Source of the DNA: Bowdeniella nasicola
Lineage (GTDB): Bacteria > Actinomycetota > Actinomycetes > Actinomycetales > Actinomycetaceae
NCBI RefSeq assembly: GCF_900107735.1
Contig: NZ_FNQV01000005.1
Coordinates: forward strand, 1 to 64,000
DNA: 64,000 bases
Reading direction: 5' to 3'
A model generated the notes under the pieces. It did not search any database. It was not told the DNA's origin and saw only the letters and a program-made list of their open reading frames with translations. Shown here one piece after another: positions 1 to 64,000 of this stretch. The translations under genes and the position numbers were made by a program. Each line of letters opens with the position of its first letter. Within the stretch, counting starts at the first letter, position 1.

Positions 1-18
1 CCCGTTACATTTATTGGT

Positions 19-236
19 AGGTCCTCACCAGAGGATCTGGTCGCTGGCCCTGGTATGGCTGTCTTGCCCTGTCATCGATGATCCGGGGGGTGTTGCCGCC
101 AGGGGTCCAGGACGCGCGTTGACTGCTGATAGGGACACGGCCCGACTTCGGTTGAGGTCTCTTCGTAACGTGGGTGCCAGCATCGGGTGTCATGACACCA
201 GCGGCCAGGGATACAAGCAGGACAAGGGAGCCTGTC
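19..236 (+). ncRNA. candidate IS110 bridge RNA (non-coding end of the element)
   Basis: IS110 recombinases use a structured RNA from the non-coding end next to the transposase to pair with donor and target DNA. This interval lies just upstream of the transposase start and starts with an 8-bp stem-loop: AGGTCCTC (19-26) pairs with GAGGATCT (31-38) across an ACCA loop, with one G-U pair. It also holds ATAGGGACAC (129-138), identical to the proposed right terminus at 1445-1454, as expected of a donor-binding loop. TTGAC precedes both copies, at 119-123 and 1433-1437. The RNA ends and the guide assignment are inference; no covariance model could be run. Confidence 0.4.
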
Positions 237-242
237 ATGACA
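186..242. repeat. two copies of the palindrome TGTCATGACA around the transposase start
   Basis: GGTGTCATGACACC (186-199) is a perfect 14-nt palindrome. Its 10-nt core TGTCATGACA recurs at 233-242, spanning the transposase ATG at 237. The arrangement could be an operator, part of the bridge RNA fold, or a way of limiting translation. I cannot choose between these from sequence. Confidence 0.5.
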
Positions 243-1436
243 ACCGAATACGCCATCACACTGGGACTCGACGTCGGGAAGTCCACCCACCACGGATGCG
301 CTCTCACTGCCGACGGGCAACGCGTGTACGACCGCGAGCTGCCCCAAGATGAGACCGCGCTGCGGAAAGTCATCACCAATCTTCAGCAGCACGGTTCGGT
401 GCTCGTCGTCGTTGACCAGCCGAACACGATCGGGGCATTGCCGATCGCTGTCGCTCGCGATCTCGGCGCGGGAGTCGCATACCTACCCGGGCTGGCGATG
501 CGCAAAGCCGCGGACCTGTATCCGGGACGGTCGAAGACCGACGCCAGGGACGCGTTCATCATCGCCGATACCGCCAGGACAATGCCACACACGCTCCGAG
601 CCGTGGACCGCAACTCCGAGGTCTTATCGGCGCTGAAGGTGCTGTCCGGGTTCGACGAGGACCTCGCTCGCGAGTCGACGCGCGCGATCAACCGTCTGCG
701 GTCCCTTCTGGTCCAGATCTACCCATCTTTGGAACGCGTTTTCCCTGGTGTCGTCCTCACCCGGGCGATCGTGTTGGATCTGTTCATCCGTTACCACGGA
801 CCCGCCGGACTCAAGGCTGCTGGGAAGGCCGGGGTGAAGCGGTGGGCACGTAACCACAGCAGGAAAGACCCGGGCCCACTCATCGACCAGGTTTTCACGG
901 CACTGTCTGAGCAGACTGTCACGGTGCCCGGTGCAGAAGCTGTCGAGCTCGTCATCCCGAGGGTCGCAGCACAGATCAAAGAGCTCAAGCACCAGCGGGA
1001 CATCGTTGCCGAAGAGGTCGAGAAGCTGGTCGACGACTTCCCTCTTTCCACGGTCTTGACGTCAATGCCGGGAGTCGGGGTCAAGACCGCAGCGCAGATC
1101 CTCCTGGCCGCCGGCGACATGTCCGCGTTCCCAAGCCCAGGACACCTGGCCGCCTACGCCGGGATCGCCCCAGTGACCCGACGGTCCGGGACGTCCATCC
1201 GAGGTGAGTTCCCCGCCCGCGCTGGGAACAAGCGGTTGAAGAACGCTTTGTTCCGGTCCGCGTGGGTCGCCTCATGCCACGACCCGCTGTCGAAGGCGTA
1301 TTACGAGCGGAAGAGAGCCGAGGGCAAGCGCCACAACGCGGCGGTCATGTGCTTGGCGCGTCGCCGACTGAACGTCATGTACGCGATGATGAAAACAGGC
1401 ACGCTATACGAGCCCCGAATCTCTGCAGCTGCTTGA
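237..1436 (+). CDS. IS110-family transposase (DEDD recombinase)
   Basis: This 399-residue protein catalyses RNA-guided recombination of the element. The N-terminal RuvC-like domain shows D12 (in LGLDVGK), D60 (VVVDQP), and D102 and D105 (KTDARDA). These match the family's DEDD tetrad, with Asp in place of Glu at the second position. The C-terminal IS116/IS110/IS902 domain is complete, with MPGVGVKTA, AAYAGIAP, RRSGTSI (which carries the likely catalytic serine) and GNKRLKNAL. ATG 237 is preferred over an in-frame ATG at 174 because residues MTTEYAITLGLD match the usual family start and the extension lies inside the presumed RNA gene. The frame is intact, so the element may be active. Confidence 0.93.
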   Translation: MTTEYAITLGLDVGKSTHHGCALTADGQRVYDRELPQDETALRKVITNLQQHGSVLVVVDQPNTIGALPIAVARDLGAGVAYLPGLAMRKAADLYPGRSKTDARDAFIIADTARTMPHTLRAVDRNSEVLSALKVLSGFDEDLARESTRAINRLRSLLVQIYPSLERVFPGVVLTRAIVLDLFIRYHGPAGLKAAGKAGVKRWARNHSRKDPGPLIDQVFTALSEQTVTVPGAEAVELVIPRVAAQIKELKHQRDIVAEEVEKLVDDFPLSTVLTSMPGVGVKTAAQILLAAGDMSAFPSPGHLAAYAGIAPVTRRSGTSIRGEFPARAGNKRLKNALFRSAWVASCHDPLSKAYYERKRAEGKRHNAAVMCLARRRLNVMYAMMKTGTLYEPRISAAA

Positions 1437-1454
1437 CAACCACCATAGGGACAC
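1433..1454 (+). other. proposed right end of the IS110 element
   Basis: TTGAC (1433-1437) followed 7 nt later by ATAGGGACAC (1445-1454) resembles TTGAC-N5-ATAGGGACAC at 119-138 in the left non-coding region. The repeated motif and its position straight after the transposase stop mark it as the likely donor end. The exact last base cannot be fixed without an empty site. Confidence 0.45.
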
Positions 1455-1480
1455 CCCCCGAACGCACCAAGGAGACTGCC

Positions 1481-2485
1481 GTGAAGGCCTGGACGATCGC
1501 CGCGCTTGCCGCCGCTACGGGCGCCGGAGCATGGTTCGCGCGCCGCCACCGTCAGGTCCAACTGGCCCATCCCAGCCTGCGTCACCGGCTCAACTATCGC
1601 GTGCTGCCGGTCAACAACCCGCTCGTCCTTGCCTACTACCAGCACATCGTGCACAAGCCGACTCCCGTCCTGGAGGGCGTCAGCGTCGAGCACCTCCAGA
1701 TCCCCACCGCGGCCCCGGACGACGACCACCTCGTTGACCTGTATGTCTATACCCCGCAGGCGGGTGTCACGTCCCGCGGCGCGCTGCTGTGGGTCCACGG
1801 CGGCGGCCTCATTATGGGCAGCGCCGCCCTCGACCACACGCACTCTTCGCAACTCGCACTCGACCTCGGCATCACCGTCGCCTCCGTCGACTACCGCCTC
1901 GCGCCGCACCACCCCTTCCCCGCAGCACTCAACGATTGTTTCGCGGCCCTGGCATGGCTCGCCGATGAGGCCACGAAGGGGCGCTTCGATCCCGCGCGCC
2001 TCGTGATCCTTGGCGCATCCGCCGGTGGGGGACTGGCAGCCGCGACGGCCCAACGCGCGCACGACGAGGGGATCGCGCTCGCCCTGCAAGGCCTCATTTA
2101 CCCGATGCTCGAATCCGGCACGGGGCACACGCCCATGCCTGGCAAGGGCGAATTCTCCTGGACCCCCTCGGCCAACCGCTACGGCTGGCGCAGCTACCTC
2201 GGACGCGACGTCACCAATCGCGACGGGCGCCCCTACGCGGTGCCCGCCGAGCGCGAGGACCTGTCTGGCCTAGCGCCGGCGTGGATCGGGGTGGGCGAAC
2301 TCGATCTGTTCTACGATGAGGACCTGCGCTACGCCGCGCGCCTTCGCGCAGCCGGCGTCCCCGTCGACCTCGTGACCGTGCCGGGCATGTACCACGCCGC
2401 CGACGGTCTGCGTCCCGAAGCACCTGCAATGCTCGAATTCCGCGCCGCCATGCTCAGCGCCCTGCGAGGAGCCCTCGCCTCCTAG
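1481..2485 (+). CDS. alpha/beta-hydrolase fold-3 esterase (hormone-sensitive lipase family)
   Basis: This 334-residue protein is a predicted esterase of short acyl esters. The oxyanion-hole motif HGGG is at residues 106-109, the nucleophile S180 sits in GASAG, D275 in GELD and H305 in MYHA complete the triad, and DYRLAP (137-142) is the typical family motif. The first 20 residues are hydrophobic (WTIAALAAATGAGAWFA) and followed by arginines, so it may be membrane-anchored. The GTG start at 1481 has AAGGAG 6 nt upstream; an upstream in-frame extension runs into the transposase gene and is rejected. It starts 26 nt after the IS end, so IS promoter activity could drive it. The natural substrate is unknown. 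Confidence 0.85.
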   Translation: MKAWTIAALAAATGAGAWFARRHRQVQLAHPSLRHRLNYRVLPVNNPLVLAYYQHIVHKPTPVLEGVSVEHLQIPTAAPDDDHLVDLYVYTPQAGVTSRGALLWVHGGGLIMGSAALDHTHSSQLALDLGITVASVDYRLAPHHPFPAALNDCFAALAWLADEATKGRFDPARLVILGASAGGGLAAATAQRAHDEGIALALQGLIYPMLESGTGHTPMPGKGEFSWTPSANRYGWRSYLGRDVTNRDGRPYAVPAEREDLSGLAPAWIGVGELDLFYDEDLRYAARLRAAGVPVDLVTVPGMYHAADGLRPEAPAMLEFRAAMLSALRGALAS

Positions 2486-2577
2486 CGCCGGCGACACACA
2501 ACCGAGCGCGGCCGCCCGCAGCCACTAGAAGCCGCGCTAAGGGCGCCCGACGGCCTCCGCGGTGTGCGCCTGACCGA

Positions 2578-3321
2578 CTACTCGGTGCGCGCCTCCTGCT
2601 CGGCCTCAAAGCGCTCGATATTGCGCTTCAGCGGCGCATAGTGGCTCGCAACCGCGGCCAAATATCCAGCCAAATCGCCTTCCTGCGCCGAACGCAGCAT
2701 GTCCCCGTGCGAGCGCGCCGTCACCGCAATGTCCTCCGGTGTCGGCACGCCGAGCATCGGCGCCGTCACCGTGTGAATCTTCCAAAACGCCTCCACGAGC
2801 TGCATGAGCAGCGTCGAGGCAAGCGGCTCCACCAGGCGCACATGAAAAGCCCGATCCTCGTTGACGAAAATCTCGCCACGGTCAGCCTTCTCAGTCATGT
2901 CTTCGACGAGCTCATCGAGCTCCGGGTGCAGCTTGCCACGCATGAGCTCGACGAGGCTCGGGCCGATCGAGACATCGAGGCGGTGGCGCACGTCGACGAT
3001 CTCTTTCAGGATCTGCAGGCTTGAGCCCTGCTGCGATATCGCGCCGCGAAAGACGATCGAGTCGATCATCGGCTGCAGCGACATCTGGCCGACGAAGGTG
3101 CCCGTGCCGTGACGCACCTCCACGATGTCGAGAGCGCTCAGCGTACGGATCGCCTCGCGCACCGAGGATCGGGAGACCTCCAGCATGTCGCACAGTTCGG
3201 ACTCGGTCGGCAAGGGGTCGCCGGGGCGCAGGCCCTCGCGCAAAATGAGGTCCTTAATGTGCTGCATCGTGGCGTTGTGGAGGAGTCGAGCCGCTCGCGG
3301 CTTTGGGGGCGGGTTCGCCAT
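2578..3321 (-). CDS. GntR-family regulator with FCD domain (possible NanR-like)
   Basis: This 247-residue repressor-type protein has an N-terminal winged helix-turn-helix (about residues 12-80, with PGDPLPTESEL, VSRSSVREAIRTL and VEVRHGTGTFV) and an all-helical FCD ligand-binding domain (about 100-230). FCD regulators bind acids or sugar acids and often control the neighbouring catabolic genes. It is divergent from a binding-protein remnant and a NanE remnant, so a sialic-acid-responsive role is plausible but inferred. A palindrome lies in the shared promoter region (3366-3385). The gene looks intact although its likely target operon is destroyed. Confidence 0.88.
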   Translation of the reverse strand: MANPPPKPRAARLLHNATMQHIKDLILREGLRPGDPLPTESELCDMLEVSRSSVREAIRTLSALDIVEVRHGTGTFVGQMSLQPMIDSIVFRGAISQQGSSLQILKEIVDVRHRLDVSIGPSLVELMRGKLHPELDELVEDMTEKADRGEIFVNEDRAFHVRLVEPLASTLLMQLVEAFWKIHTVTAPMLGVPTPEDIAVTARSHGDMLRSAQEGDLAGYLAAVASHYAPLKRNIERFEAEQEARTE

Positions 3322-3365
3322 CTGGCTACCTTTCGTGACCGTGGGCGAAAGTGCAGTATATGCGC

Positions 3366-3385
3366 CTCACACGTCGGCGTGTGAG
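3366..3385. promoter_or_regulatory. candidate operator in the divergent regulator/transporter promoter
   Basis: CTCACACG (3366-3373) and CGTGTGAG (3378-3385) form a perfect 8-bp inverted repeat with spacer TCGG. It lies just upstream of a TATACT -10-like hexamer that reads leftward for the GntR gene (about 3356-3361), where autorepression would be expected. A second, imperfect palindrome ATCAGACGTCCGAT lies near 3439-3452. The regulator's true site is unproven. Confidence 0.4.
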
Positions 3386-3468
3386 AGTTCTTGCGCTTGT
3401 CTGCTCTTCCACGTACCCCAACTGTACCAGCGTCAGACATCAGACGTCCGATATGTCAGGAGACTCCA

Positions 3469-4429
3469 ATGATGAATCCAACGGGAGGGACGGATCGCCG
3501 CAGCTTGCTGAGGCTTGCGGGCACCCTCACTGCTGCGGCCGGCATCGCGGCCACACTCTCAGCCTGCGGCGGCGACAAGGGTGGATCTCCACTACGAGCC
3601 CGGCAGCGGGCGGCTCCGGTAACGGTGGCGGCGAAGGCGGCAGCATCAATGCCGGCATTTCCTACGAGCTCGGCACCAACGGCTACGACCCCATGATGAC
3701 CACCGCGGCACTCACCGTCGCCGCGAACTGGCACACCATGGAGGGCCTGTTCGAAATCATGCCGACGGAAGACCGCACCTGCTACGCGGCTCTGTCTAAG
3801 GACTCCGAGCCCGTCAAGGTCGACGAGATCACCTACGAGGTCACGCTGCGCGATGGCGCGAAGTTCCACAACGGTGAGGACGTCACGGCCGAGGACGTCG
3901 TCTTCTCCTTCGAGCGCGTGCTCGACCCGGCCAACCAGTCGCTGTATGCCGGCTTCATCCCCTTCCTGGACTCGGTCCAGGCCAAGGACGACAAGACCGT
4001 CACGCTGAAGCTGAAGTACCCCTTCTCCCTGGTGAAGGAGCGCCTGGCAAACGTGAAGATTGTCCCCAAGGCTGCAGCCCAGGACAAGGAAGCCTTCGAC
4101 GCCAACCCCGTCGGCACCGGCCCCTACAAGATGACCGACAACGGCTCCGCCTCGGCCCAGGTCGTCTTCGAGAAGTTCCCCGACTACACCGGTCCCAAGC
4201 CGGCCAAGGCCGACAAGATGGTTTGGCAGATCCTGCCCGACGCCTCTACCCGCACCAACGCCATCGAGTCCAAGTCCGTCCAGGCAATCGACTCGGTGCC
4301 CTACCTGTCCATCGACCAGGTCAAGGGCTCGGCAAACGTCGAATCCGTCCAGGGCTTCGGGCTGCTGTTCATCATGTTCAACAACGGCGATAACTCGCCC
4401 ATGAAGGACCAGAAGAACCGCCAGGCCGC
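3469..4429 (+). pseudogene. ABC transporter substrate-binding lipoprotein (SBP family 5), frameshifted and truncated
   Basis: ATG 3469, preceded by CAGGAGA, opens a lipoprotein signal (RRSLLRLAGTLTAAAG, lipobox LSAC). Reading then breaks near 3586-3588: after CGGDKGG the frame must jump to continue with TTSPAAGGSGNGG and the SBP_bac_5 body (YEVTLRDGAKFHNGEDVTAEDVVFS, shortened here to its key residues RDG, FHNGE and DVVFS). A duplicated TC in GGATCTCC explains the shift. About 320 residues remain of a family norm of 500 or more. The coding sequence stops matching after KDQKNRQA at 4428, where NanE sequence begins. It is clearly non-functional; the substrate was probably a peptide or a sialic-acid-type sugar. 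Confidence 0.85.
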
Positions 4430-4897
4430 GTCTACATCACGCCGTCCATCGCGCACGCCCGCGCCTGCGCCTACGCGGGTGCCTCTATCATCGCGATCGA
4501 CGCGACGCTGCGGGAGCGCGGCGAGCAGGAAACCTTCGCCGACGCCGTCGTCGCAATCCACGACGAGTTTCCGGGCGTTGCGATCATGGCGGACTGTGCC
4601 TCGCTCACCGACGCCAAGGCAGCCGAGGATGCGGGCGCCGACATCATCGGAACGACGCTCGCCGGCTACACCCCCGGCTATGAGTACGCGCGGGAGAAGA
4701 CCGACGGTCCCGACGTCGACTTCGTCCGCGAGGTCTTCGACGCTGTCTCCGCGCCCGTCGTCGTCGAAGGGCGGCTGCATCGCCCGGAGGACGTCGCCCG
4801 CGTTTTCGAGCTTGGCATCCACGCCGCGTGCGTGGGAACGGCCATCACTCACCCGACGACGATCACCCGCTGGTTCGCCGAAGCCGCCGGAAACTAG
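4427..4897 (+). pseudogene. nanE: NanE (N-acetylmannosamine-6-phosphate 2-epimerase) C-terminal remnant
   Basis: Read in the frame of CGC GTC TAC at 4427, about 156 residues match the C-terminal two thirds of NanE: VYITPS, AGASIIAIDATLRER, IMADCAS, GADIIGTTLAGYTPGY and PVVVEGRLHRPEDV. NanE converts ManNAc-6-P to GlcNAc-6-P in sialic-acid catabolism. The N-terminal third, including the region that carries the catalytic lysine in characterised NanE proteins, is missing, and no start codon or ribosome site precedes the remnant. It is joined to the truncated binding-protein gene in a different frame, showing a deletion that removed the genes between them. Confidence 0.85.
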
Positions 4898-4959
4898 CGC
4901 CCCGTAGCTGCCTCGCGGCGGCTTCGACGAGCGCACCCCAGCGCCAATGAGCGCCGCTA

Positions 4960-5019
4960 GCAACGGGGAAGCCCCTGCCACCAGGTGGCGGGTATTGGTG
5001 ACAGGGGCTTCCCCGTTGC
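4960..5019. terminator. bidirectional intrinsic terminator
   Basis: A perfect 18-bp inverted repeat pairs GCAACGGGGAAGCCCCTG (4960-4977) with its complement at 5002-5019 across a 24-nt loop. It lies between the convergent NanE remnant and the HNH gene. It lacks a long U-run, as is common in actinobacteria. Confidence 0.75.
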
Positions 5020-5041
5020 TGCGTTGGCGTGCGGGTGTGCG

Positions 5042-6941
5042 TTAGAAGGGTGGTGGTCCGTTGAGGGCTTCGTCGAAGCGCCAGTCGTTGGCTAGGGTGA
5101 AGCCGCGCGGCTGCCCTGCCGCGCTTGTCTGCGTTGCCTCAGGTGTCATCGCGGTATCGGTGTTCGCGGTGGTGGTGAGGGGTTCATCTCCAGGCCGGGG
5201 TGGCGCGCCTGGTTTGGGGATGGCACACACGGGCGACGTGAGCCGGGGATGGTAGATCGGTTGTTGGTCGGGGTCGATCCGGCGGGGTGGCCGAGCTGCG
5301 GGGATCCCGTTCTGGTCGATGATGATGGTCCAGCTGTTGGGGTCACCGGGTGGTTTCTCGACTCGGGGATGATGCCGTGAACACACGAGTGCCAGGTTGG
5401 TGAGGTTGGTGGGGCCGCCACTTTCCCACGAAACAATATGGTGCGCTACGCATCCCTCGGGTGGGTCGGTACACATCGGGAAGACACACCCCCCCGTCCC
5501 GGAGGGCTAGGAGTTTCCGTAGCTTCTTGCTAGCGAGCCGGGTTTCTCGTCCCCGGTCTGCTTCGCGTGTGTCCCAGATGTGGCGGGTGCGCTCCGGAAA
5601 AGCGAGCAGCGCATCGTCTGCTGACACTGTGTGCGGGGCGGGCGGTGCCGGCGTCAACACCATGGTTTCTGGTTCGGTTGTGCTGGTTGTCGGCTCCGTG
5701 GCGCTGGCGCTGGGACGTGAGGTGTCGCCATAGGTGAAGTCATCGTCTGCCATGATGCGGTCGATAAGCGACTCGGCATCATCTTCAAAGGAGTCCGCTT
5801 CCGGGCCCTCGATATCGGCTCCATGACTTCCATTGCCACCAGGGTTATTCGGGAGCGGGCTTCCGCCACCACCATTGTTGCCTGACGGGCCGTCCTCACC
5901 TGAGGGGTCGTCGTCACCGGAGGGGCCGTCGTCACCGGAGGGGTCGTCGTTGCCGTAGGGGCCGGGGCCGTCGAACGGGTCTTCGTCGTTGAAGGACTCG
6001 ACGCCGTCGAAGAGATCTTCGGAAGGATCTTGACCTGTCGGGTCCTGGCCGTTGTCGGTGTCGTTTCCGGTGAGGTGGGTGAGGTCGTCTGCCTCGGGTG
6101 GGTAGTGCCCGGTCATGGTGGTGAATAGTGCATCCAACAACCGGGTCTTCCGGTCGGCAGCCTTGCGGGTTTTGCTGTGGCGTTGGGCTCTTGCGATGGC
6201 TTCGGCTTTCTTCTCCAATGCTGGCATCAAGATGCGCAAGTATTCGGCGGGGATGTGGGCGAACAGGTTCGCCCCAAACTCACCGTCTTGGATCAGCGTG
6301 ATCGCGAGCCCCCGCTCATCAAAGGACTGCTTGCGTCGTTTCGCGGTCGCGGCATTGTTGGCCTTACGTAGCGCTTCATCCAACATTTCGAGGGTGGTGC
6401 GGCATTTCTTACGGAACTCACCCGGTACCGGAGTCTCCGCCTCTTCCAACAATGCTGCTTCCACGTGCGGGAACTCGGTCTCGCTGTAGTGGGGCCGCAT
6501 CTTCTCCAGCGTTTTGACCGCGGTATGCAGGTTGTCTTGGGAGATGCGGGATGCTGCGGCGGCTTTCAACACGTTCGGGAACTCAGCCTGAGAACGGGCG
6601 GTACGGATCTCGCTGGTGGCAGCATTCTTCGGGATGCGGCGTTCTTCAGCGATGACGTCTGCCATGGATAAGCCATCGATCTCGGCAGCACCCGCCCGGT
6701 CGGCTGCAGCAATAATCTGCGTGCGCAGCGTCGATACCGCATTAAATGCGCGTTCGATGTTGCGGGCCGCAATCAACTTATGCAGCGCCTCAGGCAGATC
6801 AACACCGTTCTCCACCGCCGCCGCAAGGATCCCAATCCCGAGATTCAATAGGTCTTCCGACACGACAGGCGCAGTACCTGCGGCCGGGTGGCTGGTGGGC
6901 ACATCAAGACCAGCCGCCTCGAACAACGACGTGAGTTCCAT
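5042..6941 (-). pseudogene. DUF222 / HNH endonuclease-domain protein, single frameshift
   Basis: The N-terminal part (from ATG 6941, with GGAGGGAGG upstream) is a DUF222 (13E12-type) helical domain, followed by an acidic, low-complexity DPSG linker and then the start of an HNH domain. The frame is lost in a run of seven C at 5489-5495 on the + strand. With six, RDGGCVFPMCTDPPEGC would read straight into VAHHIVSWESGGPTNLTNL and CSRHH, the intact HNH motif in the other frame, ending at 5042. These multi-copy actinobacterial genes are often mobile or variable, and their cellular role is not established. The break may be real, phase-variable, or a sequencing error. Confidence 0.85.
5886..5965 (-). 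repeat. short tandem repeats encoding a DPSG/GPSG linker
   Basis: A unit of about 15-16 nt, GTCGTCACCGGAGGGG with variants, repeats in the HNH gene and encodes DDPSGDDGPSGDDDPSG-type residues. It separates the DUF222 region from the nuclease region. Copy number may vary by slippage. Confidence 0.6.
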
Positions 6942-7355
6942 AATGCGCCTCCCTCCAGCCAAACAGTGGGCGGATGATCTGTGCCTGCTGCGAGTGCTGC
7001 AAGCGACTGACCACGATCAAACCAACACGTCAACACCCAAAAACCTTGGACCCCCGAAAACCCGGATGCGCAGAGCGTCGGGAGGCGGAGTGTGGAGAAC
7101 GACGGCCAGGCGAACAAGCCCTCACCACAGGGCCATGTGGTCAGCAGTCCGCAACAATTGCGTCCTCGCGCGCGTACGCGCAGGCGCGCGCAAGTGGGTA
7201 CGCGCGCAAAACGATGGGCGTACGAGAGCGTGCGTGCACCCGTAGCGGTCGGGGGAGTGAGGGGCATAGCCCGTCGTGATGAGCGAACAGAACTTCGTGA
7301 GATGATGGCCTTGTGCGAGGTGGTCGATGTCACCCGTAGATGCGCGCCGGGTTAC
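6942..7355. other. gene-poor spacer between the HNH gene and rplJ
   Basis: No supportable gene is present in about 410 bases. Reading frames here lack ribosome sites and recognisable residues. The most distinct feature is a CpG-rich alternating tract at 7167-7207 containing the palindrome GCGCGTACGCGC (7170-7181). This spacer marks the change from accessory DNA to the conserved ribosomal/RNA polymerase region. The usual rplK and rplA do not occur upstream. Confidence 0.5.
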
Positions 7356-7385
7356 TTTACGTTTCGTCGCTCGCCTTGCTAGTGT
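7356..7385 (+). promoter_or_regulatory. rplJL promoter
   Basis: A -35 TTTACG (7356-7361) and a -10 TAGTGT (7380-7385) with an 18-nt spacer predict transcription from about 7392, right at the start of the L10 leader structure. Confidence 0.5.
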
Positions 7386-7391
7386 TGTCGT

Positions 7392-7465
7392 TGCCGAAGA
7401 CCGCCGGTCTTCCCGTCAGGGAAGCGAAGTCCGCAAGGAGCCCGCGTAGGTGGAAAGAGATACAG
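7392..7465 (+). promoter_or_regulatory. L10 leader (ribosomal protein L10 autoregulatory RNA)
   Basis: The 5' UTR shows the typical actinobacterial L10-leader order: CCGAAGACCGCCGGTC, a hairpin CTTCCC (7409-7414) / GGGAAG (7419-7424) with loop GTCA, then GCGAAGTCCGCAAGGAG and CCCGCGTAGGTGG. Excess L10 (as L10-L12) binds such leaders and lowers expression of rplJL. A terminator hairpin follows at 7478-7501, which suggests control by attenuation. The family call rests on motif memory and position, not a model search. Confidence 0.7.
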
Positions 7466-7477
7466 AGTTTTCTGTCG

Positions 7478-7508
7478 CCCTGTCCGCTTATGCGTGCAGG
7501 GTTTTTAT
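7478..7508 (+). terminator. attenuator terminator in the rplJ leader
   Basis: CCCTGTCCGC (7478-7487) pairs with GCGTGCAGGG (7492-7501) with one mismatch and one wobble around loop TTAT, followed at once by TTTTTATTTT. This is an unusually good U-tract for this genome and sits 60 nt before rplJ, so it is probably conditional read-through control rather than an end of transcription. Confidence 0.7.
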
Positions 7509-7563
7509 TTTGCCCTCCTCGCTGCTTTGAGAAAGATCTGCGGCACCGATCGAAAGGAGGGCC

Positions 7564-8085
7564 ATGGCGAGGCCTGATAAGGCAGCTGCCGTTGCCGAGA
7601 TGGTGGAACTTTTCCGCTCCTCCAATGCGGTTGTGCTGACCGAGTACCGCGGACTGAAAGTGGAGCAGCTGAAAGAGCTGCGCCGTTCGCTTCGCGAGCA
7701 CGCAACCTACGCCGTGGCGAAGAATACTCTCGCAGCCATCGCTGCCAAGGAAGCGGACATCGAAGGACTCGACGAGTACTTCGCTGGCCCGACCGCGGTG
7801 GCATTCGTATCCGGCGAGGTTCCGGATGCGGCCAAGGCGCTGCGTGATTTCGCCAAGGCGAACCCTCTGCTCGTGATCAAGGGCGCCTACATGGACGGCA
7901 AGGTTCTGCCGGCCGAAGAGGTTTCCAAGCTCGCTGATCTCGAGTCCCGCGACGTCCTGCTGGCCAAGGCGGCTGGTGTCCTCAAGGCCACCATGTTCCA
8001 GGCTGCTTACGTCTTCAACGCACCCCTGTCCAAGGCGGTTCGTACTGTCGATGCCCTGCGCGACAAGCAGGCAGCCGACGCTTAA
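7564..8085 (+). CDS. rplJ: 50S ribosomal protein L10
   Basis: This 173-residue L10 is the base of the ribosomal stalk; its C-terminal helix anchors L7/L12 dimers. The sequence shows the family landmarks [18 protein letters not shown] (residues about 20-37) and [11 protein letters not shown]. The start ATG 7564 has a perfect AAGGAGG 3-9 nt upstream. It is co-transcribed with rplL (57 nt downstream) behind an L10 leader and attenuator, so L10 probably represses its own operon. Confidence 0.97.
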
Positions 8086-8142
8086 GTCGGCAATAACAAC
8101 CCCCTGCTCGCGTAGCAGAAACTCTAAGGAAGGAAAGCCCCC

Positions 8143-8538
8143 ATGGCTAAGCTCACCAACGAAGAGCTGCTCGATGCTTTCAAGGAAATGACCCTCATCG
8201 AGCTGTCCGAATTCGTCAAGCTGTTCGAGGAGACCTTCGAGGTCACCGCTGCTGCTCCGGTTGCCGCTGTGGCTGCCGGTGGCGCCCAGGCTGCTGGCGG
8301 CGACGCCGGCGCTGGCGAGGAAGAGAAGGATGAGTTCGACGTCATCCTCGAATCCGTCGGTGACAAGAAGATCCAGGTCATCAAGGCTGTTCGTGGCCTG
8401 ACCTCCCTCGGCCTGAAGGAAGCCAAGGACCTCGTGGACTCCGCTCCGAAGCCGGTCCTGGAAGGCGCCAAGAAGGAAGACGCCGACAAGGCCAAGGAAG
8501 AGCTCGAGGCTGCCGGCGCGACCGTCACTCTCAAGTAA
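8143..8538 (+). CDS. rplL: 50S ribosomal protein L7/L12
   Basis: This 131-residue stalk protein recruits translation GTPases. It has an N-terminal dimerisation helix (about 1-35), an Ala/Gly-rich flexible hinge (about 38-62) and the conserved C-terminal factor-binding domain ([18 protein letters not shown], then GLGLKEAK-like [12 protein letters not shown]). AAGGAAGG precedes the ATG. It is the second and last gene of the L10 operon, closed by a strong terminator 42 nt after the stop. Confidence 0.97.
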
Positions 8539-8579
8539 CTCCTTGCAGGCGCTAGCCTGCTGAAGCGAGACGCTTACTC

Positions 8580-8615
8580 AAAGACCCGCTCATCCCTCGG
8601 GGTGAGCGGGTCTTT
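8580..8615 (+). terminator. rplJL operon terminator
   Basis: AAAGACCCGCTCA (8580-8592) and TGAGCGGGTCTTT (8603-8615) form a perfect 13-bp stem with a 10-nt loop, ending in a short T-run. Confidence 0.85.
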
Positions 8616-8708
8616 TGGTTTCCGCGGGCGTCGTGAGATCGCTCGCAGCGAGCAGGAAAACGTGGTCAAGGTATGGGGATCATCGAGGGTATGTACTAGA
8701 TTGATCGC

Positions 8709-9217
8709 GTGAAGAAGTCTTCCTAGCTCCGCGCCGCAGTCCTAGCGATCTCGGTTTCCACCGTTGGTGAACTGGCAGCCTGCACCGATTCGGAATCAAC
8801 GCAGTCGCCGACGAGCGCGTCGGCCGAGTCGGACAAGCTTTTCGAGCAGACCTACCAGAAGCCCACGAAGGGCGGGGTAGAGGAGTACCTGTCGAAGAAC
8901 CCCAAGATGTGGCTCTCACTTGTTCCGTCGGAGCCTTACCCCACCTTCGTCTCCTCGGTGGTCAACGGGGAAGATCTCACGGTGGACGTCAAGGTCAAGG
9001 ACAACGAGGAAGTTGTCATTGTGCCGGTGTGCGCCGAGGAGGACTCGAAGTTCACCCTGCTGGTCAACGGTAAGGAACAGGGCGAGGGCCGTGCGGTTCG
9101 CCGAGGTCGTCCTACCGGTTCCGGCCGGATGCCGGTAATGCGAAGCTTGAGTTCAAGTTCTCCAACGAGACGCCGTTCGACGTGGCGATCTACACGCGCG
9201 AGCTGCCTAAGAAGTAG
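8709..9217 (+). pseudogene. degenerate secreted lipoprotein gene
   Basis: From GTG 8709 the reading is VKKSS-stop, then LRAAVLAISVSTVGELAACTDSE, a lipoprotein signal with lipobox LAAC. It continues through a Ser/Thr-rich linker and a soluble domain (EEYLSKNPKMWLSLV, VVNGEDLTVDVKVKDNEEVVIVPVC). Besides the TAG at codon 6 there are two later frame breaks near 9100 and 9128: FAEVVLPVPAG and then NAKLEFKFSNETPFDVAIY, ending at PKK and TAG 9217. Three lesions mean it is dead. I do not recognise the family. It lies alone between rplL and rpoB. Confidence 0.75.
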
Positions 9218-9278
9218 CTCGGGGGCGCCGGGCGGGCGGTAGTGTACCGCACGTGAGCAAGGCCATGAGGTCGACATC

Positions 9279-9307
9279 TAGACACGCGCGTAATTTGGCC
9301 CTAATGT
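9279..9307 (+). promoter_or_regulatory. rpoBC promoter
   Basis: A -35 TAGACA (9279-9284), a 17-nt spacer and a -10 TAATGT (9302-9307) predict a start near 9314 and a leader of about 130 nt before rpoB. rpoBC thus seems to be transcribed apart from rplJL, which ends in its own terminator. Confidence 0.55.
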
Positions 9308-9443
9308 AGAGAGTTGCGCTTATCGTGTCCGAGGTGGACTGTGGTCCGGCATCCGTTTCCGCGCGCAGGATGTGGTTGGAACAGTACCAGGTAGGGGCCG
9401 ATGACGCGCCAGTGCGCATGAGAACCGTAGGGAAGGACACCCT

Positions 9444-12400
9444 TTGGCTGCCTCGAGCACCCCATCGGCTGACGCCATTAAGAATCGTACGGCTTCGCGC
9501 CGTCAGTCATTCGCAAAAATCCACGAACCGCTGCAGGCCCCCGATCTTCTCGGGTTGCAGACCGAGAGCTTTGACTGGCTCCTCGGCTCGGAGGCTTGGC
9601 GGGAGCGGGTAGCTGCCGCAAAGAAGAGCGGCGACCGTCAGATCCCCGAGACCTCCGGCCTGGAGGAGATCTTCGCTGAGATCTCTCCGATCGAGGACCT
9701 CGGCCAGACCATGGAGCTGACGTTCAAGGAGCATCATTTCTACGAGCCGAAGTACACGGTCGAGGAGTGCCGCGAAAAGTCCAAGACGTATGCGGCTCCG
9801 CTGTACGTCGTGGCCGAATTCATCAACCACGCCACCGACGAGATCAAGTCCCAGACGGTCTTCATGGGCGACTTCCCGCTCATGACCGACAAGGGCACCT
9901 TCATCATTAACGGCACCGAGCGTGTCGTCGTCTCCCAGCTTGTCCGCTCGCCGGGCGTCTACTTCGAGCGCAGCGAGGACCGCACCTCCGGCCGCGATAT
10001 CTTCACCGCGAAGATCATCCCGTCGCGCGGCGCGTGGCTGGAATTCGAGATCGACAAGCGCGACGCCGTCGGCGTTCGTATCGATCGCAAGCGCAAGCAG
10101 TCCGTCACCCACTTCCTGCGGGCCCTTGGCATGACGACCGAGGAGATTCGCGAGGAGTTCGCGAACTACCCCGTCGTACTAGAAACCCTGGAAAAGGACA
10201 CCGTCACGACGCAGGACGAAGCGCTCGTTGACATCTACCGCAAGATTCGTCCCGGTGAGCCGCCGAGCGCGGACGCGGGCCGTAACCTGCTGAACAACTT
10301 CTACTTCACGGGCAAGCGCTACGACCTGGCGAAGGTCGGCCGCTACAAGGTCAACAAGAAGCTTGGCCTGGACGCGGATCTGTCCGAGTCTGTCATGCGC
10401 GTGGAAGACGTCGTCGCGACGATCAAGTACCTTGCTGCGCTGCACGCCGGCCATGAAACGATGCCGGGCGTCAAGAAGGGCAAGGAGATCGAGGTTCGCG
10501 TCGAGACCGACGACATCGATCACTTCGGCAACCGCCGCATCCGCGCCGTCGGCGAGCTCATCCAGAACCAGGTCCGCACGGGCCTGGCTCGCATGGAGCG
10601 CGTCGTGCGCGAGCGCATGACGACGCAGGACGTCGAGGCGATTACCCCGCAGACGCTCATCAACATCCGCCCGGTGACGGCCGCGATCAAGGAGTTCTTC
10701 GGAACCTCGCAGCTCTCGCAGTTCATGGATCAGAACAACCCGCTCGCGGGCCTGACCCACAAGCGTCGCCTCTCGGCGCTCGGCCCGGGTGGCCTCTCGC
10801 GTGATCGCGCCGGCATGGAAGTGCGCGACGTGCACCCCTCCCACTACGGCCGCATGTGCCCGATCGAGACGCCGGAAGGCCCGAACATTGGTCTGATCGG
10901 TTCGCTCGCGACGTTCGCGCGCATCGATCCGTTCGGCTTCGTTGAGACCCCCTACCGCAAGGTCGAGGGCGGCAAGGTCACCGATAAGGTCGTCTACCTG
11001 ACGGCCGACGACGAGGATCGTCACATCATCGCGCAGGCCAACGCCAAGCTCACCGACGATGGCCGCTTCGAAGAGGATCACGTGCTGTGCCGCGTCTCCG
11101 GTGGCGAGCCGATCCTCGCGCCGATCGAGCAGGTCGACTACATGGACGTCTCCGCGCGTCAGATGGTCTCCGTTGCAACCGCGATGATCCCCTTCCTGGA
11201 GCACGACAACGCTAACCGCGCCCTCATGGGTGCGAACATGCAGCGTCAGGCCGTGCCGCTGGTCCGCCCGGTCGCCCCGCTCGTGGGTACCGGTATGGAG
11301 CGCCGCGCTGCCGTCGACGCCGGTGATGTTCTCATCGCCGACGCGCCCGGCGTCGTCACCGAGGTTTCGGCCGATTCCGTCTACGTTGCGGAAGATTCCG
11401 GCAAGACCCGCGTCTACCGCGTGACGAAGTTTGCGCGCTCGAACCAGGGCAACGCCTACAACCAGCGCGTCGTCGTCTCTGAAGGCGATCGCCTGGAGGC
11501 GGGCTCGGTCATCGCTGATGGTCCGGCCACCGACGAGGGCGAGCTCTCGCTCGGCCAGAACCTGCTCGTGGCATTCATGAGCTGGGAAGGCTACAACTAC
11601 GAGGACGCGATCATCCTGTCCCAGCGCGTCGTCTCCGATGACCTCCTGACCTCGATCCACATTGAGGAATACGAGGCCGAGGCGCGCGATTCGAAGCTGG
11701 GTCCGGAAGAGATCACGCGCGATCTGCCCAACGTCTCCGAAGACATGCTGGCCAACCTCGACGAGCGCGGCATCATCCGCATCGGCGCCGAGGTTTCCTC
11801 CGGCGATATCCTCGTCGGCAAGGTTACGCCCAAGGGCGAAACCGAGCTCACGAGCGAAGAGCGCCTGCTGCGCGCGATCTTCGGCGAAAAGGCTCGCGAA
11901 GTACGCGACACCTCCACCCGCGTGCCGCACGGCGAGTCGGGCATCGTCATCGGTGTGCGTGAGTTCAACGTCGAAAACGGCGATGATCTCGGCCCCGAGG
12001 TGACGCAGAAGGTCGTCGTCTACATCGCTCAGCGCCGCAAGATCACCGACGGTGACAAGCTCGCTGGCCGCCACGGCAACAAGGGCGTCATCTCCAAGAT
12101 CCTGCCCGTCGAGGACATGCCGTTCATGGAGGATGGCACGCCCGTCGACATCATCTTGAACCCGCTCGGTGTGCCCGGCCGTATGAACCTCGGTCAGGTC
12201 ATGGAGTTGCACCTCGGATGGGTCGCCGCTAACGGCTGGGACATCACCGGGCTGAAGCAGGCCGGCGAAGAATGGGTCAACTCGCTTCCGGAAGAAGCGC
12301 TGACGGGTGAGCCCGGCTCGCTCGTGGCCTCCCCGGTCTTCGACGGTATCCAGCGCCCCGAGCTCGAAGGGCTGCTCGCCAATGTCTACCCGAACCGCGA

Positions 12401-12944
12401 CGGCGAACGCCTCGTGAACACGGATGGCAAGGCGCGCCTGTTCGATGGCCGTTCGGGCGAACCGTTCCCGGATCCGATCGCCGTCGGCTACATGTACATC
12501 CTGAAGCTGCATCACCTCGTCGACGACAAGATCCACGCGCGCGCCACCGGCCCGTACTCGATGATCACCCAGCAGCCGCTCGGCGGTAAGGCCCAGTTTG
12601 GCGGCCAGCGCTTCGGTGAGATGGAAGTGTGGGCCCTGGAGGCCTACGGCGCCGCTTACGCGCTGCAGGAGCTGCTGACGATTAAGTCTGATGACGTCAC
12701 CGGTCGTGTGAAGGTCTACGAGGCGATAGTCAAGGGCGATAACATCCCCGAGCCCGGTATGCCGGAGTCCTTCCGCGTTCTCATCAAGGAAATGCGTTCC
12801 CTGTGCCTGAACGTGGAAGCGCTCGACGTCGATGGTAATGCCATCGAACTGCGCGAAACCGAAGACGACGACTTGCGCGCGACGGAGGAGCTGGGTATTG
12901 ACCTCGGCCGCCGTCCCGATGGCGCGAGCTTCGACTCTCTGTAA
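9444..12944 (+). CDS. rpoB: DNA-directed RNA polymerase subunit beta
   Basis: This 1166-residue catalytic subunit is of normal actinobacterial length. The TTG start at 9444 follows [18 protein letters not shown] then leads into [26 protein letters not shown]. The rifampicin-binding cluster ([30 protein letters not shown]) has the Asp, His and Ser residues of sensitive enzymes; Ala in NPLAG is common in related actinobacteria and is not a resistance sign. The C-terminal part contains [21 protein letters not shown]. An 86-nt gap with a hairpin separates it from rpoC. Confidence 0.98.
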
Positions 12945-12952
12945 TAGGGCCG

Positions 12953-12978
12953 GCGCTGCCCGCCACGGCGGGCGGCGC
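12953..12978 (+). other. hairpin in the rpoB-rpoC gap
   Basis: GCGCTGCCCG (12953-12962) pairs with CGGGCGGCGC (12969-12978), 10 bp with one G-U pair and a 6-nt loop. There is no U-tract, so it may be a processing or stabilising element rather than a terminator. Confidence 0.5.
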
Positions 12979-13030
12979 GGTCACACCTTCGACACGGCTC
13001 TTATTAGAAATTTTGAGGAAGTAGGAAATC

Positions 13031-16912
<3,882 letters not shown>

Positions 16913-16925
16913 ATCATCCGCGCTC

Positions 16926-16959
16926 GTGGCCGGTATCTTCGAACTGAGATACCGGCCAC
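16926..16959 (+). terminator. rpoBC terminator
   Basis: GTGGCCGGTATCT (16926-16938) and AGATACCGGCCAC (16947-16959) form a perfect 13-bp stem with an 8-nt loop 13 nt after the rpoC stop. There is no U-tract. Its right arm is part of a 36-nt sequence repeated downstream. Confidence 0.7.
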
Positions 16960-17036
16960 AGCCGTGCCCGCCCTCACCGCGCACCTGCGCGTCGCCTATG
17001 CTTCGAACTGAGATACCGGCCACAGCCGTGCCCGCC
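16937..17036 (+). repeat. 36-nt direct repeat derived from the rpoC terminator
   Basis: The sequence at 16937-16972 (beginning CTTCGAACTGAGATACC, ending GTGCCCGCC) is repeated exactly at 17001-17036, 64 nt later. The second copy has the right terminator arm but not the left; GTGGCCGATACC near 17052-17063 could serve as an inverted, imperfect partner. It looks like a local tandem duplication that lost part of one copy. Confidence 0.8.
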
Positions 17037-17087
17037 GCCCAAACCTTCAAGGTGGCCGATACCACGCGGATTCACGTCGGCGCCCCT

Positions 17088-17117
17088 TTGACTCACGGAT
17101 AAAGATCGCGCTAACCT
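17088..17117 (+). promoter_or_regulatory. str operon promoter
   Basis: A -35 TTGACT (17088-17093), an 18-nt spacer and a -10 TAACCT (17112-17117) predict a start near 17124 and a leader of about 160 nt. The rest of the 373-nt gap after rpoC holds the terminator repeat and no gene. Confidence 0.65.
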
Positions 17118-17285
17118 GGTCGCTGGTGCCCGCACGCCGGGCCCTCGTGTGTGCTCCCCGCGATAAGCGGATTTCGAGCCAGATCGGGGCAAGCGGCGCG
17201 AGCCTGATTCGTTATCCGAATCCGCGCCGGCCGTAAGGCGGGCAAGAAACCAATTCAACTGTTAGAACTTCGAGACGGAGAAGTA

Positions 17286-17660
17286 GTGCCCACGATTCAG
17301 CAGCTGGTCCGCAAGGGCCGCAGCGTCAAGGCCGGGACCTCCAAGACGCCGGCCCTCAAGGGGAGCCCGCAGCGCCGTGGGGTGTGCACCCGTGTGTACA
17401 CCACCACGCCCAAGAAGCCGAACTCGGCGCTGCGCAAGGTTGCTCGTGTGCGTCTTTCTAGTGGCATTGAGGTCACCGCATACATTCCAGGTGTCGGCCA
17501 CAACCTGCAGGAACACTCCATCGTGCTCGTGCGCGGTGGCCGTGTGAAGGACCTTCCCGGTGTCCGTTACAAGATCGTGCGCGGCGCCCTTGATACCCAG
17601 GGTGTGCGCGATCGTCAGCAGGCTCGTTCCCGCTACGGCGCCAAGAAGGAGAAGAAGTAA
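17286..17660 (+). CDS. rpsL: 30S ribosomal protein S12
   Basis: This 124-residue S12 forms part of the decoding centre. GTG 17286 follows GGAGAAGTA. The sequence [32 protein letters not shown] and [12 protein letters not shown] is typical. Both lysines where streptomycin-resistance changes occur (in TPKKPNS and GRVKDLP) are wild type. It opens the str operon and overlaps rpsG by one base (TAATG). Confidence 0.98.
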
Positions 17661-18130
17661 TGCCTCGTAAGGGTCCCGCGCCTAAGCGCCCCCTCGTTTC
17701 CGATCCGGTCTACGGCTCGCCGATTGTCTCCCAGCTCGTGAACTCGGTGCTGCTGGATGGAAAGAAGTCGACGGCCGAGCGCATCGTCTACGGCGCGCTG
17801 GAAGGCGTCCGTGAAAAGACGGACTCCGAGCCGACCGCCGTGCTCAAGCGCGCTCTGGACAACATCCGCCCGCAGCTGGAGGTTCGCTCCCGCCGCGTCG
17901 GTGGCGCCACCTACCAGGTGCCCGTCGAGGTCCGCTCCCTGCGTGCGACGACCCTCGCGATGCGCTGGCTCGTGGAATTCTCCCGGCAGCGCCGCGAGAA
18001 CACGATGACCGAGCGCCTCATGAACGAAATTCTGGACGCCTCCAATGGCCTGGGTGCCGCGGTTAAGCGCCGCGAGGACATGCACCGCATGGCCGAAGCC
18101 AACAAGGCGTTCGCCCACTACCGCTGGTAA
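17660..18130 (+). CDS. rpsG: 30S ribosomal protein S7
   Basis: S7 (156 residues) nucleates assembly of the 30S head. Conserved stretches are PRKGPAPKR at the N-terminus and [17 protein letters not shown] and [18 protein letters not shown] at the end. The ATG shares its A with the rpsL stop, so translation is coupled. fusA follows after 44 nt. Confidence 0.98.
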
Positions 18131-18174
18131 GCACCAGCTGGCTTGTGTCCGAACTTTAGGAAGAGAGACCACAC

Positions 18175-20292
<2,118 letters not shown>

Positions 20293-20346
20293 TCCCACCG
20301 GTCAACCGGAAGAAAAACAACCGACCAGTAGGACCTCTCCCCGCCA

Positions 20347-20367
20347 GCAGGTACACTGAAAACCTGC
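20347..20367 (+). promoter_or_regulatory. possible additional promoter and inverted repeat before tuf
   Basis: GCAGGT (20347-20352) and ACCTGC (20362-20367) form a 6-bp inverted repeat that overlaps a TACACT -10-like hexamer (20352-20357). No strong -35 is seen. tuf often has its own promoter for high expression; this is only a candidate. Confidence 0.3.
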
Positions 20368-20409
20368 CATAGGCTGTGAGAAAACTACCCGAGTCCCAGG
20401 AGGACACCA

Positions 20410-21618
20410 GTGGCTAAGGCCAAGTTCGAGCGGACAAAGCCGCACGTTAACATCGGTACGATCGGTCACGTCGACCACGGTAAGACGACGCTGACCGCCG
20501 CCATCACCAAGGTGCTGGCTGACAAGTACCCGGATCTGAACGAGTTCCGCCCCTTCGACCAGGTCGACAACGCTCCCGAGGAGCGTCAGCGCGGCATCAC
20601 CATCAACGTCTCCCACGTTGAGTACCAGACCGAGAAGCGCCACTACGCGCACGTTGACGCCCCGGGGCACGCCGACTACATCAAGAACATGATCACCGGC
20701 GCCGCTCAGATGGACGGTGCGATCCTCGTGATCGCCGCCACCGACGGCATCATGGCCCAGACCCGCGAGCACGTTCTGCTCGCCCGCCAGGTGGGCGTGC
20801 CCTACCTGCTGGTTGCGCTGAACAAGACCGACCAGGCGATGGCCGAGTACGGCGACGACGCTGAGGACATGCTGGAGCTCATGGAGGAAGAAATCCGCGA
20901 GCTGCTCTCCTCGCAGGGCTTCGACGGCGACAACGCCCCGATCGTCCGCGTCTCCGCTCTGAAGGCCCTGGAAGGCGACTCCGAGTGGGTCGAGTCCGTT
21001 GCCACCCTCATGGAAGCCGTGGACGAGAACGTCCCGGAGCCCGTGCGTGACATGGACAAGCCGTTCCTCATGCCGATCGAAGACGTCTTCACCATCACCG
21101 GCCGCGGCACCGTTGTGACCGGCCGTGTCGAGCGTGGCAAGCTGCCGATCAACTCCGAAGTTGAGATCGTCGGTATCCGCGAGCCGCAGAAGACCACCGT
21201 CACCGGTATCGAGATGTTCCACAAGCAGATGGATGAGGCGTGGGCCGGCGAGAACTGTGGTCTCCTCCTGCGCGGCACCCGTCGCGAAGACGTGGAGCGT
21301 GGCCAGGTTGTCGTTAAGCCGGGTTCGATCACCCCGCACACCAACTTCGAGGCGCAGGTCTACATCCTGTCCAAGGATGAGGGCGGCCGCCACAACCCGT
21401 TCTACACGAACTACCGTCCGCAGTTCTACTTCCGCACCACGGACGTCACCGGCGTCATTTCGCTGCCCGAGGGCACCGAGATGGTCATGCCCGGCGACAA
21501 CACCGAAATGACGGTCGAGCTCATTCAGCCGATCGCCATGGAAGAGGGCCTCGGCTTCGCTATCCGCGAGGGTGGCCGCACCGTTGGCTCCGGCCGCGTG
21601 ACGAAGATCCTGAAGTAA
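20410..21618 (+). CDS. tuf: elongation factor Tu
   Basis: EF-Tu (402 residues) delivers aminoacyl-tRNA to the ribosome. [15 protein letters not shown] (G1), [12 protein letters not shown] (G3) and NKTDQ (G4) are intact. GTG 20410 follows CCAGGAGG. It is a few residues longer than the common 394-398, through small insertions in the body rather than a wrong start. It ends the str operon with a strong terminator. No second tuf copy occurs in this window. Confidence 0.98.
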
Positions 21619-21654
21619 GGCACCTGCTGAGCTTCTGATCTGACACGATCAGTC

Positions 21655-21688
21655 AAAGGGCCCGGTTCCGCACGGAGCCGGGCCCTTT
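21655..21688 (+). terminator. str operon terminator
   Basis: AAAGGGCCCGGTTCC (21655-21669) pairs with GGAGCCGGGCCCTTT (21674-21688), 15 bp with one G-U pair and a 4-nt loop. Confidence 0.85.
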
Positions 21689-21770
21689 GCTATGCCCAGA
21701 GATTCCGGTGTGGCGGCTACAGCGGTGGTTCGGCGGGGGAGAGGGCTGTCTGACGGCGGTTCCTGACAGC

Positions 21771-21792
21771 GCGACACGCCCGAGCGCGGGGG
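21771..21792 (+). repeat. 22-nt leader element, upstream copy
   Basis: GCGACACGCCCGAGCGCGGG plus GG is identical to 22087-22108, 39 nt before rpsJ. The downstream copy lies in the S10 leader; this one lies 160 nt before the predicted S10 promoter, so it is probably a duplicated fragment. The rest of 21689-21930 contains no gene, only inverted GGCCGG motifs near 21865 and 21895. Confidence 0.75.
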
Positions 21793-21930
21793 CGTGGGCA
21801 GGCTCACGCACCCATATGCCCCCTGCGGGTTTCACATCCGCGCCCACATGCGGTAATCTCGAACGGCCGGAACGCCTGGCGCCCACATGGGTTGCCGGCC
21901 AGAACGTACGCTGAATCACGCAGATGCGGG

Positions 21931-21960
21931 TTTACATGGTGCGGGAAGTTCTGGCAGACT
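21931..21960 (+). promoter_or_regulatory. candidate S10 operon promoter
   Basis: A -35 TTTACA (21931-21936) and a weak -10 CAGACT (21955-21960) with an 18-nt spacer would start transcription near 21967 and give a leader of about 180 nt. The -10 lacks the first T, so confidence is limited. Confidence 0.35.
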
Positions 21961-22086
21961 AGTACGGTTGCTCGGATTCACGTCCGAGTGTGCAGACTTC
22001 GGGCGGGTGGTAAATCGCCCCCGTCCAACCAAGTAACCAACGACCCGGAACCTGCCGGAGCGTGGTCAAATGCGCTCATTGCGCAC

Positions 22087-22108
22087 GCGACACGCCCGAG
22101 CGCGGGGG
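22087..22108 (+). promoter_or_regulatory. candidate structured element in the rpsJ leader
   Basis: This is the second copy of the 22-nt element, here followed by TCGGAG so that CCGA can pair with TCGG. A GACACGCCCGA-containing sequence just before rpsJ resembles what I remember upstream of rpsJ in other actinobacteria, which suggests a ribosomal-protein-responsive leader. That link is from memory, and no function is shown by sequence. Confidence 0.4.
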
Positions 22109-22146
22109 TCGGAGAAGTTGCGGTACGAGAGAGGTTAGACGACGCC

Positions 22147-22455
22147 ATGGCGGGACAAAAGATCCGCATCCGGCTCAAGTCCTACGACCACGAGGTCATC
22201 GATAGCTCGGCACGTGAGATTGTCGATACGGTGACCCGCGCTGGTGCGACGGTCGTGGGCCCGGTGCCGCTGCCGACTGAAAAGAACGTGTTCTGCGTTA
22301 TTCGGTCGCCCCACAAATACAAGGACAGCCGTGAGCACTTTGAGATGCGCACCCACAAGCGGCTGATTGACATTATCGACCCGACGCCCAAGGCCGTTGA
22401 TTCGCTCATGCGTCTCGACCTGCCCGCGGACGTCAACATCGAGATCAAGCTCTGA
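22147..22455 (+). CDS. rpsJ: 30S ribosomal protein S10
   Basis: S10 (102 residues) assembles the 30S head and, with NusB, serves antitermination. [19 protein letters not shown] and the C-terminal [15 protein letters not shown] are standard. ATG 22147 is chosen over longer in-frame readings because it gives the exact family length and start. It opens the S10 operon. Confidence 0.98.
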
Positions 22456-22465
22456 GGAACCTGAC

Positions 22466-23134
22466 ATGACTACGATTACCCAGCCGGAAGCTGGCAAGGC
22501 CGTCAAGGCGCTTGTTGGCTCGAAGCTCGGCATGACCCAGGTCTGGGATGACGAGGCGCGCCTCGTCCCCGTCACCGTCATCAAGGTGGACACCAACGTG
22601 GTTACTCAGGTGCGCACCCTCGATGTCGATGGCTACCAGGCCGTGCAGGTTGCTGCCGGCGAAATCGATCCCCGCAAGGTGACCCAGCCGCTCAAGGGCC
22701 ACTTTGCTAAGGCCGGTGTGACCCCGCGTCGCACCGTCCTCGAGATCCGCACCTCGGATGCGGACAACTACAGCGCTGGCCAGGAGATCGGCCTCGACAC
22801 CTTCGCCGCTGGCGAGCTCGTCGACGTGACCGGTACCTCCCGCGGCAAGGGCTTTGCCGGTGTGATGAAGCGTCACGGCTTCGGCGGTGGCCCCGCCTCG
22901 CACGGTGCCCACAAGATTCACCGCAAGCCGGGCTCCATCGGCGGCTGCGCGACCCCGGGACGCGTGTTCCGTGGCATGCGCATGGCCGGCCGTATGGGCA
23001 ACGAGCGCACCACCGTCCAGAACCTCACGATCCACGCCATCGACGAGGAGAACGGCTACGTTCTGCTCTCCGGTGCCGTTCCCGGTGCCAAGGGCGCCAC
23101 GGTCGTGATCCGTAACGCCGCGAAGGGAGCCTAG
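22466..23134 (+). CDS. rplC: 50S ribosomal protein L3
   Basis: L3 (222 residues) lies near the peptidyl-transferase centre. [36 protein letters not shown] and the loop [18 protein letters not shown] are conserved. ATG 22466 follows GAGGAACC 10 nt after the rpsJ stop. The first 13 residues extend the common start slightly. Confidence 0.97.
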
Positions 23135-23136
23135 TC

Positions 23137-23793
23137 ATGACCGCCACCACGGTCGACGTTCTCGACGCAACTGGTAAGAAGACCGGCACGGCTGAACTGC
23201 CCGCCGAGATCTTCGACGTCGAAGTTAACGTTCCCCTGATTCACCAGGTCGTCGTTGCGCAGCAGGCCGCTCGTCGTGCCGGCACCGCCGCGACCAAGAC
23301 CCGCGCCGCCGTTTCCGGCGGTGGCCGCAAGCCGTGGCGCCAGAAGGGCACCGGCCGCGCGCGCCAGGGTTCCATCCGCGCTCCGCAGTGGGCCGGTGGC
23401 GGCGTCGTTCACGGCCCGCAGCCGCGTTCCTACGCCCAGCGCACCCCGAAGAAGATGAAGGCCGCCGCGCTGCGTGGTGCCCTGTCGGATCGCGCCCGTC
23501 ACGGTCGCGTCTTCGTCATCTCCTCGTTCCTCGACGGTGACACCCCGTCGACCAAGAAGGCCCTGGCCGCCCTCAAGGGCGTCAGCACCGGCCGCACGGC
23601 GCTCGTCGTCGTGACGCGTGAAGACGAGCTGACCCAGCTCTCGCTGCGCAACGTGCCGACCGTCCACCTTCTCTGGCCGGACCAGCTGAACACCTACGAC
23701 GTCCTCGTTCGCGATGACGTGGTGTTCACCTCCGATGCGCTCGACGCATTCCTCGCCGGCCGCGAAGCGGACGCGAAGGAGGAAACCAAGTGA
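23137..23793 (+). CDS. rplD: 50S ribosomal protein L4
   Basis: L4 (218 residues) lines the exit tunnel with its extended loop ([21 protein letters not shown]). GGGAGCC precedes ATG 23137, two bases after the rplC stop. It overlaps rplW (GTGA). In some bacteria L4 regulates the S10 operon; nothing here shows that directly. Confidence 0.97.
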
Positions 23794-24094
23794 GCATCGA
23801 GCCGTCGAAGAACCCGCGGGACATCATTTTCGCTCCCGTCGTTTCCGAAAAGAGCTACAACCTGATCGACGAGGGTAAGTACACGTTCATCGTGGACCCC
23901 CGCTCGAACAAGACCGAGATCAAGAACGCCATCGAGCAGATCTTTGACGTCAAGGTCGCATCGGTCAACACCATCAACCGCAAGGGTAAGACCCGCCGTA
24001 CCCGCGACGGTCTTGGCAAGCGCAAGGACACCAAGCGCGCCATCGTCACGCTGCGTGAGGGCACCATCGATATCTTCGGTGAGGTGGCTATCTA

Positions 24095-24095
<1 letters not shown>
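23790..24095 (+). CDS. rplW: 50S ribosomal protein L23
   Basis: L23 (101 residues) sits at the tunnel exit and docks trigger factor and [25 protein letters not shown] and [16 protein letters not shown] are typical. Its GTG 23790 overlaps the rplD stop in GTGA, with AAGGAGGAA upstream, and its stop overlaps the rplB start (TAATG). Confidence 0.97.
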
Positions 24096-24931
<836 letters not shown>

Positions 24932-24943
24932 TAGGGAGACGAA

Positions 24944-25225
24944 ATGCCACGTAGTTTGAAGAAGGGCCCCTTCGTCGACGACCATCTGCAAAAGAAGGTC
25001 GATCAGATGAACGAGGCTGGTAAGAAGAACGTCATCAAGACCTGGTCGCGTCGTTCCGTCATTACCCCGGATTTCCTGGGTCACACCTTCGCGGTGCACG
25101 ACGGACGTAAGCACGTGCCGGTATTTGTCACCGAGTCGATGGTTGGCCACAAGCTCGGGGAGTTCGCGCCGACCCGCACCTACCGCGGGCACGACAAGGA
25201 CGACCGTAAGGCCCGCCGCCGCTAA
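24944..25225 (+). CDS. rpsS: 30S ribosomal protein S19
   Basis: S19 (93 residues) lies in the 30S head beside S13. [39 protein letters not shown] and [14 protein letters not shown] are standard. AGGGAGACG precedes ATG 24944, 12 nt after rplB. Confidence 0.97.
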
Positions 25226-25275
25226 GCGGGGCGCGATTACATCCTCGAACCATGAACCAAGTTAGGCAGGAAGCG

Positions 25276-25638
25276 ATGGAAGCCAAGGCGCAGGCGCGAT
25301 ATGTGCGCGTCACGCCCATGAAGGCACGGCGCGTCATCGACGTCGTTCGCGGCAAGGGCGCAGTGGAGGCACTCGATATCCTCCGCTTCGCACCGCAGGC
25401 GGCAGCCGGTACCGTACGCAAGGTGCTCGAAAGTGCGATTGCAAACGCTCGGGTCAAGGCCGATCAGGCCTCCGAGTCGTTCAATGAAAATGACCTCGTG
25501 GTTCTCGCGGCATATGTCGACGAGGGCCCGACGATGAAGCGGTTCCGTCCCCGCGCCAAGGGCGCGGCGGGCCGCATCAACAAGCGGACCAGCCACATCA
25601 CTGTTGTTGTCGGTGCGCCAGAAGAAGGGAATCGGTAA
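25276..25638 (+). CDS. rplV: 50S ribosomal protein L22
   Basis: L22 (120 residues from ATG 25276) lines the exit tunnel. [22 protein letters not shown] and the hairpin end [22 protein letters not shown] are typical. An in-frame ATG at 25252 would add MNQVRQEA, but AGGCAGGA sits correctly before 25276 and that start matches relatives. Its stop overlaps rpsC (TAATG). Confidence 0.96.
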
Positions 25639-26456
25639 TGGGGCAAAAGGTTAACCCGACCGGGTTCCGTCTCGGAATTACGACGGACCACCGTTCGCGT
25701 TGGTTCTCCGACTCCTCCAAGGAAGGCCAGCGGTACAGCGACTACGTCCGGGAGGACGTCGCGATCCGCAACCTCCTGTCCGAGGACCTGGAGCGCGCGG
25801 GCATTGCTCGCGTGGACATCGAGCGCACCCGTGACCGCGTTCGCGTCGATCTGCACACGGCCCGCCCGGGCATCGTGATCGGTCGCCGTGGCGCCGAAGC
25901 TGACCGCCTGCGCGGCCAGCTCGAAAAGCTCACGGGCAAGCAGGTCCAGCTCAACATTCTGGAAGTTAAGAACCCCGAGATCGACGCGCAGCTCGTCGCC
26001 CAGGGAATCGCCGAACAGCTCGCTGCTCGCGTCTCCTTCCGTCGCGCCATGCGCAAGGGCATCCAGTCCGCCCAGCGTGGCGGCGCCAAGGGCATCCGTG
26101 TGCAGTGCTCCGGCCGCCTCGGCGGTGCGGAAATGTCGCGCTCGGAGTTCTACCGCGAAGGCCGTGTGCCCCTGCACACCCTGCGCGCCAACATTGACTA
26201 CGGCTTCTTTGAGGCCCGCACCACCTTCGGACGCATCGGCGTGAAGGTCTGGATCTACAAGGGCGATGTCACCGACAAGGAACTCGCTCGCGCCCAGGCC
26301 CAGGCTGCCCCGCGTGGTGGCCGTCGCGGCGAAGGCCGCCGCGGACGCCGTGGTGAAGGTGCCGGCCGCCGTGGCGCTCCGCGCCGCAGCGAAGCCCCCG
26401 AGGCTGCCGCTAACCCCGAGCAGCCTCAGGCGAGTGAAACCGGATCGGAGGCATAA
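25638..26456 (+). CDS. rpsC: 30S ribosomal protein S3
   Basis: S3 (272 residues) lies at the mRNA entry and has helicase activity with S4. The KH domain motif [15 protein letters not shown] and the C-terminal [24 protein letters not shown] are present. After about residue 220 a Gly/Arg-rich then Ala/Glu/Pro-rich tail of about 50 residues follows ([18 protein letters not shown]), a common actinobacterial addition of unknown role. Confidence 0.97.
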
Positions 26457-26459
26457 ATC

Positions 26460-26879
26460 ATGCTTATCCCGCGTCGGACTAAGTTCCGTAAGCAGCACCG
26501 CCCCAAGCGGAGCGGTCGCGCCAGCGGTGGCACCGAAATCAACTTCGGTGATTACGCGATCCAGGCCCTGGAAAGTGGCTACATCACGAACCGCCAGATT
26601 GAGGCTGCTCGTATCGCCATGACCCGTCACGTCAAGCGTGGCGGCAAGGTGTGGATCAACATCTTCCCCGACCGCCCGCTGACCAAGAAGCCGGCCGAAA
26701 CCCGCATGGGTTCCGGTAAGGGTTCGCCTGAGTGGTGGGTGGCCAACGTTAAGCCGGGCCGCGTCATGTTCGAGCTCGGTGGTGTTCCCGAGCAGCTCGC
26801 TCGCGAGGCCATGAGCCGCGCGCAGCACAAGCTGCCGATCAAGACCCGCTTTGTGAGCCGTGAGGGTGGTGAAGGCTAA
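26460..26879 (+). CDS. rplP: 50S ribosomal protein L16
   Basis: L16 (139 residues) organises the A-site tRNA region of 23S r[36 protein letters not shown] and [20 protein letters not shown] are diagnostic. ATG 26460 follows the rpsC stop by 3 nt; GGATCGGAG lies upstream. Its stop overlaps rpmC (TAATG). Confidence 0.98.
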
Positions 26880-27115
26880 TGGCCATCGGATCCAAGGGCC
26901 TGACCCCGTCCGACCTGGACGGAATGGACAACGAGCGCCTCGCCGAAGAACTTGCGAAGGCGAAGGCCGAACTGCTGAACCTGCGGTTCGCCGCTGCGAC
27001 CGGCCAGCTCGAAGACCATGGCCGCGTTAAGGCCGTGCGTCGCGATATCGCACGCATCTACACGATCGTCAACGAGCGTGAGCTGGGCATTCGCACCGCT
27101 CCCGTGAAGAAGTAA
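26879..27115 (+). CDS. rpmC: 50S ribosomal protein L29
   Basis: L29 (78 residues) sits next to L23 at the tunnel exit. Two long helices are seen (MDNERLAEELAKAKAELLNL; VKAVRRDIARIYTIVNERE). GGTGGTGAAGG precedes its ATG. rpsQ follows after 16 nt. Confidence 0.96.
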   Translation: MAIGSKGLTPSDLDGMDNERLAEELAKAKAELLNLRFAAATGQLEDHGRVKAVRRDIARIYTIVNERELGIRTAPVKK

Positions 27116-27131
27116 GGAAGGTCTGTAGGCA

Positions 27132-27419
27132 ATGAGCGATAACGCTACCACTGAGGCCGCGCCCCAGGCGCGCAACTACCGCAAGACCCGCCGTGGCTAC
27201 GTGGTCAGCGACAAGATGGATAAGACCGTCGTCGTTGAACTCGAAGACCGCGTCAAGCACGCCCTGTACGGCAAGGTCGTTCGCCGCACCTCCAAGGTGA
27301 AGGCCCACGATGAGAACAACGAGTGTGGCATTGGCGACCTCGTTCGCATCATGGAGACCCGTCCACTGTCCGCCACCAAGCACTGGCGCGTCGTGGAAAT
27401 CTTGGAAAAGGCTCGCTAA
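27132..27419 (+). CDS. rpsQ: 30S ribosomal protein S17
   Basis: S17 (95 residues) is a primary 16S-binding OB-fold protein. [27 protein letters not shown] and [22 protein letters not shown] are typical. It has a short N-terminal extension ([14 protein letters not shown]). It is the last gene of the S10 operon, closed by a terminator 21 nt after the stop. Confidence 0.97.
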
Positions 27420-27440
27420 ACCCAGCTGCTCCAAGCATGA

Positions 27441-27479
27441 CAACGGGGCCGGCAATCAGTCCGATTGTCGGCCCCGTTG
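27441..27479 (+). terminator. S10 operon terminator
   Basis: CAACGGGGCCGGCAATC (27441-27457) pairs with GATTGTCGGCCCCGTTG (27463-27479), 17 bp with one G-U pair and a 5-nt loop. It separates the S10 and spc operons. Confidence 0.85.
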
Positions 27480-27564
27480 ATGTGTGCGGCCGCCTCGTGT
27501 GAGCGGGGGAGTACGGCAGTGCGCAGCGGCGTGAGCGATTACACGCCTAGCCGCCGAAAAACGC

Positions 27565-27594
27565 TTGGATTGCGCTTGGTCAATGATCTATACT
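27565..27594 (+). promoter_or_regulatory. spc operon promoter
   Basis: A -35 TTGGAT (27565-27570), an 18-nt spacer and a near-consensus -10 TATACT (27589-27594) predict a start near 27601 and a leader of about 168 nt before rplN. Confidence 0.7.
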
Positions 27595-27654
27595 CGAACG
27601 GTTGCCTTGTGGCCACTGGACCTTCCTGCGCCTTTAATTTCGCAGATTCTTCGG

Positions 27655-27693
27655 GTCCGGAACGGTCACCGTGCCTCGCTTCAGAGGCCGGAC
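27655..27693 (+). promoter_or_regulatory. candidate three-way-junction leader upstream of rplN
   Basis: GTCCGG (27655-27660) pairs with CCGGAC (27688-27693) and encloses CGG-TCA-CCG (27663-27671) and CCTC-GCTTCA-GAGG (27674-27687). A further hairpin CTCGG/CCGAG lies at about 27722-27738. Compact multi-helix leaders before ribosomal operons often bind a ribosomal protein. I cannot match it to a named family. Confidence 0.45.
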
Positions 27694-27768
27694 AAGGCAG
27701 TGCAGTAAACCGTTCGGCTAGGCTCGGGCATTTGACCGAGAACCGGCACGACGACAGGAGAACACTCA

Positions 27769-28137
27769 ATGATCCAGCAGGAGTCGCGGCTTAAGGTCGC
27801 CGACAACACCGGTGCGAAGGAGATTCTTTGCATCCGGGTTCTCGGTGGCTCCGGCCGGCGCTATGCCGGTATCGGCGACACGATTGTCGCCACCGTCAAG
27901 GACGCCATCCCCGGCGGCAACGTGAAGAAGGGCGACGTGGTCAAGGCCGTCATCGTCCGGACCAAGAAGGAACGTCGCCGTCCCGATGGCTCATACATTC
28001 GATTCGATGAGAATGCTGCCGTCATTTTGAAAAATGATGGTGAACCGCGCGGTACGCGTATCTTCGGCCCGGTTGGCCGCGAGCTGCGTGACCGTCGTTT
28101 CATGCGCATCATCTCGCTCGCCCCGGAGGTGCTCTAA
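27769..28137 (+). CDS. rplN: 50S ribosomal protein L14
   Basis: L14 (122 residues) forms an intersubunit bridge. [35 protein letters not shown] and [19 protein letters not shown] are diagnostic. ACAGGAGAAC precedes ATG 27769. It opens the spc operon behind a long structured leader and directly abuts rplX. Confidence 0.98.
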
Positions 28138-28479
28138 ATGGCAAAGGTGAAGAAGGGCGACCAGGTCGTCGTCATCGCCGGTCGCGATAAGGGCAAGACC
28201 GGACGCGTGCTCAAGGTTCTGACCGAGACCAACCGCGTGGTGGTCGAAGGCGTTCAGCGCGTTAAGAAGCACACCAAGGTTGGCCAGTCCACCCGTGGCG
28301 CCCGCACCGGTGGTATTGAAACCATCGAAGCGCCGATCCACATCTCCAACGTGATGGTCGTGGATCCGGAAACCAAGAAGGGAACTCGCGTGGGCTACCG
28401 CGTCGAGACCGTCGAGCGCAACGGCCGGACCAAGACCCAGCGCGTGCGCATCGCTAAGCGTTCGGGTAAGGAGCTGTAA
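28138..28479 (+). CDS. rplX: 50S ribosomal protein L24
   Basis: L24 (113 residues) initiates 50S assembly. The KOW motif [25 protein letters not shown] and [20 protein letters not shown] are typical. It starts straight after the rplN stop and shares a base with rplE (TAATG). Confidence 0.97.
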
Positions 28480-29039
28480 TGAGCGAAACCAAGACTCAGC
28501 CCCGTTTGAAGGTGCGTTACCGCGACGAGGTCATCAACGGCCTGCGCGAGGAATTCAACCACCCCAACATCAACGAGGTTGCTAAGCCCGTCAAGATTGT
28601 TGTCAACATGGGTGTGGGAGACGCGGCTCGCGACTCCAAGCTCATCGACGGCGCGATCAACGACCTCACGCTGATCACCGGCCAGAGGCCGCAGGTGACC
28701 AAGGCCCGCAAGTCCATCGCCCAGTTCAAGCTGCGCGAAGGTATGCCGATCGGTGCGCACGTCACGCTGCGCGGCGACCGCATGTGGGAATTCCTGGACC
28801 GCCTCCTGTCGCTGGCCCTGCCCCGCATTCGTGATTTCCGTGGCCTGTCGCCCAAGCAGTTCGACGGCAACGGAAACTACACCTTCGGCCTCACGGAACA
28901 GTCCATGTTCCACGAGATCGACCAGGACAAGATTGACCGCGTGCGCGGCATGGACATCACCATCGTGACGTCCGCCAAGACTGACGACGAAGGTCGCTCG
29001 CTGCTGCGCCGCCTCGGCTTCCCGTTTAAGGAGAACTGA
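28479..29039 (+). CDS. rplE: 50S ribosomal protein L5
   Basis: L5 (186 residues) binds 5S r[35 protein letters not shown] and [15 protein letters not shown] are conserved, as is the C-terminal [14 protein letters not shown]. It is coupled to rplX and followed after 3 nt by rpsN. Confidence 0.98.
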
Positions 29040-29042
29040 CAG

Positions 29043-29228
29043 ATGGCGAAGACCTCCCTGAAAGTCAAGGCCTCCCGCAAGCCGAAGTTCGGCGTGCGAG
29101 GCTACACCCGGTGCCAAAAGTGCGGTCGTCCGCGCTCGGTGTACCGCAAGTTCGGCCTGTGCCGTATCTGCCTGCGTGAGATGGCCCTTGCTGGCCAGCT
29201 CCCCGGCGTGACGAAGAGCAGCTGGTAA
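29043..29228 (+). CDS. rpsN: 30S ribosomal protein S14, zinc-binding (type Z)
   Basis: This 61-residue S14 is the short zinc form, with ligands in CQKC (about residues 24-27) and CRIC (about 40-43). It carries [19 protein letters not shown] and the C-terminal [11 protein letters not shown]. It is an essential 30S-head protein. No zinc-free paralogue occurs in the window; such copies usually sit in zinc-regulated operons elsewhere. Confidence 0.97.
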
Positions 29229-29289
29229 CCACTACGTTGTAGGTCCCCACTAGGGAAACCGCGACGAGGAAGGGCGAAGGCCCAACAAC

Positions 29290-29688
29290 ATGACTATGAC
29301 AGATCCCATCGCAGACATGCTCACGCGTCTGCGTAACGCCAACTCGGCGTACCACGAGACGGTGTCGATGCCGTACTCGAAACTGAAGGCGAACATCGCC
29401 GAAATCCTGAAGGCCGAAGGCTACATCGCGGACTGGTCCGCGGAGGACGCCGAGGTGGGCAAGAAGCTCACCCTCGAGCTGAAGTACGGCAACGACCGCA
29501 AGCGCGCCCTCGTCGGCGTCAAGCGCGTGTCGAAGCCGGGCCTGCGGGTCTACGCCAAGTCCACCAAGCTCCCCAAGGTGCTTGGCGGACTGGGTGTCGC
29601 TATTTTGTCCACGTCCTCCGGTCTGCTGACGGACCGCGAGGCCGAATCTAAGGGTGTAGGCGGGGAAGTCCTCGCGTACATCTGGTAA
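29290..29688 (+). CDS. rpsH: 30S ribosomal protein S8
   Basis: S8 (132 residues) binds the central domain of 16S r[23 protein letters not shown] and the C-terminal [22 protein letters not shown] are diagnostic. ATG 29290 follows AGGAAGGGCG. In E. coli S8 represses the spc operon; no equivalent site was identified here. Confidence 0.98.
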
Positions 29689-29710
29689 GAACCGGAAAGG
29701 AGAACGCACA

Positions 29711-30250
29711 ATGTCACGTATCGGCAAGATTCCCGTTCCGGTTCCCTCCGGCGTGGACGTCTCGATCGATGGCAACGTCGTGACCGTCAAGGGCCCCAAG
29801 GGCACCCTGACTCACTACGTTCCCGCTCCGATCACCGTGGACCGCGACGAGGACGGCGCCATTGTGGTGACCCGTCCCAACGACGAGCGCGAATCGCGTT
29901 CGCTGCACGGCCTGACCCGCACCCTCATCGCCAACATGGTCGAGGGTGTCACGAAGGGCTACGAGAAGAAGCTGGAGATCGTCGGTACCGGTTACCGCGT
30001 CACCGCCAAGGGCCAGAACCTCGAGTTCGCGCTCGGCTTCTCACACCCCATCTCGGTCACCGCTCCCGAAGGCATCACCTTCGTGGTGGAAAGCCCGACC
30101 AAGTTCTCGGTCTCGGGTATTTCCAAGCAGCTCGTCGGTGAAACCGCGGCCTCCATTCGTAAGCTGCGCAAGCCTGAGCCTTACAAGGGCAAGGGTGTGC
30201 GTTACGCCGGCGAGCAGGTTCGCCGCAAGGCAGGAAAGGCTGGTAAGTAA
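29711..30250 (+). CDS. rplF: 50S ribosomal protein L6
   Basis: L6 (179 residues) lies near the sarcin-ricin loop. [17 protein letters not shown] and the second-repeat end [26 protein letters not shown] are standard. GGAAAGGAG precedes ATG 29711. Confidence 0.98.
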
Positions 30251-30253
30251 CCC

Positions 30254-30625
30254 ATGTCCGTTAGCGTTAAGGGCAAGGGCAAGGCGATCGCCCGGAAGCG
30301 CCGCCACCAGCGCGTGCGCAAGCACATTGCCGGCACCGCGCAGCGTCCCCGCCTCATCGTCAAGCGCAGCGCGCGCCACATGGTGGCCACGCTCGTCGAC
30401 GACGTTGCGGGTCACACCCTGGCGTCGGCTTCCACGATGGAAGTCGATCTGCGTCAGGCTGAAGGTTCCAAGGTCGATAAGGCACGCAAGGTGGGCGAAC
30501 TGCTCGGCGAGCGCGCTAAGGCAGCGGGCATCGAGTCCGCCGTCTTCGACCGGGGCGGAAACAAGTACCACGGCCGCGTGGCCGCCGTCGCTGACGGTGC
30601 CCGCGAAGCCGGCTTGGCCCTGTAA
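30254..30625 (+). CDS. rplR: 50S ribosomal protein L18
   Basis: L18 (123 residues) binds 5S rRNA with L5. [22 protein letters not shown] and [25 protein letters not shown] are typical. Its ATG is 3 nt after the rplF stop. Confidence 0.97.
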
Positions 30626-30657
30626 CCAGCGAGAACGAAGAGAGCAGGAGTAAATCC

Positions 30658-31338
30658 ATGGCTGCACCGCAGCGAAATCGGACCGGCTCGGGTTCCGCCG
30701 AACAGGGACGCGAGCGTAACGAAGGCCGCCGGGGCCGCGACGAACAGCGTCGCGACAACCGCCGTGGCGGCGATGACAAGAACCAGTTCGTCGAGCGTGT
30801 TGTCACCATCAACCGCGTCGCGAAGGTTGTGAAGGGTGGCCGTCGCTTCTCCTTCACCGCCCTCGTGGTCGTCGGTGACGGCGATGGCACGGTTGGCGTC
30901 GGCTACGGCAAGGCGAAGGAAGTTCCCGCCGCCATTGCCAAGGGCGTGGAAGAGGCGAAGAAGAACTTCTTCCGCATCCCGCGCATTGCCAAGACGATCC
31001 CGCACACTGTGCAGGGTGAAGACGCTGCAGGTGTTGTCCTGCTGCGTCCGGCCGCTCCCGGTACCGGTGTTATCGCCGGCGGTCCGGTGCGCGCGGTCCT
31101 GGAATGCGCTGGCATCCACGACATCCTCACCAAGTCGCTGGGATCGCAGAATGCGCTGAACATCGTGCGAGCCACGGTTGCCGCGCTCAAGCAGCTCGAG
31201 CAGCCCGAAGCGGTTGCGGCTCGCCGCGGCCTGCCGCTGGACCGCGTCGCGCCCTCCGCGCTGCTGCGCCACCGCGCCGAAGGTGAAGCTCGTGCCAAGG
31301 CCGAGGCCGAAGCCGAATCCGCCGAGGCAGGTGCGTAA
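30658..31338 (+). CDS. rpsE: 30S ribosomal protein S5
   Basis: S5 (226 residues) controls decoding fidelity. The conserved core starts near residue 40 ([23 protein letters not shown]) and includes [12 protein letters not shown] and GGPVRAVLE. The first 40 residues are an Arg/Gly/Gln-rich extension and the tail is Glu/Ala-rich, both usual for actinobacteria. GAGCAGGAG precedes ATG 30658. Confidence 0.97.
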
Positions 31339-31520
31339 TGGCAAATCTGAAGATCACCCAGAAGAAGTCCACCATTGGCGGGCTTCGCAACCAGCGTGAG
31401 ACGCTGCGCGCCCTCGGGCTGCGCAAGATCGGTCAGAGCGTCGTCCGTCCGGACAGCCCCGCGATTCGTGGGCAGATCCGCGTGGTCGACCACCTGGTCG
31501 CTGTCGAGGAGGTTGAGTGA
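31338..31520 (+). CDS. rpmD: 50S ribosomal protein L30
   Basis: L30 (60 residues) has the family sequence [30 protein letters not shown] (shown in part as [20 protein letters not shown]). It is coupled to rpsE through TAATG and its stop overlaps or lies just before rplO. Confidence 0.97.
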
Positions 31521-31522
31521 GC

Positions 31523-31978
31523 ATGGCTGAAGAGTCGACGCCACTGAAGATTCACGATCTTCGTCCTGCCCCCGGCGCCAAGAAGGCCAAGACCCGCGTG
31601 GGTCGAGGCGAAGGCTCCAAGGGTAAGACCGCTGGTCGTGGTACCAAGGGCACCAAGGCCCGCTACCAGGTCCCTGCCGGGTTCGAAGGCGGCCAGATGC
31701 CGCTGCACATGCGGCTGCCCAAGCTGCGTGGGTTCAAGAACCCGAACAAGGTGACCTACCAGGTCGTGAACCTGACGAAGCTCGCCGAGCTCTTCCCGAA
31801 GGGCGGGGACGTCACCGTCGCCGACCTCGTGGACAAGGGCGCGGTTCGCGCAAAGCAGCCGGTGAAGATTTTGGGCACGGGAGAGATCTCCGTGGCCGTC
31901 AACGTCACGGCTGATGCGTGGTCGGGCTCCGCCAAGGAGAAGATCGAGGCCGCTGGCGGCTCCATTACGGGGGCCTAA
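31523..31978 (+). CDS. rplO: 50S ribosomal protein L15
   Basis: L15 (151 residues from ATG 31523) helps late 50S assembly. [22 protein letters not shown] and [14 protein letters not shown] are typical. A GTG at 31517, overlapping the rpmD stop, is an alternative start. GAGGAGG at 31506-31512 is 10 nt from the ATG and 4 nt from the GTG, so neither spacing decides it; MAEE matches relatives better. It ends the spc operon. Confidence 0.94.
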
Positions 31979-32025
31979 CGCGGTCGGCACACCAAGTTTT
32001 CGGTGCTGCCACCCACCTGTGGAAC

Positions 32026-32054
32026 GCCCCCGTGCCTCAGCGAGGCGCGGGGGC
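32026..32054 (+). terminator. terminator after rplO
   Basis: GCCCCCGTGCCTC (32026-32038) pairs with GAGGCGCGGGGGC (32042-32054), 13 bp with one G-U pair and a 3-nt loop, followed by ATTTCC. Confidence 0.75.
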
Positions 32055-32056
32055 AT

Positions 32057-32086
32057 TTCCGCAGATGCGAGTTTAGCTCGTACACT
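32057..32086 (+). promoter_or_regulatory. candidate secY promoter
   Basis: A -10 TACACT (32081-32086) lies 18 nt after a weak -35 TTCCGC (32057-32062), directly after the rplO terminator. It predicts a leader of about 90 nt before the TTG start of secY. Confidence 0.4.
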
Positions 32087-32186
32087 CTAAAGAGATTGAC
32101 CCTCGAGTCGGACCCCGACTCTCCAGTTGGCCGTGCACCGGGCGAAGAAAACGGTGTCGCAGGCGGCCAACGCACTGGGAGGAATT

Positions 32187-33473
32187 TTGCTCGCTGCATT
32201 CGCTCAGGCGTTTAAAACCCCTGACCTGCGTCGGAAGCTGCTGTTTACGCTCGCCATCATGGCCATCTACCGGTTCGGCTCGTTCGTGCCCGCGCCGGGA
32301 GTTGACTACGGGAACGTGCAGCAGTGCGTGGCCGGCGCCGAAAGCACCTTCCTTGGCATGATGAACCTCTTTTCCGGAGGCGGCCTACTTCAGCTCTCGG
32401 TCTTCGCCCTCGGTATCATGCCGTACATTACGGCGTCGATTATCGTGCAGCTCATGCGGGTCGTCATTCCGCGGTTCGAGGATCTGCACAAGGAAGGTCA
32501 CGCGGGCCAGGCCAAGCTCACCCAGTACACGCGTTACCTGACGATCTTCCTCGGTGTCTTGCAGTCCACCGTCATGGTCACGACGGCGGCCAACGGCCTG
32601 CTCTTCCAGGGCTGCCCGGTCAGCCCGATCCCGAACGCGGGACCCGGCACCCTGCTGCTGACGATCCTGACGATGACCGCCGGTACCGGCCTGATCATGT
32701 GGCTCGGCGAGCTCATCACCGAAAAGGGCATCGGCAACGGCATGTCGCTGCTGATCTTCACCTCGATCGCCGCGACCTTCCCGACGGGCCTTGGCCGCGT
32801 CTTTGGTCTGGAGTCCGGCCTCGTTAAGCTGCTCATCATCATCGCGGTGATCCTCCTGATCACTCTGGCCGTCGTCTTCGTCGAGCAGTGCCAGCGCCGC
32901 ATCCCGGTCCAGTACGCCAAGCGCATGGTGGGCCGCCGCCTGTACGGTGGCTCCTCGACCTACATCCCGATGAAGATCAACCTCGCGGGCGTTATCCCCG
33001 TGATCTTCGCGTCCTCGATCATGCACCTGCCGATCATGATCGCCGAGTTCAATCGGACCGCAGATTGGTCTCTCGCGCTGCAGCAGTGGTTCGCGCCCTC
33101 GCACCCGATGCGCCTGGCCGTCTACACCCTGCTCATCCTGTTCTTCGCGTTCTTTTACACTGCGATTACGTTCAACCCGCAAGAAGTAGCCGACAACATG
33201 AAGCGCTACGGCGGCTTCATCCCCGGCATCCGCGCCGGCAAGCCCACCGCCGACTACCTCAACTACGTGATGACGCGTATTACGGCGCCCGGCGCTCTCT
33301 ACCTCGCTGTCGTCGCCCTCGTCCCCGAGATCCTGTTCGCGGTCATGGGATTGGACGGCGCCATGCCATGGGGCGGCACATCGATCATGATTATGGTCGG
33401 TGTCGCACTGCAGACTGTTAAGGACATCGATTCACAACTGCAACAGCGTCACTACGAAGGATTCCTGTCATGA
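32187..33473 (+). CDS. secY: Sec translocon channel subunit SecY
   Basis: SecY (428 residues) forms the ten-helix protein-conducting channel of the cell membrane. TTG 32187 follows GGGAGGAA and gives MLAAFAQAFKTPDLRRKLLFTL, the usual actinobacterial start; an in-frame TTG at 32127 lacks a ribosome site. Landmarks are FGSFVPAPGVD, MPYITASIIVQLM and the cytoplasmic loop QCQRRIPVQYAKRMVGRR. Its stop overlaps adk (ATGA). Confidence 0.97.
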   Translation: MLAAFAQAFKTPDLRRKLLFTLAIMAIYRFGSFVPAPGVDYGNVQQCVAGAESTFLGMMNLFSGGGLLQLSVFALGIMPYITASIIVQLMRVVIPRFEDLHKEGHAGQAKLTQYTRYLTIFLGVLQSTVMVTTAANGLLFQGCPVSPIPNAGPGTLLLTILTMTAGTGLIMWLGELITEKGIGNGMSLLIFTSIAATFPTGLGRVFGLESGLVKLLIIIAVILLITLAVVFVEQCQRRIPVQYAKRMVGRRLYGGSSTYIPMKINLAGVIPVIFASSIMHLPIMIAEFNRTADWSLALQQWFAPSHPMRLAVYTLLILFFAFFYTAITFNPQEVADNMKRYGGFIPGIRAGKPTADYLNYVMTRITAPGALYLAVVALVPEILFAVMGLDGAMPWGGTSIMIMVGVALQTVKDIDSQLQQRHYEGFLS

Positions 33474-34036
33474 GCGCGCGATTAGTATTGTTTGGTGCCC
33501 CCGGAGCTGGCAAGGGCACGCAAGCGGAGCGCCTGGCCTCCCACCTGGGAGTCCCGACGATTTCCACCGGCGAGCTCTTCCGCTCGCACATCTCTGAAGG
33601 CTCCGAGCTCGGCCACCTCGCCGGCTCCTACATCGCGCGCGGCGAGCTCGTGCCCGATTCAGTCACCGTCGAGATGCTGAAGGAGCGCCTCGCCGCCAAG
33701 GACACCGGTAACGGTTTCCTCCTCGACGGCTTCCCGCGCAACCCCGCGCAGGTCGAGCTGCTCGACGAGCTGCTCGGAGATCAGGGCCTCGATGGCGTCA
33801 TCGAGATCACCGTCGATGAGGACGCGGTTGTTGGGCGTCTGCTCAAGCGCGGCATCGACCAGGGTCGCACGGATGACACCGAAGACGTCATCCGTACCCG
33901 GCTGAACATCTATCGCGAGACGACCGCCCCCGTTGCCGACATCTACCGGCAGCGCGGCCTGCTGGTCTCCGTGGACGGCATGGGCGAAGTCGACGAGGTC
34001 ACCGCACGCATCCTTGCGGCCGTTGACGCCCTGTGA
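33470..34036 (+). CDS. adk: adenylate kinase (short-LID form)
   Basis: Adk (188 residues) interconverts ATP, ADP and AMP. The P-loop is GAPGAGKGTQ; GFPRNPAQVELLD is the NMP-site motif; RGIDQGRTDDTEDVIRTRL shows the short LID without the zinc-binding insert, as in other actinobacterial enzymes. It overlaps secY by ATGA and map follows with a shared base. Confidence 0.97.
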   Translation: MSARLVLFGAPGAGKGTQAERLASHLGVPTISTGELFRSHISEGSELGHLAGSYIARGELVPDSVTVEMLKERLAAKDTGNGFLLDGFPRNPAQVELLDELLGDQGLDGVIEITVDEDAVVGRLLKRGIDQGRTDDTEDVIRTRLNIYRETTAPVADIYRQRGLLVSVDGMGEVDEVTARILAAVDAL

Positions 34037-34872
34037 TGTTCGGACCTAAACCGGAAATCAAGACGCGCGCCCAACTCGCCGCGATGGCTGAGGCGGGCGC
34101 GATCGTCTATGACATGCTCACCGCCGTCGAAGCGGCCGCCGAGGTCGGAATCACGACGGGCGAGCTCGATGCGATCGCCGAACGGGTCTGCCGCGATGCC
34201 GGTGCAAAGCCGAACTTCCTTGGCTACCACGGCTATCCCGCAACGGTCTGCCTGTCGGTCAACGAGGAAATCGTGCACGGCATCCCGGGCGAGCGCGTGC
34301 TGCGCGACGGCGATATCGTCTCCGTTGACGGTGGGTGCAGTGTCGCCGGGCCCTCGGGACGGCGCTGGCATGGCGATTCCGCTCGCACCTTTATCGTCGG
34401 AACGCCTCGCCCGGAGGATCTCAAACTTTCCGAGATCACCCGGGAAGCCATGTGGCAGGGGATTGCTGCCCTCGCGGACGCCAAATCCCTGAACGTTGTC
34501 GGCAAGGCCGTCCAGCGCGTGGTGGAAGACAACCCCGTCGACGGGCGTGAACTTGGCATCGTGCGCGAATACGTGGGGCACGGCATTGGCTCCGCGATGC
34601 ACCAGCCGCCCGACGTCGTGAACTATGCGAGCCCGAAGGGCCCCAAGATCAAGTCCGGCATGGCGGTGTGCGTCGAACCGATGCTCGTGCTTGGCAGCCC
34701 CGATAATGAAACGCTCGATGATGACTGGACCGTCGTGACCCTCGATGGTTCACGCGCCTCGCACTGGGAGCACGCCGTCGCACTCGTAGATGGGGGAGTG
34801 CGCGTCTTGACGCTGCCCGATGGTGGCGCGGCCGACCTCGCGCGCTACGGCGTTACCCCGATCGAGCTGTAG
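34036..34872 (+). CDS. map: type I methionine aminopeptidase
   Basis: MetAP (278 residues) removes initiator methionine. Metal ligands are visible as VSVDGG and HGDSARTF (Asp), GHGIG (His), CVEPML (Glu) and HWEHAVAL (Glu). ATG 34036 overlaps the adk stop as TGATG; an in-frame GTG lies one codon earlier. It ends the secY-adk-map set, a common actinobacterial arrangement. Confidence 0.95.
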   Translation: MFGPKPEIKTRAQLAAMAEAGAIVYDMLTAVEAAAEVGITTGELDAIAERVCRDAGAKPNFLGYHGYPATVCLSVNEEIVHGIPGERVLRDGDIVSVDGGCSVAGPSGRRWHGDSARTFIVGTPRPEDLKLSEITREAMWQGIAALADAKSLNVVGKAVQRVVEDNPVDGRELGIVREYVGHGIGSAMHQPPDVVNYASPKGPKIKSGMAVCVEPMLVLGSPDNETLDDDWTVVTLDGSRASHWEHAVALVDGGVRVLTLPDGGAADLARYGVTPIEL

Positions 34873-34905
34873 CGCCCTGGTGGCGCGCTTCACGTCGGCG
34901 AAGAG

Positions 34906-34934
34906 TTTCTTTCGCGCTCTAATTCCCATAGGAT
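34906..34934 (+). promoter_or_regulatory. infA operon promoter
   Basis: A -10 TAGGAT (34929-34934) with -35 TTTCTT (34906-34911) and a 17-nt spacer lies about 95 nt before infA. The -35 is weak; the -10 fits actinobacterial housekeeping promoters. Confidence 0.5.
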
Positions 34935-35028
34935 GGTCAGCTGGACGTGCGTACACGTGCCATACATCCCTATGGCACCGCACGAGGGTGCCAATCGGCG
35001 CCGATATATGAGGAGAAGTACGTAGAGC

Positions 35029-35250
35029 ATGGCAAAAAAGGACGGCGTCATCGAGGTTCAGGGCACTGTCGTCGAAGCGCTGCCCAACGCGATGTTTCGA
35101 GTAGAGCTTGATAACAAGCACATTGTGCTTGCCCACATTAGCGGGAAGATGCGTCAGCACTACATTCGTATTCTTCCCGAAGATCGGGTCGTCGTTGAGC
35201 TGAGCCCCTACGACCTCACTCGGGGTCGTATCGTCTACCGCTACAAGTAA
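35029..35250 (+). CDS. infA: translation initiation factor IF-1
   Basis: IF-1 (73 residues) is an OB-fold protein that blocks the A site during initiation. [38 protein letters not shown] and the C-terminal [12 protein letters not shown] are diagnostic. GAGGAGAAG precedes its ATG. rpmJ follows after 38 nt. Confidence 0.98.
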
Positions 35251-35288
35251 CTGTTAGCTGCCGAGATTATCGGTGGCGGAGGAATGAC

Positions 35289-35402
35289 ATGAAGGTCCAG
35301 CCTAGCGTCAAGAAGATCTGCGACAAGTGCAAGGTTATTCGCCGGCACGGTCGCGTCATGGTCATCTGCGAAAACGTTCGTCACAAGCAGCGTCAGGGCT
35401 AA
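35289..35402 (+). CDS. rpmJ: 50S ribosomal protein L36
   Basis: This 37-residue protein reads [18 protein letters not shown] and ends RHKQRQG. It has the zinc ligands CDKC, a later Cys (VMVIC) and His (NVRH), so it is the zinc-binding form. GGCGGAGG precedes ATG 35289. It lies between infA and rpsM, its standard place. Confidence 0.97.
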
Positions 35403-35540
35403 GTGACGAGAAAGATGGGCATCGCCCATCGATCCTGCTGCCAGCGCATCGCGCAACCCCCGGTCCGGAGGCCGGGGCTCGCAATCCCGCGAGAAGGCAA
35501 CGGGAAAGACCTCCGGTCCGAACAGTCAGGAGACTGATCA

Positions 35541-35915
35541 GTGGCACGTCTAGCTGGCGTTGACCTCCCCCGCGAAAAGCGGCTTGAGGTTGCGCTGACG
35601 TACATTTACGGTGTGGGTCGCACCCGCGCCCAGGAAGCTCTCGAAGCGACGGGTGTTTCGCCCGATCTGCGTGTCAAGGACATGCAGGAATCTGATCTCG
35701 TTGCCCTCCGCGATTACATCGAAGGCAACTTCAAGGTGGAAGGTGATCTCCGCCGCGAGGTCGCAGCCGACATTCGCCGCAAGGTGGAAATTGGTTGCTA
35801 CCAGGGTCTGCGTCACCGTCGTGGCCTGCCGGTGCACGGCCAGCGCACCAAGACCAATGCTCGTACCCGCAAGGGTCCGAAGCAGACCGTTGCCGGTAAG
35901 AAGAAGACCCGCTAA
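35541..35915 (+). CDS. rpsM: 30S ribosomal protein S13
   Basis: S13 (124 residues) contacts P-site tRNA and bridges to the 50[33 protein letters not shown] and the basic tail [20 protein letters not shown] are standard. GTG 35541 follows AGGAGACTG. rpsK follows after 57 nt. Confidence 0.98.
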
Positions 35916-35972
35916 CTGTAGTCCGGCACAGCGCAAGCTGACCGGTCCGATGACCTGGAGATAGAAACACAT

Positions 35973-36380
35973 ATGCCTCCCAAGACCCGCACATCCGCGG
36001 TGGCGCGCAAGGGCCGCCGCCGGGATCGCAAGAACGTTGCCCAGGGCAACGCCTACATCAAGTCCACGTTCAACAACACGATCGTGTCCATCACCGATCC
36101 GGAAGGCGCCGTCATCGCATGGGCCTCCTCCGGTCAGGTGGGCTTCAAGGGTTCGCGTAAGTCGACGCCGTTTGCCGCTCAGCTCGCCGCTGAAGCCGCC
36201 GCGCGCCGCGCCCAGGAGCACGGCATGAAGAAGGTCGACGTGTTCGTTAAGGGCCCCGGCTCTGGACGTGAGACCGCTATCCGCTCCCTTCAGGCCACTG
36301 GCCTGGAGGTCTCCTCGATCTCTGACGTTACGCCGCAGGCACACAACGGGTGCCGTCCGCCGAAGCGTCGTCGCGTCTAA
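35973..36380 (+). CDS. rpsK: 30S ribosomal protein S11
   Basis: S11 (135 residues) lines the mRNA exit on the platform. [35 protein letters not shown] and [12 protein letters not shown] are diagnostic. The next gene is rpoA; rpsD, which follows rpsK in many bacteria, is not here. Confidence 0.98.
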
Positions 36381-36390
36381 GACGCTTCCG

Positions 36391-36422
36391 CCCCGGTAGC
36401 GGTAGACAGAGACCCACCGGGG
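36391..36422 (+). other. hairpin in the rpsK-rpoA gap
   Basis: CCCCGGT (36391-36397) pairs with ACCGGGG (36416-36422) across an 18-nt loop, 11 nt after rpsK. There is no U-tract. It may adjust the rpsK/rpoA ratio, or mark where rpsD once lay. Confidence 0.45.
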
Positions 36423-36479
36423 ACCACACGTTGTCCCGCACGGCGTCAAATAGCGGATGCCGGCTGAAAGGATTACCAA

Positions 36480-37481
36480 GTGCTGATTGCCCAGCGTCCC
36501 ACGCTGACCGAGGAGGTCGTGAGCGAGAACCGCTCGCGATTCGTTATCGAACCCCTGGAGCCAGGATTCGGCTACACCCTTGGCAACTCGCTTCGCAGGA
36601 CTTTGCTGTCCTCGATTCCGGGTGCCTCGGTTACCTCCATCCGGATCGACGGCGTCCTTCACGAGTTCTCCACCATCCCGGGGATCAAGGAAGACGTCAC
36701 CGAGATCATTTTGAACATTAAGAACCTGGTCGTCTCCTCCGACCACGACGAGCCCGTCGTTATGTACCTGCGCAAGCAGGGCCCGGGCGTCGTTGTTGCC
36801 GGCGACATCACGCCGCCGGCCGGCGTCGAGGTGCACAACCCGGATCTGCACATTGCGACCATCAACGCCAAGGGCAAGCTCGAGATCGAGCTCACCGTTG
36901 AGCGTGGCCGTGGTTACGTGCCGGCCGCCATGAACAAGGACGAAACCGCCGAGATCGGTCGGATCCCGGTGGATTCGATCTACTCGCCGGTGCTGAAGGT
37001 GACCTACAAGGTGGAAGCCACTCGTGTCGAGCAGCGCACGGACTTCGATCGCCTCGTGGTCGACGTGGAAACCAAGCCCTCGATGGCTCCGCGCGATGCT
37101 CTTGCCTCCGCTGGCAAGACCCTCGTCGAGCTGTTCGGCCTGGCCCGCGAACTCAACGTGGAAGCAGAAGGCATCGAGATCGGCCCGTCGCCGACGGATC
37201 AGGCCCTCGCCCAGGATCTGGCACTGCCGATCGAGGACCTGGACCTGCAGTCGCGGTCGTACAACTGCCTCAAGCGCGAGGGTATCCACACCCTCGGGCA
37301 GCTGGTTGCACGCTCGAAGGAAGATCTGCTGGACATTCGTAACTTCGGTAAGAAGTCGATCGATGAGATCCAGGAGAAGCTGGCCGACTACGGTCTCGGC
37401 CTGAAGGATTCCGGCGTTGACTTCGCATCCGAAGACGACGGTGTCACCTTCGAAGACCTGCACTTCAGCGACGAGCTCTGA
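36480..37481 (+). CDS. rpoA: DNA-directed RNA polymerase subunit alpha
   Basis: RpoA (333 residues) dimerises through its N-terminal domain ([20 protein letters not shown]) to start polymerase assembly; the C-terminal domain ([36 protein letters not shown]) binds UP elements and activators. GTG 36480 follows AAAGGA. rplQ lies 17 nt downstream. Confidence 0.98.
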
Positions 37482-37498
37482 TAAGAAAAGGACCAAAC

Positions 37499-38059
37499 AT
37501 GCCTACCCCGTCTAAGGGACCCCGCCTGGGGAGCTCCGCTTCCCACGAAAAGCACATGCTCAGCAACCTTGCGACGTCGCTGTTCGAGCATGAAGCGATC
37601 CGCACCACGGAAACGCGGGCCAAGCGCCTGCGCCCCGTCGCGGAAAAGCTCATTACGCTCGCTAAGCGCGGCGATCTGCACGCCCGCCGCAAGGTGATGG
37701 AGACGATCACCCGTAAGGACATCGTCGCCAAGCTGTTCGAGGACCTCGGCCCGAAGTTTGCCGAGCGTCCAGGCGGCTACACCCGCATCACCAAGATTGC
37801 CCCGCGCAAGGGCGATAACGCTCCGATGGCCTTGATCGAGCTTGTCACCGAGGCGTACAGCCCGAAGCAGGCCGTCGTCAAGGAAGCCGAGAAGGCAACC
37901 GAGAAGGCCGCCGACAAGGACGAGAAGAACATCCCCGCCACCCCGGCAGAGGAAACCGAATTCGCGCAGAGCGATGAGGAAACCGAAGAGACCGAGGTTG
38001 AGGTCAGCCAGGAGGCCGACGCGGCCGCCGAGTCCGACAAGGACGCTGACAAGGAGTAA
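37499..38059 (+). CDS. rplQ: 50S ribosomal protein L17
   Basis: L17 (186 residues) has the conserved core [41 protein letters not shown] and [20 protein letters not shown]. From about residue 121 it carries a 65-residue tail of Glu, Lys and Ala turning strongly acidic ([13 protein letters not shown]), longer than in most bacteria. It ends the alpha operon. Confidence 0.97.
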
Positions 38060-38092
38060 CGTCTCCTCGCACTGAGCTCGCGCAACGCAGCT

Positions 38093-38122
38093 GATCCCCG
38101 TCCGGGAATCCGGGCGGGGATC
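38093..38122. terminator. bidirectional terminator between rplQ and the kinase gene
   Basis: GATCCCCGTCCGG (38093-38105) pairs with CCGGGCGGGGATC (38110-38122), 13 bp with one G-U pair and loop GAAT. Confidence 0.85.
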
Positions 38123-38134
38123 ACGCGTATCTGG

Positions 38135-38896
38135 CTAGTCCTGGGGCGCCATCTCCCAGGCGCGCACACCGCCCGAGATGCCGGCAGCGTTCGGAATGAT
38201 GATGACCGAGGGGCCAAGGCGCGCGACGTTCGCGGCGGTGATGCGGCGCCCGTTACCGCCGCCAACGTAGAGGCGGTCCCAGTGGTAGACGGGCTGCAGC
38301 GACTCGATGACGAGGCGGGCGCGGCGTGACCAGTGCGCATCCCCCAGGCGCAGGCGCTCGTGTTCGCCGATGTAGTCGTCGTAGGTCAGGCCCCATTTGA
38401 CGGGGCACTGGCTCAGTTCGGCATGCGGGGCAAGGACGCCGTTGTCGAAGATCGCATTGCCGAGCCCCGTGCCGAGCGTGATGACCATTTCGAGGCCGGT
38501 GCCGGTGACGACGCCGCAGGCGTGGACCTCGGCGTCGTTTAACACCAGGGCGGGCATGTCCAGGGATTCCTCGATCGCGCCGCGCATGTCGAAGCCCGTC
38601 CAGGCGGCCAGGAGCTCGGGCAGGACGCGGGTGCGGGGGCCGGCGCGGCAAATGTAGTGCGGGGTGGTGACGACGACGCCGCGGCGAATCATGCCCGGCA
38701 TTCCGACGGTGACGCGCCGAGCGGCGGGGAGCTGGGTGGCAAGGTCGCGGATGATCGAGACGAGGCGCGCAGGCGAGAGCGGATAGGGCGTCACGGCGCG
38801 CACCGGCGCCGCGTGCATCACTCCGGAATCGTCGAGTACGGAGGCCTTGATGCCGCCGCCGCCGCAATCGATGGCGAGCGTCGTGCGAGGGGTCAT
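38135..38896 (-). CDS. ROK-family sugar kinase, polyphosphate-glucokinase-like
   Basis: This 253-residue protein has the ASKHA phosphate-1 motif LAIDCGGGGIKASVLD, a GMPGMIRRG loop, LNDAEV (catalytic Asp) and TLGTGLGNAIFDNG (phosphate 2), then EHERLRLG and LYVGGGNGR. These match actinobacterial PpgK-type glucokinases, which phosphorylate glucose with polyphosphate or ATP. The ROK zinc-binding CXCGXXGC motif is absent, as in PpgK. Phosphate donor and substrate are not provable from sequence. Its start lies only 27 nt from truA, divergent, without a ribosome site. Confidence 0.7.
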   Translation of the reverse strand: MTPRTTLAIDCGGGGIKASVLDDSGVMHAAPVRAVTPYPLSPARLVSIIRDLATQLPAARRVTVGMPGMIRRGVVVTTPHYICRAGPRTRVLPELLAAWTGFDMRGAIEESLDMPALVLNDAEVHACGVVTGTGLEMVITLGTGLGNAIFDNGVLAPHAELSQCPVKWGLTYDDYIGEHERLRLGDAHWSRRARLVIESLQPVYHWDRLYVGGGNGRRITAANVARLGPSVIIIPNAAGISGGVRAWEMAPQD

Positions 38897-38923
38897 GACT
38901 GCACGCTATCGCACCTGCCTACA

Positions 38924-39808
38924 ATGACGTGCGTGAGGCGAATCCGACTTGATCTGGCCTATGACGGCACCCAGTTTTCAGGCTGGGCGGCCCAGTCCGG
39001 GCAGCGTACCGTCGAGGGCGTGCTGACCGAGGCGCTCGCGACCGTGCTGCGCGAGGACGTGCGGCTCACCGTCGCCGGTCGCACAGACGCCGGCGTTCAC
39101 GCGGCCGGGCAAGTCGCGCACTTCGACTGCTCGGCGGATGCGTGGCTGGCGCTTCCGGGACGCAGCGATCGCGCGCCGGCCGATGCACTCATCGATCGGC
39201 TGCACGGCATCATGACGCGCGGTGGAGCGCCGCCGAAGTCCTCCGACGTCGTCGTGCACCGAGCCGAAGAGGTCTCCCGCGACTTTGATGCGCGCTTTGC
39301 CGCGATCGGGCGCTCCTACCGCTATCGCATCACCGACCTGTCGGCTGGCGGATTTGATCCGCTAACGCGGCACTGCCGGTGGTGGGTGCGCGAGCATCTG
39401 GCGGCCGACGCGATGCAGGCCGCCGCCGATTACCTCATTGGGGAGTGGGATTTTGCGGCGCTGTGCAAGCCGCGCGAGGGGGCGACAACGATCCGCCGGC
39501 TGCTGACTTGTGCCGTGACGCGCAGCGAGGCGGGCATCGAGATCGACCTGGCCGCCGACGCGTTTTGCCATTCGATGGTGCGCTCTATCGTCGGGTGCCT
39601 GGTGGAGGTGGGCCGCGGCAAGAAAAGCCCGGACTGGATGGGCGAGGTACTCGCGCGCAAGGACCGTTCGCTCGCCGCCGCCGTCGCGCCCGCGCACGGG
39701 CTCACGCTCACTGCGGTGCGGTATCCGCCGCCGGAGCAGTGGGCTGCCCGGCAAGAAGCGACCCGGCAGGTTCGCACGTCGGCCGCGGGGCGGGGAAGCG
39801 CCGACTAG
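38924..39808 (+). CDS. truA: tRNA pseudouridine(38-40) synthase
   Basis: TruA (294 residues) modifies the anticodon stem-loop. The catalytic aspartate lies in VAGRTDAGVHAAGQVAHF; RRIRLDLAYDGTQFSGW at the N-terminus and FCHSMVRSIVGCLVEVGRG near the end are typical. ATG 38924 is taken because earlier codons overlap the divergent kinase gene. No ribosome site precedes it, so initiation may be leaderless. The position after rplQ is conserved in many bacteria. Confidence 0.95.
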   Translation: MTCVRRIRLDLAYDGTQFSGWAAQSGQRTVEGVLTEALATVLREDVRLTVAGRTDAGVHAAGQVAHFDCSADAWLALPGRSDRAPADALIDRLHGIMTRGGAPPKSSDVVVHRAEEVSRDFDARFAAIGRSYRYRITDLSAGGFDPLTRHCRWWVREHLAADAMQAAADYLIGEWDFAALCKPREGATTIRRLLTCAVTRSEAGIEIDLAADAFCHSMVRSIVGCLVEVGRGKKSPDWMGEVLARKDRSLAAAVAPAHGLTLTAVRYPPPEQWAARQEATRQVRTSAAGRGSAD

Positions 39809-39829
39809 CGGCGAGGAGCTGGCATCGTG

Positions 39830-40645
39830 CTACTGCCGGTCGGTGGGTGCGGTGCCAAAGTGCTGGCCGCGTTCTAGTTCGCCGATTGCCGCCATCTCCG
39901 CTGCGGTGAGGTCGAAGCTGAAGATGTCGGCGTTACTGCGCAGCCGCTCGGCGTTCACGGACTTCGGGACGGCGGCGGTGCCGAGTTGCAGGTGCCAGCG
40001 GATCACCACCTGCGCCGGGCTGACGCCGTGTGCGCCCGCGATCGCGACGATCGTGGGATCACTCAAGAGGTGGCCGCGCCCGAGCGGGCTCCAGGCCTGA
40101 GTGACGATGCCATGCTCGGCGTGAAAGTCCCGCAACTCGGCCTGCTGCAGGTAGGGGTGGAGCTCGATCTGGTTGAGGACCGGTAGCTCGCCGGTTTCCT
40201 CGCCGAGGCGCGTGATCTGATCGGCCGAGAAGTTCGCGACGCCGATGGAGCGCACCCGGCCGGCATCGCGCAGCTCGATGAGCGTGCGCCACACATCGAC
40301 ATATTGATTGCGGCTCGGTCGCGGCCAGTGAATGAGGTAGAGATCGATCCGGCCCAGGGCGCGTTCGGAGGCATCAAAGGCGGCGCGGACAGCCTCGGGA
40401 GCTTGCGAGTCCTCGCCCCAGAACTTGCTCGTGACGGTGATGTCATCGCGCTCGACGCCGCTGCGGGCGAGCCCCCGCCCGGCCTGCGCCTCGTTGGCGT
40501 AAAACTCCGCGCTGTCGACCAGTCGGTAGCCGAAGGCAAGGCCCTCGGTGACGACGTCCTCGGCCTGGCTGGCCGGGACCTTATAGAGCCCGAAACCGAG
40601 GATAGGCAGGCGATGCCCATCGCGAAGGGCTACGTGGTGCTCCAT
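39830..40645 (-). CDS. aldo/keto reductase
   Basis: This 271-residue NADPH-dependent reductase is a TIM-barrel AKR of the AKR5/2,5-diketo-D-gluconate reductase type. The catalytic tetrad is visible: D44 and Y49 (VDSAEFY), K74 (TSKFW) and H106 (LIHWP). PKSVNAERLRSNADIF binds the cofactor. The start lies 2 nt after the stop of the DUF5709-like gene, so translation is probably coupled. The substrate is unknown. Confidence 0.9.
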   Translation of the reverse strand: MEHHVALRDGHRLPILGFGLYKVPASQAEDVVTEGLAFGYRLVDSAEFYANEAQAGRGLARSGVERDDITVTSKFWGEDSQAPEAVRAAFDASERALGRIDLYLIHWPRPSRNQYVDVWRTLIELRDAGRVRSIGVANFSADQITRLGEETGELPVLNQIELHPYLQQAELRDFHAEHGIVTQAWSPLGRGHLLSDPTIVAIAGAHGVSPAQVVIRWHLQLGTAAVPKSVNAERLRSNADIFSFDLTAAEMAAIGELERGQHFGTAPTDRQ

Positions 40646-40647
40646 CG

Positions 40648-41106
40648 CTAGGCGAGTTCGTCGTCTTCTTCCTCGTCGAAGGCGAACTCGGCCGAGGAGT
40701 CATCCCGGCGGTCGATCGCGTCCTCGTATTCCGCCTCCGCGTCATCCTCGGCGCTGTCCTCGTAGTCCTCATCGTCGCCGTCGTACAGATCGGCGTCGTC
40801 GTAGCCATCGGACAGGTGCATCGCGGATTCTTCCGGGGCGGCATCGCGGCGCGGTGCGCCCTCGGCGCGGGCCAGAATCGACTGCTCCTCGCCGGGCAGG
40901 TCCTCCGGGCCGTCATCGTCGGGCTCGGCGACGAGCTGTCCGACACCGCCGGGGGAGCGGTCATAGGGAATGTCATCGCGCGGCTCATCGTTTTCGGGTT
41001 CTTCTTGCCGCAGGCGATCATCGAGCGTGTTGCCAGTGCCCTGGTAGGTGTCCACGGGCGGCTGGTCGCCGTCGCCGAAGGTATCGTCGTTGATTGAAGT
41101 GCTCAT
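40648..41106 (-). CDS. acidic DUF5709-like protein
   Basis: This 152-residue, very acidic and probably disordered protein has LDDRLRQEEPEND, GVGQLVAEPDDDGPED and EESAMHLSDGYDDADLYDG, which match the spacing of motifs I know from actinobacterial DUF5709 proteins (LDQRLAQEEPD, AMHI). Function is unknown. It is divergent from rplM and directly upstream of the aldo/keto reductase. The sequence becomes nearly all Asp/Glu in the last 50 residues. Confidence 0.7.
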   Translation of the reverse strand: MSTSINDDTFGDGDQPPVDTYQGTGNTLDDRLRQEEPENDEPRDDIPYDRSPGGVGQLVAEPDDDGPEDLPGEEQSILARAEGAPRRDAAPEESAMHLSDGYDDADLYDGDDEDYEDSAEDDAEAEYEDAIDRRDDSSAEFAFDEEEDDELA

Positions 41107-41155
41107 AGCCTAAGTCTGCCACGGTGTGGACTGCCGCACACCCGCGTCACGACCT

Positions 41156-41184
41156 TTGACCCGCGCGGGCGGGCGCGATAATCT
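41156..41184 (+). promoter_or_regulatory. rplM-rpsI promoter
   Basis: A -35 TTGACC (41156-41161), a 17-nt spacer and a -10 TAATCT (41179-41184) make a strong promoter with a start near 41191 and a leader of about 194 nt. Confidence 0.75.
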
Positions 41185-41282
41185 AAGTGATTGTTGTGCG
41201 ACTGCCCCTTGGCGCCTCCCACTCGCCGATGGAGCTCGCGGTCCCACAGCGCAAACCATGACCATTTCCAGCGAAATGTCAC

Positions 41283-41340
41283 TGCCGAGGCGTGTTTGAA
41301 CCGGCTCGCTCTCGCATGTTCACGATGCGGGTGCCCGGCA
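41283..41340 (+). promoter_or_regulatory. candidate structured leader of rplM
   Basis: TGCCG (41283-41287) pairs with CGGCA (41336-41340) and encloses CTCGCAT (41311-41317) / ATGCGGG (41325-41331) with loop GTTCACG. It lies 45 nt before the rplM start in a long leader. Autoregulation by L13 is known in other bacteria; a link here is only inference. Confidence 0.35.
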
Positions 41341-41384
41341 AGGCCCAGGCAGTGATTGCTGAAGAGAAACGATAGGCAGAGTCC

Positions 41385-41828
41385 GTGCGTACGTACACTC
41401 CTAAGCCCGGGGAAATCGACAAGCAGTGGCACGTCATTGACGCCACCGACGTCGTCCTCGGCCGCCTGGCCTCCCAGGCAGCCCGCCTGCTCCGTGGGAA
41501 GCACAAGCCGATTTTTGCACCGCACGTTGATACCGGTGACTTCGTCATCATCATCAACGCCGAGAAGGTCGCCCTGACGGGCGCCAAGCTCGAACAGAAG
41601 ATGGCCTACCGCCACTCCGGGTTCCCGGGCGGCCTGAAAGCCACCTCCTACGCCGAGCTCCTGGCCAAGCACCCGGAGCGCGCCGTCACGAAGGCGGTGG
41701 CCGGCATGGTCCCGAAGAACTCGCTGGGTCGCGCGCAGATGCGCAAGCTGAAGGTCTACGCCGGCAGCGAGCACCCGCATGCCGCTCAGAAGCCCCAGCC
41801 CTACACCATCGACCAGGTGGCGCAGTAA
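41385..41828 (+). CDS. rplM: 50S ribosomal protein L13
   Basis: L13 (147 residues) is an early 50S assembly protein. [38 protein letters not shown] and [19 protein letters not shown] are diagnostic. GTG 41385 follows GATAGGCAGAG. rpsI follows after 41 nt. Confidence 0.98.
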
Positions 41829-41869
41829 CCCGTTAAGGGTTCGCCGCCGACACAGATCTGAGGAGAACA

Positions 41870-42358
41870 GTGGCTGAGACCATTGCAGACTACGAGCTGG
41901 AAGAGGACGCTCCCAGCACTTACACATCGGAAACCGAGAAGGTCAACACCGGCGCCGGCGTTTCCGCGACCGCCCCGGGCCAGGCCCTCGGTCGTCGCAA
42001 GCGCGCCATCGCCCGCGTCCGCCTGATCCCCGGTTCGGGCAAGTGGACCATCAACGGCCGCGAGCTCGATGAGTACTTCCCGAACAAGCTGCACCAGCAG
42101 CTGGTGAACTCGCCGTTCGAGCTGCTCGACATCGAAGGCCGCTTCGATGTTATCGCTCGCATCAACGGCGGTGGCTCGTCCGGTCAGGCCGGTGCGCTGC
42201 GTCTGGGCATTGCCCGCGCGCTCAACGAGATCGACCGCGACGCCAACCGTCCCGCGCTGAAGAAGGCTGGCTTCCTCACGCGCGACGCCCGCGCCACCGA
42301 GCGCAAGAAGGCCGGCCTGAAGAAGGCCCGTAAGGCTCCGCAGTACTCCAAGCGCTAA
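41870..42358 (+). CDS. rpsI: 30S ribosomal protein S9
   Basis: S9 (162 residues) reaches the P site with its C-terminal tail. The conserved core begins near residue 38 ([20 protein letters not shown]) and ends [11 protein letters not shown]. The first 37 residues are an acidic extension typical of actinobacterial S9. GTG 41870 follows GAGGAGAAC. Confidence 0.98.
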
Positions 42359-42379
42359 CCCGCCTCGAGCTGCGTGCAT

Positions 42380-42408
42380 GGCCCGCGTCCCATCATGGGG
42401 CGCGGGCC
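42380..42408 (+). terminator. rplM-rpsI terminator
   Basis: GGCCCGCGTCCC (42380-42391) pairs with GGGGCGCGGGCC (42397-42408), 12 bp with one G-U pair, loop ATCAT and TTT after it. Confidence 0.8.
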
Positions 42409-42484
42409 TTTGCGATGTGTGCCACAGCCGCTAGTCTGGTCCAGTCCGAGCGGCCCCGCCGCCATGCATGCAGGGAGGAACCCC

Positions 42485-43384
42485 ATGACGAGCCCAGACC
42501 CCTCGACTTATACCGCCGAGACACTCAATGATCCGACGCTTTCGCCCGAGACCCTCGCCCACATCGCACAGCACCGGCCCGACCTGCGCGCCGCCGTCGC
42601 GAAGCATCCCGCGTGCTATCCGGCGCTGAAGGAATGGATCGATCAGCAGGCCGGCTCCTCGGCATACGCCGCTTCCGGCACGGATCAGGTGGGAGAAGGC
42701 GCGAAGAAGATCGCCGCCGAGGCGAAGGAATTCTTCCAGACCAACGTCGCGCCCGCCGCGAGCAGCGCCGCGAAGAACCTGCGCAATGCCACCACCGCCG
42801 AGTACGCCAAGGTCAAGGGCAGCAAGGACGTCGCCGCCTGGATCCCGCTCGCGATTCCCGCGCTCGGCCTGCTCGGGCTCATCAGCCTCTTCCTGCCGTT
42901 TGTCTCCGTCACGGTGGACTTCCTGGGCGATCGTCGCAGCCAATCGATCACGTTGTTTTCCGAAGGGATGAGTGGCCGCGGCGTGATGCTGCTGCTCTTA
43001 CTGCTTGCGGTCATCGTCTTTGGCGCCTTGAGCCTGCTCAAGCAGGTGGCGTGGGCACCGCTCGCCTCCCACATCGCGGCAGCCGTCGCGGGGCTCCTCG
43101 GCCTGTTCATCAGCATCGACGCGCTCGCATCGCTGTCCAGCGCGTCCTCCGCGGGCTACGATTTCGGCGCGAAGATCTCGCCCAGCATCGGGCTGTTCTT
43201 GCTGCTGCTAGTCTCGCTGGCGCTCCTGGCCGCCGCCGCCCTCGCGCTGTGGCCGCGCTTTGCCAAGGCCAAGCAGCAGCCGCCGGCCGCCCCGCCGTCC
43301 AGCACCCCGCCGCCGAGCACGCCGCCGAGCGCGCCTCCGTCCAGCACACCGCCGAGCACGCCGCCGACCACCCCCGAGGCGTAG
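42485..43384 (+). CDS. variant-leucine-rich-repeat membrane protein
   Basis: This 299-residue protein begins with a short variant-LRR-type helical module (TLNDPTLSPETLAHIAQHRPDLRAAVAKHP, key pattern PTLSPETLAHIA) seen at the N-terminus of many actinobacterial membrane proteins. Four hydrophobic segments follow (about residues 117-140, 160-180, 188-208 and 222-245), then a Pro/Ser/Thr-rich tail of PPSSTPP repeats. GGGAGGAA precedes ATG 42485. Function is unknown; it stands alone between rpsI and glmM. Confidence 0.75.
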   Translation: MTSPDPSTYTAETLNDPTLSPETLAHIAQHRPDLRAAVAKHPACYPALKEWIDQQAGSSAYAASGTDQVGEGAKKIAAEAKEFFQTNVAPAASSAAKNLRNATTAEYAKVKGSKDVAAWIPLAIPALGLLGLISLFLPFVSVTVDFLGDRRSQSITLFSEGMSGRGVMLLLLLLAVIVFGALSLLKQVAWAPLASHIAAAVAGLLGLFISIDALASLSSASSAGYDFGAKISPSIGLFLLLLVSLALLAAAALALWPRFAKAKQQPPAAPPSSTPPPSTPPSAPPSSTPPSTPPTTPEA

Positions 43385-43433
43385 GGCTCCGGCTCAGTCA
43401 GCTGCTCGGGGATGGATCGTGCTGCAGGGGGAG

Positions 43434-43463
43434 TTAACTGCCGAATCGGCGTGGCAGAATAAT
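43434..43463 (+). promoter_or_regulatory. glmM promoter
   Basis: A -35 TTAACT (43434-43439), an 18-nt spacer and a -10 AATAAT (43458-43463) predict a start about 20 nt before the GTG of glmM. Confidence 0.55.
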
Positions 43464-43490
43464 GGGGTTAGCTTGCGAAAGGATCCCACT

Positions 43491-44837
43491 GTGACCCGCC
43501 TTTTCGGTACCGACGGCGTTCGCGGACTCGCGAACCGTGACATCACCCCCGAACTCGCCCTTGGCCTTGGTGTGGCCGCCGCGCGCGTGCTCAGCCGCGA
43601 GGGTTCGAGCGACCACCGGCCGCGCGCCGTGATCGGGCGCGATACGCGGGTCTCCGGCGAGTTCATCGTCTCGGCGCTCGCGGCGGGCCTCGCCTCGGCG
43701 GGCGTGGATGTCACCCGCGTCGGCACGCTGCCCACCCCGGCGATCGCGCACCTGACGGCCGCGACCGACGTCGACCTCGGCGTCGTCGTCTCCGCCTCGC
43801 ATAACCCGATGCAAGATAACGGCATCAAGTTCTTCGCCCACGGCGGCTACAAGCTGGAAGACGCCGTCGAAGACGAGATCGCCGCGATGCTCGGCACCGA
43901 ATGGGAGCGCCCGACGGGCGGGGACGTCGGCCGGATCGGCAAGGACGATGTCACCGCCGATCGCACCTATATCGACCACCTGCTCGCTGCCGTTGATACC
44001 CCGCTCAAGGGGCTGCGCATCGCAATCGACTGCGCGAACGGGGCCGCCTCCGATGTGGCGCCCACGGCGCTGCGAGAAGCCGGGGCGGACGTCGTCGTCA
44101 TTAATGCCTCGCCCGATGGCACGAACATCAATGCCGAGTGCGGCTCGACGCATCCGGAGACGCTGCAGGCCGTCACGGTCGCCTCGGGCGCTGCCTTCGG
44201 CGTCGCCTTCGATGGCGATGCGGACCGGTGCCTCGCCGTCGATGCCGCGGGCCAGATGGTCGACGGCGATCAGATCATGGGGCTGCTCGCGATCGACATG
44301 AAGGAGCGCGGCATGCTCAACTCCGACATGCTCGTCGTGACCGTCATGTCCAACCTCGGCTTGCTGCTCGCGATGCGGGATGCGGGCATCCAGACGATGC
44401 AGACGGCCGTGGGCGACCGCTACGTGCTGGAGGCGATGCGCGAGGGCAACTATGTGCTCGGCGGCGAACAGTCCGGCCACATCATTAACGCGAACCACGC
44501 GACGACGGGTGACGGGCTGCTGACGGCCCTCATGCTCGCCTCCAAGGTGGCGCGCAGCGGGAAGTCGCTTGCCGAGCTCGCCTCCGTCGTGCAACGCCTG
44601 CCGCAGATCCTCATTAACGTGCGCGGGGTGGACAAGGCCGCGGCCGCCACCGATGAGGGCGTGGCCGAGGCCGTGCGCGTCGCCGAGGATTTCCTTGGCG
44701 ATACCGGCCGGGTGCTGCTGCGCCCCTCGGGCACCGAGCCCGTCGTGCGGGTCATGGTCGAGGCCGCGACCCAGGACCATGCCGATGGCGTGGCCCACCG
44801 GATCGCGGACGTCGTCAAGGAGCGACTCACACTGTGA
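43491..44837 (+). CDS. glmM: phosphoglucosamine mutase
   Basis: GlmM (448 residues) converts glucosamine-6-P to glucosamine-1-P for cell-wall UDP-GlcNAc. MTRLFGTDGVRGLANRDITPE opens the protein, S103 in SASHNP is the phosphoserine, DGDADRC binds Mg, and RPSGTEPVVRVM binds the substrate phosphate. GTG 43491 follows AAAGGA. A DedA-family gene overlaps its stop, and glmS lies 1.7 kb downstream, so two steps of one pathway are close. Confidence 0.97.
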   Translation: MTRLFGTDGVRGLANRDITPELALGLGVAAARVLSREGSSDHRPRAVIGRDTRVSGEFIVSALAAGLASAGVDVTRVGTLPTPAIAHLTAATDVDLGVVVSASHNPMQDNGIKFFAHGGYKLEDAVEDEIAAMLGTEWERPTGGDVGRIGKDDVTADRTYIDHLLAAVDTPLKGLRIAIDCANGAASDVAPTALREAGADVVVINASPDGTNINAECGSTHPETLQAVTVASGAAFGVAFDGDADRCLAVDAAGQMVDGDQIMGLLAIDMKERGMLNSDMLVVTVMSNLGLLLAMRDAGIQTMQTAVGDRYVLEAMREGNYVLGGEQSGHIINANHATTGDGLLTALMLASKVARSGKSLAELASVVQRLPQILINVRGVDKAAAATDEGVAEAVRVAEDFLGDTGRVLLRPSGTEPVVRVMVEAATQDHADGVAHRIADVVKERLTL

Positions 44838-45496
44838 TCGAATGGTTCACGTCGGTGCAGGATGCGGTGCTGAGCCTCGTCGACAGCCCGTGGATCCTGC
44901 TCGCCGTGTTCCTGCTCACGGTGATCGACGGGTTCTTCCCGCCGGTCCCCAGTGAATCGATCGTCATCGCCGCGGGCGTCCTCATCGTCGCGGGGCAGGG
45001 CCCGCACATCGGCTGGCTCATCCTCGCGGCCTCAGCCGGCGCTTTTGTGGGCGACATGATCGCCTTCACGATCGGCCGATTCTTGCCGATCGAACGCATC
45101 CCGCTGCTGCGCGGCGAAAAAGTCGCGCGCGCCATGCTGTGGGCCGAGCGGGCGCTCGCTGAGCGTGCGACCGTCTACATCATGTCGGCACGCTTCATCC
45201 CGATCGGGCGCGTGGCCGTCAACATTACGGCGGGCGCCGTCGGCTTTCGCCGCACGTTCTTTATCGTCATCGCCGCGTGCGCCGCCGTGTGCTGGGCGCT
45301 GTATTCGGTGGCGCTCGGCCTCGTGGCCGGAACTATCCTGTCCGACCGGCCGCTCGTCGGCGTCCTCGTCGGCGTCGCCGGCGGCGTCATCATCGGCTTC
45401 GTCCTCGACTTCGTGCTCAAGCGCGTCTACGGGCGCCTGCTGTCACGCAAGGCCGAGAAGTTCGCGCGCGGCGAGTCCGCTCGCGCCGGATTCTAG
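44834..45496 (+). CDS. DedA-family membrane protein
   Basis: This 220-residue inner-membrane protein has the DedA/VTT pattern: FPPVPSESIVIAAGVL (re-entrant acidic motif), AGAFVGDMIAFTIGRFLP and ARFIPIGRVAVNITAGAVGF (conserved Arg, Pro, Gly), plus C-terminal helices. The family moves lipids such as undecaprenyl phosphate or keeps proton balance; the exact role here is unknown. GTG 44834 overlaps the glmM stop, which points to cell-wall lipid recycling as a plausible task. Confidence 0.88.
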   Translation: MIEWFTSVQDAVLSLVDSPWILLAVFLLTVIDGFFPPVPSESIVIAAGVLIVAGQGPHIGWLILAASAGAFVGDMIAFTIGRFLPIERIPLLRGEKVARAMLWAERALAERATVYIMSARFIPIGRVAVNITAGAVGFRRTFFIVIAACAAVCWALYSVALGLVAGTILSDRPLVGVLVGVAGGVIIGFVLDFVLKRVYGRLLSRKAEKFARGESARAGF

Positions 45497-45506
45497 GCGT
45501 GCGCAC

Positions 45507-46448
45507 CTAGAGCTTGCGCAGCCGCATGCGGTGCATCGAGTGATCGGCCGATTTTTGTAGCACGAGGCTCGCGCGGCCCCGCGTGGGGGCGACGTTCTCC
45601 ATGAGGTTCGGGGCGTTGATCGAATCCCAGATGGTGGCGGCAACAGCGCGCGCGGCATCGTCGTCGAGGCCCGCGTATTTCGCGAAGTAGGCGCCGGGCA
45701 CGGAAAAAGCGGTGGAGCGCAGCTGCAAGAACCGCTCGATATACCAGCGCTTGACGTCGGCGGGGCGCGCGTCGACGTAGATGGAGAAATCGAAAAAGTC
45801 CGAGACGGCGAGGGAGGAATCCTTGCCGGTGCGCGCCGGCTGCAAGACGTTCAGGCCCTCGATGATGAGGACGTCGGGGCGGCGGACGTGGATCTTTTCC
45901 CCGGGCACGATGTCGTAGGTGAGGTGGGAGTAGACGGGTGCGGTGACCTCGGGGGCGCCGGACTTGACCTCCTGGACGAAGCGCAGCAGCGCGCGGCGGT
46001 TATAGGACTCGGGAAAGCCCTTGCGCGTCATGAGGCCGCGGCGCTCGAGTTCCTCGTTGGGGTAGAGGAAGCCGTCGGTCGTCACGAGTTCGACGTGCGG
46101 GGTCTGCGGCCAGCGGCGCATCATCTCGCGCAGCAGGCGGGAGGTGGAGGATTTTCCGACGGCCACCGAGCCCGCGACGCCGATGACGAACGGGGTGCGG
46201 GAGGTGGAATCGCCAAGGAATCCCGAGGTGGTTTGGTGCAGGGCGCGGGTGCCGGCGACGTAGAGCTGCAGCAGGCGTGACAGCGGCCGGTAGACGGTGT
46301 CCACTTCCGCGAGGTCGATCGGATCTCCCAGGCCCGCCAGGCGCCGCACGTCCTCATCGGACAGCGGTAGCGGGGTCGATTTGGAGAGTTTCGCCCACTG
46401 CTCGCGGGTGAAATCCACGAAGGGGGAGTACTGGTTGTCGGTCCTCAC
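45507..46448 (-). CDS. coaA: type I pantothenate kinase
   Basis: CoaA (313 residues) makes 4'-phosphopantothenate, the first step of CoA synthesis. The P-loop is [12 protein letters not shown] (90-101); [19 protein letters not shown] and IIEGLNVLQ are family motifs. The GTG start at 46448 has TAGGAG upstream. It converges with the DedA gene and diverges from glmS. Confidence 0.96.
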
Positions 46449-46495
46449 GGCTCCTAGTTTCCCATAGTGCGATGCGCGCCACCTGCGCGGCGTTA

Positions 46496-46524
46496 TTCCG
46501 TCGCAAGGACTACGGCGTTATTCT
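46496..46524 (+). promoter_or_regulatory. glmS promoter, leaderless type
   Basis: A -10 TATTCT (46519-46524) ends 7 nt before ATG 46532, so the transcript would begin at or beside the A of the start codon. A weak -35 TTCCGT (46496-46501) is spaced by 17 nt. No Shine-Dalgarno is present. Confidence 0.55.
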
Positions 46525-46531
46525 TTTCCCC

Positions 46532-48391
46532 ATGTGTGGAATCGTGGGCTATGTTGGCCCGAATGCGCCGAGCAATCGACCGTTAGACGTGTGCCTTGAG
46601 GGGCTCGCGCGCCTGGAGTACCGCGGCTATGACTCGGCCGGGGTCGCGCTCGGGGCGCCGGGGCTGCTCGTGAGCCGGAAAAAGGCGGGCAAACTCGCCA
46701 ACCTGCTCGACAGCCTGGCCGCCGATCCGCTGCCCGAGGCCGTGACCGCGATCGGACACACGCGCTGGGCGACGCACGGCTCGCCCTCAGATATGAACGC
46801 CCACCCGCACCTGAGCGCTGACGGCAAGCTCGCGCTCATTCACAACGGCATTATCGAAAACTTCGCGTCGCTTCGCGCCGAGCTCGAGGCCGAGGGAGTG
46901 CCGTTTGCCTCGCAGACCGATACCGAGGTCGTCGCGCACCTGCTCGCCCGTGCTTTTGCTGAGATCGGGGACCTCACCGAGGCGATGCGCGTCGTCACCG
47001 CGCGCCTGGCGGGCGCCTTCACGCTGCTCGCAATCCACGAGGATGCGCCCGGCGTCATCGTCGGGGCGCGACGCAATTCGCCGCTCGTCATCGGGCTTGG
47101 CGAGGGCGAGAACTTCCTCGGCTCCGACGTCGCCGCCTTCATCTCGCACACCTCGCGGGCCCTGGAAATGGGCCAGGACCAGATCGCGACGGTCACCGCC
47201 GATGACGTGAGCATCATTGACGCCGATGGGCAGCCGGTTACCGGGCGCACCTACGAGGTGGACTGGGACGCGTCGGCGGCCGTCAAGGGCGGCTTTGCCA
47301 CGTTCATGGAAAAGGAGATCCACGACCAACCGGGAGCGGTTGCCGATACGCTGCGCGGGCGCGTCGACGAATCCGGTCACCTCGGGCTCGATGAGCTGCG
47401 CATCGATGAGGCCGTGCTGCGCGCCATCGATAAGATCATCGTCATCGCCTGTGGGACGGCGGCCTATGCAGGCCACGTCGCGAAGTACGCGATCGAACAC
47501 TGGTGCCGCATCCCCGTCGAGGTCGAGCTCGCCCACGAGTTCCGCTATCGCGATCCGATCGTGTCCGAAAAGACGCTCGTCGTCGCCATCAGCCAATCCG
47601 GCGAGACGATGGACACCATCATGGCGGTGCGGCATGCGCGCGAACAGGGCGCCAAGGTGCTCGCGATCTGCAACACGCACGGCTCCACGATCCCGCGGGA
47701 GGCCGACGCCGTGCTCTATACGCACGCCGGGCCCGAGGTCGCCGTCGCTTCGACGAAGGCGTTCCTCGCGCAGATCACCGCCTGCTACCTGCTGGGGGCC
47801 TACCTCGCCCAGCTGCGGGGCAATATGTTCGGCGACGAGATCCGCGCGCTGCTGGCGGAGCTCGCCGAAATGCCGGACAAGATCCAGACCGTGATCGACT
47901 CCGAGGACGCGGTGCGCGAGCTCGCCCGCGAGCTCAGCGACGTAACTTCCGTGCTGTTCCTGGGGCGGCACGTGGGCTTCCCCGTGGCGCTTGAGGGCGC
48001 GCTGAAGCTGAAGGAACTCGCCTACATTCATGCCGAGGGCTTTGCCGCGGGTGAGCTCAAGCACGGGCCGATCGCCCTGATCGAGGAGGGCCAGATCGTG
48101 ATCGTCATCGTGCCCTCCCCGCGCGGGCGCGATCAGCTGCACGCCAAGGTCGTCTCCAATATTCAAGAGGTGCGCGCCCGCGGCGCGAAGACGATCGTCA
48201 TCGCCGAAGACGGCGACACCGACGTCGAGCCCTACGCCGAGGTGATCATGCGGATTCCGGCCGCGCCGACGCTGCTCGCGCCGCTGCTGGCCGTCGTGCC
48301 GCTGCAGCTGTTCGCCTGCCACCTGGCCGGTGCGAAGGGGCTGGATGTCGATCAGCCGCGCAACCTCGCCAAGTCCGTCACCGTGGAGTAG
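46532..48391 (+). CDS. glmS: glutamine-fructose-6-phosphate aminotransferase (isomerizing)
   Basis: GlmS (619 residues) makes glucosamine-6-P from fructose-6-P and glutamine, the entry to amino-sugar synthesis. Cys2 (MCGIVGYVG) is the glutaminase nucleophile; HTRWATHG and two SIS domains (IACGTAAYAG, ISQSGETMDT, LGRHVGFPVALEGALKLKE) follow, ending in DQPRNLAKSVTVE. The start is fixed by the required N-terminal Met-Cys. It is probably translated from a leaderless mRNA. No glmS ribozyme-like sequence was seen. Confidence 0.97.
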   Translation: MCGIVGYVGPNAPSNRPLDVCLEGLARLEYRGYDSAGVALGAPGLLVSRKKAGKLANLLDSLAADPLPEAVTAIGHTRWATHGSPSDMNAHPHLSADGKLALIHNGIIENFASLRAELEAEGVPFASQTDTEVVAHLLARAFAEIGDLTEAMRVVTARLAGAFTLLAIHEDAPGVIVGARRNSPLVIGLGEGENFLGSDVAAFISHTSRALEMGQDQIATVTADDVSIIDADGQPVTGRTYEVDWDASAAVKGGFATFMEKEIHDQPGAVADTLRGRVDESGHLGLDELRIDEAVLRAIDKIIVIACGTAAYAGHVAKYAIEHWCRIPVEVELAHEFRYRDPIVSEKTLVVAISQSGETMDTIMAVRHAREQGAKVLAICNTHGSTIPREADAVLYTHAGPEVAVASTKAFLAQITACYLLGAYLAQLRGNMFGDEIRALLAELAEMPDKIQTVIDSEDAVRELARELSDVTSVLFLGRHVGFPVALEGALKLKELAYIHAEGFAAGELKHGPIALIEEGQIVIVIVPSPRGRDQLHAKVVSNIQEVRARGAKTIVIAEDGDTDVEPYAEVIMRIPAAPTLLAPLLAVVPLQLFACHLAGAKGLDVDQPRNLAKSVTVE

Positions 48392-48400
48392 ACATAAGGT

Positions 48401-48781
48401 ATGGCAGTGCGCGGGATCGGGGTCGACGTCGTCGACGTAGAACGTTTTGCCGCGACTCTCGGCCGCAACCCGCGCCTGGCGTCTGCGCTGTTTACCGCGG
48501 GCGAGCTTGCGGGTGCGGGCGGGCGGCAGCGCCCGGCGCGCTCGCTGGCCGCGCGGTTCGCCGCTAAGGAGGCCGTCGCCAAGGCGCTCGGTTCGCCCGG
48601 CGGCATGCGTTGGCACGACTGCGAGGTTCTCACGGCCGCCTCGGGGGCGCCGGCGCTTGCGGTGCGTGGCACCGTCGCCGAGGTCGCCGCTGCACGCGGG
48701 GTCACCTCCTGGCAGCTGTCGATGTCGCACGACGGCGGGGTCGCGATCGCCTTCGTCATCGCCGAAGGGAAGGACGCCTAA
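48401..48781 (+). CDS. acpS: holo-[acyl-carrier-protein] synthase
   Basis: AcpS (126 residues) attaches 4'-phosphopantetheine to [15 protein letters not shown] holds the Mg ligand Asp, and [13 protein letters not shown] holds Glu and Lys of the active site. It starts 9 nt after glmS and overlaps the next gene by one base (TAATG), forming a tight line acpS-nnr-alr-tsaE. Confidence 0.94.
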
Positions 48782-50253
48782 TGCGCACCGCCTACACCTC
48801 CGAGGCAATCCGTACCGCCGAAGCGCCCCTGTTGGCCGACGGCGTGCCCCTCATGCGCCGGGCCGCCCGCGCTATCGCCGAGCGCGCCGCCGCGGTCGTA
48901 AGCGAGCGCCGCGCAGCGGGGGTGAACGCCGAAGTGCTCGTGCTCGTCGGCGGCGGCAATAACGGCGGCGACGGCCTGTGGGCCGCCTACGAACTTGCCG
49001 ATTTCGGCCTCGCGCCGCGGGTACTCCTCGCTCATGAACACCCGCACGCCGAAGGGCTCGCCGCCGCGCGCGGCGCCGGGGTGAAAATCGACCAGCTGGC
49101 AGACGTCGATGACGTTGCGGCCTATGCGGGCCGGTTCGGGATCTGGCTCGATGCGCTCGCCGGGATTGGGCTTTCCGGCCCGCTGAGCGAGCCACTCGCG
49201 GGCCTGATCGACGCACTCGCCGCCGAACGGGAGCGAGCCGAAACCTTCGTCCTCGCCGTCGATTGCCCCTCGGGATTATCCGATGACCCGGGCGCGAGTC
49301 TCGCGATCCGCGCCGATGAAACGATCACCTTCGCGGCGCTGACGCCCGCGCTGCTGCTCCCGCCCGCCTGCCGCCTGATCGGGCGCGTGAGGGTGGAAAA
49401 CCTCGGCATCGAGCTGGTCGGCGCGCCCGCCGCAATCGAGCTGGGCGCCGTCGAGTTGCGCGCGTCCTTCCCGCGCGCCCGCCACCTCGACCACAAATAC
49501 ACCCGCGGCGTCGTCGGCATCGACGCGGGCAGCGAGACCTACCCGGGCGCGGGCCTGCTCGCGACCCGCGCGGCGCTCGCGGCCGGCCCCGGCATGGTGC
49601 GATTCCTCGGCGAGGAGGGCGTCGCGCGCCTCATCATTCCCGCCATGCCCGAGGTCGTCACCGCGCCCGGGCGCATTCAGGCGGCACTGATCGGCTCGGG
49701 CACCGAGGGCGGGCCGCGCATCGCCGCCGCGCTCGCCGATTTTCTCGCGCGCGACATTCCCGTCGTCGCCGATGCGGGCGCGCTGACGTGCGTGAGCGAG
49801 GCCGCGCGGGACCGCGGCGCGCTGATTCTCACCCCGCACCTGGGCGAATTGGCGACGCTGCTGGGCTGCGAGCGGGCCGACGTCGAGGCCGATCCGGTGC
49901 GCTACGCCCGCCAGGCTGCCGAGCGCTTCGACGCCGTCGTCGTTGCCAAGGGGCCAGAGACGGTCATCGTCGAGGCCAGCGAGCCCATCGTCACGATCCC
50001 GCCCGCCTCGCCCTACCTCGCGACGGCCGGCAGCGGGGACGTGCTCGCCGGAGTGCTCGCCGCGACCCTCGCCCAGTTCGCCGCGCGCGCCGAAGCCGGC
50101 GAGACCGTGCCGGCGTTGTCCTACCAGGCCGGGATCGCGGCCCAGCTGCATGCGAGCGCCGTCGCGCATTGCCCGAGTGCGCCCGGCCCCATCCGCGCGC
50201 TCGATCTCGCCGCCGGGATCGCGCTCGCGCTCGGTGCCACAATGGAGCCATGA
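48781..50253 (+). CDS. nnr: bifunctional NAD(P)H-hydrate epimerase / ADP-dependent dehydratase
   Basis: This 490-residue repair enzyme restores NADHX and NADPHX to NAD(P)H. The N-terminal YjeF_N epimerase part shows VLVGGGNNGGDGLWAAYEL and AVDCPSGL; the C-terminal ribokinase-like dehydratase shows HKYTRGVVGI, ILTPHLGELATLLG and TAGSGDVLAGVLA, the anion-hole/catalytic motif. ATG 48781 overlaps the acpS stop. The fused form is the usual bacterial one. Confidence 0.95.
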   Translation: MRTAYTSEAIRTAEAPLLADGVPLMRRAARAIAERAAAVVSERRAAGVNAEVLVLVGGGNNGGDGLWAAYELADFGLAPRVLLAHEHPHAEGLAAARGAGVKIDQLADVDDVAAYAGRFGIWLDALAGIGLSGPLSEPLAGLIDALAAERERAETFVLAVDCPSGLSDDPGASLAIRADETITFAALTPALLLPPACRLIGRVRVENLGIELVGAPAAIELGAVELRASFPRARHLDHKYTRGVVGIDAGSETYPGAGLLATRAALAAGPGMVRFLGEEGVARLIIPAMPEVVTAPGRIQAALIGSGTEGGPRIAAALADFLARDIPVVADAGALTCVSEAARDRGALILTPHLGELATLLGCERADVEADPVRYARQAAERFDAVVVAKGPETVIVEASEPIVTIPPASPYLATAGSGDVLAGVLAATLAQFAARAEAGETVPALSYQAGIAAQLHASAVAHCPSAPGPIRALDLAAGIALALGATMEP

Positions 50254-51398
50254 GTTACCCTTCGCGCGCCATCATCGATCACGCGGCGCTGGCCCACAAC
50301 TATGGCGTCATCGCCGGGCGCACCGCCGCCGAGGTCATGCCGATCGTCAAGGCCGATGCCTACGGCCACGGGCTGGTGCCCTGCGTCGCGACGCTGCACC
50401 GCGCGGGCGCAGCCATCGTGGGCGTCGCCCAGCTCTCCGAGGCGCTCGAACTCGCCGCGGCCCTTGACGGTGCGGGCCCCACGATCTTCACGTGGCTATA
50501 CTCGCCGCACCAGCGCGCCGAGCTGCGCGCCGCGATCCGCGCCGGGCTGCACTTCTCGGTGCCCGATCACTGGGCGCTCGCCGCGATCAGCCAGGCCCGG
50601 GCCGACCTCGCCGCCGAGGCCGCCGGGGGCGCGGACGCACTGCCGCCGGTCGCCGTCCATCTCAAGGTCGATACCGGCATGGGGCGTGGGGGAGTGCTCG
50701 CCGAGGATGCGCCCGCCCTCATCGCGGCCGCGCTCGATACCGCGGGAATTGACGTCGTCGGCATCTGGTCCCACCTCGCGCGCGCCGACGATGACGCGGC
50801 GACGACGGCGCGCCAGGAGGCCACCTTCGAGCGGGTCCTTGCCGAGGCGCGCGCGGCCGGCGTCACCATCGACTACGCGCACCTCGCGGCGGCGGGCGGC
50901 GCGCTCTGGCACCCCGCCACGCATCACACGCACGTGCGTCCCGGCATCGCGCTGTACGGCATCATGCCCGACGACTCGGACCCGGCGGCCGCAAAGCTCC
51001 GCCCCGTCATGCGCCTGGAGGCCGACCTCACCATGGTCAAGCGCGTGCCCGCGGGCACGCCCGTGTCCTACGGGCACACGCAGACCGTGGCGGCGACGAC
51101 GCTTGGCATCGTGCCGCTCGGCTACGCCGACGGGATGGACCGCCACGCATCCTCCCGCGCGCGCGTGCGCGTGGGCGCGCGCGAGGCTTGCGTCGTCGGC
51201 CGCATCTGCATGGACCAGTTCATCATCGACCTCGGGCCCGATTCGCCCGCGGAGCCCGGCGATGCGGCGATCGTGTGGGGGCCGGGCGGGCCCTCGGTCT
51301 CGGACTGGGCGCGCGCCGCCGGCACGATCGGCTACGAGATGGTGGCCCGGCTCGGTCCGCGCGTGCCGCGCATCCACATCAACGAGGACAAGCCATGA
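50250..51398 (+). CDS. alr: alanine racemase
   Basis: Alr (382 residues) makes D-alanine for peptidoglycan. K34 in PIVKADAYGHG binds PLP; the second catalytic tyrosine lies in TPVSYGHTQ, and RPGIALYGIMP is conserved. ATG 50250 overlaps the nnr stop (ATGA). tsaE overlaps its end the same way. This acpS-nnr-alr-tsaE order is common in actinobacteria. Confidence 0.97.
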   Translation: MSYPSRAIIDHAALAHNYGVIAGRTAAEVMPIVKADAYGHGLVPCVATLHRAGAAIVGVAQLSEALELAAALDGAGPTIFTWLYSPHQRAELRAAIRAGLHFSVPDHWALAAISQARADLAAEAAGGADALPPVAVHLKVDTGMGRGGVLAEDAPALIAAALDTAGIDVVGIWSHLARADDDAATTARQEATFERVLAEARAAGVTIDYAHLAAAGGALWHPATHHTHVRPGIALYGIMPDDSDPAAAKLRPVMRLEADLTMVKRVPAGTPVSYGHTQTVAATTLGIVPLGYADGMDRHASSRARVRVGAREACVVGRICMDQFIIDLGPDSPAEPGDAAIVWGPGGPSVSDWARAAGTIGYEMVARLGPRVPRIHINEDKP

Positions 51399-51877
51399 CG
51401 CACACCGTGATCCTGCCCGATGCCGACGCCACGCGCGCTCTTGGCGAGCGCCTCGCCCGGATCGCCCGCGCGGGCGACGTCATCGTCCTTACCGGGGCGC
51501 TCGGGGCGGGCAAGACGACACTCACCCAGGGCCTCGGCGCAGGCCTCGGCGTGCGCGGCCGCGTCACCTCACCCACGTTCACAATCTCGCGCATCCACCC
51601 CGCCCCGGAGCGCACCCCCGATCTCGTGCACGTCGATGCCTACCGCCTCACGGGACTGCTCGACCTCGAGACGATCGACCTGGACGCCTCCATCCCGGAG
51701 ACGATCACCGTCATCGAATGGGGCGAGGCGCTCGTCGACGAACTCGGCGTTGACTACCTCGCGATCACGTTGGACCGGGAGGCCGGAGGCCTCGCGGAAG
51801 GCGCCCGCCTCGCCCACCTCACGCCCCACGGCTCCCGCTGGAGCGCAGCCGAGTTGGCGGTGCTTGCCGGCTCATGA
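51395..51877 (+). CDS. tsaE: tRNA t6A synthesis ATPase TsaE
   Basis: TsaE (160 residues) is the P-loop ATPase that resets the TsaBD complex during threonylcarbamoyl-A37 synthesis. Walker A is GALGAGKTT (34-42), with SPTFTISR and HVDAYRL and the Walker-B-like VIEWGE. It overlaps alr upstream and the unknown membrane protein downstream by ATGA. Confidence 0.96.
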   Translation: MTHTVILPDADATRALGERLARIARAGDVIVLTGALGAGKTTLTQGLGAGLGVRGRVTSPTFTISRIHPAPERTPDLVHVDAYRLTGLLDLETIDLDASIPETITVIEWGEALVDELGVDYLAITLDREAGGLAEGARLAHLTPHGSRWSAAELAVLAGS

Positions 51878-52704
51878 TCTACCGCGTCGGCGTCAGCGCC
51901 CTGCTCGCCGTGCTGCTGGTGTGCGGCGCGGCGCCGGGCGTGAGCGCCGCGGGCTGGATCGATCCGGATGAGGAGCCGAACCGCTCGATCGCGGCGTGGG
52001 TCGCCGATTCCGCGCGCGAGTGGATCGCCCTCGATGACACTCGTAGCGCCGACCTCGATCCCGCCGCGCTGTCCTTCGGCACGCCCGTGCGCGCCCTGAC
52101 GTGGCACCCGCGCGTCCTCGGCGCGGGCGAAGAGAGCGAGCCGCTCTGGCCCGATGAGGACGCGGGTCCAGGTCGCCTCGTGCCGCCCTCGCGCGAGAAC
52201 GAGCCCGAGCGACGTCCCTCCCCGCCGCGCCACCCCGGTGCGCTTCCCGCCGGCAGTGATCCCGTGACCGAGGGCCTCGTCCAGGCCGTCGACGTCTGGT
52301 GGGTGCCCGTCCTGCTGGACGGCGCCGGCGTCGGCGTCCTAGAAGTGGCCTTCGAGCGCGCGACGACGACGGTTGCGGCTACCTGGTCGGCGCCCGCGGC
52401 GCAGCGCATCATCGGCGCACCCCACACGATCGTGCGAGACGACTACGGCTTCATCGGGATCAACCTGCCGAACGTCGTCGCACTGGATGCCGCCGCCCGC
52501 GACCACGTCGCCGGCGAGGTGCCGATCGAAACCTACCTGGACTCGCTCACGGCCAGCATGAAGGGCCCGGCCGCCGAGGCCGCCCGCACCGGCGGCGCCC
52601 GCGCCCCCATCATCGCGACGATCCTCACCCTGCTGATCCTCGGCGCCCTTATGTGGCTCTTTGCCTGGCAGCGCGACCAGGATGAGGAGGATCAAACGCC
52701 GTAG
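51874..52704 (+). CDS. unknown exported membrane-anchored protein
   Basis: This 276-residue protein begins with a signal-like segment (VGVSALLAVLLVCGAAPGVSAAG, cleavage plausible after VSAAG), has a Pro/Arg/Glu-rich middle (about 90-125), a soluble part (VDVWWVPVLLDGAGVGVLEVAFER) and one C-terminal transmembrane helix (IIATILTLLILGALMWLFAW) with an acidic tail. Topology suggests a domain outside the cell. It is embedded between tsaE and tsaB with an ATGA overlap. I do not recognise the family; it is unlikely to act in t6A synthesis because it leaves the cytoplasm. Confidence 0.8.
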   Translation: MIYRVGVSALLAVLLVCGAAPGVSAAGWIDPDEEPNRSIAAWVADSAREWIALDDTRSADLDPAALSFGTPVRALTWHPRVLGAGEESEPLWPDEDAGPGRLVPPSRENEPERRPSPPRHPGALPAGSDPVTEGLVQAVDVWWVPVLLDGAGVGVLEVAFERATTTVAATWSAPAAQRIIGAPHTIVRDDYGFIGINLPNVVALDAAARDHVAGEVPIETYLDSLTASMKGPAAEAARTGGARAPIIATILTLLILGALMWLFAWQRDQDEEDQTP

Positions 52705-52707
52705 AAT
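52702..52707 (+). promoter_or_regulatory. leaderless-type -10 box of tsaB
   Basis: TAGAAT (52702-52707) ends 7 nt before ATG 52715, the spacing expected when transcription begins at the start codon. It overlaps the stop codon of the preceding gene. There is no clear -35. Confidence 0.5.
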
Positions 52708-52714
52708 CGGCGCT

Positions 52715-53338
52715 ATGACCACCCCCTTTACTCACGTGCTCGCGATCGATACTTCGGCGGGTACGAGCGTTGCCCGCATCGACGACGAGCGCGTCCGCGT
52801 GGCGAGCGAGCCGAATCCGCGCGCCCACGCGGAAAACCTCGCGCCCCTGATCACCCAGGTCGGCGGCACCGAGGCGCTGGATGCCATCGTCGTGGGCGTG
52901 GGGCCCGCGCCCTTTACCGGCCTGCGCGTCGGCATCGTGACAGCGCGCGTGCTGGCCGATGCCCTCGGACTTCAGCTAGCCGGCGTCTCGATCCTCGACG
53001 CGCTCGCGCGCCAGGGCTTCGATGAGCTCGGCGAAGGCCCCGTCACGGTCGTGACCGACGCCCGCCGCCGGGAGGTCTACACCGCATCCTTTGACGCCGC
53101 GGGGGACGACGATGTGCGCGTCGTGCGCCCGCCCGAGGTGATCTCGCCCGCGGACCTCGTCCCAGCTGGCACCCTCGTCGGCGCGGTGCACCTCCTTGCT
53201 GACAGCGAGGCGCCCGCGCTCCCGCTCGAGCTCGATGTCACGACGTATGTGCGTCTCGCGCGCTCGCGCACCGCCGCCGGGATCGCGATGGACACCGAGC
53301 CGCAGTACCTGCGCGAGCCCGATATCCACCGCGGCTAG
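52715..53338 (+). CDS. tsaB: tRNA t6A synthesis protein TsaB
   Basis: TsaB (207 residues) is the scaffold partner of TsaD. The ASKHA fold motifs VLAIDTSAGTSVA, HAENLAPLI and VGVGPAPFTGLRVGI are typical. ATG 52715 is chosen because MTTPFTHVLAIDTS matches the family start. rimI overlaps its stop by one base. Confidence 0.95.
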   Translation: MTTPFTHVLAIDTSAGTSVARIDDERVRVASEPNPRAHAENLAPLITQVGGTEALDAIVVGVGPAPFTGLRVGIVTARVLADALGLQLAGVSILDALARQGFDELGEGPVTVVTDARRREVYTASFDAAGDDDVRVVRPPEVISPADLVPAGTLVGAVHLLADSEAPALPLELDVTTYVRLARSRTAAGIAMDTEPQYLREPDIHRG

Positions 53339-53808
53339 TGCTACGCGAGCTCACGCGCGCCGATATCGCGCGAATCGTCGAACTCGAAGCCGAGCTCTTC
53401 GGCCTCGATGCCTGGTCCGCCGCCACGTTCGAGGCCGAACTCGCGCGCAGCGATCGCGCATGGTGGGGGATCGAGCGCGGCGGCGAGCTCGCGGCCTATG
53501 CGGGCATCCTCATCGCGCCGCAGGCCGAGCTGCTCTCGATCGCGGTCGCGCCCGCGCACCAGGGCAGCGGACTCGGCCGTGAATTGCTCGCCCAGATGAT
53601 GCGCCTGGCAACGGCCGGCGGAGCGCGAGAATTATTCCTGGAAGTGCGAATCGATAATGAGATTGCGCGCGCACTTTATGCCTCTGCGGGTTTTTCCGAG
53701 ATAGGAATTCGGCGCCGATATTATCGCGGCGGAATCGATGCGGTCGCCATGGTCGCGCGCCTGGTGGCGCCCCCTCCCGGACCGATCGGCGCCGACGCAA
53801 TTACGTAA
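53338..53808 (+). CDS. rimI: ribosomal protein S18-alanine N-acetyltransferase
   Basis: RimI (156 residues) is a GNAT acetyltransferase for the N-terminus of S18. LSIAVAPAHQGSGLGRELL is the acetyl-CoA loop, LEVRIDNEIARALYASAGFSEIGIRRRYY the C-terminal half. The GTG at 53338 shares a base with the tsaB stop. RimI normally sits between tsaB and tsaD; here tsaD is 5.8 kb away. Confidence 0.93.
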   Translation: MLRELTRADIARIVELEAELFGLDAWSAATFEAELARSDRAWWGIERGGELAAYAGILIAPQAELLSIAVAPAHQGSGLGRELLAQMMRLATAGGARELFLEVRIDNEIARALYASAGFSEIGIRRRYYRGGIDAVAMVARLVAPPPGPIGADAIT

Positions 53809-53932
53809 CAGTAATCGTGCGTAATTCTGCGGAAATCCCGAAATCGGCGTGACGTGACCAACGCCTCGTTAAATCGGTCGAACCGGACACATCTAGGACG
53901 TTCATCCGGGCTTATTGGCCGCCCTATCTCGG

Positions 53933-53938
53933 TATGAT
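53933..53938 (+). promoter_or_regulatory. leaderless-type -10 box of sdhCAB
   Basis: TATGAT (53933-53938) ends 7 nt before GTG 53946. With this -10 the upstream ATG at 53934 would lie inside the promoter and could not be transcribed, which supports the GTG as the start. No convincing -35 is present. Confidence 0.55.
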
Positions 53939-53945
53939 CACAAAC

Positions 53946-54644
53946 GTGGTCTCTACAACTGTGACGACGAAACGTAAGGCACGAGATACCTCTGTCGCAC
54001 TCAAGATCGGCATGGCGGTCTCGGGCATTCTTTTCGTCCTGTTCATCCTCATGCACATGTACGGCAACCTGAAGATGTTCGCCGGCGCTCAGGCATACAA
54101 CGACTACGCTGAGCACCTCCGGACCTTCGGCGAGCCCATTTTGCCCTATGAAGGCCTGCTCTGGATCTTGAGGATCGTCTTGCTGGCCGCGCTCATCCTG
54201 CACGCCTACGCAGCCTTCTCGCTGTGGCACAAGGCGAGCAGCGCGCGCGGAAGCAAGTACGTCGCCAGGCGGACCCTTGCACAGACCTACGCCTCCCGCA
54301 CCATGCGCTGGGGTGGCGTCATTCTGCTGCTGTTCATCATCTTCCACATCCTGCAGTTCACGACGCTGACCATCCAGCTCGGCGGCAACTACCTGCAGAT
54401 GACCCCGTATGACCGCATGGTCGTGGCGTTTGGCGAATGGTACGTCTGGGTCATCTATCTGATCGCGATCCTCGCGCTGACGATGCACGTGCGCCACGGT
54501 GTGTGGTCCGCGATGGCAACGCTGGGCGGGAACAAGAAGCGTCGTCAGGACACCATTAATCTCGTCGCCATTTTCGTGGCCGCGATCGTTCTCGTGGGCT
54601 TCATGCTCCCGCCGACGGCGATCCTGTTCGGCTGGATCAGCTAG
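53946..54644 (+). CDS. sdhC: succinate dehydrogenase cytochrome b subunit
   Basis: SdhC (232 residues) is the membrane anchor of a menaquinone-type succinate dehydrogenase/fumarate reductase. Five hydrophobic helices are seen, with histidines in FILMHMYGNLKMF, ALILHAYAAF, FIIFHILQF and LTMHVRHGVW that fit two b hemes, as in the Bacillus and Corynebacterium enzymes. No SdhD is needed in this type. The start GTG 53946 is preferred over ATG 53934 because of the -10 position. Confidence 0.92.
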   Translation: MVSTTVTTKRKARDTSVALKIGMAVSGILFVLFILMHMYGNLKMFAGAQAYNDYAEHLRTFGEPILPYEGLLWILRIVLLAALILHAYAAFSLWHKASSARGSKYVARRTLAQTYASRTMRWGGVILLLFIIFHILQFTTLTIQLGGNYLQMTPYDRMVVAFGEWYVWVIYLIAILALTMHVRHGVWSAMATLGGNKKRRQDTINLVAIFVAAIVLVGFMLPPTAILFGWIS

Positions 54645-54659
54645 CTAAGGAGGAAGAAC

Positions 54660-56611
<1,952 letters not shown>

Positions 56612-56615
<4 letters not shown>

Positions 56616-57355
56616 ACATCACACTCAATATTTGGCGTCAGCCCGGCCCGCAGGCCGAAGGCAAGATGGTGGCATACGAGCTCGCCGGCGTCTCCGAGGA
56701 CATGTCGTTCTTGGAAATGCTCGACGTCCTCAACGAGGAGCTCTTTGCCCGCGGTGAAGCCCCGGTCGCTTTCGACTCGGACTGCCGCGAAGGCATCTGT
56801 GGCATGTGTGGCCTCGTCATCAACGGCGTCGCCCACGGCCCCGAGCGCACCACCACCTGCCAGCTGCACATGCGCACCTTCAAGGATGGGGACACCATCA
56901 CGATCGAGCCGTGGCGCTCGAAGGCATTCCCCATCATCAAGGACCTCGTCGTCGACCGGCGAGCCCTGGACCGCATTATCGCGGCCGGTGGCTACATCTC
57001 GGTCAACACCGGCGCGGCTCCCGATGCTCACTCCCAGCTCGTGCCCAAGCAGGACGCCGACCGTGCGTTCGAAGCGGCGGCATGTATCGGGTGTGGCGCA
57101 TGCGTGGCGGCCTGCCCGAACGCCTCGGCGATGTTCTTCACCGCCGCGAAGGTCACGCACCTCGGAATGCTCCCGCAGGGACAGCCCGAGCGCGCGGCTC
57201 GCGTGGTCAAGATGCTGAACCAGCAGGATGCCGAAGGCTTCGGCGGCTGCACCAACATTGGTGAATGCGCCGCGGTCTGCCCCAAGGAGATCCCGCTGGA
57301 TGTCATCAGCCAGCTGAACGCCGACCTGGCGAAGTCCTGGGCCGGCGGCAACTAG
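56612..57355 (+). CDS. sdhB: succinate dehydrogenase iron-sulfur subunit
   Basis: SdhB (247 residues) carries the electron path from FAD to quinone. Cysteines of the [2Fe-2S] centre lie in [11 protein letters not shown] and TTCQLH; those of the [4Fe-4S] and [3Fe-4S] centres lie in [13 protein letters not shown] and [19 protein letters not shown] 56612 overlaps the sdhA stop (GTGA). It ends the operon with a terminator. Confidence 0.97.
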
Positions 57356-57378
57356 CCCCAGCCCTTTCCGAGACCACT

Positions 57379-57412
57379 GAAGCGGCCGGCAGCGCAAGCT
57401 GTCGGCCGCTTC
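57379..57412 (+). terminator. sdhCAB terminator
   Basis: GAAGCGGCCGGCAGC (57379-57393) pairs with GCTGTCGGCCGCTTC (57398-57412), 15 bp with one G-U pair and loop GCAA. The following 240 nt to the next gene show only AAGCCTG-type short repeats near 57515-57560 and no gene. Confidence 0.85.
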
Positions 57413-57653
57413 GCTATGCCTGCAACACGCCACGTACCACACTGCTTTTGTGGAACGCCTCACTGGCCCAGGGCGGGCAGCGACCGGCGTAGCGCGTAGG
57501 CTTCCGACTCTAGCCTCAAGGCTGCTCAAGCCTGGCTGGGCGAAGCCTGAAAGAAGCCTTAATCCGTCGCAAAGCCCTGAATCTCGCGTCAAATTGCGCC
57601 TCGGACCGCTGCTAGATTGCAAGTAACGTCCACGCGAACTCAGGGGGGGATCC

Positions 57654-59060
57654 TTGACCACTTTCCGACCGCGCTCTTCTCGCCACGTGCTCGCCGCCCT
57701 CGCGGCGGCAGCGGCCCTGACCCTGAGAGCCTGCAGCGCCCCCAGCCAGTCGACCACACCCAGCTCAGCTGCCAGCACCACGGCGAGCGTGACCTCGAGC
57801 GAACAGTTCGCGAAAGCCATCAGCGACAGAATCGCCAAGCACTGGCCGCACATGGCAAAGATCTGGCCGACCTACGACTACACCAAGCACACGCTCGTGC
57901 TGTTCTCACTATCGGCGCCGGGCAAGGTCAATGCCGCCTACGCCATCACCACCTCGGGAATGAAGGAGCTCACGCCAACCGAATACGCCGACATCGAGGT
58001 CCCCCAACACGATGGCTACGCCCAGATCACCTTCAACGGTTTGCCGTCGATCGCGATGAGCGTCAACTCCTCGGAAATGTCGAAGCCACAAACGATCGAC
58101 TCGACCTACCGGGTCGCGACGCACGAGCTCGTGCACTTTTACTACCAGGGCGAAATGAAGCAGCCCGACGAGAACGCCTCGCGTGCCCAGCCCTATCCGC
58201 TGGATCCGACGCCGCGCACCTACCGGCAGATGATCCACCGTCAACTGCTTGCCGCCTACGAGACGCCGGACAAGCGAGCCGAGCACCTCGCCAAGGCGCG
58301 ATTCTGGCTCGATAAGTATCACAGCGAGTTCGCCGACGAAGCCAAGGCCACCGCAAGCACCGATATCACCGAGGGCACGGCCCGCTACACGGACCTGCTT
58401 GGCGCCATCATCACCGGCGACAACAAGCCAGAAGAAGTCCGCCAGGCCGCACAAAAACTCCTCGGACGCGATGATTTCGTCCCTTCCGCGGAGGCTGAGG
58501 CCTACCAGCTCGGAGAAGTCGCGGGCCTGCTGCTCGATGAGGAAAACCCGCAGTGGAAGAAGGACTTCTACATCTCGGGCCAGACCCTTCTCGACCTCCT
58601 GCTAAAGGACATCAAACCCGCCGAGGACAGCGTCGCACCCGAGGTGGCCAAGGCCGTCGAAAGCGAGGTCGCGAAGCGAAACTCGGAGGTGAAGGACGAA
58701 ATCGCGGACGTCCAAAAAGCCGCGACGGACACCTCCATCCCGTACCTGAAGATCGACGACACGGACGCCGAGGGCAGCTTCGGAGCGACCGGCTCATTCA
58801 TCGTCGGCGACGAAGAGATCAGCACCGGGTACACCGCACGGTTTGACGTCGGCGGCACCGAGCTTGCGATCAATGACGCGGCGGTGAAGGCGACCTTTGA
58901 TGAATCCGGCAGGTCCTACCTCCTGCTGCCGCTGACGATGAAGCACAGCGGGAAGGACGGCGTGCTCACCGTCGACGATGCGAAGCTCGCGGCCAAGGGC
59001 TTGAAGGTTGCCGAGTTGAAGGAGGATGGCCGCACGGTCTACACCGTCGTCGTGAAGTAA
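57654..59060 (+). CDS. putative exported HExxH metallopeptidase lipoprotein
   Basis: This 468-residue protein has a signal region (HVLAALAAAAALTLRACSAP) with C27 after LRA, a degenerate lipobox with Arg at -2, then a Ser/Thr-rich linker. THELVHFYY gives H157, E158 and H161, and TEGTARYTD gives E240, a spacing consistent with a gluzincin zinc peptidase whose third ligand follows about 80 residues later. The C-terminal part (about 370-468) is a beta-rich domain. I do not recognise a named family. TTG 57654 is preceded by a G-run. It stands alone between sdhB and the DinB gene. Confidence 0.75.
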   Translation: MTTFRPRSSRHVLAALAAAAALTLRACSAPSQSTTPSSAASTTASVTSSEQFAKAISDRIAKHWPHMAKIWPTYDYTKHTLVLFSLSAPGKVNAAYAITTSGMKELTPTEYADIEVPQHDGYAQITFNGLPSIAMSVNSSEMSKPQTIDSTYRVATHELVHFYYQGEMKQPDENASRAQPYPLDPTPRTYRQMIHRQLLAAYETPDKRAEHLAKARFWLDKYHSEFADEAKATASTDITEGTARYTDLLGAIITGDNKPEEVRQAAQKLLGRDDFVPSAEAEAYQLGEVAGLLLDEENPQWKKDFYISGQTLLDLLLKDIKPAEDSVAPEVAKAVESEVAKRNSEVKDEIADVQKAATDTSIPYLKIDDTDAEGSFGATGSFIVGDEEISTGYTARFDVGGTELAINDAAVKATFDESGRSYLLLPLTMKHSGKDGVLTVDDAKLAAKGLKVAELKEDGRTVYTVVVK

Positions 59061-59081
59061 GCGCGGCGCGAACAGCGGGCC

Positions 59082-59087
59082 TAGGCT
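59082..59087 (+). promoter_or_regulatory. leaderless-type -10 box of the DinB-like gene
   Basis: TAGGCT (59082-59087) ends 6 nt before ATG 59094. The intervening GGGAAG is too close to the ATG to work well as a Shine-Dalgarno. Confidence 0.45.
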
Positions 59088-59093
59088 GGGAAG

Positions 59094-59612
59094 ATGGATA
59101 TCCGAGAGCTCTTTGCCGATGCCGCTTCCCGTCCCGTCGAGGCTGCTCGGGCCCTGCCCACGTGCTCGCCCGAGCAGCTCAATGCCCACCCGCTCGGCCA
59201 CGATAATTCGATCGCGTGGCTGCTGTGGCATACCGGCCGCGAGATCGATGTCCAGACCGCGGCGCTATCCGGCACCGAAGAGGTGTGGAACGCGCAAGGC
59301 TTTAGGGACCGGCTTGACCTGGCAGCGGCCGGCGACGATATTGGCTACGGCCACAGCGCGGCAGAGGCCCGCTCGATCCACACCGCCGACCAGGCTGGAC
59401 TGGTGGACTATCTTGCGGCCGCGACGGCCTCGCTCATCGAGTACGCATCCTCGCTCAGCGATGAGGACTTCGACGAGATCATCGATACCTCGTGGGACCC
59501 GCCGGTCACGCGCGGCACGCGGCTCGTCTCGATCGTCGACGATGCCGCCCAGCATGTGGGGCAGGCCGCCTATCTGGCGGGGATGCCGCACCTTGGCGCG
59601 GGCGTATCCTAG
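59094..59612 (+). CDS. DinB-superfamily protein (DUF664 / maleylpyruvate isomerase-like)
   Basis: This 172-residue four-helix protein has LLWHTGREID (H46, with E50 and D52) and DDAAQHVGQAAYLAGMP (H154), the metal-site pattern of DinB and mycothiol-dependent enzymes. Such proteins use mycothiol or bacillithiol for transfer reactions or detoxification; the reaction here is unknown. It sits 4 nt before the tsaD start. Confidence 0.82.
   Translation: MDIRELFADAASRPVEAARALPTCSPEQLNAHPLGHDNSIAWLLWHTGREIDVQTAALSGTEEVWNAQGFRDRLDLAAAGDDIGYGHSAAEARSIHTADQAGLVDYLAAATASLIEYASSLSDEDFDEIIDTSWDPPVTRGTRLVSIVDDAAQHVGQAAYLAGMPHLGAGVS
59605..59610 (+). promoter_or_regulatory. leaderless-type -10 box of tsaD
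   Basis: TATCCT (59605-59610) ends 6 nt before GTG 59617. The AGGGGA in between touches the start codon, too near to be a normal ribosome site. It overlaps the stop codon of the DinB-like gene. Confidence 0.45.
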
Positions 59613-59616
59613 GGGA

Positions 59617-60663
59617 GTGTCCACTCAAGCGCCCCTGATCCTCGGAATCGAATCGACCTGCGATGAGACCGGCGTCGCGCTCGTGCGCGGCACCGAGCTG
59701 CTCGCCGATGTGACCGCGACGTCGATGGACGAGTTCGCGCGCTACGGCGGCATCATCCCCGAGATCGCCTCGCGCGCCCACCTGGAGTCCTTCCTGCCGA
59801 CGATGCACGCGGCACTGGAGGCCGCAGGCGTCGAGCTCGCAGACGTCGATGCGATCGCATGCGCCGCGGGCCCCGGGCTCATCGGTTCGCTCACCGTCGG
59901 GACCGCGGCCGCCAAGGCGCTGGCGACCGCGACCGGCAAACCGCTGTACGGCGTCAACCACATCCTGGGGCATATCGCCGTTGACGAGCTCGTCCACGGC
60001 GAACTCCCGACCCCGGTCATCGGGCTCGTCGTATCCGGTGGCCACTCCTCGCTGCTGCTCATTCGTGATCTTGCGCGCGATGTTGTGGAGCTTGGTGGCA
60101 CGCTCGATGATGCGGCGGGGGAAGCCTTCGATAAGGTCGGGCGCCTGCTCTCGTTGCCGTATCCCGGCGGCCCACACATCGACAAGCTCTCGCAGACCGG
60201 CAACCCGGACGCCATTCGCTTCCCGCGAGGGCTGTCCCAGCCGAAAGACCGCGAACGCTACCCTTACGACTTTTCCTTCAGCGGCCTGAAGACCGCGGTC
60301 GCGCGCCATGTCGAATCGCTCGACGGCGACGTCGAGGACCAAAAAGCTGATATTGCCGCGTCGTTTTCCGAGGCCGTGAACGAGTCGCTCGTCGATCGGG
60401 CGATCCGAGCCTGCCTCGATCACGACTGCTCGGTGCTTGTCATTGGTGGCGGGTTCTCGGCGAATTCACGCCTGCGGGCGCTCGCGAGCGAGCGTGCCGC
60501 CGAGCACGCCATCGAGGTGCGGATCCCGCCGATCCGCTACTGCACGGACAACGGCGCCATGATCGCGGCGCTCGGTTCCGTGCTCGTGCGTTCTGGCGTC
60601 GCGCCGAGCGGCATCGAGTTCTCCAATGATTCCTCGATGCCGCTCGAGTGTGCCTCGGTCTAG
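59617..60663 (+). CDS. tsaD: tRNA N6-threonylcarbamoyladenosine transferase
   Basis: TsaD (348 residues) transfers threonylcarbamoyl to A37 of ANN-decoding tRNAs. LILGIESTCDETGVALV and NHILGHIAVDE (metal ligands H115 and H119) are diagnostic, with VVSGGHSSLLL and GGGFSANSRLR of the ASKHA fold. The GTG start at 59617 matches the family start. It is separated here from tsaE, tsaB and rimI by sdhCAB and two other genes. Confidence 0.96.
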   Translation: MSTQAPLILGIESTCDETGVALVRGTELLADVTATSMDEFARYGGIIPEIASRAHLESFLPTMHAALEAAGVELADVDAIACAAGPGLIGSLTVGTAAAKALATATGKPLYGVNHILGHIAVDELVHGELPTPVIGLVVSGGHSSLLLIRDLARDVVELGGTLDDAAGEAFDKVGRLLSLPYPGGPHIDKLSQTGNPDAIRFPRGLSQPKDRERYPYDFSFSGLKTAVARHVESLDGDVEDQKADIAASFSEAVNESLVDRAIRACLDHDCSVLVIGGGFSANSRLRALASERAAEHAIEVRIPPIRYCTDNGAMIAALGSVLVRSGVAPSGIEFSNDSSMPLECASV

Positions 60664-60857
60664 GTCGGCTTAGGGAGAACTCTGCGCGAGAGCTCGGACG
60701 TCATCACCCGTCAAGGCTCCCGCCCGCTGAGATTCCGCAAGCGGCAGCAAGAGCCAATAGTACAGCGCACAGGGTAGTGATCGCCGCAGTGATTCGTACT
60801 GTCTGCGGCCCGTGAGGCGCCTTCGACGTACTTCGTTGCCCCTAGCGGATTGCCGTA

Positions 60858-61271
60858 TTAGTTGTTCGGCGCCGCTTTCGAGACCTCGGCCAGGACATCG
60901 TCGCCGCCACCATGCTCGGCAAGATCACCAAGCGAAATAATGCCCACGAGGGTGCCGCCGTCAACGACGGGAACGCGGCGCAGTGCGCCGTCAATCATGA
61001 GCTGGCGAACCTCGGTCACGTCATCGTTCGGCCCGACGGTGGTGACATCGGTCGTCATAATGGAATCGACACTGTCCTCGGGGCCGAGGCCACCGGCGAG
61101 CCCACGCACGACGAGGTCGCGATCGGTGACGACACCGACGACGAGGTCATCCTTGACGACGGGAACGACACCAAATTCGCCGGCCTTCATGAGCTTGGCG
61201 GCCTTGGAGATCGTCGAGTAGGTGTCGAGCACCTCGGGGTTGGTGGTCATGACATCGGCTACCGTGGTCAT
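60858..61271 (-). CDS. CBS-domain protein
   Basis: This 137-residue protein is a pair of CBS motifs (about residues 7-60 and 70-125; KLMKAGEFGVVPVV and LMIDGALRRVPVVDGGTLVGIIS). Such stand-alone Bateman modules bind adenosine nucleotides and often act as energy-stress sensors. ATG 61271 is preceded by AAAGGAG and replaces a longer start 81 nt upstream. The target is unknown. The 190 nt between it and tsaD hold no gene. Confidence 0.88.
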   Translation of the reverse strand: MTTVADVMTTNPEVLDTYSTISKAAKLMKAGEFGVVPVVKDDLVVGVVTDRDLVVRGLAGGLGPEDSVDSIMTTDVTTVGPNDDVTEVRQLMIDGALRRVPVVDGGTLVGIISLGDLAEHGGGDDVLAEVSKAAPNN

Positions 61272-61360
61272 CGCATTCTCCTTTGACGTAGGTGCGGGCG
61301 CTGGTGCGCCTCGGTTCTTCCCAGTCTTGCGCGAACGAGGCCCGGATGCCACCGCTGAGG

Positions 61361-62572
61361 CTAGCTGCGGGAGCCACCGGAGGCATCGGTGCGCACGATC
61401 AGGGGCTCGGGCTGACGTTGGAAGGTGAAATCCTCCGGCGGGATCGGCCGATCGGCCTTCATTTCTTCGACGAGATACTGCGCGACGGCCTCCAGTGAGC
61501 CGCCGTGGTTGTCCGCGACTTTGAGCTGGCGCTGATAGGAGGCGCCGAGGGTGAGGATGTCGTTCACCCAGGTCAACTGTTCGGCGCAGCCGAGGCGCTT
61601 GGCAGCGGGCATAAGGTCGCTCAGCATCTTTTCCACGGTGTCTGTCACGAGTTCCTCGTTGCCTGCTTCATCGAGGATGAGGATGGCATCCATCCCGTAG
61701 CGGGCCGAGCGCCACTTGTTCTCGTCGACGAACCAGTCCGGGATGACGGGCAGTGTCTCGCCGGCGTCGAGGCGCGCAGAGAAATCTTCGACGAGGCAGT
61801 GAATGAGGGCGGCCAGGGCGAGCGTCTCACGCAGGTTGGAGGCCGCGTCGCAGACCCGGAACTCGATGGTGCCAAGCCGCGGGGCGGGCCGGATATCCCA
61901 GCGAATCTCGTCGACGTTATCGATGACGCCGGTGTGCAGCATGTCGCCCAGGTAGTGCTCGTATTCGCTCCAGTGCGTGAACTGGCGCGGGACCCCGGCG
62001 GTTGGCAGCTGTTTGAAGACCATTGCCCGGTTGGAGGCATAGCCGGTGTCGTCGCCCGCCCAGTAGGGGGAGGATGCGGCAAGGGACTGGAGGTGGGCGA
62101 AGCGGGTGAGCAGGGCGCGGATGAGCGGCAAAACCTTGTCCCGGTTCTCGACGCCAACGTGCACGTGGATGCCGTACAGGAGCATCTGGCGGCCCCAGTA
62201 GCCGGTGCGCTTGACGAGCTCGGCGTAACGGTCGGATTCGGTGACGCGCTGGTAGAGCGGCCGCGCAAACGGGTGAGAGCCAGCCGTGGCCAATTCGATG
62301 CGCAGGGCGTCGGTAATGGGGCGTACCCGGGTGATGAAATCGGCCAGATCTGCGCCACACTCCGCGACGGTGGCATGCGGTCGGGAGGTCACTTCGATCG
62401 TGTTGAGCAGCATTTCTTGCACGATGTGCTCGGACTCGCCGTGCTGCTCGCGGACCGCCCGTAGGACCGCGTCGGCGCTTTGTCTCAGATCCAGCGTGTC
62501 CTTATCGATCAGCTGTAACTCCCACTCGACGCCAACGGTCGAACGGTCAGAGGTGGCGAAGTCGACTCCCAT
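61361..62572 (-). CDS. carboxylate-amine ligase, glutamate-cysteine ligase type 2 (YbdK-like)
   Basis: This 403-residue GCS2-family enzyme has STVGVEWELQLID, LYGIHVHVGVENRD and TIEFRVCD, the nucleotide and metal-binding motifs of the fold. Family members join glutamate to cysteine or other amines; in actinobacteria that lack glutathione the true substrate is often unclear, and mycothiol makers may use EgtA-like relatives. The methyltransferase gene lies 54 nt upstream in the same direction. Confidence 0.85.
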   Translation of the reverse strand: MGVDFATSDRSTVGVEWELQLIDKDTLDLRQSADAVLRAVREQHGESEHIVQEMLLNTIEVTSRPHATVAECGADLADFITRVRPITDALRIELATAGSHPFARPLYQRVTESDRYAELVKRTGYWGRQMLLYGIHVHVGVENRDKVLPLIRALLTRFAHLQSLAASSPYWAGDDTGYASNRAMVFKQLPTAGVPRQFTHWSEYEHYLGDMLHTGVIDNVDEIRWDIRPAPRLGTIEFRVCDAASNLRETLALAALIHCLVEDFSARLDAGETLPVIPDWFVDENKWRSARYGMDAILILDEAGNEELVTDTVEKMLSDLMPAAKRLGCAEQLTWVNDILTLGASYQRQLKVADNHGGSLEAVAQYLVEEMKADRPIPPEDFTFQRQPEPLIVRTDASGGSRS

Positions 62573-62626
62573 ATCTCCATTGTCATCATGAATCGAGCCC
62601 TGCGCGCGGCTTGGCGAAAAAAGCGA

Positions 62627-63844
62627 TCAGATTCGCTCCACGAGCACTGCGGCGTGCCGACCTGCCACGCGAGTCATCATCAGGGTGGCTGCTTGTGAAC
62701 CCCGTAGCTTGAGACGACGCCGAAAATCGTCGGGGACGATGTCTATTCCGCGTTTGAGGATCTCCACCGAGCCAATATCGCGCTGGCGTAGCTCGGCTGC
62801 GAGCACCTTTGCCTTGGCAGGCAGCGTTTCGATGACGCGGAAGCTCGTGACTCCGGCGAGATCTGCCGGGGCGCTGGAGGTGAGGTAAGAAATATCTGGC
62901 GAGATCAGGCCCGCTGAGAGTTGCTCAGCGATCGTTGCGAGAGCCCCGGCTCGGAGGATCGCGGGATCGACCTCGTGTACGAAGCCCTCCAGGGCGCGGT
63001 GATCGACGATGGTTGCGGGCGCTCGCGCACTTGAGACGGGTGCCGCATACGTCGTAGCCTGGCCGCCGCGCGACAATACGACGGCGGAACGCCCGGGTCC
63101 TTCGGGCGCGAGATCTCCGCACCAGATCGCTGCTTCCACGAGCGAACCGTCAACGGAGGTCCACTGGACGTGAGAATCCGACGGCAGATTCTCATATGCA
63201 ATGCCGGGCGCCACCTTGACGCCGACGTTCGCGACCACAGCGCGCAGCGCCATGATGCTCGACAGCGGGGGAGACCACGTCTCCGGATCGAAGGATCTGC
63301 CAGCATCTGAGCGGCGCGCGGGATCGGCAAATATTCCGTCGACGCCAAGATCTGCGAGGTCAAGGTCCTCAATGCGGGCGTTGAGAACGGTAACCTCGGG
63401 GAACGTTTTGAGATTCAACAGTGCGAGCGCGGCGTGCGCCTCATCGGCGTCTACCGCAACGACCTTCAGGCCAAGGCCCGCGAGCGCGAAGGACTCGGTG
63501 CCGATCCCGCAGCCAAGATCGGCTACCCGCGTGCAGCCAGCGTCCCGGTAGCGCCTGGCATGCCTGGCGGCGACCTCCAGGCGTGTTGCCTGCTGCAGGC
63601 CCTCGGTCGTGAAAAGCAGGCTGGAGGCAAACGGGCCGAATTTGTCCGCCGCCTTGGCGCGCAGCCGCTGCTGGGTAAGCGCGGCGGCTATGATGTCCGG
63701 GTCATGGCCGGCTTTACGTAGCGTCGAACTGACCTCCAAAATGTCAGATTTCGAGGTGATAGGGGGTAGATCGGCGAGAAGTCCGAGGCCCTCGGGGTGA
63801 GCGAGGAGTGAGGTCAGTCCGGCGATCTCGCTGGCATGGGTCAT
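62627..63844 (-). CDS. class I SAM-dependent methyltransferase with THUMP-like C-terminus
   Basis: This 405-residue protein has the SAM-binding motif RVADLGCGIGTES near residues 106-118, VVAVDADEAH for the ribose contact, and FADPARR (DPPR-like motif), followed by a C-terminal THUMP-like domain (FRVIETLPAKAKVLAAELRQRDIGSVEILKRG, key part DIGSVEILKRG). It is a predicted RNA methyltransferase of unknown target. ATG 63844 is chosen because TAGGCT lies 7 nt upstream and a longer start would extend through it. It diverges from the groES promoter. Confidence 0.85.
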   Translation of the reverse strand: MTHASEIAGLTSLLAHPEGLGLLADLPPITSKSDILEVSSTLRKAGHDPDIIAAALTQQRLRAKAADKFGPFASSLLFTTEGLQQATRLEVAARHARRYRDAGCTRVADLGCGIGTESFALAGLGLKVVAVDADEAHAALALLNLKTFPEVTVLNARIEDLDLADLGVDGIFADPARRSDAGRSFDPETWSPPLSSIMALRAVVANVGVKVAPGIAYENLPSDSHVQWTSVDGSLVEAAIWCGDLAPEGPGRSAVVLSRGGQATTYAAPVSSARAPATIVDHRALEGFVHEVDPAILRAGALATIAEQLSAGLISPDISYLTSSAPADLAGVTSFRVIETLPAKAKVLAAELRQRDIGSVEILKRGIDIVPDDFRRRLKLRGSQAATLMMTRVAGRHAAVLVERI

Positions 63845-63851
63845 GGCATCG

Positions 63852-63857
63852 AGCCTA
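63852..63857 (-). promoter_or_regulatory. leaderless-type -10 box of the methyltransferase gene
   Basis: On the minus strand TAGGCT (63857 to 63852) ends 7 nt before ATG 63844. Its upstream region overlaps the CIRCE element of the divergent groES promoter, so HrcA could affect both. Confidence 0.45.
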
Positions 63858-63869
63858 TCGCCCACCCGC

Positions 63870-63896
63870 CTGGCACTCACCTTGACCGAGTGCTAA
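63870..63896. promoter_or_regulatory. CIRCE element (HrcA operator)
   Basis: CTGGCACTC-N9-GAGTGCTAA (63870-63896) matches CIRCE, TTAGCACTC-N9-GAGTGCTAA, with a perfect right arm, the exact 9-nt spacer and 7 of 9 bases in the left arm. HrcA binds this site to repress groESL and release it on heat shock. Confidence 0.85.
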
Positions 63897-63910
63897 GCAA
63901 CGCCTAGATT
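63882..63910 (+). promoter_or_regulatory. groES promoter (gene starts beyond the window)
   Basis: A -35 TTGACC (63882-63887), a 17-nt spacer and a -10 TAGATT (63905-63910) lie across the CIRCE element. Transcription would start near 63917, and the rest of the window (to 64000) would be the 5' UTR with no start codon recognised. groES-groEL after tsaD is a common actinobacterial order. Confidence 0.75.
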
Positions 63911-64000
63911 ATTGGTAGGCGCAACCACGGTTGCGACTCGTACCGAAGCACCGACCCCCGCGACGGCGGCGCACGAGGTACGTGTCCCGAACACCTACAC

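What the first reader, a model, noticed from the sequence alone, without database searches (positions are those of the whole stretch)
19..1454. Candidate bridge RNA of an IS110 element, with a 10-nt match to its right end
Sequence shows an intact IS110 recombinase (D12, D60, D102, D105), a 218-nt upstream non-coding region that starts with an 8-bp stem-loop, and ATAGGGACAC present both in that region (129-138) and just after the transposase (1445-1454), each preceded by TTGAC. IS110 elements are known to encode a bridge RNA whose donor loop matches the element ends. That this is the donor guide is inference. A chance 10-nt match between a 220-nt region and the short right end is unlikely, roughly one in a hundred or less.
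Basis: partly seen in the sequence, partly recalled or inferred. Interest (0 to 1): 0.62.

Follow-up and report, generated by a model that had tools for sequence, protein, structure and literature searches.

The report
Jumping gene with built-in guide RNA
The first 1.45 kb of the window is a complete IS110-type mobile element whose upstream leader encodes a bridge-type guide RNA; comparison with more than 100 related insertions shows which bases read the element's own ends and which read its target (six C's on one side only), and a sister group has turned its end site around and inserts in the opposite direction.

Summary
Window 1-1453 is an intact IS110-group element. Relatives and E. coli empty sites of ISEc20 (54% aa identity) fix the ends. 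The leader (about 18-208) folds like the IS621 bridge RNA: 5' stem-loop, target module, donor module. On 46 relatives, 17 of 26 pairs show double changes (covariation 0.51 against 0.25 in shuffles). GTAACG-U-GG (165-173) pairs with the left end CC-CGTTAC. GGGGGG-UG (85-92) pairs with the target CA-CCCCCC. Each covaries with its DNA: RDG/left end without exception in 113 junction sets; LDG/right end changes concordantly on the tree; target guide and target switch together from G/C runs to A/T runs in Streptomyces. Unusual points: recognition in this clade is one-sided (about 10 bits right of the core, almost none left); the core is CC at the left and CA at the right junction; the Brevibacterium sister clade carries the donor site inverted and inserts in reverse orientation at the same C6 targets. 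RNA expression and activity were not tested. A new variant of a known kind.

The parts
1..1453 (+). complete IS110-group element (left core CC to right core CA)
   Evidence: maximal repeat in the own genome; 13 Helcobacillus copies; 113 junction sets; ISEc20 empty site fixes the register
1..2 (+). left junction core CC
   Evidence: CC in 113 of 113 left junctions; replaces target AA in the ISEc20 fadL-yfdF insertion
3..8 (+). right donor half (RD) CGTTAC, paired by the right donor guide
   Evidence: co-changes with the RDG: CG/CG 100, CA/TG 13, no exceptions
6..11 (+). -10-like box TACATT, useful only in the circular form
   Evidence: 18-nt spacer from TTGAC in 34 of 41 distinct circle junctions
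19..38 (+). 5' stem-loop of the bridge RNA (8 bp, one G-U)
37..208 (+). bridge RNA body closed by an outer stem (37-44 with 199-208); predicted transcript about 18-208
45..107 (+). target-binding module (stem 46-59 with 95-107, hairpin 71-73 with 80-82)
   Evidence: helix 1: 95.3% of cells paired, 7 of 12 pairs with double changes
61..68 (+). left target guide position GTCTTG plus core CC; register taken from Streptomyces relatives; no detectable constraint on targets in this clade
85..92 (+). right target guide GGGGGG plus core UG, complementary to target CA-CCCCCC
   Evidence: RTG-RT 5.73 of 6 matches, 0 of 5000 permutations as high; A-run guides go with T-run targets
111..191 (+). donor-binding module (stem 111-126 with 176-191)
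   Evidence: helices 3 and 4, 9 of 11 pairs with double changes
129..137 (+). left donor guide ATAGGGA plus core CA
   Evidence: identical to 1445-1453; co-changes with it
165..173 (+). right donor guide GTAACG-U-GG, complementary to CC-CGTTAC with one bulged U
237..1436 (+). IS110 recombinase, 399 aa (D12, D60, D102, D105; conserved C-terminal Ser)
   Evidence: PF01548 3.9e-47, PF02371 6.6e-24; NCBIfam IS110 equivalog 6.1e-66; IS621 structure 1.7e-15; residues
1433..1438 (+). -35-like TTGACA overlapping the stop codon
   Evidence: TTGAC conserved before the right end
1445..1453 (+). left donor half (LD) ATAGGGA plus right junction core CA
1454..1459 (+). right target half CCCCCC, host DNA
   Evidence: C in 91-100% of non-Streptomyces sites at +1 to +6, random from +7

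Best explanation
Window 1-1453 is an intact IS110-group insertion sequence that encodes a bridge RNA in its left end. Shown by sequence comparison: the leader is a conserved structured RNA of IS621-like layout. Its donor loop matches both ends of the element (129-137 against 1445-1453; 165-173 against 1-8). The 3' side of its target loop (85-92) matches the C6 target to the right of the insertion. Inferred from the characterised IS621 and ISEc21 systems: excision makes a circle; joining the ends creates a promoter (TTGACA, 18 nt, TACATT) that transcribes the RNA; recombinase and RNA then join circle and target at the core by strand exchange through a serine-linked intermediate. In this clade only the right half of the target appears to be read, so any CCCCCC tract is a potential site.
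For: Protein family and IS621/ISCro4 structure matches. Ends from 13 Helcobacillus copies, 113 junction sets and ISEc20 empty sites. RNA structure: 26 pairs, 93.8% of cells paired, 17 pairs with double changes, covariation 0.512 against 0.247 +/- 0.010 in shuffles and at most 0.127 when slid. Guide-DNA co-change: RD/RDG 100 + 13 with no exception; LD/LDG 58 GGA, 49 GGG and 1 GAA concordant, 4 discordant. On the corrected tree all independent pairs agree: RD/RDG 2 of 2, LD/LDG 4 of 4, RT/RTG 1 of 1. Target guide: GAAAAAG with CTTTTTC, GAAAAGG with CCTTTTG, GAAAGGG with CCCTTTC. Promoter spacing. The sister clade with the inverted donor site keeps the guide match and the C6 target.
Against: No expression or activity data. 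The core differs between the two ends (CC and CA), unlike the CT on both sides of IS621. The left target guide shows no match to targets in this clade. Independent concordant changes are few per trait (2, 4, 1), so none is significant alone by the sign test. No exact empty site was found for the window's own insertion; the register rests on ISEc20. The left flank of the window copy lies on another contig.
Confidence: 0.94

Rival explanations
1. The structured leader is a cis-regulatory element of the recombinase gene (attenuator or translational control), and the matches to the ends are incidental.
For: It lies directly upstream of the gene, and earlier work proposed regulatory roles for IS110 ends (cited in PMC11208160).
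Against: It does not predict co-change of separate unpaired segments with the two ends and the target, nor retention of the match after inversion of the donor site.
Confidence: 0.03
2. The recombinase protein itself recognises ATAGGG, CGTTAC and C runs; the copy in the leader is a second protein-binding site.
For: The donor motifs are strongly conserved over the family.
Against: The relation to the left end and the target is complementarity, not repetition, and follows base changes (CATTAC with GTAATG; T-run targets with A-run guides).
Confidence: 0.02
3. The C run belongs to the element's right end, so target choice is not guided by 85-92.
For: Nearly all copies carry at least five C's after the right end.
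Against: The C run is present in E. coli empty sites. It varies among copies (L023 CCTCCCC, L011 CCCCTC, L200 CCCACC), and lies on the opposite side in the inverted clade.
Confidence: 0.01

Closest known systems
IS621 bridge RNA system (Durrant et al. 2024, PMC11208160; Hiraizumi et al. 2024, PMC11208158)
   Same: IS110 group; RNA in the left end; 5' stem-loop, target loop, donor loop; LDG of 8-9 nt including core; RDG pairs discontiguously with the donor; RTG complementary to the right target; promoter across the circle junction
   Different: IS621 uses CT at both ends and reads both sides of an 11-bp target; here the cores are CC (left) and CA (right), about 10 bits lie right of the core and almost none left; D replaces E60; sequence similarity is significant mainly in the C-terminal half
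ISEc20 (E. coli, Shigella)
   Same: 54% aa identity; same end motifs (CCCGTTAC, AATAGGGGCA), C6 target, G-run plus UG target guide, GTAACG right donor guide
   Different: donor guide of the GGGG type with a different core dinucleotide (TC); gammaproteobacterial host
ISRhosp7 (Rhodococcus jostii RHA1)
   Same: same subfamily: ATAGGGACA right end, CCCGTTAC left end, G6-UG guide (L141)
   Different: about 59% aa identity
ISEc21 and seekRNA systems (PMC11187229)
   Same: IS110-type element with an upstream non-coding RNA needed for circle formation and transposition
   Different: target is a defined sequence within IS3-family transposase genes with required matches on both sides; not a C run

Membership tests
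IS110 family | N-terminal RuvC-like DEDD domain | tested here: met
   PF01548 E 3.9e-47; D12, D60, D102, D105, i.e. D in place of the second-position E, conserved in all 78 relatives with a residue there
IS110 family | C-terminal Transposase_20 domain with conserved serine | tested here: met
   PF02371 E 6.6e-24; Ser in 73 of 76 ungapped relatives
IS110 group (not IS1111) | long left end with the RNA upstream of the gene, short right end, no long inverted repeats | tested here: met
   LE 236 bp, RE 17 bp; the ends CCCGTTACATTT and CATAGGGACA show no inverted match by inspection
bridge RNA | conserved structure with two loops whose sides match donor and target | tested here: met
   guides
bridge RNA | donor guides co-vary with the element ends | tested here: met
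bridge RNA | right target guide co-varies with the target | tested here: met
   0 of 5000 permutations as high; a single origin on the tree
IS621-type two-sided target reading | left target guide matches the target | tested here: not met
   close clade 1.66 against 1.52 +/- 0.13 shuffled; detectable only in Streptomyces relatives, 3.95 against 3.24 +/- 0.17
IS621-type core | same core dinucleotide at both junctions and in the target | tested here: not met
   left CC 113 of 113, right CA 106 of 113; target core AA in an ISEc20 empty site
IS110 family | circular intermediate with a reconstituted promoter | not testable with these tools
   sequence is compatible
bridge RNA | RNA bound by the recombinase and required for recombination | not testable with these tools
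   needs experiment

The most novel reading that the evidence does not exclude
In this IS110 subfamily the left target guide has become idle: six C's read by the right target guide suffice, and each junction keeps its own donor-derived core (CC left, CA right) while the target's two core bases are lost. In the sister clade, inversion of the roughly 20-bp donor site reversed the insertion polarity while the RNA stayed in place.
Probability: 0.55. Interest if true: 0.65.

Novelty: new variant of a known kind. Interest (0 to 1): 0.55.

Why it matters
Bridge recombinases are being developed for programmable DNA insertion. This family offers a natural case of one-sided target reading, of junctions with unequal cores, and of a donor site turned around in evolution with the matching reversal of insertion direction. 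These are direct tests of how much of the bridge RNA is needed and whether the donor site is an independent module. It also gives a testable reading for a named, common E. coli element (ISEc20).

Tried and rejected
Rfam: no match in 1-3000 up to E = 1. The window's own empty site in congeners: flanking genes are syntenic (rplA and an alpha/beta hydrolase adjacent in G033) but the intergenic DNA is too diverged. The four identical copies in the assembly are contig-end repeats: C6 and C25 are one locus, so there are at least two loci, not four. An AC core, or a longer conserved target CCCGTTAC at the left, was rejected because left junctions hardly ever vary there while right junctions do. The first protein tree was spoilt by wrong-frame ORFs and was rebuilt; conclusions rest on the second. 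Phages: only a 72% match in Streptomyces phage TurkishDelight. One ISEc20 copy (L178) differs from its empty site by a C in a homopolymer and was not used for the register. Paper searches for C-run targets of IS110 elements found nothing relevant, in a library that lacks most subscription journals. No covariance model was built: the alignment-based test was already decisive.

Full report
What is there. The first 1453 bases of the window are one complete IS110-group element. Its gene (237-1436, 399 aa) matches both IS110 Pfam domains, the NCBIfam IS110 equivalog and the solved IS621 and ISCro4 recombinases. The four catalytic acids are D12, D60, D102 and D105; D60 replaces the E60 of IS621 and is D in all 78 relatives with a residue there. 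The identical sequence 1-1461 lies at four contig ends in the own genome. Synteny with a congener (ribosomal protein L1 gene, then the alpha/beta hydrolase) shows that two of these ends, C6 and C25, are one locus, so there are at least two copies.

Ends. Thirteen copies in Helcobacillus massiliensis have different flanks and identical ends: CCCGTTACC at the left, ATAGGGACA followed by C's at the right. The register was fixed with ISEc20, a 54%-identical relative with many insertions in E. coli. At fadL-yfdF the empty site reads GGATACTC-AA-CCCCCCTGG; the filled site reads GGATACTC-CC-CGTTAC at the left and AATAGGGG-CA-CCCCCCTGG at the right. The C run is therefore host DNA, the right end stops at CA, and the two target core bases are lost. 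A second site (L177) agrees. In 113 non-redundant junction sets the left core is CC in all and the right core is CA in 106.

The RNA. The leader of 46 relatives aligns and folds into a target module and a donor module; the window's own fold adds the 5' stem-loop and an outer closing stem. For 26 pairs, 93.8% of cells are paired, 17 pairs show changes on both sides, and the covariation score is 0.512 against 0.247 +/- 0.010 in shuffles and at most 0.127 in slid controls. This is the layout described for IS621 (PMC11208160, PMC11208158).

The guides. Left donor guide: ATAGGGA-CA at 129-137 equals 1445-1453; it changes with the right end (GGA with GGA 58, GGG with GGG 49, GAA with GAA 1, four discordant). 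Right donor guide: GTAACG-U-GG at 165-173 is complementary to CC-CGTTAC at 1-8 with one bulged base; all 13 elements with CATTAC carry GTAATG and all 100 with a G at that position carry GTAACG (a T-to-C variant of the left end at another position, CGCTAC in L071, keeps GTAACG). Right target guide: GGGGGG-UG at 85-92 is complementary to CA-CCCCCC; four Streptomyces elements with A-rich guides sit in T-rich targets that match them (L145, L197, L202, L206), and the overall match exceeds all of 5000 permutations. On the corrected tree every independent pair agrees (2 of 2, 4 of 4 and 1 of 1). The numbers of independent changes are small; the force of the argument lies in agreement across three separate guide-DNA relations plus the structure.

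Target reading is one-sided. In the window's clade the six positions right of the core carry 1.3 to 2.0 bits each and every position to the left at most 0.3. In Streptomyces relatives the left side is also C-rich and matches the left guide in a defined register, which places the corresponding segment at 61-68 in the window; there it shows no match to targets beyond chance. The idle left guide is an inference from insertion sites, not from activity.

An inverted donor site. The Brevibacterium elements next to the window's branch begin with GGGGGG-TG-CCCCTAT and end with ATGTAACG-GG, the reverse complements of the usual right and left ends. They form one clade with full support, sister to the window and B. 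ravenspurgense copies. Their guide reads ATAGGGGC, in step with the inverted end. Of 18 distinct left junctions 15 have six G's and 17 at least five next to the core, so they insert into the same C6 targets in the opposite direction. The exact right-end motif occurs in 7 of 396 genomes of the order, all of one genus. The -35-like TTGACA is not inverted, and the joined ends again give an 18-nt spacer, to TATATT (read from the junction sequences). How the inversion arose is unknown; a local inversion is enough to explain it.

Promoter. Joining the ends of the window element puts TTGACA (1433-1438) 18 nt before TACATT (6-11); the same spacing holds in 34 of 41 distinct junctions. Excision to a circle and transcription across the junction are known for this family (PMC11208160; PMC11187229) and are inferred here.

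Open point. The two junction cores differ (CC, CA), and neither equals the target core in the informative empty site. A circle whose two strands carry different cores, followed by repair in favour of the element, would do it; this was not tested.

Verdict. The element is a new member of the IS110 group with a bridge RNA, and a variant in its one-sided target reading and unequal cores. What is not shown: expression, binding, activity.

Noticed in passing
L019, L020, L035, L076, L077, L079, L221-L250: Brevibacterium sister clade with the donor site inverted relative to gene and RNA; inserts in reverse orientation at C6 tracts.
   Followed up: yes
L098, L133, L048, L226: The G run of the target guide varies from 5 to 9 among copies, also between near-identical copies of one genome, as if by slippage, giving natural guide-length variants.
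   Followed up: partly
window 3351-4907 and 4586-4897: A solute-binding protein gene (SBP_bac_5) without its C-terminal part runs into the C-terminal half of a NanE gene in another frame, as after a deletion.
   Followed up: partly
window 5042-6962, minus strand: Long ORF 5343-6962 and an overlapping HNH ORF 5042-5476 in another frame look like one frameshifted HNH gene.
   Followed up: partly
G000:C20:2156-3216: Decayed relative of the element (55-58% aa, one stop) in the own genome.
   Followed up: no
L011 against window 237-1436: 94-95% aa identity to a Brevibacterium ravenspurgense copy, while the best relative found among 200 genomes of the host's own family is 72%: recent transfer between families is likely.
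   Followed up: partly
L046, L048, L052, L057, L083: Corynebacterium copies with different left flanks share one right flank (AACACCACCCCACCCC...), as if inserted at the edge of another repeat.
   Followed up: no
L105: Right junction reads ATAGGGG-CA-CGTTACAC, which resembles a donor junction rather than a C-run target.
   Followed up: no
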